From positions 1 through 54,649 of the forward strand of contig CACIBQ010000002.1 in the NCBI GenBank assembly GCA_902584915.1: a stretch of 54,649 bases of DNA. The letters are read 5' to 3'. Below, one piece after another: positions 1 through 54,649 of this stretch. A program made the position numbers and the translations under genes. This stretch comes from an uncultured Pelagibacteraceae bacterium (lineage in GTDB: Bacteria; Pseudomonadota; Alphaproteobacteria; Pelagibacterales; Pelagibacteraceae). Position 1 is the first letter of the stretch, and every line of letters begins with the position of its first letter. The notes beneath the pieces are model-generated. The model saw nothing but the letters and a program-made list of their open reading frames with translations. It was not told the origin of the DNA and ran no database searches.

Positions 1-790
1 TATCCATTCTCACATCAAGAGTTCTTATACCTCTTAAAATTAAATAGGCCTCATCAGGGCTTAATCTGTGCCCAGTTATTCTGTTGGTTGGCTCAACTAA
101 TTTAAATAATTTTTTGTTAATTGCTAAAGTTCCTCCCATTACATCTGAATGTCCTGAATAGTATTTTGTTGCAGAAACAATTGACATATCGAAACCTAAT
201 TTAATTGGTTTGATTAAATATGGTGTTCCCCAGGTATTATCTATCGCTGTGTAAATTTTATATTTTTTAGCTAATGATATAATTTTTTTTAAATCTTGAA
301 ACTCAAAAGTATTGCTTCCAGGATTTTCAACAATAATTAGCTTAGTTTTATTTGAAATTTTATTTTTTAAGTCATCAAAATTTGCGGGGTCATAAAATAT
401 ACTTTTTACTTTAAACTTTTTTAAATAATCTTGCGTTAATAATCTTGTTGGAGAATAAACTGAGTCTGTAACTAAAATTTCATCACCTGGTTCAACTACG
501 CTTAACACAGCTAAAAATACAGCTCCAAAACCCGTTGGAGTTAAGTAAACTTTGTAACATTCTTCCATTTCTTGTAGAATTCTTTGTAAAGCATATGTAG
601 TGGGGGTTCCTTGTCTACCATAATTATAATTTCCACTTCTTGGGTCCTTTAAATATTTTTTTTCTGCTTTTTCAATTTCTTGAACATTCTTAAAAATTAT
701 TGTTGAAGCTCTAACCACTGGTGGATTGACGGATTGATTGTGAAAATCTTTTGCTGTGTGCTTAATAAATGTTCTTAGGCTTGATTTCAT
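1..790 (-). CDS. metC: Cystathionine beta-lyase-like PLP enzyme, C-terminus cut by window
   Basis: An open frame starts at ATG 790 and runs off the left edge (263 codons; family members are near 390). The deduced protein has the Cys/Met-metabolism fold-type I pattern: an early tyrosine-rich YNYGRQGTPT segment, a VENPGS strand, an AIDNTWGTPY aspartate motif, and SATKYYSGHSD, in which K209 is the expected Schiff-base lysine. The family cleaves cystathionine to homocysteine, pyruvate and ammonia in methionine synthesis. AIDNTWGTP fits beta-lyase better than gamma-synthase, but related C-S lyases cannot be excluded. It diverges from the tiny basic-peptide gene. I see no SAM riboswitch in the 76 bp leader. 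Confidence 0.85.
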   Translation of the reverse strand, partial: MKSSLRTFIKHTAKDFHNQSVNPPVVRASTIIFKNVQEIEKAEKKYLKDPRSGNYNYGRQGTPTTYALQRILQEMEECYKVYLTPTGFGAVFLAVLSVVEPGDEILVTDSVYSPTRLLTQDYLKKFKVKSIFYDPANFDDLKNKISNKTKLIIVENPGSNTFEFQDLKKIISLAKKYKIYTAIDNTWGTPYLIKPIKLGFDMSIVSATKYYSGHSDVMGGTLAINKKLFKLVEPTNRITGHRLSPDEAYLILRGIRTLDVRMD

Positions 791-866
791 ATAATATTGA
801 TATTTAAACAACAATGCTATATCCATTCGATAAGTCAATAAAATTTAAGAAAAAGGATTGAATATT

Positions 867-950
867 GTGGGATACCCAAAAAAACATAGAGGCCGAAGAA
901 AAATGGGCTCAAAAAAAAGACGAGCCAGAAAAAAAAATAAGAAAAAGTAA
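867..950 (+). CDS. 27-residue Arg/Lys-rich peptide, possible small ribosomal protein
   Basis: Twenty-seven codons from GTG 867 to TAA 950, preceded by AAAAGGA (851-857) about nine bases upstream, a good ribosome binding site for this AT-rich genome. The product begins MGYPKKHRGRRKMGSKK and ends RARKKNKKK; about two thirds of its residues are Arg, Lys or His and there are no acidic residues. Size and charge match tiny ribosomal proteins such as bTHX (about 26 residues, ending RKKK) or the MGS..KKRRKR start of the bS22/AURKAIP1-like family, but I cannot show homology. GGC, CGA and GCC codons are retained in a poly-A background, which argues for selection on the protein. It lies 12 bp before the next gene. 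Confidence 0.6.
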   Translation: MGYPKKHRGRRKMGSKKRRARKKNKKK

Positions 951-962
951 ACTTATTTAATA

Positions 963-2006
963 ATGGAAATAAAAAATAGTATTCGAAAACTTCGAATATT
1001 TGCATTATTATTATTTATAACTCCATCAATTGGTCTATTAGGCTCATTGATAATACATAACTATTTCGTATCATTTAAATTTACTTATGAATTTAATTAT
1101 AACTTTAAAGAAAATATCCCAGGTAACTCAGTTAGATTTTTGTGCAATGAAGAAAATAATTATTGTATAGAAGTTAAATTTGATAGATTCAAAACTTTAG
1201 ATAACTGTTACAAATATAAAATTATTCATGATTATGTTGATGAAAGCGGAAAAAAAATAGATATAAAACAAAAAAATATTAAAAATTTTCAAGAAAACAT
1301 TTTTTTAAAGATAAGGGTCTCAAATATTATTAATGAAAGTTGTATATTAAATACAAATAGCATGATTTTATATAATATTTTTCCTTTATTTCATGAAAAA
1401 ATATATAAAATAAAAAATAATAAAAAAACTACACTTGGTACTAGCAAAGCAATAAATCCTTTGTTAAATGGAGAAGCATCAATTAGTAATGTAGTAAAAA
1501 GATTTCCAGTAAAATATTTTTTTAAACCTATTTTGTATTTAAGCGTGATTTTAATGATTTTTTATTGGATATATTATAATAGAATCTTAAAAGAGTTAAT
1601 TCATACGAAAAATAATTATTACTTTTTTACATTTGGCATTCTTTCCGCTGCATTTTTGTTCTTACATGTTTTATTTCTTGGTTGGACATTTGAAAGTGAA
1701 ATACTTACAAAACTGAGGAGATCTTTAATTATATTTTTTATATTATTTGAATTATTAGCACAATCATTTCTTCTAAGAAAAATTTTTTTAATAAAAGATA
1801 AAATTAATAATTATCTTAACTTAATTATAGTTTACTCAAAGTTAATATTTGTTTTGGCAGTTTGCTTTTCTACAATTATAATTGTAACAATATTAACTTT
1901 TTACAACCTGGATCCAAATGTTGATTATATATTAGAATGGAATTATTTTTTGTTATTATTATTATTTTATTTTTTGTCCTTTTTAATGTGGAAAAGAAAA
2001 AATTAA
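963..2006 (+). CDS. Unknown multi-pass membrane protein with extracytoplasmic domain
   Basis: I do not recognise this 347-residue protein. It has an N-terminal membrane segment (about residues 12-32), then a hydrophilic region of about 150 residues with four cysteines (61, 68, 82, 127). About five further hydrophobic segments follow (185-205, 220-240, 253-274, 285-311, 326-343) and the tail is Lys/Arg-rich (WKRKN). The layout suggests a periplasmic domain, perhaps disulphide-bonded, anchored by a helical bundle. No enzyme or transporter motif is visible. It follows the basic-peptide gene by 12 bp and its stop overlaps the convergent mnmA stop by 4 bp. Confidence 0.7.
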
Positions 2007-3121
2007 TTTTTTGTTATCCATCCACCTCCTAAAACTTTGTACCCATTTATATTTTTAGAATAAAATACGCAAGCTTGGCCGGGAGATATTCCATGCTCAT
2101 CTTCTAATAAATTTACAAAAGCAATATTTTTATCTAATTCTATAGTTGATTTTATCAATTTTCCAGTTGACCTAACCTTAACAAATATTTCTTTATTTAA
2201 TTCATCTAGGTCACACAAAAGATTTAAATTTTTTAATTTTATTTTTTTTTGAGCTAAATATTTTTTTTGACCTACAGTAATTTCATTTTTTTCAGCATTT
2301 ATTTCTATTACGTAAAGTGGTTCTTTGTCTGAAACTTTTATTCCACGTCTTTGACCAATTGTAAAATTTACAATCCCTTCGTGAACTCCTATTACTTTTC
2401 CATTGATGTTCTTAATGTTTCCTTTTTTATATGATTCTGGTTTATATTTTTTTATGACTGAAGAATAATCTCCATTTGGTACAAAACATATATCTTGGCT
2501 GTCTGGTTTTTCAGCAACGTTAAGATCTAATTTTTTTGCAATTTCTCTTGTTTCGCTTTTCATCATTCTTCCTAAAGGAAATCTCAAGTAATTTAGTTGA
2601 TCACGTGTTGTATTAAATAAAAAATAACTTTGGTCCCTATTTTCATCTATTGCTCTATACAGATCTGTTTGATTATTTTCAGTAATACTTTTTACATAAT
2701 GACCTGTAATTAATGCATCTGCACCAATATTTTTACTTTCTTCGAAAAGATCTTTAAATTTTACTGTTTGATTACATTGAACGCATGGTATTGGTGTTTC
2801 ACCAGCTAAGTAACTTTCTACAAAATTATCGATCACACCTTTTTTAAACTTTGATTGATAGTATAAAATTTTATGCTCTATATCTAACTTATCTGCAACT
2901 CTTTTAGCATCCATTATATCTTGGCCAGCACAACACTGTTTAGATTTTGCTGTTTGTTGACTATCATCGTAAAGTTTTAATGTTACTCCTATTACTTTAA
3001 AACCTTCTTTCTTCATCATTCCAGCTACTGTGGATGAGTCAACACCTCCAGACATTGCAACAACTACTTTTGTATCTTTAGGCTCTTTTTCTATGCCAAT
3101 TGAGTTAATTTTATTTTTCAT
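2003..3121 (-). CDS. mnmA: tRNA-specific 2-thiouridylase MnmA
   Basis: MnmA activates U34 of Lys, Glu and Gln tRNAs with ATP and inserts sulfur to give s2U. The 372-residue protein has the PP-loop SGGVDSS near residues 24-30. It also has the catalytic-cysteine segment [14 protein letters not shown] (C113/C116) and the second cysteine in DSQDICF (C212). GHYVK and FTIGQRRG are typical of the family, as is the C-terminal beta-barrel ending [10 protein letters not shown] chose ATG 3121. The frame can extend to a TTG at 3163, but that would collide with the divergent DUF3553 start and adds residues unlike the family. Its 3' end overlaps the neighbouring membrane gene by 4 bp. Confidence 0.95.
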
Positions 3122-3162
3122 AAAGTTGTATTTACACTCTTTTACTTTATAAGTGAAACACA

Positions 3163-3351
3163 ATGATATTTGACTTTGAACCTGGAGACAAAGTAATAAA
3201 TCCTAGCAATAAAGAATGGGGTATCGGTCAAATTCAATCGATAATAAAAGAAAAAATTACAGTTAACTTTGAAAATGTTGGAAAAAAAGTAATTAATGGA
3301 AATATAATTTCACTAGAAAAATTTAACATATATGGAAACAAAAAAGATTGA
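3163..3351 (+). CDS. DUF3553 family small protein
   Basis: A 62-residue protein with the FEPGDKV.NP...[10 protein letters not shown]...[13 protein letters not shown] pattern of DUF3553, a short beta-rich domain found in alphaproteobacteria and reminiscent of the CarD/TRCF RNA-polymerase-interacting fold. The biochemical role is not known. It is divergent from mnmA with a 41 bp gap to the preferred mnmA start, and its last 20 bp overlap the start of the following phosphatase gene, so the two are probably co-translated. Confidence 0.8.
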
Positions 3352-4099
3352 AGTAATAATTAAAGATTTAACACAAGTTTTTTTTGAGGCTGGAGATCTT
3401 TCTATTGAATTAAGAAATAAAGGATTAACAAAGAATGTTAAAAAAGACAACACACCAGTGACCAACGGTGATATTGAAGTTAACAACATTATATTAAATA
3501 ATTTAAAAAAAATTTCTCCTTCTATTCCAATAGTATCTGAAGAAACATCAGAAAATAAAAATTTAGATTTAAATACGTTTTGGTTAGTCGATCCAATTGA
3601 TGGAACATATGATTATATTAATAATAGAGATGAGTTCACACTTAACGCTGGATTAATAATTAATAAAGTTGCCGTAGCAGGAATTATATATGCGCCTGCA
3701 AAAAAAAGAATGTTTTATTCATATGGTAATAACATTAGTTATGAACTTAATAACAGTAATGAAAAAGTTCTTAATAATAAAAATATAGATAAAAATAATA
3801 TTAGAGCTGTAAGTTACTCAAATAATTTAAAGCCTGAAATTATAGAAATTCACAAAAAACTTAGAGTAAAAGAGTATGTTAAAATGAAAAGTTCTTTAAA
3901 GTTTTGTGTAATTGCTGCTGGTGAATTTCATGTCTATGTGGCTGAACCTAGAGCTAAAGAATGGGATATTGCAGCTGGACATGCAATATTAAAAAATTCA
4001 GGTGGCACTGTTACAGATTTAGATGGTAAAGAAATTTTATATGGTAAAAATGAATTTAAAAACCCTGGTATAATTTTAAAATCTACTGCTGACCTGTAA
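3332..4099 (+). CDS. cysQ: Inositol-monophosphatase-fold phosphatase, CysQ-like
   Basis: A 255-residue Mg2+-dependent phosphatase of the IMPase superfamily. Metal-binding elements are visible: VSEETSE (E70/E71), WLVDPIDGTYDYINNRDEFT (D87, D90, G91, T92) and EWDIAAGHAIL near the C-terminus. Inserted-loop pattern and length suit 3'(2'),5'-bisphosphate nucleotidase (CysQ), which recycles PAP from sulfate assimilation. Many SAR11 bacteria use reduced sulfur, so the physiological substrate here is uncertain. The start overlaps DUF3553 by 20 bp and the stop is shared with the next small gene in TAATG. Confidence 0.8.
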   Translation: METKKIEVIIKDLTQVFFEAGDLSIELRNKGLTKNVKKDNTPVTNGDIEVNNIILNNLKKISPSIPIVSEETSENKNLDLNTFWLVDPIDGTYDYINNRDEFTLNAGLIINKVAVAGIIYAPAKKRMFYSYGNNISYELNNSNEKVLNNKNIDKNNIRAVSYSNNLKPEIIEIHKKLRVKEYVKMKSSLKFCVIAAGEFHVYVAEPRAKEWDIAAGHAILKNSGGTVTDLDGKEILYGKNEFKNPGIILKSTADL

Positions 4100-4245
4100 T
4101 GGATGAAAGATTAAGAATAATACTAATTATAATAGTATCAGTTTCAATTTTTGGTCTATTGGTATTTGTTTTTGTAAGAAACTATATTAAAAGAAAATTA
4201 GAATATTATCTTAAAGAAAAAAATAAAAACAGCAAATTAAAGTAA
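4099..4245 (+). CDS. 48-residue single-span membrane peptide
   Basis: The ATG at 4099 shares its A with the cysQ TAA (TAATG), which indicates translational coupling. The product has a short charged N-terminus (MDERLR), one hydrophobic helix of about 20 residues rich in Ile, Val and Phe, then a positively charged tail (KRKLEYYLKEKNKNSK). This suggests an inner-membrane peptide with a cytoplasmic basic tail. It ends inside the convergent recX gene, overlapping it by 9 bp. Family unknown. Confidence 0.6.
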   Translation: MDERLRIILIIIVSVSIFGLLVFVFVRNYIKRKLEYYLKEKNKNSKLK

Positions 4246-4800
4246 ATTTATTATTTTTAAATATTCATCTTTTTCAATATCAATAACTCTTTTTGATGTT
4301 TCAAAAGTAAATCCGGATCTAGCTAGAATACCTAAATCTTTTTTCATGAATAATGGTCTGTTATTTTCATCTCTTGCTGGTCCAATTCTTTTTTTTTTAC
4401 AAATTTTAATTGCTGAAAAAAAATCCTGATCTTCATTATTTTCTTTAATATTACTGAGAGTTTCATTGATATATTGATGCCTAATGCCTTTTGCTAAAAG
4501 ATAATTTCTGATTTTATTTATAGAAGTTCCCCTCTGAATTAAGCTTTTAGCTTTTGTGCTAGAATAAAATTTATCATTAATAAACTTAGTTTTTTCAAGA
4601 TCTTCTAATACAACATCAATCAAGTCAGTTATATTCTTTTTGCTTACATTGGCTATATTAGTTTTTAAATATTTTTTTAATAAATAAGTTCTAAGTTGTT
4701 GTTTTGAAGGTGCGTATTTTTCAATATAAACGAACGCAAAATTTCTCATTTCCTCAACTGTTGCTTCTAAGTTTTTCTTTCTATTTTTTATAGGAATCAT
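4237..4800 (-). CDS. recX: RecX-family regulatory protein
   Basis: A 187-residue, mainly helical, Lys-rich protein with RecX-type tandem three-helix repeats. A first repeat around residues 15-60 contains AFVYIEKYAPSKQQLRTYLLKKYLK. A second contains the FINDKFYSSTKAKSLIQRGTSINKIRNYLLAKGI signature, followed by a third with an ARSGFTFETSKRVI end. RecX binds RecA filaments and modulates strand exchange. No recA lies next to it. It is divergent from the ABA4-like gene with a 28 bp gap. Confidence 0.8.
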   Translation of the reverse strand: MIPIKNRKKNLEATVEEMRNFAFVYIEKYAPSKQQLRTYLLKKYLKTNIANVSKKNITDLIDVVLEDLEKTKFINDKFYSSTKAKSLIQRGTSINKIRNYLLAKGIRHQYINETLSNIKENNEDQDFFSAIKICKKKRIGPARDENNRPLFMKKDLGILARSGFTFETSKRVIDIEKDEYLKIINLL

Positions 4801-4828
4801 TATTTAAAGTTATATAATATAATTTTAT

Positions 4829-5302
4829 ATGCTCGAGCAAATATCAACTTACTTTACATTTGAAATGGTTTATCTCTGGTTGAATATAGGAGTTATTCCT
4901 TTTTGGTTAGTACTGATTTTTTTTCCAAATTCTAAATTGGGTAGTATTTTTGTGAGTTCTATATTTCCAATTTTTATACTAAGTGGGACCTATATTTTTG
5001 TTATTTATAAATCTTTTCTAGGTTCTTATGATTTTGTTGAAAATTTTAATTTGTATCTGGGAATAGATAATTTAAGTGATTTATTTTCAAATAAAGAATT
5101 TTTGATAATTTTTTGGATTCATTTTTTAGCGATAAATCTTTTTTGTGGATCATGGATTTCTAGGGATGGGTCTAGACTAGCAATATCAAAGTATTTAACT
5201 TTTTTTCCACTAATAGTAACTTACTTTATTGGTCCTTTAGGTATTTTTATCTATTGGGTAATAAGAATTTTTTATGCAAAAAAAATAAGTTTATATGACT
5301 AA
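4829..5302 (+). CDS. ABA4-like (DUF4281) integral membrane protein
   Basis: A 157-residue protein with four hydrophobic segments (about 12-30, 40-62, 92-112, 122-147). The WIHFLAINLFCGSWISRDG core and GPLGIFIYWVIRIF end match the ABA4-like family, whose plant member is needed for neoxanthin synthesis. Bacterial homologues have no established reaction and occur in carotenoid-containing and other bacteria. No carotenoid gene is present in this window, so a pigment role is only suggested by family. It is convergent with the rhodanese gene, 10 bp apart. Confidence 0.75.
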   Translation: MLEQISTYFTFEMVYLWLNIGVIPFWLVLIFFPNSKLGSIFVSSIFPIFILSGTYIFVIYKSFLGSYDFVENFNLYLGIDNLSDLFSNKEFLIIFWIHFLAINLFCGSWISRDGSRLAISKYLTFFPLIVTYFIGPLGIFIYWVIRIFYAKKISLYD

Positions 5303-5312
5303 AAATAAATCT

Positions 5313-5699
5313 TTATTTCTTAATTTTAAACTTAGAGTTTTTAAGCGCTGCAAAACCTCCTTGAATATGAGAGACTTTTTTATAACCCATTTCATTTAAA
5401 GTTTTAGCGGCTAAAGCTGACCTTCCTCCAGCGGCACAAAACAATACAGTCTCTTTATTAAGATCTATAATTCCATTTTGAATTAAAGCACTATTTGGAT
5501 CGAGTTGAAATTCAAGAAGACCTCTTGAAATATTTATTGAATTTTCAAGTGTACCTGTTTGATCGAGTTCAGTTTTATCTCTTATATCAATTATATTACA
5601 ATTGTTTTCTTCTAAAAGCTTGTAAGCATCATCAACTGATATAGTCTTAACTTCTTGCATTGCTTCAGAAACTAGGGTTTGCGATGTTTTTATAGACAT
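5313..5699 (-). CDS. Single-domain rhodanese sulfurtransferase
   Basis: A 128-residue protein with one rhodanese domain. The CH2A-type ...NIIDIRDKTEL strand, the GLLEF.LDP loop and the active-site loop LFCAAGGRSALAA are all present, with C88 as the probable persulfide-carrying cysteine. Single-domain rhodaneses transfer sulfane sulfur or act in thiol chemistry. There is no signal peptide, so it is probably cytoplasmic. Only 19 bp separate its start from the divergent glycosyltransferase gene. Confidence 0.85.
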   Translation of the reverse strand: MSIKTSQTLVSEAMQEVKTISVDDAYKLLEENNCNIIDIRDKTELDQTGTLENSINISRGLLEFQLDPNSALIQNGIIDLNKETVLFCAAGGRSALAAKTLNEMGYKKVSHIQGGFAALKNSKFKIKK

Positions 5700-5718
5700 A
5701 GTAAGTATATAATAATTT

Positions 5719-6705
5719 ATGCAAACAAATATATTAAAAAAAATTTTTGTAAAGCTAATTAAAACGTTTGGATTTGAAATAATTGATCAAAATCAATTTA
5801 AGTCTCCTACTTTAAATAAAGAACTGAACGAAAAACTATCAATTTTGAATAAATCAATTGTTTTGCCACTTGGTGAAGTAAAGTTAAAGAGAAAAATTAA
5901 TGATCTTCTTATTATATTTAGAACAAATTCAAATATTGATATTTGGGACCAAAACAAAAAAAGAATTTTCGAATCAGATAAAATTGAATATGTTAAAAGA
6001 TCTTTAAATTCTTTAATTAGGGCTGTAAATAATTTAAATCAAAATTACCCTTCAATAAAAGTTAACATGATAATTGTAGATGATAATTCAAAAAGTAAAA
6101 ATCTTGACAAAATAATTAGCATTCTTGATAAATCTAAACATAATTACGAAATAATTAATCACAATAATTCTGAACATAAAAATGTAATTAAAAATCAAAA
6201 AACTGCAGATACTTTTTCAAATTTATCAAGCTTACTCAAAAGTTTTGAGGTAGGAAAAAATAAAGGGAAAGACTTAGTTTATTTTGTTGAGGATGACTAT
6301 CTACATTTTGAATATTCATTAGAGGAGATGGTTGGAACATACGAAAGAATTGCTTCTCAATTAGAAAAAGATCTAATAATTTGCCCTGCTGATTACCCTT
6401 TTCTCTACATGAACAATGAAAAAACAAATCTTTTAATAGGTAACAAACGACACTGGAGGACTACAAATAAAACCTTGTGTACCTTAATGACTTCAAAGGA
6501 AATTATAGATAAATATTGGGATAATTTTTATCAAAATTGTCTTGATAGACATGATCCTTTTGAAAAATATTTAAATCAAATATATGAAAAAGAAATTTGT
6601 ATTTCTCCTATTAAATCTCTATCTATTCACATTACAAACATTAATTCTAGTTACGGTTTGTCTCCATTTATAGATTATAAATCACTGTGGGAAGAAAACT
6701 CTTAA
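5719..6705 (+). CDS. Glycosyltransferase-like protein (GT-A fold)
   Basis: A 328-residue protein resembling family 2-type glycosyltransferases. It has a first strand LLIIFRTNSN, a nucleotide-sugar-type VNMIIVDDNSKS segment and a central FVEDDYLHFEYS acidic motif likely to bind the metal and diphosphate. A receptor-side region with RHWRTT and CLDRHDPFEKYL follows. No membrane segment or signal peptide is visible, so it is probably cytoplasmic or peripheral. Donor and acceptor cannot be predicted. It stands alone rather than in a polysaccharide cluster and ends just before a strong bidirectional terminator. Confidence 0.65.
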   Translation: MQTNILKKIFVKLIKTFGFEIIDQNQFKSPTLNKELNEKLSILNKSIVLPLGEVKLKRKINDLLIIFRTNSNIDIWDQNKKRIFESDKIEYVKRSLNSLIRAVNNLNQNYPSIKVNMIIVDDNSKSKNLDKIISILDKSKHNYEIINHNNSEHKNVIKNQKTADTFSNLSSLLKSFEVGKNKGKDLVYFVEDDYLHFEYSLEEMVGTYERIASQLEKDLIICPADYPFLYMNNEKTNLLIGNKRHWRTTNKTLCTLMTSKEIIDKYWDNFYQNCLDRHDPFEKYLNQIYEKEICISPIKSLSIHITNINSSYGLSPFIDYKSLWEENS

Positions 6706-6733
6706 AAAAAAGGCCCGAGTTACCGGGCCTTTT
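6704..6733. terminator. Bidirectional Rho-independent terminator
   Basis: The inverted repeat GGCCCG (6712-6717) / CGGGCC (6724-6729) has a 6-base loop. It is flanked by an A-run on the left and TTTT on the right, so the hairpin plus U-tract works on both strands. It separates the convergent glycosyltransferase gene and amt and is one of very few GC-rich spots in the region. Confidence 0.9.
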
Positions 6734-6772
6734 AATATTGTTAACGTGAAAGGGAGAATTATATTCCGCTAA

Positions 6773-8068
6773 CTAATCTCTTATTGCGTAAGCAATTACT
6801 CCAGTCTCGGTAACGTCGGTACCTTTTAGTTCACCTTCTTTACTTAATCTAATACCAATTGTATTTTTCATAATCGCCCAAACAATAAGCGATGCAACGA
6901 ATACAAAGACATTAATTGAAACTACTCCAAGTAATTGAGCGCCAAAATTTGTATCTGGGTTAGTTATTGGTACAGCTAATGTTCCCCAAATTCCAGCAAA
7001 CAAGTGTGCAGGTACAGCACCTACAACATCGTCTATTTTTAGAGAGAACAATAATTTTGTTCCAAATACAACTATAACACCACCGACAGCTCCAATTAAA
7101 ATTGCTGCCATTGGTGACGGCATAAGTGGTTCTGCTGTAATTGCAACTAATCCACCGATACATCCATTTAACATTTGAATGACGTCTGTTTTACCAAACC
7201 CTAATCTTGTTACAAAAGCTGCAGCCATAACTCCACCTGCGCCTGCTAAGAATGTATTCATAAAGATAGTTGATACTGCAATAGCATCGTCTGCTGTTCC
7301 CATTGCTAATTGTGAACCACCATTAAATCCAAACCAACCTAACCATAGAATAAATATACCTATTGTTACCAGTGGAATGGATGATGCTGCATAAGGTTTT
7401 AAAGCTTTTGCTTCGCCTTTACTTCCAAATCTACCTAATCTTGGCCCTAACAATATGGCACCTGCTAATGCAGCTGCACCTCCTGTTGAGTGAACAAGTG
7501 TTGATCCAGCAAAGTCTGAAAAGCCAGCGGATGCTAACCATCCACCACCCCATTGCCATCCCATAACAATTGGATAAATAATTCCTGATAATATTGCAGC
7601 AAATAAAAAGAACGGCCACAGTTTAATTCTTTCTGCTAATGTTCCAGATACAATAGAAACTGTTGTTGCACAGAATACCATTTGAAAATACCAATCTGAA
7701 CCATCAGAATATCCCGTATCTACAGCACTTGCATCTGACCACGGTATAAATTTACCTATGTAACCACCCTCGGGTATGCCATAAGCCAAATTATATCCAA
7801 AAAGCCAAAACATTATTCCTGCTATTGAAAATAAACCAATATTTTTAGCGCAAATTACAGATACACTTTTTGATGTAACCGATCCTGCTTCTAACATGGC
7901 AAAACCAGCTGCCATAAACATGACTAGAAATCCACAAACTAAAAATAAAAAAGTATTTAAAATAAATCCTACTTCTGCTGAAACTGTTGTTTCTGCTGCA
8001 GCTGGCATTATAAACCATAATGATAGTCCAACTGTTAAGAAGGATATTTTTTTTATAAATCTAAACAT
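6773..8068 (-). CDS. amt: Ammonium transporter Amt
   Basis: A 431-residue, 11-12-helix ammonium channel with an N-terminal signal-like segment ending PAAAETTVS. Family landmarks include FAMLEAGSV near the start, a GFNGGSQLAMG pore segment, STGGAAALAGAILLGPRLGR, MLNGCIGGLVAITAE and DDVVGAVPAHLFAGIWGT. It imports ammonium across the inner membrane. I prefer ATG 8068, with GAGGAG four bases upstream (8073-8078), over a TTG at 8080. No glnK is adjacent. A palindrome (8146-8160) in the leader could be a regulatory site. Confidence 0.95.
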   Translation of the reverse strand: MFRFIKKISFLTVGLSLWFIMPAAAETTVSAEVGFILNTFLFLVCGFLVMFMAAGFAMLEAGSVTSKSVSVICAKNIGLFSIAGIMFWLFGYNLAYGIPEGGYIGKFIPWSDASAVDTGYSDGSDWYFQMVFCATTVSIVSGTLAERIKLWPFFLFAAILSGIIYPIVMGWQWGGGWLASAGFSDFAGSTLVHSTGGAAALAGAILLGPRLGRFGSKGEAKALKPYAASSIPLVTIGIFILWLGWFGFNGGSQLAMGTADDAIAVSTIFMNTFLAGAGGVMAAAFVTRLGFGKTDVIQMLNGCIGGLVAITAEPLMPSPMAAILIGAVGGVIVVFGTKLLFSLKIDDVVGAVPAHLFAGIWGTLAVPITNPDTNFGAQLLGVVSINVFVFVASLIVWAIMKNTIGIRLSKEGELKGTDVTETGVIAYAIRD

Positions 8069-8145
8069 AAAACTCCTCAAATTAATTTTGAAACTTTTAT
8101 ATTTAAAAATTTAATTAAAACTAATGTTTATGATAAAAAATAGGT

Positions 8146-8160
8146 ATGCAGTTTTTGCAT
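8146..8160. promoter_or_regulatory. Palindrome upstream of amt, possible operator
   Basis: ATGCA-GTTTT-TGCAT is a perfect 5-bp-arm palindrome about 80 bp upstream of the amt start and next to the HU terminator hairpin. Its TGCA-N5-TGCA spacing recalls half-sites of nitrogen regulators, but it lacks the full NtrC consensus. Only the repeat itself is observed; binding is inference. Confidence 0.3.
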
Positions 8161-8165
8161 GTAGA

Positions 8166-8200
8166 AACAGCCTTTACTAATTAAATTAATAAAGGCTGTT
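8166..8200 (-). terminator. Hairpin downstream of HU gene
   Basis: AACAGCCTTTA (8166-8176) and TAAAGGCTGTT (8190-8200) form a perfect 11-bp stem with a 13-base loop, starting 13 bp after the HU stop codon. On the minus strand it is followed by only three U residues, so it may be a weak terminator or an mRNA 3'-end stabiliser. Confidence 0.6.
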
Positions 8201-8212
8201 AAAAATAAAGAA

Positions 8213-8488
8213 TTATCGATTGAAAACTTCTTTAAGCGCTTTTGCTGGTAAAAATTTTACCTTTTGAGAAGCAGCGATCTGAATTTGTTCACCAGTTCTT
8301 GGATTTCTACCAACTCTAGCTTTTCTTTTTGCGACTTTATAAGTACCAAAACCTGCAATTTTTACTGAATCATCGTTCTTTAACGCGTCCAATATAGTGT
8401 TGGTAATAGTATCAAAAGTACGCTCAGCATCAGCTTTGCTTTGATTTAGCTTATCTGAAAGTTTTGCTATTAGTTGTTTTTTGTTCAT
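8213..8488 (-). CDS. hup: HU-family nucleoid DNA-binding protein
   Basis: A 91-residue histone-like protein with the HU/IHF signature: helical MNKKQLIAKLSDKL N-terminus, VKIAGFGTYKVAKRKARVGRNPRTGE with the DNA-arm tip RNPRTGE, and KFLPAKALKEVFNR at the end. HU dimers bend and compact DNA. The start is supported by TGGAG six bases upstream. It is a monocistronic gene between rseP and amt with its own 3' hairpin. HU and IHF subunits cannot be separated with full certainty, but the arm sequence favours HU. Confidence 0.93.
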   Translation of the reverse strand: MNKKQLIAKLSDKLNQSKADAERTFDTITNTILDALKNDDSVKIAGFGTYKVAKRKARVGRNPRTGEQIQIAASQKVKFLPAKALKEVFNR

Positions 8489-8638
8489 TTTTAGCTCCAG
8501 TGTTACGTTATTCTCACTCTTTTATAAAATCCTTGATTTTTCAAGCTTTTTTTTTGTGTTTATAAATATTTTTCACACAACATATTGTGCTCTAAAAGTG
8601 TTGATTTTATTGATTTTTTAAATTTGATGAAAAATCCT

Positions 8639-9748
8639 TTAAAATAAACCTATATCTTTAAGATCATTAAAGGTTGCAAAAAACATTAAAGATAGCAGTA
8701 AAAACATTCCGATTCGAAAGAAACCTTCTTGTGTTTTTTGACTTAACGGTCTTCCTAAAACTTTTTCAAATCCATAGAACATTAAATGTCCTCCATCTAA
8801 CATTGGGATCGGAAATAAATTAATTAAACCAAGGCTAATCGAAATATAGGCCATCATGCTTAAAAATGGGATTATTCCAAATTCTGCAACTTGACCTGAA
8901 ATTTTTGCTATTCTTATAGGACCACCTAACTGAGAACTATCACCTTTTCCTATTAACATAGATGCTAAGTATTTTAGTGAAGATGTTGTTACAAAATAGA
9001 CCTCACTAACAGATTGAATTAATGCTTTTGCAGGACCTAATTTTACATGGTTAATTTCATTGTTATATGGACTTAGTTTAATTCCAACCATTCTTTTATT
9101 AATTTTATTTCCAAGATTATCTTCTGAAGGAACTATATTTGGTTTTACTTTAAATAGTTTTTGTTGGTCATATCTTGAAACTTTAAAATCTACATATTCC
9201 GAAGTAGACATTGCAATATATTTTGAAACATCCAAAATACTTTCTACTTTATTATCGTCTATTTCTAAAATAATATCATTCTTCATTAATCCGGCTGCTT
9301 CGGCTGGGCTATCTTTTAGCACTTCGTCTATTACAGCTGGAGTAAAATCTTTACCAACAAACATATAAATCGATAAAAAAATCACTATAGCTAATAAAAA
9401 ATTAGCTAAAGGTCCACCGAATACTATTAAAGATCTTTGATATAGTGGTTTAGTTACAAACAGTTTCTCTTGGTCTTCTTTGTTATATTTTTTTAATAAT
9501 TCTTCTTGGTCAGCTTGAGAAAAAACATTTCTGTCTCCAAAAAATTTTACGTAACCTCCAAGTGGTATCCAACATATTTTCCAGCGAGTTCCTGATTTAT
9601 CATTCCAACCAAAAATTTCTTGGCCAAAACCAATTGAAAAATCGGTAACTCCTACTCCATATTTTTTTGCAAAATAATAGTGACCATATTCATGAATAAA
9701 CACGACAACAAGAATTAAAATTATGAAAGGTATGATAAAATTAAACAT
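8639..9748 (-). CDS. rseP: Site-2 protease RseP
   Basis: A 369-residue intramembrane zinc metalloprotease. The metal site HEYGH is at residues 19-23 in the first membrane helix, and the second ligand site NLFPIPMLDGGH (D318) lies in the C-terminal helix pair. One PDZ domain (about 135-205) lies between, whereas E. coli RseP has two. The family cleaves anti-sigma factors and signal-peptide remnants. The usual neighbours (dxr, bamA) are absent here; it follows the iron alcohol dehydrogenase by 62 bp on the same strand. Confidence 0.92.
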   Translation of the reverse strand: MFNFIIPFIILILVVVFIHEYGHYYFAKKYGVGVTDFSIGFGQEIFGWNDKSGTRWKICWIPLGGYVKFFGDRNVFSQADQEELLKKYNKEDQEKLFVTKPLYQRSLIVFGGPLANFLLAIVIFLSIYMFVGKDFTPAVIDEVLKDSPAEAAGLMKNDIILEIDDNKVESILDVSKYIAMSTSEYVDFKVSRYDQQKLFKVKPNIVPSEDNLGNKINKRMVGIKLSPYNNEINHVKLGPAKALIQSVSEVYFVTTSSLKYLASMLIGKGDSSQLGGPIRIAKISGQVAEFGIIPFLSMMAYISISLGLINLFPIPMLDGGHLMFYGFEKVLGRPLSQKTQEGFFRIGMFLLLSLMFFATFNDLKDIGLF

Positions 9749-9810
9749 ACTATATTTTTAATATAAGTTTATTTTTTAGCAATGTGTTATTTTTTACCAA
9801 TTTAATCATA

Positions 9811-10974
9811 TTAAAACAATATTCCCTGCATACTATGTTTATACATTAATCTCATATCATCAATTGTTAATTTTTTTGGATTTCCACCTGTAGATGGGTC
9901 TTCTAATGCCATTTTTGACAATCTTTCAATGTCAAAATCTTTCTCTTGTATAACTTCTGATAATTTATGAGGAATTTTTAATTCTTTTCTTAAATTTAAA
10001 ACCCAATCCATAAACCCATTAAATGATTTATCTTTTAATTCTAAATAATCACAAATTTTAATTATTTTTTGTTCAATTTCTCCTTTATTAAAACTCAAAA
10101 CATATGGCATAAATATTGCATTTGATAAACCATGATGAATATTGTTTAGTGCATTTATTGGATGGCTTAAGGAGTGAATTGCACCTAAACCTTTCTGAAA
10201 AGCTGTAGAACCCATGCTAGCAGCAGTTAACATATTCATTCTTGCTTCTAAATCATTTCCATTTTTTACAGCTCTAATTAACCATTTATTAATTAATCTC
10301 ATTCCTTCTAAAGCAATTCCATCAGCCATTGGATGAAATCCGGGAGCACAATATGCCTCGAGATTATGGGCTAAAGCATCCATACCTGTGGCTGCAGTAA
10401 TATTTGCTGGTAAATCTAAAGTTAAAATTGGATCTAGAATTACAATCGAAGGTAAAAATTTTGGATGAAATATAATTTTTTTTTCTCCAATATCTTCATT
10501 TAATATTACTGAAGCTCTTCCAGTTTCAGAACCTGTGCCAGCAGTAGTTGGAACCGCAATAATTGGTGCAATAGTATCAGAATTTGCTTTAGACCAATTA
10601 TCACCTATATCTTCAAAGTCCCAAATAGATAAAGTTTGGCCAGACATAAATGCAATAGCTTTTCCAACATCTAAACCGCTGCCTCCTCCAAATGCAATTA
10701 CACCGTTACATTTATTTTTTTTAAAAAATTCTACACCTTCAACAACATTTGTGCCTGTGGGATTTCCAACTACATTAGAGAAAACTTCTACTGCTATGTT
10801 TTCATTTTTTAGCAATGATACTGCATCTAATATAATTTTGCTTTTGGCTAAACCATTGTCAGTGACTAATAATGGTTTGTTAATATTTAATTTTTTACAG
10901 GCTGAGCCTAAATCTTTTATTCTATTTTCACCCACCCACATGGTAGTTGGATAGTTCCAATTATAATTTTGCAT
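9811..10974 (-). CDS. Iron-containing alcohol dehydrogenase
   Basis: A 387-residue group III alcohol dehydrogenase. GGGSGLDVGKA (96-106) binds the NAD(P) diphosphate, PTTAGTGSE is at 142-150, and the metal ligands D199, H203, H267 and H281 lie in DALAHNLEAY, GAIHSLSH and HHG motifs. The family oxidises short alcohols or reduces aldehydes; the substrate is unknown. It begins 25 bp after thiV on the same strand with no visible terminator between, so it probably shares the thiV transcript. Confidence 0.9.
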   Translation of the reverse strand: MQNYNWNYPTTMWVGENRIKDLGSACKKLNINKPLLVTDNGLAKSKIILDAVSLLKNENIAVEVFSNVVGNPTGTNVVEGVEFFKKNKCNGVIAFGGGSGLDVGKAIAFMSGQTLSIWDFEDIGDNWSKANSDTIAPIIAVPTTAGTGSETGRASVILNEDIGEKKIIFHPKFLPSIVILDPILTLDLPANITAATGMDALAHNLEAYCAPGFHPMADGIALEGMRLINKWLIRAVKNGNDLEARMNMLTAASMGSTAFQKGLGAIHSLSHPINALNNIHHGLSNAIFMPYVLSFNKGEIEQKIIKICDYLELKDKSFNGFMDWVLNLRKELKIPHKLSEVIQEKDFDIERLSKMALEDPSTGGNPKKLTIDDMRLMYKHSMQGILF

Positions 10975-10999
10975 AAAATCAATTCTGTAATTAAGAATA

Positions 11000-12448
11000 T
11001 TATTTTCTTATACCATAATCTTTAATTTTCCATACAGTTAAAGGAACGAATGTTGCAACTATAAATGAGGAAAATAATAATGATTGAGAGATAAAATCTG
11101 GAAACATATTGGTTGGAAAAATAATTCCAACTAATATTGATTTTGAAAAATCTGTACTTGGAAATAATAAAAATCCCATCATCAAACCAAATAAAATTGA
11201 AACGTAAGCTTTTTTTTCACTAAATTTTTTATAATAAAATCCATAAAAAACACTCATCACTGCTGCACAACACAATAAGTCTGCAAGTAAAAACAAATAC
11301 AATATACTTAATCCTTTTGAAGCTATTAGAAATGCAATAATCGATAATAAAATAATTATTTGTTTTGAAAAATTAAGATAATCTTTTTTACCTTTAAACA
11401 CTTTGTTTCCATCTACTACGATCAAGCTTGATATTGCATTAATTAATGTATCAATGCTGCTAACTGTTAATGAAATAGCTAAGATAATAATTATTATAGA
11501 TAATTGCGCGCCATTTTCTTTTAATATTAGCGAAAAGAAAGCAAGATCAGGTATTACCGTTTCGTTTTGAGAAACTGCAATTAGTCCGGAAAACCCCATT
11601 AAAAAAACTATTGGTAAGATTATTAAAAAAGAAAAAATTAAACTTTTTTTTAATACTTCATAATTTTTAGCTGCATAAACTCTTTGCCAATTCCCTTGAT
11701 GAAATAAATTTGTAGCAGCAACTGCTATGAAAAAAGTTAATCCAGCAGTAAAATTTGGTAAGTATTTTGAGCTTAATAGATAAGGCTTATTTTGACTTAT
11801 ATATTCAAAATTAAAATTTCCTGAATATAAAGAAAATATATTGAAAAAAACGATTAATAATATCAATCCAAAAATTACAAACTGAATGTTGTCTGTAAAT
11901 AATGATGCTCTCAAACCACCATATAAAGTGTAAATTAAAGATGTAATTATTACTATTCCAGCCGTGATCCACAAATTTGTTCCTGAGATATACTTTACCA
12001 AAAGCGAAACTGCAGTAACTTCTGCAATTAAAAAGATTGTCATGTAGAATATGGATAAAAATAAAATAAGTTTAAATAATTTATTTCCATATCTTATTCG
12101 AATAACCTCAATTAAGGTTTTACCTTTTGAATAATTTTTTCTAAACTTTTCTCCTAGATAAATAAGTATAAATAATGGAAATGCGGTTCCTAAAGCGTAA
12201 CCAATTACCGCTCCTATGCCTCCCCATGTTGCAGCTGAGGCTGGACCAAATAATATCCAAGCACCTAAAGCTGAAGCAACTAAACTGGACGTTAATGAAA
12301 ATGTTCCTACTGATCTATTTGCTAATAAATAATTATTTATTCCTTGATACTTTTTTGAATAAATAATTCCAATTACTATGAATAATAAACTTATAACTAA
12401 AGTAATTAGTATTGAGGTGGTTTGATTTATTAAATTCAATTGATCCAT
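11000..12448 (-). CDS. thiV: Sodium:solute symporter ThiV, probable thiamin-precursor (HMP) importer
   Basis: A 482-residue SSS-family permease with about 13 hydrophobic helices. Family marks include NNYLLANRSVGTFSLTSSLVASALGAW in helices 1-2 and the GGLRASLFTDNIQ segment. The gene follows a TPP riboswitch directly. SSS genes with this control in SAR11 are named thiV, and growth work on SAR11 linked thiV to uptake of the thiamin pyrimidine precursor HMP. The assignment therefore rests on riboswitch plus family; the substrate is not read from the protein itself. It is the last-but-one gene of a long minus-strand run. Confidence 0.85.
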   Translation of the reverse strand: MDQLNLINQTTSILITLVISLLFIVIGIIYSKKYQGINNYLLANRSVGTFSLTSSLVASALGAWILFGPASAATWGGIGAVIGYALGTAFPLFILIYLGEKFRKNYSKGKTLIEVIRIRYGNKLFKLILFLSIFYMTIFLIAEVTAVSLLVKYISGTNLWITAGIVIITSLIYTLYGGLRASLFTDNIQFVIFGLILLIVFFNIFSLYSGNFNFEYISQNKPYLLSSKYLPNFTAGLTFFIAVAATNLFHQGNWQRVYAAKNYEVLKKSLIFSFLIILPIVFLMGFSGLIAVSQNETVIPDLAFFSLILKENGAQLSIIIIILAISLTVSSIDTLINAISSLIVVDGNKVFKGKKDYLNFSKQIIILLSIIAFLIASKGLSILYLFLLADLLCCAAVMSVFYGFYYKKFSEKKAYVSILFGLMMGFLLFPSTDFSKSILVGIIFPTNMFPDFISQSLLFSSFIVATFVPLTVWKIKDYGIRK

Positions 12449-12450
12449 TT

Positions 12451-12512
12451 TCTCCCTTTCTGAATTACCGGACAGGTTCTAAGGGTATTTCTCAGCCTTA
12501 AGTGGCACCCCA
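12451..12512 (-). promoter_or_regulatory. TPP riboswitch (THI element) controlling thiV
   Basis: Read on the minus strand, the segment contains in order GGGGTGCC, GGCTGAGAAATACCC, GAACCTG, CCGGTAAT and AAGGGAGA. These are the conserved THI-box blocks that bind the pyrimidine and diphosphate ends of TPP. The last block is also the Shine-Dalgarno region of thiV, so control is probably translational, by hiding the ribosome site when TPP is present. It begins only about four bases after the stop of the upstream ABC permease, and its P4/P5 arm is minimal. Confidence 0.93.
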
Positions 12513-12515
12513 TTT

Positions 12516-13283
12516 TTAACTCTTTATTGTATATCCTTTCTTAAGAACATATGCGACAACAGAAATGCAAGCTACTAAAAAGAAAATCATTGATCCTATA
12601 CTTATCCAAATATTAAAATCTGATGATCCATAGAAAGCAAATCTTAAACCGTTAATTAAATAAACCACTGGATTAAAGTAGGTAACTGTCTGCCAAAATG
12701 GTGGTAGCATATCTAATGAGTATAAACTTCCTCCTAAAAATACCATTGGAGTAATAACTAATGTTGGAATAATCGACATCTGTTCAAAATTAGAACTCAA
12801 TAAACCAATTAAAAATCCGAACAATGCAAAGGTAATTGCAACAAGTACAAGTAAAAATATCATTAATAAAGGATGTAAAATTGAAACCTCGACAAAAAAA
12901 TTTGATGTTAATAAAATAACAACTCCAATAACAAGTGTTTTAGTTGCTCCAGCACCTACAAATGCAAGTACCATTTCAAAAGTTGATATCGGAGCTGCCA
13001 GTATTTCATAAAGTGATCCATTAAATTTAGGGAAAAATATCCCAAAGGAAGTGTTACTAATCGCCTGTGTTAATAGTGTTAACATAATTAAACCTGGTAC
13101 TATGTAAGATCCATAGCTGATACCATCTATGTTTTGCACATAATTTCCAATTACTGAACCAAAGACAATAAAATAAAGTGAGGTTGATAGTACTGGAGAA
13201 ATTAAAGATTGTAACAATGTTCTTCTAAATCGATCCATTTCGTGAAGATAAATTGCTCTGAAACCGTAATAATTAATTATCAT
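12516..13283 (-). CDS. ABC-2 type exporter permease
   Basis: A 255-residue permease with six hydrophobic segments and the ABC-2 pattern: the [20 protein letters not shown] opening, an [13 protein letters not shown] second segment, and [20 protein letters not shown] before the last loop, as in YadH/NodJ-type exporters. With the ATPase upstream it forms an export system of unknown substrate. Its start overlaps the ATPase end by 11 bp. Confidence 0.88.
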
Positions 13284-14208
13284 TATTTTCCTTTACCAAC
13301 GTAACAAATATTTTTTCTAAAGTACTTTCTTCTGTTTTAAGATCTTTAAGTTTCAATCCTTGATCTCTTAAATCTTGAAGCAAGTTAGTTATCCCAGTTC
13401 TTTGTTTTTGTGTGTCATATGAGTAAGTAATTGATAGTTTGTTGTTACTCAATTCAAGATCATATTTCATTAGACTCTCTGGGATAACTTCAGCCTTCTC
13501 GTGTAAATCAATTCTTAATTTTTTTCTTCCCATTTTACTTAACAAATCTTTTTTTTGATCAACAACAATAATTTCTCCATGATTAATAACTGCAACTCTA
13601 TCTGCAATAGCCTCCGCTTCTTCAATGTAATGAGTTGTTAAAATTATAGTCACACCATTTTCTCTTAATCTTTCTACTACTTTCCACATATCTTTTCTTA
13701 GTTCTACATCAACGCCAGCTGTTGGTTCGTCTAAGAATAAAATTGAAGGCTCATGAGATAGAGCTTTTGCAATAAGTACTCGCCTTTTCATTCCGCCTGA
13801 TAATTGTCTTAGGATGTCATCTTTTTTATCCCATAAATATAAATCCTTCAAAATTTTTTCAACATATTGAGCGTTTGGTGCTTTACCATAAAGACCTCTT
13901 GTATAGGAAACGTTATTAAATACTGTTTCAAAATTTTCTAAAGTTAACTCTTGAGGTACTAAACCAATTTTAGATCTTGTTTCTCTATAATTTTTTATAA
14001 TATCAAAACCGTCCACATTAACTTCTCCAGATGAAGGTGTAACAATTCCACATATAATACTAATTAAAGTTGTTTTACCTGCACCATTGGGTCCTAACAT
14101 TGCAATAATTTCACCTTTTTTTATATCAAGGCTAACATCTTTTAACGCTTGTAATCCATTACTATAAGTTTTTGATAATTTATTAATTGAAATTAAATTT
14201 TGAGTCAT
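13273..14208 (-). CDS. ABC-2 type exporter ATPase
   Basis: A 311-residue ATPase with Walker A GPNGAGKT (39-46), a Q-loop VPQELTLE, the signature LSGGMKRR and Walker [13 protein letters not shown]. The C-terminal extension of about 90 residues is typical of YadG/CcmA-type exporters. It partners the downstream permease. The start shares a base with the stop of the CsiD-like gene (TAATG), so the oxygenase and exporter are translationally coupled. Confidence 0.9.
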
Positions 14209-15122
14209 TAATTGAAAAAAGTACCTCTAATTCTTAAAAGTTCTCTACTTAATTTAGGATTTTCTTTAAAAGGTTTTCTTCCATGAAGCCAGAAATAATT
14301 ATTAGCTACAACACATGATCCAACTGGTAGAGTTATTATTATTTTATTTTTACTACTTTCCAATGAAGTAGATAATTTTTGTAAAAATAATCCTTGTTCC
14401 ATATTTTTTGGTTCAGGAAATTGATCAATGTATGAAATTTGTGGTAAACCATTTTCATCTTCTGAAAAAACTGGATGTTCAACTTTATAATCTACATTCT
14501 TACTTTTGGGAGATCCCCATGAAAAATTTTTTCTTCCTATAGGATCTTTAGATAAATTATTTAATTCTTCCCAATCGTCTAGATGAAGAAAAACACTTTC
14601 TCCTCCTTCAACATTTTCCTCTTCCAGTTTTGACATTAAAAGCCAATCTGTTTTTTCTTTTACATATGTTCCATCAGTATGAAGATCCATATTTATATAA
14701 GCTTTCCTTAAATAACTGTCTGAATTATCAACATGTTTTACATGAAATCTTGCATAATATTTTGCAGCCATTGAGTCATGATTTGGATTTCCAATTAGGT
14801 GTGCTATTGCTGTAGATAATTTAACCATAAATTTTTGATCAATAAGTGAATGGCTATTTTTTGGAGAAACTATAAAACAGCCTGTTTCTCTATCTTTAAG
14901 TATTTGATTTATAAAATCACTCAATTTATTAGAAGTAAAAATGTTTAAGTCGTTAGCTATGGTAAATCTTGAAAAAGGCTTATATTCAAGGGTTAAAATA
15001 TCAAACTTTTTGAAATCAAAAGCAAGTTTTTCAAAAATATGATCTTCAAGTTTAATATTTATTATTCTTTTTGACTGGTCATGATAATTTATTTCAAAAC
15101 CATCTATTTTTTCTAGATTCAT
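14208..15122 (-). CDS. glaH: CsiD/GlaH-like 2-oxoglutarate oxygenase (glutarate 2-hydroxylase family)
   Basis: A 304-residue Fe(II)/2-oxoglutarate dioxygenase with close CsiD resemblance throughout. It has [31 protein letters not shown], the metal motif LHTDGTYV (H148, D150), [13 protein letters not shown], and [10 protein letters not shown] with the third ligand H280; basic residues near 293-299 are suitable for 2-oxoglutarate. CsiD converts glutarate to L-2-hydroxyglutarate in lysine degradation. The partner oxidase LhgO and upstream lysine genes are not here; instead the gene is coupled to an ABC exporter. Family membership is firm, the exact substrate less so. Confidence 0.85.
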
Positions 15123-15146
15123 AAGTTCATTAAATTATAAGTATAT

Positions 15147-15419
15147 TTAATTTTCAAGTATTTTCGTTTTAGCTTTCTCAAATTCTTCTTTAGTTAATGC
15201 TCCAGATTTATAAAGATCATTCAATTTTTCTAACTCATAAGTCAGTTTACTGTTGTTTATAGTGTTATCTATACTATCTGTATCATTTTGATCTTCTTCC
15301 TGTTTTTCAATTTTATTATCATTTTTTGCATTAAAACCTTTCATAATAGATCTGGCTCCTATGTAAATTACGACGGCCATAGCAGATAAAGATAATGTGT
15401 AAAAAATTATTGTAGACAT
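15147..15419 (-). CDS. Small membrane protein with C-terminal SHOCT domain
   Basis: A 90-residue protein. One membrane helix (about 5-25) is followed by an acidic, Asn-rich linker and a C-terminal SHOCT motif, LEKLNDLYKSGALTKEEFEKAKTKIL. SHOCT domains occur at the ends of many membrane proteins and probably mediate assembly. No specific function can be given. It lies between the MFS gene (8 bp) and the CsiD-like gene (24 bp). Confidence 0.8.
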   Translation of the reverse strand: MSTIIFYTLSLSAMAVVIYIGARSIMKGFNAKNDNKIEKQEEDQNDTDSIDNTINNSKLTYELEKLNDLYKSGALTKEEFEKAKTKILEN

Positions 15420-15427
15420 AAGTTAAT

Positions 15428-16606
15428 TTAATTTTTTTGCTTCAAACTTTTTCGATCCGCATTTATTATTGATAAAACAATTAGGATTAAAAAAGGAATA
15501 CATAATAAATTTACTGCTTTCCAACTAGTCATGGAAATTAGTATTCCTGCTGACAAACTTGCTACAGCCATAGAAGAAAAAACTAGCAAATCATTAAATC
15601 CTTGAGCTTTAAACTTTTCTTCAGGTTTGTAAGTTGTAACCAACAAGCTAGTTCCAGATATAAATAAAAAATTCCATCCAATTCCTAAAAAAATTAAGCT
15701 GATAAAATAATTTAAAAAAGATGGTTCAAAAAAACTCATTAAGATTGTTAATATACAAAATAAAACGCCAACATACATCATATTACTATAGCCAAACTTT
15801 TTGATTAAATTTCCAGTAAATAGTGATGGTAAAAACATTGCTAAAACATGAAATTGTAGCACTATACCTGTTTTTTCTAAACTTAAGTGATGCACAATAT
15901 GCATACTTATTGGCGTTGCTGTCATTAAAAAAGACATTATCGCATAAGCAAAAGCTGCTGAGGTAATTGCTTGTAAAAATTTTGGATCAGAAAGAAATTC
16001 TAAATAATTCCTAGATTTATTTTCTTCATTAGAAACAAAAGAAACTTCGCTAATGTCTCTAAAAAAAAATAATAAAAATGAAGGTACTAATGTTAAAATT
16101 GCTAAAGTTAAATAAGAACCTACATATAAATAATTGCTTACAAAATCCTTTGTATAATTTGACAAACTTATACCTAGAAAAGCAGCAACAATACCGGCTA
16201 ATAATAATGATGAGATAGCTTTGGGAGCTTTTTCTTTCTCTACACTTTCAGCTGCAGCAAAACGATATTGATGTATAAAAGCCATTGTGGCACCTAAAAT
16301 AAATTTAGCGATACAAAAGATAAAAAAACTTTCTATCATTATTGCATAGGCCCCTATCAAACAAGAAATTGAACCAGCTACAGAAGCAAAGATAAATCCA
16401 AGTCTTCTTCCAATTATGCTCATTATTTTAGCAGCAAATATTGTAGCTGCAGCAGTTCCAACTACATAAATTGATGGAGGAAGTGTAGATAATGTTTTTA
16501 TGGGACTTAATTGAGATCCAATAATTCCACTTATAAAAACCGTTACAGTGGCAGCAGTAAAAGCAAATATTTGACTTGATATAAGTAAAAAAAGATTTCT
16601 ATTCAT
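15428..16606 (-). CDS. Major facilitator superfamily transporter
   Basis: A 392-residue protein with about 12 hydrophobic helices. The loop 2-3 region KIMSIIGRRLGF resembles the MFS GXXXDRXGRR motif, and the helix 4-5 region has MAFIHQYRFAAAESV. The first Met lies directly at the start of helix 1, as usual. Substrate unknown. It is 8 bp upstream of the SHOCT gene and about 60 bp downstream of aceA on the same strand. Confidence 0.85.
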   Translation of the reverse strand: MNRNLFLLISSQIFAFTAATVTVFISGIIGSQLSPIKTLSTLPPSIYVVGTAAATIFAAKIMSIIGRRLGFIFASVAGSISCLIGAYAIMIESFFIFCIAKFILGATMAFIHQYRFAAAESVEKEKAPKAISSLLLAGIVAAFLGISLSNYTKDFVSNYLYVGSYLTLAILTLVPSFLLFFFRDISEVSFVSNEENKSRNYLEFLSDPKFLQAITSAAFAYAIMSFLMTATPISMHIVHHLSLEKTGIVLQFHVLAMFLPSLFTGNLIKKFGYSNMMYVGVLFCILTILMSFFEPSFLNYFISLIFLGIGWNFLFISGTSLLVTTYKPEEKFKAQGFNDLLVFSSMAVASLSAGILISMTSWKAVNLLCIPFLILIVLSIINADRKSLKQKN

Positions 16607-16666
16607 AACTTTAATTTACACACTTATGTATTAATAGCTAATGTAAATTAATTAAATAGAATTTAA

Positions 16667-17944
16667 TTAGAACTGTTCAGATTCTGTTGAGTCTTTCATT
16701 GCTGTAGTTGAGCTTTTTCCTGAACTTATTGTATTAGATACAGCATCAAAGTAGGATGTTCCAACTTCTCTTTGATGTTTAACGCTTGTGTAACCATCTT
16801 TTTCTCTAGCAAATTCATTTTGTTGAATTTTTGAATACGCAGTCATTCCTTCTTTTTTATATTTTTCTGCTAATTCAAAGATTGCGATATTTTGTGTATG
16901 AAAACCAGCTAAAGTTATAAATTGAAATTTATAACCCATTTCACTAATTTTTTTTTGGAATTGTGCAATTTCGTCATCTGATAAATGTTTTTTCCAATTA
17001 AATGATGGAGAACAATTATATGCTAAAAGTTTTCCTGGAAATTTCTCATGAATTGCATCAGCAAACTTTTTAGCTTCTTCTAAGTTTGGAGTTGCAGTTT
17101 CACACCAAATCAAATCTGCATAAGGAGCATAGGCTAACCCTCTTGATATTGCTTGTTCAATACCATCTTTAACATAAAAGAAACCTTCTGGGGAACGCTC
17201 ACCTGTTAAAAAAGATTTATCATTTTCATCAAAGTCATTTGTAATAAGTTTTGCTGCGTTTGCATCAGTTCTTGCGAGAATAATAAGGGGAACATCCGCA
17301 ATATCTGATGCAAGTCTAGCAGCTTTTAAATTCCTAACCATTGTGCTTGTTGGAACTAAAACTTTACCACCCATGTGACCACATTTTTTTTCACTAGCTA
17401 ATTGATCTTCAAAGTGAACGCCTGCAGCACCTGCTCTAATAAATTTTTTTGTTAATTCAAATACGTTTAGAGGTCCACCAAAACCTGCTTCTCCATCAGC
17501 AATAATTGGTAACATGTAATCGGTTTTATCTTTTTCTTTCATTTGACCATCTGTTAATTCCATATGCTGTATTTGATCTGCTCTTATTAATGCATTATTC
17601 ATTGCTTCAACTAATTTTGGAGCACTATCATATGGATACAATGATTGATCTGGATACATCTCGCCAGCACTGTTTGCATCTGCTGCAACTTGCCAACCGC
17701 TAAGATAAATGGCTTTTAAACCAGCTTTAGCATGTTGGACAGCTTGATTGCCAGATAAAGAACCCAGAGTATTAATGTAAGGCTCAGTATTTAATAAAGT
17801 CCAAAGTTTTTCTGACTGTTGTTTAGCAATTGAATATTCAATTTTAATTGACCCTTTTAATCGCTCAACTTCTTCTTGTGTATAATCTCTTTTAATTCCT
17901 GCAAATCTTTTTAATTTAAATGATACGTTGCCCTCTGCTGACAT
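16667..17944 (-). CDS. aceA: Isocitrate lyase
   Basis: A 425-residue isocitrate lyase, which splits isocitrate to succinate and glyoxylate in the glyoxylate shunt. The catalytic signature KKCGHMGGK has C188; [35 protein letters not shown] and the C-terminal [24 protein letters not shown] are all conserved. The family length is about 430, so it is complete. A 53-codon ORF precedes it by 37 bp, and a divergent ScfR-type regulator with an array of TTTACAA boxes lies upstream, pointing to control by short-chain acyl or acetate status. Malate synthase is not in the window. Confidence 0.97.
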
Positions 17945-17981
17945 TTAATTCTCCCGATATAACTGCTGATAAAAGTTTGAC

Positions 17982-18143
17982 TTATGAGTTTTTTGTCTGA
18001 TCGCTGTTCTCGACTGAAATATCTTCCATTCCACTTGAACCCCAATCACAATGATCATCTCTTAAATAAATACCACGAGATCTATGCTCTTTTATGTCTT
18101 GCTCAGTTATTTGATTATGTGTATTTTTATTTAAATCACTCAT
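17982..18143 (-). CDS. 53-residue hypothetical protein upstream of aceA
   Basis: An ATG at 18143 opens 53 codons ending at TAA 17982, just before aceA and on its strand. The product is hydrophilic (starts MSDLNKNTHNQITEQD, then RSRGIYLRDDHCDWGSSGMEDIS) with no membrane segment. It carries a single Cys and Trp in a DDHCDWGSS segment. The composition is richer in G+C-containing codons than the surrounding spacer, which favours a real gene. The Shine-Dalgarno signal is weak. It would be co-transcribed with aceA and controlled by the operator array just upstream. Confidence 0.5.
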   Translation of the reverse strand: MSDLNKNTHNQITEQDIKEHRSRGIYLRDDHCDWGSSGMEDISVENSDQTKNS

Positions 18144-18156
18144 ATTCACTATATAA

Positions 18157-18245
18157 TTTACAACATTTACAAAATCTATAAAATTTTCAAAAATGCTTGT
18201 AAAACAACATAATTTATTGTAAATAATAATTTACAAACTTTACAA
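18157..18245. promoter_or_regulatory. Array of six TTTACAA boxes, probable ScfR/RamB operator
   Basis: TTTACAA or its complement TTGTAAA occurs at 18157-18163, 18166-18172, 18197-18203, 18217-18223, 18230-18236 and 18239-18245. Two pairs are direct repeats with a 9-bp period. The pair at 18217-18236 forms the perfect palindrome TTGTAAAT-AATA-ATTTACAA. The array fills the space between the aceA leader gene and the regulator start. RamB of actinobacteria binds related TTTGCAAA-type boxes, so autoregulation plus aceA control is likely. Confidence 0.75.
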
Positions 18246-18253
18246 ATGGTAAA

Positions 18254-19678
18254 ATGAGTCAATTAGATACAAGAATTGGTCCAAAAATAAAGGCTTTTAG
18301 ACGACAATTAGGTATACAGGCCAATAAATTAGCTGAACAATTAAATATTTCACCAAGCTATTTAACATTAATTGAGGGTGGAAAAAGAAAAATTGATGCC
18401 GATTTATTAATAAAAATTTGTGAAGAATTAAAAATAGAACTATCTGATTTAACAACAAAAGCTGATCTTAATTTAGAAAACAATATTTCAGAACTATTGG
18501 ATGATCAATTATTTGAAGATCTGGACATAGTTGGACCAGAAGTAAGAGATCTTGTAAATACGAATCCTAAAATTGCAAGAGCATTGATTAAGCTGGGAGA
18601 TAATTATAAAAAAAAAGATCAAGAAATAGTTTCAAAAGTTGAAAATTTATCTGGAAAAATTATTGATAGTAGAAAAGCGGCATTCCCTGGAGAAGTAATT
18701 TCAGATTTTTTACAAGAGAATAAAAATTATTTTCCAAAATTGGAAGAATTCGCAAACACAATTTTTGATAAAGTTAAACAAAATAATAGAACTAGATATA
18801 TATCCTTATGTAATTTTTTAAAATCTGAATATAATATTATCGTAAAAGATATAATTCCAGATGAAGGTAGGCCATTTTCTAAAATTTATAAAAGTAAAAA
18901 AAAAGAATTGTTACTTTCTGATTACCTTTCATTAGAAACAAAAAAACTTTATGCTGCAGCTCAAATTGCTCAAGAAGGTGCTTCAAAAGATATAGATAAA
19001 TATCTATCATCTTTTAATTTTCCATCTTCTGAATCAAAAAAATTAACTAAAGTTGCATTATTGAATTACTCTGGCGCTGCAATATTAATGCCTTACAAAT
19101 TATTTCATGCTGAATGTAAAGAATTAAAATATGATCTTGAACTTTTGCAAAATACTTTTGCAACATCTTTTGAACAAGTTGCTCATAGAGTGACGTGTCT
19201 TCAGGATCCTAAATTGCCTGGTATTCCTTTTCATTTTTTAAGAGTTGATGTTGCGGGAAATATTTCAAAAAGATTTTCATTATCAGGTATTGAAATTCCA
19301 AGATATGGTGGAGCTTGCCCAAGGTGGAATGTTTATTCTGCATTCTCAAGACCCGGTGTAATTCAAGCTGCTGTAAGTAAAATGTCTAATGGTGAAAAAT
19401 ATGTTTGTATTGCTAAAACTGTTGAAAAAGGAGTTGGAAGATATGGACAAAAGAAAAGTATTTTATCTATTGGACTTGGCTGCCAAGCAAAATATGCAAA
19501 AGATTTTATATATACAGAAAACTTAGATATTAATGATAAAAAATCAGAACTTCCAATAGGTGTTTCTTGTAGAACTTGCGATCGACTAGATTGTTCTCAA
19601 AGAGCATTTCCACCTCTTCATAAAAAATTTGACGTAGATATCAATAATAGAGGTGTTTCTGTTTACGTAAATGAATAA
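18254..19678 (+). CDS. ramB: XRE-type regulator of the RamB/ScfR short-chain acyl family
   Basis: A 474-residue regulator. An N-terminal helix-turn-helix (about 11-66; LAEQLNISPSYLTLIEGGKRKI) is followed by a long helical middle, an IrrE/peptidase-like region around AQIAQEG to CKELKYDL, and a C-terminal DUF2083-type part ending GVSCRTCDRLDCSQRAFPP (C439, C442, C447). This architecture is that of RamB/ScfR regulators, which sense propionyl- or other short acyl-CoA status and control aceA. It is divergent from aceA and overlaps the operator array with its 5' end. Confidence 0.85.
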   Translation: MSQLDTRIGPKIKAFRRQLGIQANKLAEQLNISPSYLTLIEGGKRKIDADLLIKICEELKIELSDLTTKADLNLENNISELLDDQLFEDLDIVGPEVRDLVNTNPKIARALIKLGDNYKKKDQEIVSKVENLSGKIIDSRKAAFPGEVISDFLQENKNYFPKLEEFANTIFDKVKQNNRTRYISLCNFLKSEYNIIVKDIIPDEGRPFSKIYKSKKKELLLSDYLSLETKKLYAAAQIAQEGASKDIDKYLSSFNFPSSESKKLTKVALLNYSGAAILMPYKLFHAECKELKYDLELLQNTFATSFEQVAHRVTCLQDPKLPGIPFHFLRVDVAGNISKRFSLSGIEIPRYGGACPRWNVYSAFSRPGVIQAAVSKMSNGEKYVCIAKTVEKGVGRYGQKKSILSIGLGCQAKYAKDFIYTENLDINDKKSELPIGVSCRTCDRLDCSQRAFPPLHKKFDVDINNRGVSVYVNE

Positions 19679-19682
19679 TTTA

Positions 19683-21296
19683 TTATTCTGAAGTTTTGTA
19701 TTTACTTTTATTTATAATAAACACAAATAAAATTGGTAAAACTAAAGTTAAAATAGTTACAACAATTAATAAAATCCCTAGCTCTGAATAATCTGCAGTA
19801 GATTGAATTTCACCTGATACTTTATCTTTAACTTCCCTTGTAACTGTGAATATTTCATTTAGATATTTTGTACCAAGCGAACTTGCTGATAATGCAAGAT
19901 TAGTAAACGATGCAAACACCGCAAAAAATGTTGCTTTTAAGTGTGATGGAGCATTTTTGGCAATCCAAGCTAATAAAGGGATCATTGAAACCTGACCTAA
20001 AGGAGATTCTAAAGCAGTATTAATAAGTGCTATAAATTTTGCATCTACAACTCCACCCGTTAATGATGCTGTCCAGTTATGAAAACCATAATACATTCCA
20101 ACACTTGGAAGGAATAATATTGAACCTGCTATAGACAAAATAACTATTATTTTAGCAATTGAATTTTTAGCCATAAAAGGTCTTAAAAGAACTATTCCTG
20201 CTAAAGTTAAAACAGATGCTAGTAATGATAAAACTGAGAAAAATTGTTCATTAAATTCTAAAACATCTATTTCAAACCAAGTAAGACCAGGCCCAGGTCC
20301 AGGCATTGCTCTAAAAATAAAAATGATTACTGCGGTACCAACAATGGTTAACCTTAAATGCTCTGGTAGTTCTTTAATAAGTTTAAACATTAAGAATAAA
20401 ATTATTATTACTGATCCAATGAAAACAATTTCTTGAGCAAAGGGAACGTTAAAAGAGCCGATGCTTAATGTAAAAATTACAAATATTAAACTTCCGCCTA
20501 GTATCCACCAATTAATTTTTGTTTTCTCTCCTTCTCTTTCCTCTTTAAGTTGAAATCCTTGTGATTGTAATTTTTTTATTTTTTGATTTCTTAAATAAGC
20601 TGCTAAAAAAACTCCTAGTATTGAAACTACAGGAATGATTAAAGCATAAATATAAATTGATCCGTAAAGTTGAATTTTATCTGCTTGATCTAAACTGTCA
20701 ACGTTACTAAATAAAACTACGTTAGCAAGCGCTACCAAAACAGTTCCGCCAATAATGGCAAACCGACCTAGCGTTTGCATTGTAGTGTGCATTGTTTTGA
20801 TTTGATCTCTACTGTACTCGACTCCCTGATCATCGGTTAGAGGAACAGCTTCAACTGTCATTGCATCAGCCACAACATCTTGAACAACATATCCAACTGG
20901 AGCTAGTATCACACTAATTACAAACCATGTTTCAACAGAAAAAATTTCGGCCATAAACTCTGTATGAATAATAAGTCCGTGCATAATTAATAAACTCAGA
21001 GCAATTAATCCCGCACCAAAGAAAACCATATAGTTTTTCTTATTCCAAATTAGATCTACTAGATGACCTAATGGCATTTTTAATGCCCAAGGTATTCCTG
21101 CCCAAAAACCTAATCCTGCTAAAAATGCTGCTGATAAGTTTAAATAATCTTTAACAAAAAAAACTCCAACTATTCCTGTTAATCCAGAAATACCTGCCGC
21201 AACATAAATCATTAAAGGTGGAAGATAAGTCCATTTAAATTGGCGACCTAAGTCTAAAAAAGTACTATCTAGAAAATTTGCTATTCTATTAATCAT
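19683..21296 (-). CDS. BT1/folate-biopterin-like MFS transporter
   Basis: A 537-residue protein with about 13-14 hydrophobic helices. PWALKMPLGHLVDL and YVVQDVVADAMTVEAVPL resemble the conserved D-containing loops of the folate-biopterin transporter (BT1) branch of the major facilitator superfamily. A mid-protein cytoplasmic loop (LRNQKIKKLQSQGFQLKEEREGEK) separates the halves. The transported compound is uncertain, since bacterial members are poorly studied. Its start lies inside the end of a 54-codon membrane-peptide gene (8 bp overlap). It converges with the regulator gene, 4 bp apart. Confidence 0.65.
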   Translation of the reverse strand: MINRIANFLDSTFLDLGRQFKWTYLPPLMIYVAAGISGLTGIVGVFFVKDYLNLSAAFLAGLGFWAGIPWALKMPLGHLVDLIWNKKNYMVFFGAGLIALSLLIMHGLIIHTEFMAEIFSVETWFVISVILAPVGYVVQDVVADAMTVEAVPLTDDQGVEYSRDQIKTMHTTMQTLGRFAIIGGTVLVALANVVLFSNVDSLDQADKIQLYGSIYIYALIIPVVSILGVFLAAYLRNQKIKKLQSQGFQLKEEREGEKTKINWWILGGSLIFVIFTLSIGSFNVPFAQEIVFIGSVIIILFLMFKLIKELPEHLRLTIVGTAVIIFIFRAMPGPGPGLTWFEIDVLEFNEQFFSVLSLLASVLTLAGIVLLRPFMAKNSIAKIIVILSIAGSILFLPSVGMYYGFHNWTASLTGGVVDAKFIALINTALESPLGQVSMIPLLAWIAKNAPSHLKATFFAVFASFTNLALSASSLGTKYLNEIFTVTREVKDKVSGEIQSTADYSELGILLIVVTILTLVLPILFVFIINKSKYKTSE

Positions 21297-21453
21297 AAAG
21301 AAGTAAGGTAAGAACTATTAAACCTAAAAAAATTATTCCACCAATTATTTTGTAAGTTTTAATTCCTAGCTTATTCATAATAAATTCGTCAATCTTCTTC
21401 CAAAAAATTACGATTAGGAATAGCAGAACTATAGGAAGAATTATTTTTATCAT
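21289..21453 (-). CDS. 54-residue two-helix membrane peptide coupled to the BT1-like gene
   Basis: The ATG at 21453 opens 54 codons to TAA 21289. The product has two hydrophobic helices (residues 2-17 and about 38-52) joined by a charged loop (WKKIDEFIMNKLGIKTYK). Its last 8 bp overlap the BT1-like transporter start, a typical coupling arrangement, so it may be a small transporter subunit or stabiliser. Family unknown. Confidence 0.55.
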   Translation of the reverse strand: MIKIILPIVLLFLIVIFWKKIDEFIMNKLGIKTYKIIGGIIFLGLIVLTLLLYD

Positions 21454-21523
21454 TGATATCTATTATTATATATTCTTTAAGAGTAACTAGTATATTTTTT
21501 TTATTAAATAATAACTTTTTAGT

Positions 21524-22012
21524 TTATTTATTTAAAAAATGTAGAAACATTGCAATATGTGCAGCTGTATTGAATTTTTTTTGTTTTATTAATTTCAAAA
21601 GTTTATCTTTTGAAACAAAATGAATATTTATGCCTTTTTCAGGTTTAGAGATTTTTTTTAATCTATTTGTATAAAAACCAGTTATCATAGTGGTAATTCT
21701 GCCTGGATCAGTATAGCAAGAAATTAACTTATGTAATTTACCTATACATTTATAGCCTGTTTCTTCTAAAAGTTCCTTTTTTGCTGATTGTAATAGTGTC
21801 TCTTTTTTTTCGATTAAGCCTGAAGGAAATTCATAGTTAATTTTGTTTATTGGAATTCTTTTTTGAGAAACTATTATGAATTTTTTTTTATATATAGGAA
21901 TTACTAAAGATAAATTTGGAGTTTTAAAATAATGATAAAATTCTTTTTTTTTAAATTTCTTATTTATTAAGACTATCCTATTTGAAAGATTTATTTTTTT
22001 TCTCATTTTCAT
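21524..22012 (-). CDS. Nudix hydrolase
   Basis: A 162-residue protein with a perfect Nudix box, GLIEKKETLLQSAKKELLEETGY (G65 to Y87), whose glutamates bind Mg2+. YEFPSGLIE just before the box and CYTDPGR after it are like the ADP-ribose pyrophosphatase (NudF/NUDT5) group. It hydrolyses a nucleoside-diphosphate derivative, plausibly ADP-ribose. It is 70 bp upstream of the two-helix peptide gene and divergent from aacS. Confidence 0.85.
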   Translation of the reverse strand: MKMRKKINLSNRIVLINKKFKKKEFYHYFKTPNLSLVIPIYKKKFIIVSQKRIPINKINYEFPSGLIEKKETLLQSAKKELLEETGYKCIGKLHKLISCYTDPGRITTMITGFYTNRLKKISKPEKGINIHFVSKDKLLKLIKQKKFNTAAHIAMFLHFLNK

Positions 22013-22090
22013 TTATTTAAGTATACTTTAGTTGGTATATTAATATTATATTAAAGTTTTATTAAAAATATAGAATATCAGTACTAATTT

Positions 22091-24046
22091 ATGAAAAAAC
22101 TTTGGTCTGCCAGTAATTCACAAATAAAAAATTCTAATCTTGCAAATTACGAAGATTATATAAACTTAAAATTCAATCAAAGGTTCAAAAGGAAATATAG
22201 TAATATTTTATCTTGGAGTATTAAAAATTCAGGTAAATTTTGGGAATCTATTTGGGATTACTGCAAAGTTAAAGGTGCCAAAGGCAATATTAATATAAAA
22301 AAATCAAAAACATTTTATAAAAACCACTTTCTTTCTGATTATAAATTAAATTTCGCTGAAAATTTATTATCTAAAAATGATAATTCTAAAGCAATAACCT
22401 TTGTTAGTGAGAATGGTTATAAGGAAAAAAGGTCTTGGAAAGAGTTAAATATTAATACGAATAAAATTATTAGTTTTTTAAAATCAAACAAAATAAAGAG
22501 CGGCGACCGAGTTGCAGCTTATCTTCCAAATATCATTGAAACTGTAGAATACTTTATCGGTGCTAGTGCAATTGGAGCAATTTGGTCATCTTGTTCTCCT
22601 GATTTTGGAGTTAAAGGCGTTATTGAAAGGTTTGCACAAATTAAACCTAAGATTCTAGTTATCTCAGATAGATACTATTATAATGGAAAAGAAATCAATG
22701 TAATTGAAAGACTTCCTGAAATTGTAAAGAAAATTAAATCTATAAAAAAAGTTGTAGTTTTAAACTATCCTGGAAAAAAACTCACAAAATTTAAAAAAAT
22801 TAAATCTATTAAATATTTTTATTCAAAAGATATAAAAAATGTAAAAAAAACAAATCATACATTTAAAAAATTTAGTTTTAACCATCCTTTAGCTATACTT
22901 TATTCAAGTGGGACAACAGGAAAACCAAAATGTATTTGCCATAGATCTGGCGGTGTACTTCTTCAACATTTAAAAGAGCATCAATTGCATTGTGAAATAA
23001 AACCTGGTGATAATATTTTTTATTTTACAACCTGTGGCTGGATGATGTGGAATTGGCTAGTAAGTTCTCTTGCATCAAAAGCATCAATTTTTCTTTTTGA
23101 TGGTTTTCCAATGTATAAAAAAAATGACTTACTGTTTAGATTGGTAAGTAGAGAAAAAGTAAGTTTGCTAGGTGTTAGTGCAAAATATATTGATAGTTTG
23201 AAAAAATTAAATCTTAAAATTAAAAATAAATTAAATCTTAAAAACCTAAAAGTAATTTGTTCTACTGGTTCACCATTATCCAAAGAAGGTTTTGAATACA
23301 TTTATAATAAAGTTAAGAAAAATGTTCATCTAGCATCTATTTCTGGAGGAACAGATATTGTCTCGTGTTTTGTTTTAGGAAATATATATCAACCTGTTTA
23401 TTCTGGAGAAATACAAAACAATGGCCTTGGTTTAGATGTCAAAGTTTTTAGCGAAAAAGGAAAATCTAAAATTAATAAAAAGGGTGAATTAGTATGTGTA
23501 TCCCCCTTCCCTTGTGTACCTTTAAAATTTTGGAAGGATAAAAATAATAAGAAGTTTGAAAAGGCCTATTTTAAAAGATTTAAAAATACTTGGCATCATG
23601 GTGATTATGCACTCAAAACAAAAAGAGGTGGCTATATAATTTATGGTAGATCTGATGCAACATTAAATCCTGGTGGTGTACGATTAGGAACAGCTGAAAT
23701 TTACTCGGAAGTTGAGAAGTTTAAAGAGATTAAAGAGTCTATAGTGGTAGGCCAATCTTGGGATAACGACATTAGAATAATATTATTTGTAATATTAAAC
23801 AATAAATATGAACTAAATGAAGAATTAAAACTCAAAATGAAAAAACAAATTAGGTTTAATGCTTCACCTAGACATGTGCCATCTAAAATAATTCAAGTAA
23901 GCGATATTCCTAGAACTAAAAACAATAAAATAGTAGAATTAGCTGTAAAAAATATAATAGAGGGTAATCAAATTAAAAATAAAGAAGCCTTGGCAAACCC
24001 TAAAATTCTTGATGAATTTAAAAATATAAAAGAATTAAAACAGTAA
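22091..24046 (+). CDS. aacS: Acetoacetyl-CoA synthetase
   Basis: A 651-residue acyl-adenylate-forming ligase that activates acetoacetate with ATP and CoA. The N-terminal LHxWSV-like SWSIKNSGKFWESIWDYCKV is typical of acetoacetate ligases. The AMP-binding P-loop YSSGTTGKPK (about 271-280) is followed by TTCGWMMWNWL, and the adenylate motif ISGGTDI and the hinge YGRSDATLNPGGVRLGTAEIY are present. The length agrees with the family (about 650). It overlaps the aminotransferase start by 1 bp. Together with isocitrate lyase it suggests use of ketone-body or PHB-type C4 units. Confidence 0.93.
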   Translation: MKKLWSASNSQIKNSNLANYEDYINLKFNQRFKRKYSNILSWSIKNSGKFWESIWDYCKVKGAKGNINIKKSKTFYKNHFLSDYKLNFAENLLSKNDNSKAITFVSENGYKEKRSWKELNINTNKIISFLKSNKIKSGDRVAAYLPNIIETVEYFIGASAIGAIWSSCSPDFGVKGVIERFAQIKPKILVISDRYYYNGKEINVIERLPEIVKKIKSIKKVVVLNYPGKKLTKFKKIKSIKYFYSKDIKNVKKTNHTFKKFSFNHPLAILYSSGTTGKPKCICHRSGGVLLQHLKEHQLHCEIKPGDNIFYFTTCGWMMWNWLVSSLASKASIFLFDGFPMYKKNDLLFRLVSREKVSLLGVSAKYIDSLKKLNLKIKNKLNLKNLKVICSTGSPLSKEGFEYIYNKVKKNVHLASISGGTDIVSCFVLGNIYQPVYSGEIQNNGLGLDVKVFSEKGKSKINKKGELVCVSPFPCVPLKFWKDKNNKKFEKAYFKRFKNTWHHGDYALKTKRGGYIIYGRSDATLNPGGVRLGTAEIYSEVEKFKEIKESIVVGQSWDNDIRIILFVILNNKYELNEELKLKMKKQIRFNASPRHVPSKIIQVSDIPRTKNNKIVELAVKNIIEGNQIKNKEALANPKILDEFKNIKELKQ

Positions 24047-25266
24047 TGATTAAAGATATTATAAAAAATTTAAAACCTTCCTCTACTCTTCTTATTAATG
24101 AAGTGTCTAATAAAATGGAAAAGGAGGGAAAAAAAGTATTTAAATTTGGTTTTGGTCAATCTCCATTTAAGGTTCCAGAAGATGTAGTTGCTGAACTAAA
24201 AAAACATGCACATCAAAATAGCTATTTACCTATGCAAGGATTAAAAGAATTAAGAGATTCTATTGCGAAATACATATCTGCAAAAAAAAAGATTGAATAT
24301 AAATCAGAGAACATAATTGTAGGCCCTGGATCAAAAGAACTTATGTTCTTACTTCATGTGCTTTTTGATGGTGAGATAATTTTGCCTGCTCCAAGTTGGG
24401 TGTCTTATGGTCCACAAGCAATTATTGGAAGAAATAAAGTAAAATGGTTGGAATGTTCAAGAGAAAATAATTGGTTTCCTACAGCAATTGAATTAGAAAA
24501 ATTATTAAAAGAAAATAAAGATCAAAAATATTTATTAATTTTAAACTCACCTAATAATCCATCAGGCCAAATTTGTAAAAATTTAGATGAATTAGCCGCT
24601 CTATCAAAAAAATATAATTTATATTTCTTATCTGATGAAATTTATTCTGAATTATCATTCGAGGATAATTATCAATCAATTTCTAATTATGCTCCTGATA
24701 AAACAATAATTAGTACTGGCTTAAGTAAATGGTGTGGAGCTGGTGGATGGAGATTGGGATATTTTATAATTCCAGATAGTTTATCAAATATTACTAATCA
24801 GCTAAAGGTTTTAGCAAGTGAAACATTTTCTTCTGTAAGTGCTCCAATACAATATGCAGCAATAGCAGCTCACGAAAATAATCATAATGAATATATAAAT
24901 AAGTCTAAAAATATACTGAAAGCTGTTGGAAATTATGTCTATGAAAATTTAAAAACAAATGATGTACTAATAAATAAACCACAGGGTGGATTTTATTTAA
25001 TGCCAGAATTTGTTGGAAAAAAATTTAGTAGTTCAAAAGAAATGTGTAAAGATTTATTAGAAAAAACTGGCGTTGCTTTATTGCCTGGATCTGATTTTGG
25101 TTTTAATGAAAATAGAATGTTATCAAGACTAAGTTTTACTGATTTTGATGGAAATGAATTTATGAAAAAAACCCATAATGAAAAAATTAATAATGGATTA
25201 ATCGAAAAATTTGCACCCAAGGTTGTAGAAGGAGTAATTAAATTAAAAAATTGGTCTACAACCTAA
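24046..25266 (+). CDS. Class I/II PLP-dependent aminotransferase
   Basis: A 406-residue fold-type I aminotransferase. Present are LILNSPNNPSGQI (Asn for PLP O3'), FLSDEIYSELSF, the Schiff-base segment GLSKWCGAGGWRLGYFI with K228, and the C-terminal RLSFTDFDG with the carboxylate-binding Arg. It belongs near the aspartate/alanine aminotransferase subgroup I-gamma; the amino donor is not certain. Its ATG uses the last base of the aacS stop (TAATG), so the two are translationally coupled. Confidence 0.88.
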   Translation: MIKDIIKNLKPSSTLLINEVSNKMEKEGKKVFKFGFGQSPFKVPEDVVAELKKHAHQNSYLPMQGLKELRDSIAKYISAKKKIEYKSENIIVGPGSKELMFLLHVLFDGEIILPAPSWVSYGPQAIIGRNKVKWLECSRENNWFPTAIELEKLLKENKDQKYLLILNSPNNPSGQICKNLDELAALSKKYNLYFLSDEIYSELSFEDNYQSISNYAPDKTIISTGLSKWCGAGGWRLGYFIIPDSLSNITNQLKVLASETFSSVSAPIQYAAIAAHENNHNEYINKSKNILKAVGNYVYENLKTNDVLINKPQGGFYLMPEFVGKKFSSSKEMCKDLLEKTGVALLPGSDFGFNENRMLSRLSFTDFDGNEFMKKTHNEKINNGLIEKFAPKVVEGVIKLKNWSTT

Positions 25267-25349
25267 TTCTATTATCAATAATATCTAAAATTAGAATGAT
25301 TATAAAGTAAAAAGATGATAGAATTTTTTATAAATAATAAGGGGGAAAT

Positions 25350-26357
25350 ATGAAAAAAATAATTTCTAACATATCTGCCATCTTTTTATTAGTTGTATCA
25401 ACTCTGTCATTTACAACTGTAGCTAAATCGGCTGAGTTTTTTACAATTGGTACAGGTGGACCAACTGGAGTTTACTTCCAGACTGGAAACGCAATATGCA
25501 AAATGCTTCATAAATATGCAACAAGTTCTGAACACGGAAGAAGTAAAGCTAACTCAGACAAAGCATATAGATGTACAGCACCTTCAACTGGAGGATCTAA
25601 CTACAACATTGGACAAATCAAAGAAGGTGAATTCCAATTTGGTGTAGCACAATCTGACTGGCAATTTCATGCTTACAATGGATCAAGTAAATGGGAAGGA
25701 AAACAATATAGCAATTTAAGAGCTGTATTTTCTGTTCATAACGAACCATTTCAAATTTGGGCAAGAAAAAAAGCTAAAGTAAAAGATTTTGCTGGATTAA
25801 AAGGAAAAGTTGTTAACATTGGTAACCCTGGTTCTGGACAAAGAGGAACTATGGAAGAGCTTATGAAAGCAAAAGGTGTTGATAATAGTTTCTTCAAATC
25901 AGTAACTGAATTAACTTCATCAGAACAAGTTAAAGCACTTTGTGATGGTAAAATTGATGCTTTTGGATACTCTGTAGGATTTCCTAATGGAGCAATGGAA
26001 CAGGCGGCAACTTGTGGAGCAAAAGCTCTACCTATCAATTTAACTGGTTCAGAAGTTCAAGGATTAATTAGTGGAGCAGATTATTATGCTCAAGCAATTA
26101 TTCCTAAAGGAACATACACAGGCCAGAAAAAAGATGTTACTACTTTTGGTGTAAAAGCTACAGTAGTTACAAGTGCTGAGGTTTCTGAAGAACTTGTTTA
26201 CTTAGTTACAAAAGCTGTTTTTGAAAATTTTGATGATTTTAGAAAACAACATCCTGCATTTGCACCTTTAAAAAAGGAAAATATGATAGCTGATGGATTA
26301 TCGGCTCCATTACATCCTGGTGCACTTAAATACTATAAAGAAGCTGGATTAATGTAA
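25350..26357 (+). CDS. TAXI-family TRAP solute-binding protein
   Basis: A 335-residue periplasmic protein with a signal peptide ending near SAEFF (residue 28). The TAXI-type start FTIGTGGPTGVYFQTGNAICKM is followed by a CTAPSTGGSNYNIGQIKEGEFQFGVAQSDW block, LKGKVVNIGNPGSGQRGTME, and an LHPGALKYYKEAGL end. It captures a small organic acid or amino acid for the TRAP permease 74 bp downstream; the ligand is unknown. A strong GGGGG ribosome site precedes it. A terminator hairpin follows it inside the operon. Confidence 0.93.
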   Translation: MKKIISNISAIFLLVVSTLSFTTVAKSAEFFTIGTGGPTGVYFQTGNAICKMLHKYATSSEHGRSKANSDKAYRCTAPSTGGSNYNIGQIKEGEFQFGVAQSDWQFHAYNGSSKWEGKQYSNLRAVFSVHNEPFQIWARKKAKVKDFAGLKGKVVNIGNPGSGQRGTMEELMKAKGVDNSFFKSVTELTSSEQVKALCDGKIDAFGYSVGFPNGAMEQAATCGAKALPINLTGSEVQGLISGADYYAQAIIPKGTYTGQKKDVTTFGVKATVVTSAEVSEELVYLVTKAVFENFDDFRKQHPAFAPLKKENMIADGLSAPLHPGALKYYKEAGLM

Positions 26358-26376
26358 TCATAATATGTAATTAATT

Positions 26377-26409
26377 AAAAAGGCCCAATTTTAGTTGGGC
26401 CTTTTTTTT
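26377..26409 (+). terminator. Intra-operon terminator after TAXI binding-protein gene
   Basis: GGCCCAA (26382-26388) and TTGGGCC (26395-26401) make a 7-bp stem, extended by A-T pairs, with a 6-base loop and eight T residues. It lies between the binding-protein stop and the permease start, so it probably attenuates rather than ends transcription, giving an excess of binding protein. Confidence 0.9.
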
Positions 26410-26430
26410 ATGATGGTATAAAATTTATTA

Positions 26431-28773
26431 ATGAGTGAATCATTAAATAATATAAAAGATAGAATCCAAGAAGATATCTCTCCAACAAAAAAACTTACTG
26501 GCTTACATTTAAAAATTGTAAGTTATATTGCAATAATCTGGTCATTATTTCAATTGTGGTATGCATCTCCTTTTCCATTCATGTTTGATTTTGGAATGTT
26601 TAAAGGGTTGCCTGCTAGAGCTATTCATTTAGGATTTGCATTGCTGTTGGCTTTCTTAATTTTTCCAATTAGTAAAAATAAAAAGATTTCACCTATAGAT
26701 ATTTTTATTGCCATTTTAGCTTTGTTTTGCTGCTTATATATATATTTTTTCTACGACCAATTAGTTGATAGAGGTGGAGTTTTATTAACTATTCAATTAG
26801 GAAAATTTGAAATTCCTTTAGAATTAATAATTGGTTCCATTGGTATATTAATTTTATTAGAAGCTACAAGGAGAGTAATAGGTAAACCTTTAGTTATTAT
26901 TGCTGTTTGTTTTTTATTATTTTCCTACTTTGGTAGATTTGCTCCAGAAATAATCTCTCACGGAGGTCTATCTTTAAAAAGATTGGTTGGTTTTCAATGG
27001 TTTGACCAAGAAGCTATATTTGGAATTCCAATTGGTGTCTCTGTAGATTTTATATTTTTATTTGTATTGTTTGGTGCATTTCTTGAAACTGCAGGTGGTG
27101 GAAAATATTTTTTAGATTTAGCTTTTGCTTTGGTTGGAAAATCGAGAGGTGGCCCAGCAAAAGCAGCAATTTTAGGATCTGGTATGACTGGAATGATATC
27201 AGGCTCATCTGTGGCTAACACAGTAACTACAGGAACTTTTACAATTCCAATAATGAAGCAAACTGGATTTTCAAAAGAAAAAGCTGGAGCAATAGAAGTA
27301 TCTTCGTCTGTAAACGGACAAATTATGCCCCCAGTTATGGGTGCTGCTGCATTTGTAATGGCAAGTTTTATTGGTGTAACTTACTTTGAAATAGTTAAAC
27401 ATGCTTTTTTACCTGCTGTAATTTCATATATAGCACTTTTTTATATTTCTCATTTAGAAGCTTTAAAACTAGGATTAAAAGGACTTGAAGAAAAAGATTT
27501 ACCAAAATTAAAAGAAACTTTCATTGCTGGATTACACTTTTTAATTCCTATCTTTATTTTAATTTACTTACTAGTTTATATGAGATTAACAGCCTCATAT
27601 TCTATTTTCTACGCAACCATTGCATTAATAATTGTTAATTTTATAAATAAATTAATTAAGTCACCGAAAGAAATATCTTTTAGTGCAAATTTAAAAGATT
27701 GGTATAAAGAAACAATTATTGGATTAGAAAAAGGTGCATTTAATATGATTGCTGTTGGAGTTGCGATAGCAACAGCAGGAGTTATTGTGGGTGCGGTTGG
27801 ATCAACAGGGTTAAGTACAAACCTAATTTTAGTAATAGAGTCAATTGCTGGAGATAATGTAATAATTTTAATTGCTTTAACTATCCTACTCTGTTTGCTT
27901 CTTGGTATGGGATTACCTACGACTGCCAATTATGTTGTTGTTGCATCACTAATGTCTATGGTGTTAGTAGATGTTGGTAACGCGTCTGGATACATTTTTC
28001 CTATAATTGCTGTTCATTTGTTTGTTTTTTATTTTGGTTTGATGGCAGATGTAACGCCTCCTGTTGGACTTGCTTCATACGCAGCAGCAGGAATTTCTGG
28101 GGGAGATCCATTAAAAACAGGTATTCAAGCAATATGGTACAGTTTAAGGACTGGTGTTTTACCAATTGTTTTTCTTTTTAATCACGAAATACTTTTAATT
28201 GGTGTTGATAATTTTTGGCATGCAATATTAGTAATTGTAACTTCTTTAATAGGTATTTTGGTATTTTCCGCAGCTACTCAAGCATGGTTTTTCAAAAAAT
28301 TAAGATGGTTCGAGATAATTATATTTTTAATAATTTCTTTATCTTTTCTATCTCCTGAATATGTTTTAAACAAATTTCATCCAAAATTTAATTATTTAGA
28401 AATTGAAAAATCAAAAAATTATATATTTGAACCTGATAAAGATGTTCATATAAAAATTACAAGACAAACTGAGTATGGAGATAAATACAAACTATTTGTA
28501 ATAAATAAAAACACTTATGAGGAAAATTATACCTTAGAAAAATATGGGTTAAATATTGCTAAATCTAATGATAACATTATAGTTGATACTTTAGACTGGA
28601 AAGGGAATGCAAAAAAAAATGGTATTGAAATGGATGATATTATAAGTGAAATTAAAATTGAAAATTTTGATAGACCAAACAAAGATATAATTTATATATT
28701 TTCATTTATTGCTTTAATTATATTTGGGTTTTTAAACTATAAAGAATATAGATTTAGTGACAAGCTTGATTAA
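26431..28773 (+). CDS. TRAP transporter permease, fused small and large subunits (TAXI type)
   Basis: A 780-residue membrane protein joining the 4-helix DctQ-like part (about 35-190) to the 12-helix DctM-like part. The conserved AAILGSGMTGMISGSSVANTVTTGTFTIPIMK and GQIMPPVMGAAAFVMASF segments lie in the first half; LLLGMGLPTTANYV and ADVTPPVGLASYAAAGISGGDP in the second. A C-terminal DUF3394-type extension (from about 650) has a WKGNAKKNGIEMDDII turn like PDZ domains. It imports the ligand bound by the upstream TAXI protein using an ion gradient. Its 3' end overlaps DUF4396 by 20 bp. Confidence 0.93.
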   Translation: MSESLNNIKDRIQEDISPTKKLTGLHLKIVSYIAIIWSLFQLWYASPFPFMFDFGMFKGLPARAIHLGFALLLAFLIFPISKNKKISPIDIFIAILALFCCLYIYFFYDQLVDRGGVLLTIQLGKFEIPLELIIGSIGILILLEATRRVIGKPLVIIAVCFLLFSYFGRFAPEIISHGGLSLKRLVGFQWFDQEAIFGIPIGVSVDFIFLFVLFGAFLETAGGGKYFLDLAFALVGKSRGGPAKAAILGSGMTGMISGSSVANTVTTGTFTIPIMKQTGFSKEKAGAIEVSSSVNGQIMPPVMGAAAFVMASFIGVTYFEIVKHAFLPAVISYIALFYISHLEALKLGLKGLEEKDLPKLKETFIAGLHFLIPIFILIYLLVYMRLTASYSIFYATIALIIVNFINKLIKSPKEISFSANLKDWYKETIIGLEKGAFNMIAVGVAIATAGVIVGAVGSTGLSTNLILVIESIAGDNVIILIALTILLCLLLGMGLPTTANYVVVASLMSMVLVDVGNASGYIFPIIAVHLFVFYFGLMADVTPPVGLASYAAAGISGGDPLKTGIQAIWYSLRTGVLPIVFLFNHEILLIGVDNFWHAILVIVTSLIGILVFSAATQAWFFKKLRWFEIIIFLIISLSFLSPEYVLNKFHPKFNYLEIEKSKNYIFEPDKDVHIKITRQTEYGDKYKLFVINKNTYEENYTLEKYGLNIAKSNDNIIVDTLDWKGNAKKNGIEMDDIISEIKIENFDRPNKDIIYIFSFIALIIFGFLNYKEYRFSDKLD

Positions 28774-29212
28774 ATTTCTTTAATCTCCAGTAATTATAAG
28801 GCCAAGGTGTTAAAAAACCAACTATAAGCATTATAGGAACTACCCACCAATTTAACATTGCGCCTCCTGTTAAAATATAATCAGTTAAATTCATAGCAAT
28901 CTCCATACCAATCATGGATAAAAAACTCATGCTTAAGGCAGTTTTTAATGCTGATGAAAGATTAAATTTTTGATTCATTAAAACTATGGTCTCAAGAATT
29001 ATACTTGTTATCAGACCATTAAAAATAGCTAGTAACATTATCCATAAAACTGGAAATGGAATTTTTGTTAATTGGAAAAATAAAATTGTTCCAAAGTCAC
29101 CTATTGCACAACCAAGCAAACACCACCCAGTATTCTTGGCAGACGTTATCCAAGTATGTTTACATTTCCAATGAAAATTAGCGACAGCTTCCATATTAAC
29201 TAAGTAATTCAT
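28754..29212 (-). CDS. DUF4396 membrane protein
   Basis: A 152-residue protein. TWITSAKNTGWCLLGCAIGDFGTI, GLITSIILET, MSFLSMIGMEIAMNLTDY and the C-terminal PWPYNYWRLKKFNQACH match the DUF4396 family, which has four membrane helices, paired Cys/Gly-Cys residues and a terminal CH. The function is unknown; family members often sit beside metal or copper genes, but none is here. It is convergent with the TRAP gene. Confidence 0.8.
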   Translation of the reverse strand: MNYLVNMEAVANFHWKCKHTWITSAKNTGWCLLGCAIGDFGTILFFQLTKIPFPVLWIMLLAIFNGLITSIILETIVLMNQKFNLSSALKTALSMSFLSMIGMEIAMNLTDYILTGGAMLNWWVVPIMLIVGFLTPWPYNYWRLKKFNQACH

Positions 29213-29297
29213 TATCTTTTTTTTTCAATGGAGCATTTTGTGATTAAATGAGTTGTCTTATTGATATTTGTTTAAGATCAAATTATGCTATGAAAAT

Positions 29298-29909
29298 ATG
29301 AGAAAAATAGCTCTTTCAATCTCTGAAATCAAAGATATCGAAAAAAGAGAGTTTTTAAGATTAGGGAATTCATTTAAATTAATGGAGCAAGCAGGTGAAG
29401 CATGCGCAAAACAAATAATAAAAATTTATAAAAAAAATCGATTCATAATTGTATGTGGTCCAGGAAATAATGGTGGCGATGGATTAGTGCTTTCAAATTG
29501 TTTAAATGAACATGGTAAAGAGGTAGATTTATACTGTTTAGGTAAAAATAATTACAAAGGTGATGCCTTAAAAGCATATAAAAAAAACAAATTAAAAAAA
29601 AAACCTATCAGTGAACTAAATATCAATCAAGATGCTGTAATAGTAGACGCAATATTTGGTATAGGTTTAAATAAAAAAGTTGAAGGTATTTTTAAAGAAT
29701 GTATTAACAAAATAAACAATTCAAAACTAAAAGTTATAGCAGTAGATATACCGTCAGGTGTTTATGGTGATAATGGAAAAATCATGGGTGAAGCTATAAA
29801 AGCTGATGTTACGTTAGCATTACACGCAAAAAAGCTTGGTCATAAAATGTATCCCGGCTCAAAACTCTCAGGAAAAATAAAAATAATTGATATAGGAATT
29901 TATCAATAA
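29298..29909 (+). CDS. nnrE: NAD(P)H-hydrate epimerase (YjeF_N domain only)
   Basis: Standalone Rossmann-like epimerase, 203 residues from ATG 29298; a TTG 30 bp earlier is less likely. GPGNNGGDG (54-62), VDAIFGIGL and VDIPSGVYGDNG are the YjeF_N marks. It interconverts R- and S-NADHX so that the dehydratase can repair damaged cofactor. The C-terminal ADP-dependent dehydratase domain (NnrD), usually fused in bacteria, is absent here and not next door. It converges with opuAB, 3 bp apart. Confidence 0.88.
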   Translation: MRKIALSISEIKDIEKREFLRLGNSFKLMEQAGEACAKQIIKIYKKNRFIIVCGPGNNGGDGLVLSNCLNEHGKEVDLYCLGKNNYKGDALKAYKKNKLKKKPISELNINQDAVIVDAIFGIGLNKKVEGIFKECINKINNSKLKVIAVDIPSGVYGDNGKIMGEAIKADVTLALHAKKLGHKMYPGSKLSGKIKIIDIGIYQ

Positions 29910-29912
29910 CCT

Positions 29913-31415
29913 TTATACTCTTTTTTTGCCTTGTACTACTCTATCTAAAATTAAAGCAACAAATAAAATTGCTATACCAGCTAATATACCTTGTCCAACA
30001 TTCGCATATTGTAAGGCCTCAAGCACATCTTGGCCTAAACCTTTTGCACCAATAAGAGATGCAACTACTACCATGGCCAGACTTAACATTACTGTTTGAT
30101 TGACACCTGCAAGAATAGACGGTGTTGCTAATGGTAAATCAACTTTTCTTAGAAGATACCATTTAGATGCTCCGTATGCGATAGCTGCTTCCCTAATTGT
30201 TTCTGGAACTCCTCTTAAACCTAAAACTGTAAGTCTAACCACTGGCGTTCCTCCAAATATCATTGTAATAATAACAGCTGCGACTTTTCCTGTACCAAAA
30301 AATGCAATCACTGGAATCATAAATACAAAAGCCGGCATTGTTTGCATGAAATCCATTATAGGTCTTATCATTGAATAAAACCTTTGACGTCTTGCACAAT
30401 AAATTCCAAGAGGTATTCCAATTACAATACTTAAGATTGCGGCAGTTCCAAGTAAAGCGAGTGTTGTCATTGCTTTAACCCAAAACCCTAAAAATCCCAT
30501 ATATGCTAAAAAACCAGCTGAGTAAATTGAAGTTCTGATCCCTGCAGAAAGAGCGGTTAAAACTACAATAGTAGTAATTATTACAATCCAAGGAGTCTGA
30601 ACAAAAAGTAATTCTAAAAAATCTAATACAGATCTTATTCCTATTGTAATTGCAGTAAATAAAGCATCCCCTTTTATTACTGCATAATCAAATATTTTCT
30701 CTACCCACTCGATTGAAGTGAGTCTTATTTCTGGATGTGTTGGAAAATCATTCATAATTTGAATTAGACCTGGAAAACTATAATGGATTACTGAAAACAA
30801 CATTATTACAGATGTAAAAATTACACTTAATATATAATTTTTCATTTTCATACCTGGACTGATTAATTTATTCGAAAGCCATTCTGAATATCTTTTTTCT
30901 AAAATAGTATTAGCTAATACTCCTTGAATTAACTTAACCAATATTAGTACACCAAAACCAAAGATTGTTATCCAAATTGCAGAAGCTTCTATTTGTTGAA
31001 CATCTATTACATATTCTTGCATAGCTTTTTCTAAAGATTTTATAGCTCTCTCATAAACTTCCACCTTCTCTGGATTATTTTCAATTGCTGCTTCTAATTG
31101 TTTATTTCTAAAGTCAATTGTTGACTGAATTTTATCAATTTTTTCTAAAGCATCTTTAGTTATATTTCCAAATAAACCTCTAATAATTTGAACAACAGCA
31201 AAAGTTTCTATAATTAAAAAAGCTAAAGCATAATTCCATATATTTCTCATTCCAAACCAAATTGGACCTAATAAAGTGGCAAATAAATTAAATGAAAATG
31301 AATAAGAAGGTTTGCTGCCAATTTTTTTAAATTCTTCTATATAATATTCAGAATTCGTTATAACAAAACTACTAATAAGCTCTGATCTAGATAAATTTTT
31401 ATTTTCTTTACTCAT
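29913..31415 (-). CDS. opuAB: Glycine-betaine ABC permease with N-terminal DUF2628-like extension
   Basis: A 500-residue inner-membrane protein. The C-terminal half is a ProW/OpuAB permease domain (TLALLGTAAILSIVIGIPLG, the EAA-like VPETIREAAIAYGASKWYLLRKVDLPLATPSI loop). The N-terminal quarter has SFNLFATLLGPIWFGMRNIWNYALAFLI, like DUF2628. A predicted coiled coil follows (about 100-145; rich in K, E, Q). Ordinary ProW proteins are 300-350 residues. I chose ATG 31415 because AAGGA lies seven bases upstream; ATG 31421 and TTG 31433 also fit the frame. It overlaps opuAA by 8 bp. Confidence 0.9.
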   Translation of the reverse strand: MSKENKNLSRSELISSFVITNSEYYIEEFKKIGSKPSYSFSFNLFATLLGPIWFGMRNIWNYALAFLIIETFAVVQIIRGLFGNITKDALEKIDKIQSTIDFRNKQLEAAIENNPEKVEVYERAIKSLEKAMQEYVIDVQQIEASAIWITIFGFGVLILVKLIQGVLANTILEKRYSEWLSNKLISPGMKMKNYILSVIFTSVIMLFSVIHYSFPGLIQIMNDFPTHPEIRLTSIEWVEKIFDYAVIKGDALFTAITIGIRSVLDFLELLFVQTPWIVIITTIVVLTALSAGIRTSIYSAGFLAYMGFLGFWVKAMTTLALLGTAAILSIVIGIPLGIYCARRQRFYSMIRPIMDFMQTMPAFVFMIPVIAFFGTGKVAAVIITMIFGGTPVVRLTVLGLRGVPETIREAAIAYGASKWYLLRKVDLPLATPSILAGVNQTVMLSLAMVVVASLIGAKGLGQDVLEALQYANVGQGILAGIAILFVALILDRVVQGKKRV

Positions 31416-32460
31416 TTTCATTTCCTTCAACAACAGCTTTTAATAGATCAGATTGACTTATAACTCCTATTTTTTGATTATTTTTATCAATAACAACTAT
31501 TGGTTTATCTTTTGAAATTGAAGTCTCGATTAATTTACTTAAAACATCGTTCTCATTTACTATTTCACTATCATTGTCTAGTGGACCAATTTTAGTTTCA
31601 TAATCTTTTACAGATTGCATAATTGTTTTAGCTTGGACAACCTTTAATCTTGAAATTCCTTTAACAAAATCAGCTACATATTCATCTGCTGGATTAATTA
31701 CAATTTCCTCAGGTGTTCCTATTTGAACTACAGCTCCATCTCTCATTATAGCTATTCTATGCCCTACTCTTACCGCTTCATCTAGATCATGCGTGATGAA
31801 CACTGTTGTTTTTTTCATTTGTTTTGAAAGTTTTATAAACTCTGATTGAAGTTGTCTTCTAATCAATGGATCTAATGCACTAAAAGGTTCATCCATTAAT
31901 AAAAACTCTGGATCGGCAGCTAATGCTCTAGCTAAACCAACTCTTTGCTGCATACCTCCAGATAATTCATGAGCATATTTGTTTCCCCACCCTTGAAGTT
32001 CTACAATATTTAAAATTTTGTTTGCTGCATCTAATCTATCATTTTTACTTACACCTCTTATTTCTAAAGGCATTGCAATATTATCTAGAACTGATCTATG
32101 TGGCATCAAAGCAAAATTCTGAAATACCATTCCTATTTTTTTATTTCTTAATTCTTGTAAACTGTCTTTATCAAACTGCATTACGTCTTGATTGTTAATT
32201 AATATTTTTCCAGAAGTTGGTTCAAGAAGTCTATTTATATGTCTAACCAATGTAGACTTTCCACTACCTGAAAGTCCCATAACGCAGAATATTTCTCCCT
32301 TATTTACATCAAATGATACATTTGAAACCCCTATTACAGAATTATATTTTTCTAATGCTTCTTGTTTTGAAATATTTTTATTTTGAATTGCATCCAAAGC
32401 TTCTTCTGAATTATTTCCAAAAATTTTCCAGACGTTTTGAATTTGAATAGCTGTTTCCAT
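31408..32460 (-). CDS. opuAA: Glycine-betaine ABC transporter ATPase
   Basis: A 350-residue ATPase of the ProV/OpuAA group. Walker A GLSGSGKST (62-70), signature LSGGMQQRVGLARAL, Walker B FLLMDEPFSALDPLIRRQLQ and the switch ITHDLDEA are visible, preceded by the ProV-type N-terminal helix region. The C-terminal portion (about 285-345) looks like a single CBS repeat (IVVIDKNNQKIGVISQSDLL), shorter than the tandem pair in typical ProV. CBS domains of OpuA sense ionic strength, so osmotic gating may differ. It is followed by opuAB with 8 bp overlap. Confidence 0.93.
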   Translation of the reverse strand: METAIQIQNVWKIFGNNSEEALDAIQNKNISKQEALEKYNSVIGVSNVSFDVNKGEIFCVMGLSGSGKSTLVRHINRLLEPTSGKILINNQDVMQFDKDSLQELRNKKIGMVFQNFALMPHRSVLDNIAMPLEIRGVSKNDRLDAANKILNIVELQGWGNKYAHELSGGMQQRVGLARALAADPEFLLMDEPFSALDPLIRRQLQSEFIKLSKQMKKTTVFITHDLDEAVRVGHRIAIMRDGAVVQIGTPEEIVINPADEYVADFVKGISRLKVVQAKTIMQSVKDYETKIGPLDNDSEIVNENDVLSKLIETSISKDKPIVVIDKNNQKIGVISQSDLLKAVVEGNENE

Positions 32461-32498
32461 ATAAAATATTTGTAAAAATAATAATTTAATCGAAAGTA

Positions 32499-32527
32499 TT
32501 ACCTGGCAACTTTGTGTCGCCAGGTAA
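32499..32527 (-). terminator. Hairpin between opuAC and opuAA
   Basis: TTACCTGGC (32499-32507) and GCCAGGTAA (32519-32527) form a perfect 9-bp stem with an 11-base loop, 21 bp after the opuAC stop. No U-tract follows on the minus strand, so it is more likely an mRNA processing or stabilising hairpin that raises binding-protein levels than a full terminator. Confidence 0.6.
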
Positions 32528-32547
32528 ATATGATTATTAATCTAAAC

Positions 32548-33510
32548 TTACAGTCCTAACCAACCGTCAACTGTAGATTTATTTTTACTCATCCAGTCTC
32601 TAGCTACTTCTGCTGGATCTCTTTTTTTAACAGATACTTGGAATGCCATCCATGAAACATCATCAGCTGTTATTTGGAATTTTTTGAAAAATTCTACAAT
32701 TGCTGGTGATTTTTTTTCTAAAGATGTGCCCCAACCGATTTGGATTTTTTTAAGTGCATCTTTAGATGCTACATAAGATTTTTTATACCAATCTGGGTCT
32801 GCTTTTGGCTGTATCATTTTATATTTAGCCGGATCATGTTTAGGCTCTTCTAACATTACTACATCTGCCATTCCCCAAATTGCATGAGGTTTGTAACAAT
32901 AGAATGCATAACCTTCGCCTTTTTTAATTGAATCTAGAACTCTAGCGTTTTTAACTGCTTCAGCAGCTCTTATAGGTTCAATTCCAGCATCAAGTAATTT
33001 ATAATCTCTTACTTTAACTTCATTAACATTTGCTGAAGCCCAACCATCTGCACCAATCCAAAACTCACCTTTGCCGTTCCCATCGCTATCCATAGCTTTA
33101 ACAACTTCAGGTCTTCCTAAATCTTCTATTGCAGTAATATTCATTTTCTTCGCAAACTGTTGTGAAACACAATATCCTTGGTTTCCTTCATAAGAATTAC
33201 TACTTAACTTAAGAGTTCCTTTTGGAACTAAATCATTAGTGTAAGCTTCTTGGTTTGGTAACCAAATATCAGGATGAACTTCTATTTCACCTTTGCTTCT
33301 GTCAATTGCGCCGTAGATTGCAGTATTGTTTCCTGGAACTAATTCTGCTTCTCCACCCATTTTATCGATAACAACTGCGGCAAGTAAATTTGCTATAGCA
33401 GTTGCACCTGTCCAACCTGGATCTCCTATTTTAACTTTTTCTGCAAAACTTGAAAAAGGTACAAATAAAGATATCAAGGCTGCAACAAGTATAGTTTTAA
33501 TTGTTTTCAT
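32548..33510 (-). CDS. opuAC: Glycine-betaine-type ABC substrate-binding protein
   Basis: A 320-residue periplasmic protein. Signal peptide residues 1-23 end at SSFAEKV. KIGDPGWTGATAIANLLAAVV, EVHPDIWLPNQEAY and the C-terminal WMAFQVSVKKRDPAEVARDW are typical of OpuAC/ProX-like proteins that bind betaine and related methylated compounds (in SAR11 also DMSP/TMAO-type osmolytes). It is the promoter-proximal gene of the operon, so it is expected to be made most strongly. The start has AAAGGGAA upstream. Confidence 0.93.
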   Translation of the reverse strand: MKTIKTILVAALISLFVPFSSFAEKVKIGDPGWTGATAIANLLAAVVIDKMGGEAELVPGNNTAIYGAIDRSKGEIEVHPDIWLPNQEAYTNDLVPKGTLKLSSNSYEGNQGYCVSQQFAKKMNITAIEDLGRPEVVKAMDSDGNGKGEFWIGADGWASANVNEVKVRDYKLLDAGIEPIRAAEAVKNARVLDSIKKGEGYAFYCYKPHAIWGMADVVMLEEPKHDPAKYKMIQPKADPDWYKKSYVASKDALKKIQIGWGTSLEKKSPAIVEFFKKFQITADDVSWMAFQVSVKKRDPAEVARDWMSKNKSTVDGWLGL

Positions 33511-33546
33511 TGATTCCCTTTCTGTTGAATTAAAATTTATAAAGTA

Positions 33547-33576
33547 ATTTTAACTATGTTATTTTTAAAGAGTCAA
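33547..33576 (-). promoter_or_regulatory. Probable sigma-70 promoter of the opuA operon
   Basis: On the minus strand, TTGACT (33576-33571) and TAAAAT (33552-33547) are separated by 18 bp; each matches the sigma-70 consensus at five of six positions. Transcription would start about 30 bp before the opuAC start codon. Confidence 0.6.
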
Positions 33577-33601
33577 TTTATAAGAAAGGCTAAATTTAAT
33601 A

Positions 33602-34354
33602 TTATTCTAGAAAATTTTTTACGCTTTCATTGAACTTTTTGGGTTCTTCAAGGTGAACATTGTGACAACACCCTTTAAAGATTTCTAATTTACTATTTGG
33701 TATATTTTTTTTTAGTGTATCAACTTGTTCGAAATTATAGGAAACATCCTTGTCACCCCAAATGATTAAGGTATCTTGTTTGATATTTTTTAAATCTTCA
33801 TATCCTCTCCAATTTTTCATGGCAATAAGAGCATTATCAGCAGTTTCTATAGAAATATTTTTAACTGCGTTTTCACAAAAATAGTAATATTTTGCTTTAT
33901 TGCCTTCTACAAACCATTTTTGTGGAACTCTACTTATCGTTTCCTTTAATCCGTCTTTTTTTAATCTTTCTCTAGTTGTTTCTATTGGCTCAAATCTTCC
34001 AGGAATATCTCCTATTGAGCCAGTTGCAAAACAAATTAGTTTTTTAATTCTATCTCCAGAAATTTTTATCATTTCTTGGACAATCATTCCTCCCATTGAA
34101 TGTCCCATTAAATGAAATTCAGATATTTTTTTTTCATCTAAACATTTAAATATAAATTTTCCAAATTTATTAATGCTATCTAAAGATTGAGCCTTGTAGC
34201 TTTCACCAAAACCAGGCAAAGCAGGAGTTATTACTCTAAAATGTTTGCTTAAAAATTTTTTTTGCAAATTCCACATTTCTGAAGAACCTAAATATCCATG
34301 AACTAAAACTAAAGGAAAACCTGAACCAATATCGTCGATATATATATCTTGCAT
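33602..34354 (-). CDS. Alpha/beta-fold hydrolase
   Basis: A 250-residue cytoplasmic hydrolase. The oxyanion region VLVHGYLGSSEMW, nucleophile elbow GHSMGG (S86), acid strand IIWGDKDVSY and histidine region CCHNVHLEEP are all in order. The substrate is unknown; similar enzymes include esterases, C-C hydrolases and haloperoxidase-like proteins. It lies upstream of the opuA promoter on the same strand and is divergent from the racemase gene. Confidence 0.85.
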   Translation of the reverse strand: MQDIYIDDIGSGFPLVLVHGYLGSSEMWNLQKKFLSKHFRVITPALPGFGESYKAQSLDSINKFGKFIFKCLDEKKISEFHLMGHSMGGMIVQEMIKISGDRIKKLICFATGSIGDIPGRFEPIETTRERLKKDGLKETISRVPQKWFVEGNKAKYYYFCENAVKNISIETADNALIAMKNWRGYEDLKNIKQDTLIIWGDKDVSYNFEQVDTLKKNIPNSKLEIFKGCCHNVHLEEPKKFNESVKNFLE

Positions 34355-34423
34355 AATTAAATTTTAAATATAGTTGTATACTTAAATGTTTAAAACAAAA
34401 ATCAATATTTAAAAAATACTTTC

Positions 34424-35119
34424 ATGATTGGAATTTTAGGAGGAATGGGTACTCAGGCTGGTTTAGATTTTTGCAATAAATTAGCAAAATTAAATCGTGG
34501 CAAGTTAGATCAACAGTACCCGATGTTTGTGCTTTATAATAAATCTAACACTCCAAAAAGACCTGAAAATTTAAAAAAATACTATAATGTTTTAAAAGCT
34601 CTTGTTGATGGTTGTAAAATGTTACAAAGAAATAAATGCAGGTTCATTGTTATGCCATGTAACACTGCACATTATTGGCATAAAGATATACAGAAAAAAA
34701 TTAAAATTCCTTTATTAAGTATGCCAAAAGAAGTTTATCAATATTCAAAAAAAACATGTAAGAAAAATTCCACAATTGGCATTTTGTGTACTGAAGCTAC
34801 ACTTAAAACAAAAGTTTATAACAATTATTTTGATAAAAATTTTAAATTAATTAGTCCTGAAAAAAAACTACAAAAAAATTCTGTTAATAAATCAATTAAA
34901 TTGGTCAAAATGGGAAAAATTAAGGAAGCAGAAATAGCGCTAAGAGCAGCTGTTAAACATTTAATAAAAAAAAAGTGCAAAAAAATTATCTTGGGATGTA
35001 CCGAATTACCAATAGCTATTTTTGCCTATAAATCATTCATAAAAGCTAAACAATCAAAACTTTTTATTGATCCAAATTTATTATTAGCTGAAGTTTGTAT
35101 GAAAAAATATAAAAAATAG
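34424..35119 (+). CDS. Aspartate/glutamate racemase family protein
   Basis: A 231-residue protein of the cofactor-independent racemase family. The start MIGILGGMGTQAGLDF, first catalytic cysteine in VMPCNTAHYW (C79) and second in ILGCTELPIAI (C192) are all present. It may interconvert L- and D-aspartate or act on a related dicarboxylic acid. Both cysteines are retained, so a racemase is more likely than a decarboxylase. It converges with the methyltransferase gene, 1 bp apart. Confidence 0.88.
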   Translation: MIGILGGMGTQAGLDFCNKLAKLNRGKLDQQYPMFVLYNKSNTPKRPENLKKYYNVLKALVDGCKMLQRNKCRFIVMPCNTAHYWHKDIQKKIKIPLLSMPKEVYQYSKKTCKKNSTIGILCTEATLKTKVYNNYFDKNFKLISPEKKLQKNSVNKSIKLVKMGKIKEAEIALRAAVKHLIKKKCKKIILGCTELPIAIFAYKSFIKAKQSKLFIDPNLLLAEVCMKKYKK

Positions 35120-35120
35120 A

Positions 35121-35774
35121 TTATTTTTTTTCATTCACAACAAAAAAAAGCTTCCGGGGGAATGTACCTTCCTCAAAATTTTCTAAAGAAATATTTTTAA
35201 ATCCGTCAAGTAAAGAATTTATTTTTTCTTTTGAAAAATATTGAACTATAATTCCATCGTTTTCATAAAGATTTTCACCTCTATAGATTCCGTTTTGAAA
35301 ATCCCCATCATTTGTATGACGCACAGTATAAATATTAACACCGCCTGGTTTTAAAATTCTTTGAATTTCTGTATTTATTTTTTTTAAGTCATCCATTGTC
35401 AAAGCCATACAGTAAAGCATATGAGAATAGCATGCATCTAATGAATTATCTTCAAAAGGAAGTTTTTTGCGAACATCATGAACTCTAGTTGAAATTCTAT
35501 TTAATAAATTTTTAGATTTTGCTTTTTCATTAATAATGTTTATTCCTACCTGGCTATAATCTAAAGCTTTTATGTTTAAAAAATTCTCTGCAAAAAAAAT
35601 ACTATCTCTTCCAAGACCCGCTCCTAATTCTAATATATTTTTTGATTTTTTTTCTTTAAAAATTTCTAGAGCTTTCTTCGCTGAAATACTTGGCTCTAAA
35701 CCAAACATTTCCGGTTTATTTGAGAAATTTTTTTCCCAAATCTGATGCTGTTGATTTAGTATATTTTTATCCAA
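35121..35774 (-). CDS. Class I SAM-dependent methyltransferase
   Basis: A 217-residue Rossmann methyltransferase. Motif I ILELGAGLGRDSIFFAE, motif II NIKALDYSQVGI, and DNSLDACYSHMLYCMALT with the post-motif GGVNIYTVRH are visible. It is closest in pattern to TehB/thiopurine-type small-molecule methyltransferases. The acceptor is unknown. It begins 1 bp after the peroxiredoxin stop, so the two are co-transcribed and may both handle toxic or oxidised compounds. Confidence 0.8.
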   Translation of the reverse strand: MDKNILNQQHQIWEKNFSNKPEMFGLEPSISAKKALEIFKEKKSKNILELGAGLGRDSIFFAENFLNIKALDYSQVGINIINEKAKSKNLLNRISTRVHDVRKKLPFEDNSLDACYSHMLYCMALTMDDLKKINTEIQRILKPGGVNIYTVRHTNDGDFQNGIYRGENLYENDGIIVQYFSKEKINSLLDGFKNISLENFEEGTFPRKLFFVVNEKK

Positions 35775-35775
35775 T

Positions 35776-36438
35776 CTATTTTGAAGGATCTGGAACCTTT
35801 CTTAGATAAGGTTTAACAGCATTCCATCCGTCAGGAAATAATTTTTTAGCCTCTTCATCCTTAACTGCTGGAACAATAATTACTTCTTCCCCCTTCTTCC
35901 AATCTGCAGGTGTAGCAACTTTATGTTTTGCTGTTAATTGCATTGAATCTATAGCTCTTAATATTTCAAGAAAATTTCTACCTGTTGCCATTGGATAAGT
36001 TAAGAATAATCCTACTCTTTTGTCAGGTCTTATAATAAACACTGTTCTAACTGTTTGGTTATCAACCGCTGTTCTTCCCATTGAAGTAACGCCAGCATCA
36101 CCTTCTAACATGTTATATAATTTTGCAATTTCTAATTTTTCATCTGCAATTATTGGGTATTCAGGTTTATGACCTGTCACATCATTGATATCTTTTAACC
36201 ATTTAACGTGATCATCTACAGGATCAACGCTTAATCCTATTACTTTTACATTTCTTTTATCAAACTCTGGCTTCATTCTAGCCAAAGATCCTAATTCAGT
36301 TGTACAAACTGGGGTAAAATCTTTTGGATGAGAAAACAAAACTCCCCAGCTATCTCCTAACCATTCATGAAATGATATATCGCCTATTGTTGTTTTTGCT
36401 TTAAAATCTGGTGCTAAACTATTTATTTTTAATGTCAT
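35776..36438 (-). CDS. 1-Cys peroxiredoxin (Prx6 type)
   Basis: A 220-residue thiol peroxidase. The active-site segment HPKDFTPVCTTELGSLA carries the peroxidatic C45, and the long C-terminal Prx6-type domain has VRTVFIIRPDKRVGLFLTYPMATGRNFLEILR. No resolving Cys is seen in the typical position, so it is 1-Cys type, reduced by glutathione or another thiol. It reduces hydrogen or lipid peroxides in the cytoplasm. It is divergent from the small-gene operon, 148 bp apart. Confidence 0.92.
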   Translation of the reverse strand: MTLKINSLAPDFKAKTTIGDISFHEWLGDSWGVLFSHPKDFTPVCTTELGSLARMKPEFDKRNVKVIGLSVDPVDDHVKWLKDINDVTGHKPEYPIIADEKLEIAKLYNMLEGDAGVTSMGRTAVDNQTVRTVFIIRPDKRVGLFLTYPMATGRNFLEILRAIDSMQLTAKHKVATPADWKKGEEVIIVPAVKDEEAKKLFPDGWNAVKPYLRKVPDPSK

Positions 36439-36586
36439 TATAATCCTTTTTTTATATTTTAATTTTTAATTATATAAATCTTGTCTATTTTAACAATGTG
36501 ATAAATTAGATAAAAATACAACTCACGGATGTTTAAAAATAATTATATTTGATGATAGGCTAATTCAATTAAAAAAAGGAGAAAAT

Positions 36587-36883
36587 ATGGAAAAAGAAAT
36601 GCTTGCAATAGCAAGAATTAAATCTGGTGAAGGAAAATTTGAAAAGTTCATGGGATTTATGCAATCAGATGAAGGAATGGCAGTAAGAAAAACTATTGCT
36701 CATGTTGAAAAAACAGTTCCTGCAATAGCACCTGATAAAAGTTATGTTATGTTTAAAGTTTCAGTTCATAATGAAGAAGAAATGAAGAAATTTGCTTCAG
36801 GTAATAACCCGATAGCAAAACCTATTTTCGATGAATGTATCGAAATTGTTCAAATGTATGAATTGAGTAAAGTTAATCTATAA
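36587..36883 (+). CDS. Hypothetical protein, possible ferredoxin-like (dimeric alpha/beta) fold
   Basis: A 98-residue protein that I do not recognise with certainty. The alternation ARIKSG - FEKFMGFMQSDEG - KSYVMFKVSVHNEEEMKKFASG - CIEIVQMYEL suggests a beta-alpha-beta dimeric barrel, and the spacing is somewhat like DUF3764. A very strong ribosome site (AAAAAGGAG) precedes it, so it is probably highly translated. It is the first gene of the nine-gene operon. Confidence 0.7.
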   Translation: MEKEMLAIARIKSGEGKFEKFMGFMQSDEGMAVRKTIAHVEKTVPAIAPDKSYVMFKVSVHNEEEMKKFASGNNPIAKPIFDECIEIVQMYELSKVNL

Positions 36884-36895
36884 GGATTAATAAAA

Positions 36896-37186
36896 ATGAC
36901 TGGATATGCAATTACTCAAATTGAAGTAACTAATCCTGAAGATTATAAACAATATTTAGCGAAAGTTACGGATATAGTTACAAAATTTGGTGGAGAATAT
37001 TTAGTAAGAGGTGGTGAATACCAATGTTTTGAAGGTGAATGGAAATATCCTAGAACAGTGGTGATTAAATTTCCTTCTTACGAAAAAGCTTTGGAATGGT
37101 ATAACTCTGAAGAATACAAACCTGTAAGACAGATACGGTTAGACAATTCTGTCGGTAATTTTATAATAGTGAAAGGAGCAAAATAG
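36896..37186 (+). CDS. DUF1330 family protein
   Basis: A 96-residue protein with the DUF1330 dimeric alpha/beta-barrel pattern: GYAITQIEVTNPEDYKQYLAKV, FGGEYLVRGGEYQCFEGEW, RTVVIKFPSYEKALEWYNSEEYKPVRQIR. Family members are small and of unknown reaction, often in catabolic or oxidative operons. It is 12 bp after the first gene and 1 bp before the next. Confidence 0.88.
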   Translation: MTGYAITQIEVTNPEDYKQYLAKVTDIVTKFGGEYLVRGGEYQCFEGEWKYPRTVVIKFPSYEKALEWYNSEEYKPVRQIRLDNSVGNFIIVKGAK

Positions 37187-37187
37187 T

Positions 37188-37508
37188 ATGTCTATATTAG
37201 AAAAATATTCTGCTGCAATGGCAAATAAAGATGAAGCAGCTATGAATGAACTTTTGCATGATGATTTTAAATTTACAATGCATAAATCAGGTAATGCTTT
37301 AAAAAAAGCTGATGTTATTAAGTGGGCTATGAGTGGTGACATTAAACAAGATAAGACAAGAGTGGTTTATGAAAATGATGAAGTTGGCATACACCATGCA
37401 TTTGTAACATTTGATGATGGAAATGTTGAAGCTGTAATGGCAGTTTATAAATACAAAGATGGTAAAATAATTTCTTTAGAAACTGGTGCAACGCCAATGC
37501 CTAAGTAA
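37188..37508 (+). CDS. SnoaL/NTF2-like protein
   Basis: A 106-residue protein with an NTF2-like cone fold: N-terminal helix MSILEKYSAAMANKDEAAMNELLHDDFKF followed by VIKWAMSGD and alternating strands (VGIHHAFVTF, VEAVMAVYKYKDGKIISLETG). Such domains act as small isomerases or hydrolases or as ligand-binding proteins. The reaction is unknown. It is embedded in the operon. Confidence 0.8.
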   Translation: MSILEKYSAAMANKDEAAMNELLHDDFKFTMHKSGNALKKADVIKWAMSGDIKQDKTRVVYENDEVGIHHAFVTFDDGNVEAVMAVYKYKDGKIISLETGATPMPK

Positions 37509-37517
37509 AGATTATTA

Positions 37518-37904
37518 ATGAATAAAGTAATTGGTTTTGTAATGGTTGGGACTAATGATCTTGAGAAATCAAGTAAGTTTTACGATGCTATATTAGCTCA
37601 CCTTGGAATGAAAAGAGTTACAATAACAGAAAGATATATTGGTTATGGTCATTCAAGCGAAGGTGGTGGAGTAAAATTTTATATTACAAAACCACATAAT
37701 AAAGAAAATGCTACTGCGGGAAATGGTACAATGGTTGCCTTGTCAGCTGAAACAAAAGAAGCAGTAGACAAATTTCATAAGACAGCATTAGAAAATGGCG
37801 CTACTGATGAAGGGGCTCCAGGGCCAAGATCTGATGGAAATTATTATGGCTATATCCGCGATCACGACGGTAATAAAATTACAGCTAGATGTGTTTTAAA
37901 TTAA
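37518..37904 (+). CDS. VOC-family (glyoxalase/dioxygenase fold) protein
   Basis: A 128-residue vicinal-oxygen-chelate protein. FVMVGTNDLEKSSKFYDAILAHLGM, GPRSDGNYYGYIRDHDGNKI and the C-terminal conserved DHDGNKI are typical. In glyoxalase-like VOC proteins the metal is bound by His/Glu residues at the strand ends. It may be a lactoylglutathione-lyase-like or isomerase enzyme. Its stop directly abuts the next start. Confidence 0.87.
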   Translation: MNKVIGFVMVGTNDLEKSSKFYDAILAHLGMKRVTITERYIGYGHSSEGGGVKFYITKPHNKENATAGNGTMVALSAETKEAVDKFHKTALENGATDEGAPGPRSDGNYYGYIRDHDGNKITARCVLN

Positions 37905-38495
37905 ATGAGTAGTATTGATTTTTATTTCTCTATTGGAAGTACATACACATATCTTTCAGTAACAAGAATTTTAGATGTTGAACAAAAGCATGGAGTAAAA
38001 TTTAATTGGAAGCCATTCAGTGTAAGAGCAATTATGAAGGAGATGAATAATATTCCTTTTCCAAAAGATAAAAAAAATAAAGTTGATTATATGTGGAGAG
38101 ATATAGAAAGACGTGCGGAAGAATATGGTTTCTTTGCAAAAACTCCTGTTCCTTATCCTTTAACGCAATTTGATTTAGCTAACAAACTTGCAATACTTGG
38201 ATTAAAAGAAGGCTGGGGAGTTGATTATGTTCAAATTACTTATAAAAGATGGTTTCAGGAAAATAAAGAACCAGCAACAGAACCTAATATTTCAGAAATA
38301 TGTTCTAAGCTTAAATTAGACAAAGAAAAAATAATTTCAAAAGCAAATTCTGAAGAGATAGAAAAAGAATTTTTGGCAAATACTGATACCGCAAGAAAAA
38401 ATAAGATTTTTGGTAGCCCATCATTTATAGTTAATAATGAAATCTTCTGGGGAGATGATAGGATGGAAGATGCTATAAAGTGGTCAAAAAAATAA
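37905..38495 (+). CDS. 2-hydroxychromene-2-carboxylate isomerase-like DsbA-family protein
   Basis: A 196-residue kappa-class glutathione-transferase-like protein. Residues DFYFSIGSTYTYLSV include the Ser (S12) that replaces the DsbA CXXC cysteine, and KIFGSPSFIVNNEIFWGDDRMED near the end is diagnostic. NahD of naphthalene degradation uses glutathione to isomerise 2-hydroxychromene-2-carboxylate. In a SAR11-like genome the actual substrate is probably another unsaturated or aromatic-derived acid. It overlaps the SMR gene by 1 bp. Confidence 0.85.
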   Translation: MSSIDFYFSIGSTYTYLSVTRILDVEQKHGVKFNWKPFSVRAIMKEMNNIPFPKDKKNKVDYMWRDIERRAEEYGFFAKTPVPYPLTQFDLANKLAILGLKEGWGVDYVQITYKRWFQENKEPATEPNISEICSKLKLDKEKIISKANSEEIEKEFLANTDTARKNKIFGSPSFIVNNEIFWGDDRMEDAIKWSKK

Positions 38496-38830
38496 TGGGA
38501 AACATCACAGCTTATATTATTTTAATAATTGCAGTAGTTTTAGGTACTGCAGCAAATGGTTTTGCAAAAGGAGCTCAGGGATTTACAATATTAATACCAA
38601 GTTTACTTACGGCAATATCTATTGTTGGATGCATGTATACTTTATCTCTAGTTATGAAAACAATTCCAGTTGGAATTACTTACGCTTCATTTGCTGGATT
38701 ATGCATTATAGCAACAACAATAGTTGGAATTTACAAATTTAATCAAATGCCTGATCTTTATACAATCTTCGGACTCTTTTTAATTATAACTGGTGTTTTA
38801 ATTGTTAATTTATTAGGAAAAGCCAATTAA
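38495..38830 (+). CDS. SMR-fold membrane protein A, lacks E14
   Basis: A 111-residue, four-helix small multidrug resistance-type protein. KTIPVGITYASFAGLC, MPDLYTIFGLFLIITGVLIVNLLGK and GTAANGFAKGAQGFT align with EmrE. The first membrane helix contains no acidic residue: the position of EmrE E14 is V14. That Glu couples proton to drug movement in known SMR exporters, so this protein cannot work in the usual way. ATG 38495 (TAATG) is preferred to a GTG at 38480. It forms a pair with the next gene. Confidence 0.85.
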   Translation: MGNITAYIILIIAVVLGTAANGFAKGAQGFTILIPSLLTAISIVGCMYTLSLVMKTIPVGITYASFAGLCIIATTIVGIYKFNQMPDLYTIFGLFLIITGVLIVNLLGKAN

Positions 38831-39165
38831 TGAAACCTCTCACTGGATATATTTTTTTATTTGTCGCCATATCATGTGGAATAGCAGCAAATAGTTTTGC
38901 AAAAATATCTGATGGGTTTTCAAAATTAACTCCAAGCATTGCATGTTTGCTTTTAATGTGTGTAACCATGTTTTCACTTGCAAAAGGAATGTCAGCAATT
39001 CCTGTTGGTTTTGCGTATGCTACTTATAGTGCTGTTACGGTTGCCTCAATACTTATATTTGGAATTATTAAATATAATCAAATGCCAAATATATATGGTT
39101 TAATTGGAATTTTTTTAATTATAGCTGGTGTCTTAATCGTAAATTTACTAGGCAAAGTAAATTGA
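38830..39165 (+). CDS. SMR-fold membrane protein B, lacks E14
   Basis: A 111-residue paralogue of the preceding protein. SAIPVGFAYATYSAVTVASI, MPNIYGLIGIFLIIAGVLIVNLLGK and GIAANSFAKISDGFSKLTPS show the SMR fold. Position 14 is Ile instead of the essential Glu. The start is coupled to the previous stop (TAATG). Equal length, tandem position and shared loss suggest a heterodimer, like EbrAB-type pairs but with a different mechanism or a non-transport role. Confidence 0.85.
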   Translation: MKPLTGYIFLFVAISCGIAANSFAKISDGFSKLTPSIACLLLMCVTMFSLAKGMSAIPVGFAYATYSAVTVASILIFGIIKYNQMPNIYGLIGIFLIIAGVLIVNLLGKVN

Positions 39166-39166
39166 T

Positions 39167-39388
39167 ATGTTCAAAAAAAAATACTCAAACTTAATTTTTG
39201 TTTTAATAATGGGTTTTGGAATGAGTTTGTTTATGACTTTGATAATTACATATATTAATACAGGTATGGATGGTGATTACCCAAGAAGATTTTTTAAAGC
39301 TTGGTCAGTTGGTTTACCAATTGCAATAGCTACTTCTTTATTGGTAGGACCTATTGCAAAAAGATTCGTTGAAAGAATTACAAAATAA
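39167..39388 (+). CDS. DUF2798 small membrane protein
   Basis: A 73-residue two-helix protein. The pattern FVLIMGFGMSLFMTLIITYINTG...F.KAW.VGLPIAIATSLLVGPIAKRFVERI matches DUF2798. Function unknown. It starts 1 bp after SMR protein B and may be a third membrane component. A strong AAGGAGG site follows for the next gene. Confidence 0.8.
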   Translation: MFKKKYSNLIFVLIMGFGMSLFMTLIITYINTGMDGDYPRRFFKAWSVGLPIAIATSLLVGPIAKRFVERITK

Positions 39389-39399
39389 AAGGAGGAAAT

Positions 39400-40314
39400 A
39401 TGTCAGAACTAATTGCATTTATTGGCGTTGGAAATATGGGAAATCCAATGGCACAAAATTTAGTTAAAGCAGGAAAAAAAGTTAAAGTTTTTGATGTTTC
39501 AAAAAACATGATTGATAAAGCAAGAGAAAAAAAATTAGATGTTGTTGAAAATTTCGACTCTCTAATTACAAATGAATTAACAACTGTAATCACAATGCTT
39601 CCTGAAGGAAAAAATTCAAAAGAAGTTTATCTAGGAGATAAAGGTTTAATCAATAAAGTATCAAAAAATTGTCTTCTTATTGATTGTTCTACCATTGATA
39701 TAAAAACTTCCATTGAAATAGGAAAAAAAGCCACCGAAAAAGGAATTAAAATAATTGATGCTCCAGTAAGTGGTGGTGTTATGGGTGCTGAAAAAGCAAC
39801 TTTAAATATTATGGTTGGAGGAAGCAAAGAAGCTTTTGATATTGCTCTACCTTTATTAAACATAATGGGAAAAAATATATTTCATGCTGGAGAGTTAGGA
39901 AGTGGAAATGGTGCAAAAATTTGCAACAATATGTCTCTTGGAATTACAATGATCGCAGCCTCTGAGTCTTTGATGTTAGCAAAAAGACTAAACATAGATA
40001 TTAAAAAAGTTCATGAGATCATGAAAAATGCATCAGGAAATAGTTGGCCCATATCACTTTATCCACCTCTTCCAGGTTTAATTGAAGGAACCCCATCAAA
40101 TAATAATTATCGACCAGGATTTTCCGCCGGCATGATGAATAAAGATTTAAAGTTAGCAAATGAATGTGCAAAGCAAGTTAATGCTTCTACTCCACTTGGA
40201 GCAATGGCTTTAGAAATCTATAATAAATTTTGTGAAGAAGGAAATGATACGAAAGATTTTTCAGCAATCTCAAAAGTTGTTGGTGGTGATGCTTGGAATT
40301 ACCCAATAGATTAA
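39400..40314 (+). CDS. mmsB: 3-hydroxyisobutyrate dehydrogenase-like (beta-hydroxyacid) dehydrogenase
   Basis: A 304-residue beta-hydroxyacid dehydrogenase. The NAD-binding FIGVGNMGNPMAQNLVKAG lies at the start, the substrate motif DAPVSGGVMGAEKATL at 120-135, and GSGNGAKICNNMSLG has the catalytic K173. This matches 3-hydroxyisobutyrate dehydrogenase (valine degradation), though tartronate-semialdehyde reductases share the fold. It is the last gene of the operon, directly facing the CMD-family gene with no gap, so the operon probably ends here. Confidence 0.85.
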   Translation: MSELIAFIGVGNMGNPMAQNLVKAGKKVKVFDVSKNMIDKAREKKLDVVENFDSLITNELTTVITMLPEGKNSKEVYLGDKGLINKVSKNCLLIDCSTIDIKTSIEIGKKATEKGIKIIDAPVSGGVMGAEKATLNIMVGGSKEAFDIALPLLNIMGKNIFHAGELGSGNGAKICNNMSLGITMIAASESLMLAKRLNIDIKKVHEIMKNASGNSWPISLYPPLPGLIEGTPSNNNYRPGFSAGMMNKDLKLANECAKQVNASTPLGAMALEIYNKFCEEGNDTKDFSAISKVVGGDAWNYPID

Positions 40315-40707
40315 TTATTTATAAATTTCATCTACTTCAACTTGATAAGCATCTACTAATTTATTGTTTTTATTTGCTAATCCAACTACTGAGATCATTT
40401 CTTTTATCATTTCATCGGTTGCACCTTTTTTTTTAGCTGCATATGAATGAGATCTTGTGCAATATTCACAACCATTAGTTATTGATACTGCAACATAGAT
40501 TAATTCTTTAGTTATAGGATCTAATGCGCCTTTTCTCATTACTTGTTTTAATGAATTCCATGATCTTTCTAATTCATTAGGATCATTTGCTAGCATCTTC
40601 CAAAAATTTGGAATTTCTGTAATTCCTCTTGACCCTTTTATATCATCAAATACTTCTTTAACCTTTCCTGTAGCTTCTTTTTCCTCGATAGTTTTAAACA
40701 TTGGCAT
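40315..40707 (-). CDS. Carboxymuconolactone decarboxylase/AhpD-family protein
   Basis: A 130-residue, helical CMD-family protein. The conserved VSITNGCEYCTRSHSYAAKKKGA contains the CXXC...H proton-relay residues seen in AhpD-like proteins, so it could be a thiol-dependent peroxidase or an antioxidant partner. KELIYVAVS just before is family-typical. A strong AAGGAGG site precedes ATG 40707. It is transcribed toward the small-gene operon. Confidence 0.88.
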   Translation of the reverse strand: MPMFKTIEEKEATGKVKEVFDDIKGSRGITEIPNFWKMLANDPNELERSWNSLKQVMRKGALDPITKELIYVAVSITNGCEYCTRSHSYAAKKKGATDEMIKEMISVVGLANKNNKLVDAYQVEVDEIYK

Positions 40708-40735
40708 TTTTCCTCCTTATTTTTTCACTATAAAT

Positions 40736-42019
40736 TTATTTCCCTTTTTTAATTGGATCAAATAAAAGTTTTTTGTGATTATATTTATAATTTTTATTAT
40801 TATAATGGAGTGAATTAACAACCAGTATTCTTGAATTTTCTACATCAATTAAAATCATATTCCCGCCATAGCCGCCCATACCAAATATAATTTTGTCTTT
40901 TAATCCTGGAAAATCCATATGAAATTGACCCCCGTATGATTTTGAACGATTAAATAAGGGCTCTTCTTTTTCTTTGCTTCCTTTTGGTATTCTTCTTTTA
41001 TAAATTTCTTTTAAATATTTTCCAACACAAGTATCATTCTGATAATCATCCATTATAGCTTTTGCTATTCTAAGATAGTCAAATCTCGTTGCCATTATGT
41101 TAGGATGTCCATTTCCCCAATTTTCATTTAAACTAGTGTAGCCATAACGAATGCTATTTTTGATCTTTATTTTATCGTCGAAAACTTTGCTATAAAATTT
41201 GTCATAATCTTCACCAATTTTAAATTTCATATAGTTTAAAATTAACTGAGTGACAAATCCATTGTAATTGTATGTTTGCTTAGATTTTTTTGTATTTTGG
41301 TTGTTAAAGAAACCGCGCATGGTTGTTGCAATATCTCTATCTTCATATGCACCTAATTTGCTAGTACCATCTTCAAATTCATCAATATATTTTTGATCAC
41401 CAGTATTCATGTTTAAAAAATTAATTAATTTTTGATCATGATAAAGTGAATCTTTTATTATAGGCCAGTCATTTACTCTAGCATCAACTCCATCAATATA
41501 ACCCTCACATATTGCGTGACCTACTAAATAAGAAGTTACTGACTTACCCATTGACATTGAATAAAATTTTGTTTCATTATTCAAAAACTCTCCCAGTCTT
41601 TCTTTGGGAGAAAGTTCGTCAATTAATACTTCACCATCTTGATAATATAAATAACTAAGGATACCTTTGGTTTTCATTTGCTTTTTTACAAATTTATCTT
41701 CAATTAAGTTGAATTTAAAATCGTAGGAACTATTTGTCGGTTTAAACTCTTTTAAATGTTGACTTCTATCTCTATATGAATATTTCCATAAATAATAAAT
41801 CAGCGTATCTCTGTTTGGGTTTGAATGATAGGCAATATTAGTAGCTGATAATGCTTTATTTTTTATTTTGATATTTAGATTGTGAGATCCTTGCTCATTT
41901 AAATATTGATGATGTCCGTTTTCAGAAAGCCACTTACTAAAAAACCAATTTAAACTCTCAGCAAATAGATTGCTTGAAGTTAATAAGCTTAAAGTAATGA
42001 TTAGTAATATTTTTTTCAT
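40736..42019 (-). CDS. Periplasmic serine hydrolase, beta-lactamase class C fold
   Basis: A 427-residue secreted protein with a signal peptide (cleavage near NLFAES, residue 21). The catalytic tetrad motif SMGK (S156, K159) is followed by YNYNGFV, the YXN motif. The C-terminal GGQFHMDF...IFGMGGYGGN holds the third motif region. Such enzymes are D-aminopeptidases, esterases or amidases; true beta-lactamase activity is unlikely. It overlaps the GFA gene by 4 bp, so it shares an operon and may process a substrate of the ABC importer upstream. Confidence 0.85.
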   Translation of the reverse strand: MKKILLIITLSLLTSSNLFAESLNWFFSKWLSENGHHQYLNEQGSHNLNIKIKNKALSATNIAYHSNPNRDTLIYYLWKYSYRDRSQHLKEFKPTNSSYDFKFNLIEDKFVKKQMKTKGILSYLYYQDGEVLIDELSPKERLGEFLNNETKFYSMSMGKSVTSYLVGHAICEGYIDGVDARVNDWPIIKDSLYHDQKLINFLNMNTGDQKYIDEFEDGTSKLGAYEDRDIATTMRGFFNNQNTKKSKQTYNYNGFVTQLILNYMKFKIGEDYDKFYSKVFDDKIKIKNSIRYGYTSLNENWGNGHPNIMATRFDYLRIAKAIMDDYQNDTCVGKYLKEIYKRRIPKGSKEKEEPLFNRSKSYGGQFHMDFPGLKDKIIFGMGGYGGNMILIDVENSRILVVNSLHYNNKNYKYNHKKLLFDPIKKGK

Positions 42020-42459
42020 CTATCTATAATCATTTTTTCTCCTGTGCCATTCCAATAGCCTGTCTTATAGACTTCAGCATCTTTTGAATAACCTGTAAAT
42101 TGAAGAGCCTCCTGTCCCCAAATATTACAAGTAATGTTTATGTTTTTTCGCTGGTCCATTGTACCAATAGAGATGTGTTGATTCTCACTACTAGGAAGTT
42201 TAATCCCAACTTGTGTACCGCAGTTAGAACAAAATAGGTTTATCATTGGTCTACCGTGTTCAGTTGTTGTATCTTCATAAGAAGCGGGACGATCACCAAG
42301 AAACTTAACATCATCTTGCTTAAACAATACAAATGATCTAAATGCGCTGCCACTTGTTGTTTGACACCAGTTGCAATTGCAATTAACCTTCCAAGTTGGC
42401 TCACCAGTTATTTTATAAGCAACTTTTTCACATCTACAACGTCCACTATATTTTTCCAT
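42016..42459 (-). CDS. GFA-family zinc protein (glutathione-dependent formaldehyde-activating type)
   Basis: A 147-residue protein. Zn-binding cysteines form the pattern C8, C10, C27, C29, C32 and C77, C80, in GRCRCEKV, NCNCNWC and FCSNCGTQVG. The family includes S-(hydroxymethyl)glutathione synthase (Gfa) but most members are uncharacterised. No formaldehyde dehydrogenase is next to it. It is coupled to the serine-hydrolase gene and 24 bp from the ABC ATPase. Confidence 0.85.
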   Translation of the reverse strand: MEKYSGRCRCEKVAYKITGEPTWKVNCNCNWCQTTSGSAFRSFVLFKQDDVKFLGDRPASYEDTTTEHGRPMINLFCSNCGTQVGIKLPSSENQHISIGTMDQRKNINITCNIWGQEALQFTGYSKDAEVYKTGYWNGTGEKMIIDR

Positions 42460-42483
42460 TATTTCCTCCTTTTATTTTTTTCA

Positions 42484-44166
42484 TTAGTTATAAATTGATT
42501 CTATTTTTGGCATTAAAGTTAATAATTCTTTTGTGTATTCATGTGATGGATTTTTAAACAACTCTTCAGTTTTTGAAATCTCGCAAAGCTTTCCATTTTT
42601 TAATACCGCTATTCGATCACACATTTGTCTTACCACGGGTAAATCATGACTAATAAATAAGATTGTCAGATTTAATTGTTCTTGTAAATCTTTTAATAAG
42701 TTAAGTATTTGAGCTTGAATACTCACATCTAGAGCAGAGGTTGGCTCATCACACACAAGAAGTCTCGGTTGAGTTGCAAGAGCTCTTGCAATAGATATTC
42801 TTTGTCTTTGTCCTCCTGAAAATTCATGAGGATATCGTTCAGCCGATTGTTGAGTTAATTCAACAGACTCTAATAAATCATAAATATAACTATCTAAATC
42901 TTTAGAGCTTATTGAAGGGTTATGCAGTTTTATAGGTTCTGAAACTATATCTTTAACTTTTAATCTTCCATTTAAAGATGAATAAGGATCTTGAAATATC
43001 ATTTGAATTTGTTTTCTAAACTTCATCATTTCTTTATTACTTTTAATTTTAGTTATACAAACATTGTCAAAATCAATATCTCCTACACTTGGGCTATATA
43101 AATTAACAATCATTTTTGCTATTGTTGATTTGCCACTTCCGCTTTCTCCAACTAGACCAAAAGACTCACCTTCTTTTATATTAAATGATACATCGTCTAC
43201 AGCCATGACAGAATTTTTAGAACTTTCGGTGAAAAAATTATCATCAAACGTTTTGCTTAAATTTTTAACTTTAACTAAATCCTGATCAATAATTTCTTTT
43301 TTTGTCCATCTGTTTAAAATTTTAATATTAGTTTCACCTTCAGTTTTGTTTTCCTTTTCAATAATTTTAAATCTATTTATTTTTTTATTCGTAGGAGGAA
43401 CAGAGCTTACAAGTGCTTTTGTATAAATCTCTTTTGGTTTTGTTAATATTTCTTTAGTAGGGCCAATCTCTACTAAATCACCATTTTTCATGACTGCTAC
43501 CCTGTCTGTTGTTTCAGAAATTACTCCCATATCGTGAGTGATTAATATAACTGCTAAATTTCTTTCCTTGGTTAACCTTTTGATTAAATCTAGTATTTGA
43601 GATTGTATTGATACATCTAATGCTGTTGTTGGCTCATCAGCTATAAGAAGTTCAGGCTCACAACAAAGAGCTAATGAAATAACAACTCTTTGTCTCATTC
43701 CTCCTGAAAATTGATGAGGATAATTATTAAATCTAGTTTCAGCATCTTTTATTCCTACCTCTTTTAATAAGCTAGTAGCTTTGTTTTTTGCTTCTTCGGT
43801 AGTTAATTTCAAATGAGTTTGGATTGTTTCTATTAACTGATCTCCTATTGTAAGTATAGGATTTAAAGATGTTTGCGGGTCTTGAAAAATAAGACCTATT
43901 TTTTTTCCTCTTAATTTAAGAATATTATCAGGATTTTCATAAATATCTGTTCCATCTAAAATTATTGATCCTCCGGATACTTTGCCAGGTTCATCTATAA
44001 GATTTATTATTGCGTTACCAACTGTACTTTTTCCAGATCCGGATTCTCCTACTAAGCCAAGTATTTCACCTTTTTCAACATTTATATTTACTTCTTTTGC
44101 TGCATAAACTGTTTCTCTTCGCATCTCATAGTTAACGCTTAAATTATTTATTTTTAAAAATGACAT
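42484..44166 (-). CDS. Fused dipeptide/oligopeptide ABC ATPase (DppD-DppF type)
   Basis: A 560-residue protein with two complete ATPase domains. The first has Walker A GESGSGKS (40-47), signature FSGGMRQR and LLIADEPTTALDVSIQ. The second has GESGSGKST (about 335), FSGGQRQR and LLVCDEPTSALDVSIQ. Each carries the C-terminal peptide-importer extension (VSSVPP, LLTLMPKI). It powers the DppBC-type permease upstream. ATG 44166 overlaps the permease stop (TAATG); a TTG extension to 44202 is rejected. Confidence 0.93.
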   Translation of the reverse strand: MSFLKINNLSVNYEMRRETVYAAKEVNINVEKGEILGLVGESGSGKSTVGNAIINLIDEPGKVSGGSIILDGTDIYENPDNILKLRGKKIGLIFQDPQTSLNPILTIGDQLIETIQTHLKLTTEEAKNKATSLLKEVGIKDAETRFNNYPHQFSGGMRQRVVISLALCCEPELLIADEPTTALDVSIQSQILDLIKRLTKERNLAVILITHDMGVISETTDRVAVMKNGDLVEIGPTKEILTKPKEIYTKALVSSVPPTNKKINRFKIIEKENKTEGETNIKILNRWTKKEIIDQDLVKVKNLSKTFDDNFFTESSKNSVMAVDDVSFNIKEGESFGLVGESGSGKSTIAKMIVNLYSPSVGDIDFDNVCITKIKSNKEMMKFRKQIQMIFQDPYSSLNGRLKVKDIVSEPIKLHNPSISSKDLDSYIYDLLESVELTQQSAERYPHEFSGGQRQRISIARALATQPRLLVCDEPTSALDVSIQAQILNLLKDLQEQLNLTILFISHDLPVVRQMCDRIAVLKNGKLCEISKTEELFKNPSHEYTKELLTLMPKIESIYN

Positions 44167-45092
44167 TAGTTTAATTTTGGATTGAGAGTATCTCTCATCC
44201 AATCTCCTAAAAGGTTAATTGAAAATGCTAACAAAACTAAAAAAATTGCTGGAAAAAATGTAATCCACCATTCACCTGAAAATAAAAAATCGTTTCCTAA
44301 CCTAATTAATGTTCCTAATGAAGGCGTTGTTGGGGGAACGCCAACTCCTAAAAAGCTTAATGTAGCTTCAGCTATTATTGCAAGCGCAAGTCCTATTGTT
44401 CCAATTACTAAAACTGGCCTCATTATATTTGGTAAAATATGTTTAAACATAATAATTATATTTGAAACACCAATAATTGTTGAGGCAGAAACATAATCTT
44501 TATTTTTTTCTACCAAAGTTGCAGCTCTTGATACTCTTGCAAACTGAGGCCATTCGGAAATTCCAATTGCGAAAATTAAAACATAAATTGCCATTTCATC
44601 ATGCAATTCCCTTGAAATAATTCCACGTGCAATTCCATCAACTAAAAGAGCCATTAAAATACTTGGTACAGTTAATTGTACATCTGTTAATCTCATAACA
44701 ATCATTTCGTACCTTCCTCCAAAATATCCCGCACTTAATCCTAGTCCTACCCCCAAAACTAAGGCAAATATAACTGCAGAAAAACCTACAATTAAAGAAA
44801 TTCTAGATCCATAAAGAATTGTTGCCAACATATCTCTACCTTGACCGTCTGTTCCTAAAATAAATTTAGCAAGACCATCCTCGGTCCATGAAGGTGGGGT
44901 AAATGCATCCATTAAAGATAATGATGATGGATCAAATGGATTATATGGCGTTACAAGTTCAACAAAAAAAGAACAAAAGAAAATTATAATTAAAATAATA
45001 GTAGATAATATAGCTGTAGGTGATTTTATAAAACTAAAGTAAATATCGCTATCTTTTATTCTATTTAAAAATGTTAAATTTTTATTATCCAC
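44166..45092 (-). CDS. Peptide/opine ABC permease, DppC type
   Basis: A 308-residue permease with about six helices. Residues ILGTDGQGRDMLATILYGSRISL and the EAA-loop ASTIIGVSNIIIMFKHILPN are typical of DppC/OppC. Partners are the DppB-type gene (8 bp overlap upstream) and the fused ATPase downstream. Confidence 0.92.
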   Translation of the reverse strand: MDNKNLTFLNRIKDSDIYFSFIKSPTAILSTIILIIIFFCSFFVELVTPYNPFDPSSLSLMDAFTPPSWTEDGLAKFILGTDGQGRDMLATILYGSRISLIVGFSAVIFALVLGVGLGLSAGYFGGRYEMIVMRLTDVQLTVPSILMALLVDGIARGIISRELHDEMAIYVLIFAIGISEWPQFARVSRAATLVEKNKDYVSASTIIGVSNIIIMFKHILPNIMRPVLVIGTIGLALAIIAEATLSFLGVGVPPTTPSLGTLIRLGNDFLFSGEWWITFFPAIFLVLLAFSINLLGDWMRDTLNPKLN

Positions 45093-46068
45093 TTACTGCC
45101 TCCGCTTTAACTCTAATTCGTGGGTCAATGAAGTAATACAAAATATCTACAATGAAATTTATCATTACAAAAACAAATGCTATAAAAACCAAGTATGCAG
45201 ACATAATTGGTATATCTACGAATTGAACAGCCTGAATAAATAAAAATCCCATGCCAGGCCATTGAAAAACAGTTTCTGTTATTATTGAAAATGCAATTAA
45301 GGTGCCAATGTTTATCCCTGCAATTGTAATTACAGGTATTAATCCATTTTTTAATGCATGTTTATAATGAATACTTTTTTCACTTATACCTCTAGCTCTT
45401 GCAAATTTAATATAGTCAGTTTGCAAAATTTCCATCATTTCTGCTCGAACAAGTCTAATGATGTAAGTCATTTGAAAGAGGCTAAGTGTTACAGAAGGAA
45501 GAATTATAGCTTTTATTCCAGATAAAGTTAAAAAACCTGTAGACCAATAACCAAGACTGACAACTTCTCCTCTACCAAAAGAAGGTAATACTCCCAAAAT
45601 CACAGCAAAAAGATAAATAAATAGTATACCAATTACGAATGTGGGGAGTGAGACGCCCAGTAAAGAAATGGCTAATATAGCATCACTCAAAAAACCTTTT
45701 CGATTTATACCTGTATAAACGCCTAATAGCGTGCCAGATACCAATGCAATTAATGCAGAAATTAAAACAAGCTCAATCGTTGCTGGCAATCTCTCAGAAA
45801 TTAATTCAGAAACTGGTCTTCTTAATTGGTAAGAAATTCCGAATTCTCCCTTTGTTGCATTTACTACGAACCTAGAAAATTGAATATGTATTGGATCATT
45901 AAGTCCTAAAGACTCTCTTAGTTCGGATCTTTCTTCATCTGATGTTTCTTCTCCAACCATATTATTAATTGGATCACCAACAAAATTAAACAATGAAAAA
46001 GAAACAAAAGCAACAATCAACATCACGATCGCTGATTGAAACAGACGTTTAAAAAAATACTTTATCAA
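45085..46068 (-). CDS. Peptide/opine ABC permease, DppB type
   Basis: A 327-residue permease. The N-terminal FKRLFQSAIVMLIVAFVSFSLF, LRESLGLNDPIHIQFSRF and the EAA-loop RARGISEKSIHYKHALKNGLIPV mark it as DppB/OppB. Its start is separated from the binding-protein gene by 58 bp that hold a long perfect hairpin. It overlaps the DppC-type gene. Confidence 0.92.
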   Translation of the reverse strand: MIKYFFKRLFQSAIVMLIVAFVSFSLFNFVGDPINNMVGEETSDEERSELRESLGLNDPIHIQFSRFVVNATKGEFGISYQLRRPVSELISERLPATIELVLISALIALVSGTLLGVYTGINRKGFLSDAILAISLLGVSLPTFVIGILFIYLFAVILGVLPSFGRGEVVSLGYWSTGFLTLSGIKAIILPSVTLSLFQMTYIIRLVRAEMMEILQTDYIKFARARGISEKSIHYKHALKNGLIPVITIAGINIGTLIAFSIITETVFQWPGMGFLFIQAVQFVDIPIMSAYLVFIAFVFVMINFIVDILYYFIDPRIRVKAEAVSG

Positions 46069-46085
46069 TTTATGAAAACTTTAAT

Positions 46086-46116
46086 TACAAGCCCTTTTTT
46101 AAAAAAAGGGCTTGTA
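46086..46116 (-). terminator. Long perfect hairpin after peptide-binding-protein gene
   Basis: TACAAGCCC plus a T-run (46086-46100) and an A-run plus GGGCTTGTA (46102-46116) are perfectly complementary over 15 bp around a single-base centre. It lies 10 bp after the binding-protein stop and before the permease genes, so it probably limits read-through or protects the upstream mRNA. Confidence 0.75.
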
Positions 46117-46126
46117 AAATATTAAT

Positions 46127-47686
46127 TTAATTTACTCTAGAAAACCTAAATAATGGTTCATTATTAGGTCTTATAGGAACATCTACGTTTGTTTTAGATG
46201 CCCAAGAAATTACTTGGTGGTGTAAAGGAAGATAAGCAATATCATCTTTTACAATTTGCCAAGCTTTAGCTATAGCAGCATTTCTTTTTTCTAGATCAAC
46301 TTCACCTTCCATTACTCTAATTGCAGCATCTACATCTGCATTACTAAAGTTAACTTTATTCCAGCTAGCTCCAGATTCATATAAATAATGGAACACATAG
46401 TGACTGTCTAAAGTTGGAACACCCCAACCTAACATATAAAAGTCACCTTGGTTGTCTTTAAGTTCTTTGAAATGTTTACTTTTAGTTTGTGCAAAAAGGT
46501 TTACATTAACACCTATTTTTCCAAGCATACCTACAACAGCTGTGCAAATAGCTTCGTCATTTACATATCTGTCATTAGGACATCTAAGTTCAACATCAAA
46601 ACCATTTGGATAACCTGCATCCGCTAATAATTTTTTAGCTGCTTCAACGTCATAAGGTAATCTTTTATCAAGTGCTTTGGTATAACCAGTAACACCTGGG
46701 AACGTTATAATTCCAGCCGGTTCACTCAGACCTCTCATAACTTTTTTCTTGATAGCTTCTATATCAATTGCTTGGTAAAGTGCTTGTCTTACTTCTTTTT
46801 TCTTAAATGGATTATCACCAGTATTTCCTGATCTTAATTGATCAGCAGCTTGATCCATTCCAAGAAAAATTGTACGCATCTGTGGAGTACTTTCAACTTT
46901 ATGTCCAGCGGAAGATGAAATACGCGCCAAGTCTTGAACAGGTGCATCAGTTACTATATCAATTTCTCCTGATAATAGTGCAGCAACTCTTGTTGCAGCA
47001 TTTTTTATCGGAAGTAATTGTATTTCAGTAATATTATGCTCAACATTACCCCACCATTTTTTATTCTTTTTGAAAACTGTTTTTGTATTTGGTTCTCTTA
47101 AAGTAATTTTAAATGGACCAGTACCCATTGCATTAACTGCTGAAAATGTTTCTTGTCCAGCATCCCAGTTTTGAGGAACAACTGCAAAATTTTCACTTGC
47201 CCATTGCTTAGACATAATGAATATATTTGACAATTGGTTTAAAAGAATTGGGTTTGGCTTACTAGTTTTTATTTGAATTGTATAGTCATCAATCGCTTTA
47301 ACGCCTGAAATAGTACTAATATATTCTTTAAAGTCTGATGTAGGTTGTTTTGCTCTTAATATACTAAAAACAACATCTTCAGATGTCATTTTTTGTCCAT
47401 TAGAAAATTTTACATCGTTTCTTAAAAAAAAGTACCATGTATTTGGATCAACTGCTTTCCATTTGGTTGCTAGTTGAGGTCCAATTGACATGTCCAATCC
47501 TCTTGTTACAAGAGCTTCATAAACTTGTCTTGATACTTGAGTAGTTGGACCTTCGTTTTGTGCATGAGGATCTAGTGTTAAACTATCTCCTTGCATTGAC
47601 CATTTAATTACTTTCGCAAATGAAGTATTTGATGCAAAAATAAGAAAAACAGCCAGGAGAATTCTTGATATAAATCTTAAATTCAT
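46127..47686 (-). CDS. Family-5 ABC solute-binding protein (peptide/opine type)
   Basis: A 519-residue periplasmic protein. The signal peptide (1-24, ending TSFAKV) precedes a SBP_bac_5 domain: LDPHAQNEGPTTQVSRQVYEAL, GQKMTSEDVVFSILRAK, AMGTGPFKITLREPNTKTVF, KKEVRQALYQAIDIEAIKKKVM. Ligands in this family range from peptides to opines, sugars and nickel; this one cannot be specified. It is the first gene of a complete importer operon (permeases and fused ATPase downstream), so it will be produced in excess. Confidence 0.93.
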   Translation of the reverse strand: MNLRFISRILLAVFLIFASNTSFAKVIKWSMQGDSLTLDPHAQNEGPTTQVSRQVYEALVTRGLDMSIGPQLATKWKAVDPNTWYFFLRNDVKFSNGQKMTSEDVVFSILRAKQPTSDFKEYISTISGVKAIDDYTIQIKTSKPNPILLNQLSNIFIMSKQWASENFAVVPQNWDAGQETFSAVNAMGTGPFKITLREPNTKTVFKKNKKWWGNVEHNITEIQLLPIKNAATRVAALLSGEIDIVTDAPVQDLARISSSAGHKVESTPQMRTIFLGMDQAADQLRSGNTGDNPFKKKEVRQALYQAIDIEAIKKKVMRGLSEPAGIITFPGVTGYTKALDKRLPYDVEAAKKLLADAGYPNGFDVELRCPNDRYVNDEAICTAVVGMLGKIGVNVNLFAQTKSKHFKELKDNQGDFYMLGWGVPTLDSHYVFHYLYESGASWNKVNFSNADVDAAIRVMEGEVDLEKRNAAIAKAWQIVKDDIAYLPLHHQVISWASKTNVDVPIRPNNEPLFRFSRVN

Positions 47687-47747
47687 TTTCCCTCCAATAT
47701 TTTTTTTTTAAAAGTGTAGTTATAATTATTTAAAAAGGAAAGATGAT

Positions 47748-48470
47748 TTATTGTGCGAGTTTTTTGAAGTTATTGTAGAGTATTTGCGAATATTTATTCA
47801 TATTTGCCATATTTTCTTTAGCTGCCAGATCAAACTTTTCTAATGCATCATGGCCAAGTTCTTTTTCAAGTGCCGACTTATATTCTGGTACACATCCCCA
47901 CTCATTAACTGTTGTGTCTTTAATTTCGATATGAAATTGTATTCCATAAGCATGTTTTTTATATCTAAAAATTTGATACTTAGTAACTGCAGAAGATGCT
48001 ATTAAAGTAACATCTTTCTTTTTTTCTAAATCTACAACTTCGTATGAATGCCATTGTAAAGATTTGATTTTATCTGGAAAGCTTGAGAAAAGTAGATCAT
48101 TATTTTTTGATTTAATAAAATCTATTTCCAAAATACCGATTTCTGATGGTTTAGATTTTACAACTTTTCCACCAACAACTTCTCCTAAAAGTTGGCAACC
48201 AAGACAAAAACCTAAATAAGGTTTTTGTAAATTAACAACAAATTCTTTTATTGCTTTTTTTTCATCAACTAACCATGGATGTTTTTTTTCCATCCAAGTG
48301 TCCATAGGACCCCCCATACAAAACATAGCGTCAAATTTTGAAAGATCATTTGGAATTTTTTCTCCTTCGTCTAATTCTATTGTTGTTAGCTCAACTCCAT
48401 CCTTGATCATTAAATCTTTTATATAACCAGGATCTTCTATTTTGATATGTTGTAGAACTAATATCTTCAT
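47748..48470 (-). CDS. Class I glutamine amidotransferase-like protein
   Basis: A 240-residue GATase1 protein. The nucleophile elbow GFCLGCQLLG has C89, and the catalytic His-Glu pair H180/E182 is in YGIQFHIEI. An oxyanion stretch FCMGGPMDTW is conserved. It resembles GMP-synthase-like GATases (YfeJ type), of unknown amido acceptor; glutamine or gamma-glutamyl hydrolysis is likely. It lies 6 bp downstream of the HisN-like gene. Confidence 0.88.
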   Translation of the reverse strand: MKILVLQHIKIEDPGYIKDLMIKDGVELTTIELDEGEKIPNDLSKFDAMFCMGGPMDTWMEKKHPWLVDEKKAIKEFVVNLQKPYLGFCLGCQLLGEVVGGKVVKSKPSEIGILEIDFIKSKNNDLLFSSFPDKIKSLQWHSYEVVDLEKKKDVTLIASSAVTKYQIFRYKKHAYGIQFHIEIKDTTVNEWGCVPEYKSALEKELGHDALEKFDLAAKENMANMNKYSQILYNNFKKLAQ

Positions 48471-48476
48471 TTTTTT

Positions 48477-49283
48477 TTATCTTAATGCAGGTTTTAAAAG
48501 TTCTAGAATTTTTTTGTGGATAGATTTGTTAGCAGAAATTAAAACATTGCCAGCTTTATTTGCACTTTCATTTTTCCAAGTTGTTGCTATGCCACCTGAT
48601 GCTTTTATGATTGGAATTAGTGGATGAATATCCCATATTTTATTTTGACATTGCATCACTACATCAATTTTTCCTTCACATAGATGTACATAACTCAAAG
48701 CATCATTACATGGAAACTGCATAAGTTTTAAAAGCTTAGGAATTTTACTTTGTTTTTTTAGAGATAACCATCCGTGGAATGCTCCTGAAACTTTCATATT
48801 ACTAAAACTTGCTTTTTTATTAACCGATATTTTTCTTCTTTTTCCATTTTCTACAACATAAGCTATTTTTCTTGAAGTATTTAAATAATACTTTTTTAGT
48901 TTTGGGAAATTAGCCAATCCGACAACTGGATTCCCATTGTAGTTAAGTGAAATTAAATTACTCCAAGTTGGATTACCAACTACAAACGATCTTGTTCCAT
49001 CTATTGGGTCGATGATCCAAGTAAAATCACTTTTGGTTTTTTTATAACCAAACTCTTCACCAATAATTTCATGAGTTGGAAATTTTTTTTTAATTTTAGA
49101 TCTTATAAATTTTTCAAAAGCTCTATCAGCTGTAGTAACTGGATCATATCCTTTTCCTTTTAATTTATTATCAACTTTGAAAGGCTTATTAAGTTTGGAG
49201 TAATATAACTTTGTCATATCCTTTGCTAATCGGTTTAAAAAATTAGCAAAAACTGTGATGTTTTTTGAATTCAATTCAGACAT
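48477..49283 (-). CDS. hisN: HisN-like inositol-monophosphatase-family phosphatase
   Basis: A 268-residue Mg2+-dependent phosphatase. IIGEEFGY (E76/E77), IIDPIDGTRSFVVGNPTWSNLISL (D92, D95) and the WDIHPLIPIIKASGG end are present. GTRSFVVGNPTW is the mark of alphaproteobacterial histidinol-phosphatases, which make histidinol; inositol-1-phosphatase activity is the alternative. It differs from the CysQ-like paralogue at 3.3-4.1 kb. It is divergent from the oxygenase gene. Confidence 0.85.
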   Translation of the reverse strand: MSELNSKNITVFANFLNRLAKDMTKLYYSKLNKPFKVDNKLKGKGYDPVTTADRAFEKFIRSKIKKKFPTHEIIGEEFGYKKTKSDFTWIIDPIDGTRSFVVGNPTWSNLISLNYNGNPVVGLANFPKLKKYYLNTSRKIAYVVENGKRRKISVNKKASFSNMKVSGAFHGWLSLKKQSKIPKLLKLMQFPCNDALSYVHLCEGKIDVVMQCQNKIWDIHPLIPIIKASGGIATTWKNESANKAGNVLISANKSIHKKILELLKPALR

Positions 49284-49351
49284 TAAATGATCACATACTA
49301 TTTTATTTATCTTGATTAAAGGATAATTTTAAATAATGCTCGAAAAACCTT

Positions 49352-50455
49352 ATGAAAATTGAACTAAGTAAAAACAAAATTTTTATAAATAATGGAAATT
49401 CTGTTCAAGAAATACATCCTTTCTGGCTTAGAGAAAGAGTCGATGGTGATGAGTTTTTAGATAAAGGTACACAACAAAGATTATTTGATCCTTCAACTAT
49501 GACTGGTGAAATAATTATTAAAAAAGCTGAAATTAAAAATGGTTTTCTTGAAGTTGATTTTAACGATGGTGTTAGCTCTAAACTGGATATAAATAAACTT
49601 GAATCTGAATTTTCAAATAAAGACACAGTAATAAAATCAATTACTAAAAAAAAATGGGATTCATCATTAAGAAAAATAAAAAATTTTACATATAAAGAAA
49701 ATTTTTATGAATCGAAAGAAATGCACGACTTATTAATATCTTTTTATGAATATGGTTTTGTTATTATAAAAAATGTTCCTACAGAAAATAATTATATTGT
49801 TAAATTTGCAAATTCTATTGGTAGTGTAAGAAGAACTAATTTTGGTGAACATTTTAATGTTAAATCTAAGTCAAATCCAAACGATTTAGCTTATACTACT
49901 TTACACTTAAGCCCACATACTGATAACCCTTACAGAAATCCAGTTCCGTGTATACAGTTATTACATTGTATAGAAAGTGAAGTTAGTGGCGGACTATCAA
50001 CACTTGTAGACGGTTATACAGTTACAGAAAATCTTAAAAAAGAAGATCCAGAAGCATATAAAATTCTTTCTGAAGTAAAAGTCAGATTTAAATTTACTGA
50101 TAAAAGTGTGGTATTAGAAGATTGGTCAGAATTGATTCATTTAGATGAAAATAAAGAGTTTAAACAAGTAAGATTTAGCCCAAGACTAGATTATGTTCCA
50201 ATGTTAGAAAAAGATAAATTAGATTTATATTACAAGTCTCGAAAAAAACTGTCTGATTTATATAACTCTAAAAAAAATAGAATAGAATTTAAACTAACCT
50301 CGAAGGATCTTATGATGATGGATAATTATAGAGTTTTACATGGAAGAACAAAATTTGATCCAAGTGAAGGAAAAAGATTTCTACAAGGCTGTTATATAGA
50401 TTTTGATAGTACTGAAGGTAAATTAAGACATTTAAAAAGAAAATTCAAAATTTGA
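49352..50455 (+). CDS. Gamma-butyrobetaine-hydroxylase-like 2-oxoglutarate oxygenase
   Basis: A 367-residue dioxygenase. The N-terminal DUF971-like domain (about 1-95; HPFWLRERVDGDEF) is followed by a TauD/TfdA catalytic domain with HTD (H189, D191), the third ligand H330 in VLHGRTKF, and R342 for 2-oxoglutarate. This two-domain layout is that of gamma-butyrobetaine and trimethyllysine hydroxylases. The N-terminal Zn cysteines of the animal enzyme are absent. It may hydroxylate a quaternary amine. Its stop overlaps the transporter start by 4 bp. Confidence 0.85.
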   Translation: MKIELSKNKIFINNGNSVQEIHPFWLRERVDGDEFLDKGTQQRLFDPSTMTGEIIIKKAEIKNGFLEVDFNDGVSSKLDINKLESEFSNKDTVIKSITKKKWDSSLRKIKNFTYKENFYESKEMHDLLISFYEYGFVIIKNVPTENNYIVKFANSIGSVRRTNFGEHFNVKSKSNPNDLAYTTLHLSPHTDNPYRNPVPCIQLLHCIESEVSGGLSTLVDGYTVTENLKKEDPEAYKILSEVKVRFKFTDKSVVLEDWSELIHLDENKEFKQVRFSPRLDYVPMLEKDKLDLYYKSRKKLSDLYNSKKNRIEFKLTSKDLMMMDNYRVLHGRTKFDPSEGKRFLQGCYIDFDSTEGKLRHLKRKFKI

Positions 50456-51312
50456 CACTTCGTGACTCATTAATAGCGGCACTAGTTCCAATTTTCTTAG
50501 GATTTGGTTTTGTTATAGCAAAGCCAGCGATGGAGCACTTACCTCCTTTTTTATTAATGGGTTTGCGATTTACTTTTGTGGCATCACTTTTAATATGGTG
50601 GTTTCCAATACCAAAAGGCTTTCTTAAAAAAATATTTATTGTATCTCTAATAGCAAATACTTTGCAGTACAGTATTACCTATACTGGTTTAAGTTTAATA
50701 GATGCCTCAGCTGCTGTGTTACTTGTTCAAACAGAAGTTCCTTTTGGAGTAGTTTTTGCTTATTTTTTACTTAAAGAAAAACCAACAGTAAGAGCTTTGA
50801 TGGGAATAAGTATTGCATTTGTTGGTGTTTATATTTTAACCGGCTCACCTAATTTAGACGGAAAATTTTTTGGTGTAACTTTAGTAATAATAGGATCGGG
50901 CGTTTGGGCTCTAGGACAAGTTCTAGTAAAACCATTAAGTAAAGAATTAAATCCTTTAGCGCTAGTTGCATGGCTAGGTTTTTTTTCTGGCCCAATATTA
51001 ATTGGACTTTCAGCTATATTTGACGGTAATACAATTAACTACTTTAAGAATGCACCTTTTGAAAGTTGGATGATTGCATTTTATTTAGGATTTATTATGC
51101 AGCCAATAACATACGGTTGCTTCTATTATGTTTTAAAAAATAACCCTTTGTACAAAGTTTTACCTATAGTAACCATGGGTATACCTCCTACTGGACTATT
51201 AGCTGCAATTTTTCTTTTAGGAGAAGAACCAACTAAAGAATTATTTATTGGTGGAGCTGTTATTATTGTTGGGGTAATGTTAATAGTATTTACTAAACCA
51301 GATAAAAAATAA
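50452..51312 (+). CDS. DMT-superfamily EamA-type transporter
   Basis: A 286-residue, ten-helix exporter with two EamA repeats (LIAALVPIFLGFGFVIAKPAMEHLPPFLLMGLRF and FGVTLVIIGSGVWALGQVLVKPLS). Substrates of such proteins are metabolites and amino acids. The start is TTG 50452, overlapping the oxygenase stop in TTGA; no ATG gives a full first helix. The coupling suggests that it moves the substrate or product of the oxygenase. Confidence 0.85.
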   Translation: MTLRDSLIAALVPIFLGFGFVIAKPAMEHLPPFLLMGLRFTFVASLLIWWFPIPKGFLKKIFIVSLIANTLQYSITYTGLSLIDASAAVLLVQTEVPFGVVFAYFLLKEKPTVRALMGISIAFVGVYILTGSPNLDGKFFGVTLVIIGSGVWALGQVLVKPLSKELNPLALVAWLGFFSGPILIGLSAIFDGNTINYFKNAPFESWMIAFYLGFIMQPITYGCFYYVLKNNPLYKVLPIVTMGIPPTGLLAAIFLLGEEPTKELFIGGAVIIVGVMLIVFTKPDKK

Positions 51313-52017
51313 TCAACCGAGTTTTTGTAGTATAGGAAAATATTCAATTAAATAAAAACCTAAAACTTGTAATTGATTTGTTAGTATCAAAATTCCAGTT
51401 ACTAATAATAAATACCCACTTATGTTTACTACAAGTTTCATATTTGATTTTAATTTTTTTGATACATTTATAAATTTTTGTATGAGTAAACCTGAAATTA
51501 CAAAAGGAATTGCTAATCCTAATGAATAAAAAACTAAAAGAATTATACCTTTCGATAAAGATTCTTCTGTTGTTGCTAAAACTAGAATAGATCCCAAAAT
51601 TGGCCCTATACATGGTGTCCACCCAAAACCAAATGCCATTCCTAATACAATAGGTCCAAAAAAAATATTATTATTTGAAACTTGAAATTTTTTTTCATAA
51701 TTAAAAATTTTCACATTCAAAAAACCTAAAATATGAAATGAAAAAATAAGTATTACTATTCCTGCAATAATTCTTAATTCATTAGAATAACTTAAAAATA
51801 ATTGACCTATAAATGTAGCTGCGGCTCCAAAGAGTATAAATACAATTGAAAAACCAATTGTAAAAAATATTAATGGATAAACTTTAATTTTTCTTTCCAA
51901 AAGTTCATCATATGTTGTTCCAGAAATATATGAAATATAACCTGGTATTAATGGTAATACACATGGAGACAAAAAACTTAATAATCCTGCTCCAAAAGCT
52001 ATAAATAATTCAGTCAT
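51313..52017 (-). CDS. ccdA: Cytochrome c biogenesis/thiol-transfer protein CcdA
   Basis: A 234-residue, six-helix membrane protein with the two membrane cysteines in SPCVLPLIPGYISYISG (C19) and FGWTPCIGPILG (C136). CcdA carries electrons from cytoplasmic thioredoxin to periplasmic reductases. Its stop abuts the transporter stop with no gap. No ccm gene or periplasmic thioredoxin gene lies beside it. Confidence 0.93.
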   Translation of the reverse strand: MTELFIAFGAGLLSFLSPCVLPLIPGYISYISGTTYDELLERKIKVYPLIFFTIGFSIVFILFGAAATFIGQLFLSYSNELRIIAGIVILIFSFHILGFLNVKIFNYEKKFQVSNNNIFFGPIVLGMAFGFGWTPCIGPILGSILVLATTEESLSKGIILLVFYSLGLAIPFVISGLLIQKFINVSKKLKSNMKLVVNISGYLLLVTGILILTNQLQVLGFYLIEYFPILQKLG

Positions 52018-52030
52018 AAATTTTTACTAA

Positions 52031-52873
52031 TTAGATAGATACTACTTTAGAAACTTGTTCTCCTAAGTTATCAATAGATAATTTCATTATATCGCCAGAT
52101 TTTAAAAAGACCTGTGGCTTTTTTCCCATACCTACACCTGGCGGTGTACCTGTAGTTATAATATCGCCTGCCTGTAAAGACATGAATTTACTCAAATAAG
52201 AAGTAATGAAATTTACATTAAATATCATATTATTCGTATTACCTGTTTGCATTCTCGTTCCATTCACATCTAAGCTTAGATTTAAGTTATTAACATCCGG
52301 GATTTCATCGCTTGTAACAAAATAAGGTCCAATTGGACCAAAAGTATCATGTGATTTTCCTTTTACCCATTGTCCTAGCTTTTCTATTTGCCATTCTCTT
52401 TCGCTTAAATCATTAACTATGCAGTATCCAAGAATATGATTTGGCGCATCTTTTTCTTCAATATTTTTTGTTTCTTTTCCAATAACAAAACCCAATTCAA
52501 CTTCCCAATCTAATTTTTTAGAATAACTAACTAGTTCAATGTTATCATTTGGTCCAGTTATACAGCTAGGTGCCTTCATAAATACGATCGGCTCTTTAGG
52601 AATTTCAAGACCAGTTTCTTTTGCATGATCAGAATAATTCAAACCTATTGCTACAAATTTTCCTGGATTTTTTATACAAGATCCAATTCTTTGATCTTTA
52701 GATATAATAGAAAGTTTTGATAAATCTAAGCTTTTAATTTTTTGAATTGTATTAAAATTTAATGTCTCAGGTTTCAAATCTGTAATTACCGAAGATAAAT
52801 CTCTAAAGTTATTTTGATCATCTATAACTGCAGGCTTTTCAAAACCAAATTTACCTATTCTTAATAATTTCAT
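52031..52873 (-). CDS. Fumarylacetoacetate-hydrolase-family enzyme, sugar-acid type
   Basis: A 280-residue FAH-family protein. FVAIGLNYSDHAKETG, metal ligands in DWEVELGFVIGKE and the NDLSEREWQ... KGKSHDTFGPIGPYFV block, and a TTGTPPGVGMG end are clear. The pattern is close to 2,4-didehydro-3-deoxy-L-rhamnonate or -fuconate hydrolases, with ureidoglycolate lyase as a weaker option. The neighbouring ROK kinase and Gfo/Idh dehydrogenase genes support sugar or sugar-acid use. 13 bp separate it from ccdA. Confidence 0.88.
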   Translation of the reverse strand: MKLLRIGKFGFEKPAVIDDQNNFRDLSSVITDLKPETLNFNTIQKIKSLDLSKLSIISKDQRIGSCIKNPGKFVAIGLNYSDHAKETGLEIPKEPIVFMKAPSCITGPNDNIELVSYSKKLDWEVELGFVIGKETKNIEEKDAPNHILGYCIVNDLSEREWQIEKLGQWVKGKSHDTFGPIGPYFVTSDEIPDVNNLNLSLDVNGTRMQTGNTNNMIFNVNFITSYLSKFMSLQAGDIITTGTPPGVGMGKKPQVFLKSGDIMKLSIDNLGEQVSKVVSI

Positions 52874-52896
52874 TTGTTCTCTTTTTTTTATGCAAT

Positions 52897-53799
52897 TTAA
52901 TAATTAATATTTCTTCCTAGTCTTGCAGCTCCTCTCACACCACTTGCATCGCCAAACTTGGGTTTTAAAAAAATTCCTTCAAATTCGTTCCCAGCAACAA
53001 ATTTTCTTACTTTTGACTGAATTTCGTTAAAAAAATCAATTTCATTTGATAAACCACCTCCAAAAATAAAAACATCAGGATCTAATATATTTACAACCGA
53101 TGCTATTGCCATCGATAAATTATCCTTGAATTCTTCAACTATTTTTTCAGCATCTATATCATGTTTTCTATACAGTTCAAAAATTTCATTGGCTCTAAGA
53201 TCTTTTTTAAATTCTTTCTTAAATTTTTTTAGACATGCTTAAGCCAGATATTGAACTTTCTATCTCTCCTTCTCTTAAATTAGCTTTTTTTTATAATCGT
53301 TTCTTTTCCGATCAACGGTAGTTGATTATGCCCCCATTCACCTGTTATACCATGAGGACCTGTTACAATTTTTTTATCAATTACTAAGCCTCCACCTACG
53401 CCAGAACCTAAAATTACACCAAAAACAATCTTATAATGTTTTCCAGATCCATCTATAGCTTCTGATAAAGTAAAACAGTTTGCATCATTTTCACAAAATA
53501 CTTCTCTGCCAATTGCTTGTCTTAAATCTTTTTGAAAAGGTTTATTATTTATCCAATCACAATTTGGAGAGTTTTTTATTAAGCCTGTTTGAATAGAGTG
53601 TATGCCTGGATGACAAACTCCAATGGGTAATTCTTTTTTTGTTTTCTTTTTCAATTTTTTTTACAATATCACTAATACTTTTTATTACTGACTCGTAGTT
53701 TTTTGGACAATCTATTCTTGATCTACCGGACTCTTCTCCATTATCATGTAGTAATATATATTCTATCTTTGTTGCACCAACATCAATTCCTATTTGCAT
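52897..53799 (-). pseudogene. ROK-family sugar kinase, broken by three frameshifts
   Basis: The parts of a ROK kinase lie in order in changing frames. MQIGIDVGATKIEYILLHDNG (ATP site) is followed by LPIGVCHPGIHSIQTGLIKNSPN with CENDANCFTLSEA, then VILGSGVGGGLVIDKK and ITGEWGHN. A Cys-poor REGEIESSISG and an ILDPDVFIFGGGLSNE end follow. Deleting one base from each of the T-runs 53634-53640 (T7), 53285-53292 (T8) and 53224-53230 (T7) gives one open frame of 299 residues, the normal family length. As read, the gene cannot make an active kinase. Polymerase slippage or assembly error could also account for it. Confidence 0.8.
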
Positions 53800-53802
53800 A
53801 AC

Positions 53803-54649
53803 TTATTTCAATATTTTTTTTATTTCTTTTAAAGTAAATTTTTTTGGTATTTTGCATGTTGTTTTTATCTTTTGTTTTATACCTGTAACTGATGCTTTCA
53901 TAGTAGATTGGATAATATCTAATACGTGTAAAGATAGTTCACCATTGCATCTGTTTACTTTTTTATTTTCAATACAATACGCCATCTCTGCTAGTCCTAC
54001 ACCTCTATAATTAGCATTTATTGATGACTCATTTGCTCTTAAACTTTTTGTTCTTATATTAATTTTTCCAAGTGGCATTTTTCCAGTTTTATATTCTTTC
54101 CAAGGTTGACCCAGTTTTTTACATACAAATACAGATCCACCAAACATATTAGGATCTGGAATAATTATAGATCCTTTTGTTGCATATAACTCTATATGGT
54201 TTCTTTGATGAGCAATTACATCGAATGACAATGTTAATCTAATTATCGATTTATTTTCAAAAACAATAGTTGATAGGTATGTTGTCGGACATTTTACTTT
54301 AAACTTTCTTCTTTTTTTAGGCCCTATTCCTATAGTTCTTGTTTTTACACCTTTCATTAAACTACCGCTTACTTCTTTTGCTGGACCTAACAAATTAACT
54401 AAAGCAGTTAAATAATATGGACCCATATCAATTACTGGTCCTCCTTCTTTTTTTGCAAACCATGGTTCAGGGTTAGGATGATAAGATTGAACTCCTGGGA
54501 AGGCAAAAATTGCATTTCCTAAATTAATCTTACCAATCAAATTTTTTTCTATGAGTTCTTTAGATTTTTGATTTCCTCCTCCTAAAAATGTATCTGGCGC
54601 ATTGCCTATATATAATTTTTTTTTCTTTGCTAATTTTAACAACTCTTTT
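53803..54649 (-). CDS. Gfo/Idh/MocA-family dehydrogenase, N-terminus beyond window
   Basis: At least 279 residues are visible and the frame is still open at the right edge. It is the C-terminal part of a Gfo/Idh/MocA oxidoreductase: KIGNAPDTFLGGGNQ-type linker, YHPNPEPWFAKKEGGPVIDMGPYYLTALVNLLGP and a substrate domain with HIELYATKGSIIIPDPNMFGG. GGPVIDMGPYYL is the family hallmark. The NAD-binding fold and true start lie outside. It probably oxidises a sugar or inositol-like polyol. It is 3 bp upstream of the ROK gene, so the two form one operon. Confidence 0.88.
   Translation of the reverse strand, partial: KELLKLAKKKKLYIGNAPDTFLGGGNQKSKELIEKNLIGKINLGNAIFAFPGVQSYHPNPEPWFAKKEGGPVIDMGPYYLTALVNLLGPAKEVSGSLMKGVKTRTIGIGPKKRRKFKVKCPTTYLSTIVFENKSIIRLTLSFDVIAHQRNHIELYATKGSIIIPDPNMFGGSVFVCKKLGQPWKEYKTGKMPLGKINIRTKSLRANESSINANYRGVGLAEMAYCIENKKVNRCNGELSLHVLDIIQSTMKASVTGIKQKIKTTCKIPKKFTLKEIKKILK

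Follow-up and report, generated by a model that had tools for sequence, protein, structure and literature searches.

An array of six TTTACAA boxes between the isocitrate lyase gene, aceA, and the gene of an ScfR-family regulator is predicted to be the shared operator of that regulator and the divergent small ORF-aceA genes, a reading to which sequence comparison lends a probability of about 0.87. In relatives the boxes are kept almost letter for letter, and they are missing or worn where the regulator is not found; thus, they are very probably the docking sites of the regulator. That this is a local switch of a known kind, not a new kind of system, is well supported. Two features are unusual here: the direct pairs of boxes stand 73-74 bp apart with inverted boxes between them, and a conserved, unannotated protein of ~50 residues is encoded beside aceA. 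SAR11 is a very abundant group in the ocean and is thought to be poor in regulators. If the host belongs to it, the array represents a precisely defined DNA switch, open to testing, at the enzyme through which the glyoxylate shunt is entered, and it ties a SAR11 motif to one that is common across the Alphaproteobacteria. Among the literature matches listed, judged by titles and the starts of abstracts, none dealt with ScfR/RamB or its sites in SAR11. According to the available part of a 2009 survey of Pelagibacter intergenic regions, some of the conserved regions may be protein-binding sites (PMC2704228); "isocitrate" and "aceA" do not occur in that part of the text. Studies of iron-limited waters have tracked how SAR11 expresses isocitrate lyase, as stated in the accessible text of one such paper (PMC6618146).

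The window is the whole stretch of DNA that was analysed, 54,649 nucleotides in length. Exact TTTACAA boxes are found six times within 89 bp (18157-18245), on the + strand at 18157, 18166, 18230 and 18239, and on the - strand at 18197 and 18217. The boxes and the genes around them are arranged as follows:

16667-17944, - strand: aceA, isocitrate lyase, 425 aa, the presumed regulated gene
17982-18143, - strand: conserved small ORF, 53 aa, between the array and aceA
18157-18172, + strand: pair A, the distal direct pair TTTACAA-N2-TTTACAA, 9-bp period, conserved in relatives
18197-18203, - strand: box B, a single inverted box (TTGTAAA on the + strand)
18217-18236: perfect 20-bp palindrome TTGTAAATAATAATTTACAA; its left arm is inverted box C' (18217-18223), its right arm the first box of pair C
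18230-18245, + strand: pair C, the proximal direct pair, 9-bp period, 73 bp from pair A
18254-19678, + strand: ScfR/RamB-like regulator, 474 aa, with helix-turn-helix, IrrE-like region and ScfRs domain

The array occupies the 110-bp gap (18144-18253; 16% G+C) between the small ORF and the regulator gene. Pair A adjoins the start of the small ORF, on the aceA side, and the regulator start codon lies 8 bp beyond the end of pair C. The first-pass annotation had placed the array between aceA and its regulator. It does lie between the two but not directly beside aceA, since the small ORF intervenes and the aceA start codon is ~210 bp away. TTTACAA is not enriched across the window (39 matches vs 37.5 expected), so the unusual feature is the clustering alone. 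In 200 third-order Markov windows the highest number of boxes per 89 bp was 3 (in 7 windows), compared with the 6 observed, and 20,000 order-1 simulations from the 110-bp gap sequence also gave a maximum of 3. The earlier observation of six boxes, two 9-bp pairs and a perfect 20-bp palindrome thus holds, and six boxes in 89 bp are far above chance in these simulations. In the contigs of the same genome (0.70 Mb, 45 contigs, 61% complete), TTTACAA-N2-TTTACAA occurs solely at pairs A and C, and the reversed control does not occur. A promoter consensus scan gave 7 matches vs 2.8 expected, too unspecific for placing start sites.

The regulator consists of an N-terminal helix-turn-helix (PF01381, 1.1e-10), an IrrE-like middle region and a C-terminal ScfRs domain with four conserved cysteines (PF09856, 1.7e-58; 197.4 bits vs a cut-off of 24). 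It matches the structures of Mycobacterium tuberculosis PrpR (3.2e-61). All the [4Fe-4S] cysteines (C-X2-C-X4-C plus a fourth) are kept: C439, C442, C447 and C355 correspond to PrpR C447, C450, C455 and C363. Three of the four basic residues that contact CoA in PrpR are identical and one is changed from K to R. The PrpR pocket residue Phe155 is aligned with Gly146 of the regulator, which suggests that the acyl group recognised may differ from that of PrpR. The score against the RamB equivalog of NCBIfam (NF038139) is 361.5 bits, below the cut-off of 700, and the identity with Paracoccus denitrificans RamB is 31%. In a tree of 60 ScfR proteins, 13 SAR11 rows (of 70) cluster with 13 others, 11 of them aceA-linked, with support 100/98. 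P. denitrificans RamB is placed in the other half, but its long branch makes this position unsure, and the tree is rooted at the midpoint only; aceA-linked regulators are present in both halves.

The small ORF is presumably the first gene of the aceA transcript. Its product of ~50 residues is unannotated, with the conserved core GIYxRDDHCDWGSSGM and no match in Pfam or NCBIfam. It was found in 67 of 197 family genomes, every one of which carries aceA; among 385 genomes of the class it gave 5 matches, 4 in the window's own family and one weak (E 0.002). The dN/dS of the core is ~0.10 over 578 pairs, a value biased low because a conserved core was chosen. On the other side of the array, counting the listed reading frames rightwards from the regulator, the third is an acetoacetate--CoA ligase gene (22091-24046, + strand).

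The 197 family genomes contain regulator matches in 75 and aceA matches in 80: 73 genomes have both, 7 have aceA only, 2 have the regulator only and 115 have neither. Many of these genomes are incomplete, so the absences are soft, and the two regulator-only genomes hold a C-terminal fragment (G188) and a weak match (G055). The locus comparison is based on 70 regulator loci including the window (L003-L072), picked by regulator similarity and sharing ancestry. Five regulator matches fall outside this set: those in G008, G130 and G188 are pieces, that in G074 is a copy at a contig edge, and that in G055 is weak. On the aceA side, G008, G130 and G074 carry 3, 4 and 6 boxes, respectively. aceA is divergent from the regulator in all 70 loci. 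Within 450 bp upstream of the regulator every locus has exact boxes, from 1 to 7, with a single one left in L056 and L071. The first-pass annotation had named a lack of conserved boxes upstream of aceA in relatives as one way to refute its idea; at least one box lies between aceA and the regulator in all 69 loci other than the window's.

The footprint comes from 39 loci, the closest ones whose regulator has a single helix-turn-helix; dereplication at 90% reduced them to 20 (window included). The mean majority frequency is 0.980 in the box columns vs 0.716 in the other columns of the array span, a difference that was reached by none of 88 circular shifts. Ten of the 39 loci have the window's exact six-box layout; the rest lack or shift 1-2 exact boxes. 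Pairs A and C are both recognisable in 42 of the 43 loci L003-L045, and their distance, start to start, is 73 bp in 34 and 74 bp in 8. This is close to seven turns of the helix, and from these distances we infer that the pairs are in phase. From pair A to box B the distance is 29-30 bp in those of L003-L045 that have both, whereas 14 loci from other genera have 39 bp, about one helix turn more. The strand of some boxes also varies between genera at similar places, and L069-L071 deviate from the common box layout.

The loci that are missing the regulator offer a natural experiment in operator decay. In three of the 7 aceA-only genomes (G082, G168 and G170) the contig ends first; G168, thus cut and with no regulator detected, still has the small ORF and boxes. 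For the remaining four (G002, G034, G050 and G108) the whole gap upstream of aceA is present in the sequence, and no intact box lies in it. These genomes are 64-86% complete, and the absence of the regulator from them is therefore not certain. In G034 (locus L076) the small ORF is present and the spacers, compared by eye, read as in its relatives, with pair A and box B altered. What seems to be left of pair A in G050 also carries changes, and the lone box near aceA in G108 sits within the neighbouring reading frame. Apparent pair A remnants, changed inside the boxes, were noted next to aceA at positions 1290-1330 of L074 and 1410-1480 of L076.

The exact motif is nearly exclusive to the region upstream of the regulator. 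The palindrome TTGTAAA-N6-TTTACAA occurs at 34 places in 61 genus genomes, all 34 of them no more than 250 bp upstream of the regulator (reversed control, 4). The exact direct pair occurs at 88 places (reversed control, 11), and 64 of these precede the regulator; they come from 40 of the 41 genomes that have the regulator N-terminus on a contig. The remaining 24 include 22 that overlap other reading frames of more than 250 bp, one that is inside the regulator gene by position, and a single intergenic one (G200:C4, in genome G200). On this distribution it looks like the regulator acts at one locus, although weak sites would escape: with two mismatches allowed, pairs in the window's own genome are no commoner than in the reversed control (110 vs 133), so degenerate scans are uninformative, and the search rules out further sites only if these are exact or strong.

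A wider regulon, which the first-pass annotation had expected a genome scan to reveal, did not emerge, as no second target came either from exact pairs and palindromes in the 61 genomes or from malate synthase in 8. Malate synthase had been suggested as one such target. In all 8 nearly complete genomes the 400 bp upstream of its gene are free of exact pairs; one lone box and one two-mismatch pair were seen, both in L141. Five of the 8 genomes (L138, L140, L141, L142 and L144) have a glycine riboswitch upstream of malate synthase, and the two enzymes of the glyoxylate shunt therefore appear to be under different controls.

The first-pass annotation had regarded the box as the motif of the SAR11 ScfR/RamB regulator, the assignment of the host to SAR11 being its own. 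The boxes do go with the regulator, but the motif also precedes homologous regulators in other Alphaproteobacteria and is therefore not specific to SAR11. A matrix of SAR11 pairs was applied to 26 loci from outside the family, the best-scoring of 100 matching genomes among the 385 of the class and so not a random sample. A good site was found upstream of the regulator in 17 (p<=0.016, the lowest possible value with 60 shuffles) and in 2 more at 0.033; the other 7 have no good match. aceA is divergent in 19 of the 26. Where the fetched locus shows no divergent aceA, good sites are present at L110, L124, L129, L133 and L134 and none at L118 and L128. L121, a locus of 64% G+C, has the exact SAR11 pair consensus upstream of its homologous regulator. 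The motif thus seems to be ancient and not to result from AT drift.

The closest characterised counterpart is RamB of P. denitrificans, likewise an ScfR protein encoded divergently from glyoxylate-cycle genes. In the accessible sections of that study, changing two boxes together abolished RamB binding, and a change in either one abolished expression on acetate (PMC10370305). The changed stretches, taken from the primers in Table 3, are TGACAAACCTTACA and TGACAATACTGACT, 14 bases each and 18 apart (Kremer et al. 2023, PMC10370305). TGACAAACCTTACA agrees with pair C at 12 of 14 bases, a match equalled at only 2 window places, pair C included, on both strands; TGACAATACTGACT agrees with pair A at 9 of 14, no better than hundreds of window places. 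The SAR11-pair matrix also finds its best site in the Paracoccus promoter at the TGACAAACCTTACA box (0 of 60 shuffles as good, z 2.6). As TGACAAACCTTACA holds two half-sites 9 bp apart, one SAR11 pair would correspond to one RamB box, and both operators are built from 14-base boxes of two such half-sites. Paracoccus box 1 ends one base from the RamB start codon, and pair C is similarly close to that of the regulator, ending 8 bp before it. The differences are in the spacing (two boxes with an 18-bp spacer in Paracoccus, pairs 73-74 bp apart with inverted boxes between them here) and in the neighbouring genes (malate synthase then isocitrate lyase in Paracoccus, the small ORF then aceA here). 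Linkage to glyoxylate genes, one mark of class 2 RamB (the P. denitrificans type), is present, and its two-box layout with an 18-bp spacer is absent.

For M. tuberculosis PrpR, the part of the paper at hand proposes a 17-bp site of two boxes with a 9-bp period: TTTGCAAA, one base, and TTTGCgAA (PMC6765138). The array has the same box period, and the two proteins are related, with the same four cluster cysteines. The first-pass annotation rightly noted a difference of one base per box from the actinobacterial form: PrpR has G at the fourth base of TTTGCAAA, where the array has A (PMC6765138). A further difference is that PrpR uses a single site, at least in the text available, and not an array. 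Another ScfR protein, PccR of Rhodobacter sphaeroides, reportedly binds paired TTTGCAAA boxes; its site is said to consist of self-palindromic boxes at 4-bp spacing, and its target to be propionyl-CoA carboxylase.

The comparison with these systems leads to a model for the switch. Each 9-bp direct pair would count as one ScfR/RamB box, with extra half-sites supplied between the pairs by the two single inverted boxes. The regulator, probably tetrameric like PrpR and P. denitrificans RamB according to published work, would bind at both ends of the gap, on the same helical face. By analogy with P. denitrificans RamB, it may sit on A and C together and respond to acyl-CoA. In the model given in the sections of the Paracoccus study seen here, the RamB tetramer represses and, with a CoA ester, a dimer activates (PMC10370305); similarly, an acyl-CoA thioester bound beside the [4Fe-4S] cluster might shift the oligomeric state of the regulator. 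aceA would be controlled from pair A and box B; pair C and the palindrome, lying tight against the regulator's start codon, would serve the control of the regulator gene itself. The position of pair C 8 bp from that codon, reminiscent of Paracoccus box 1, argues for autoregulation of the regulator gene. A more elaborate reading is possible, though we consider it rather doubtful: a streamlined lineage may have turned the ScfR operator into a one-locus switch, in which a tetramer bridges pair-sites about seven turns apart and shuts both promoters, with the ~50-residue protein part of the circuit and malate synthase left to a glycine riboswitch.

The same boxes might be bound by a different protein that controls aceA and the regulator gene, with the ScfR protein acting elsewhere. 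TTTACAA is as frequent window-wide as chance predicts, and only one of the two proven Paracoccus boxes is matched well, both of which would suit such a binder. However, the boxes go with the regulator and, where it is missing, are lost or degraded though aceA remains; pair C is similar to a proven RamB box; and of the 7 homologous regulators without a divergent aceA in the fetched locus, 5 have good sites, a sign that the sites belong with the regulator, not with aceA. A different binder is thus improbable, and an element that works as RNA, a leader structure or a riboswitch, even more so. The palindromes could form hairpins, and malate synthase has its glycine riboswitch in 5 of 8 relatives. 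Against this, a scan of the window with Rfam gave no family at its gathering score, box strand varies between genera at similar places, as is expected of protein sites, and the spacers are much less conserved than the boxes. A chance cluster, or drift in AT-rich non-coding DNA, has a negligible probability: the gap has 16% G+C and a single box is common in the window as a whole, but the simulations never exceeded 3 boxes, the box columns are far better conserved than the AT-rich spacers around them, and an exact copy of the pair consensus stands upstream of the regulator in the 64% G+C locus.

The regulator itself varies in its DNA-binding part. In four loci (L007, L021, L028 and L045) the helix-turn-helix is tandemly duplicated in one longer reading frame of 564-594 aa. 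Such tandem regulators are found in 4 of the 70 loci and in 8 of the 61 genus genomes, with G152 common to both sets. The operator layout in the four loci is the same as in their relatives.
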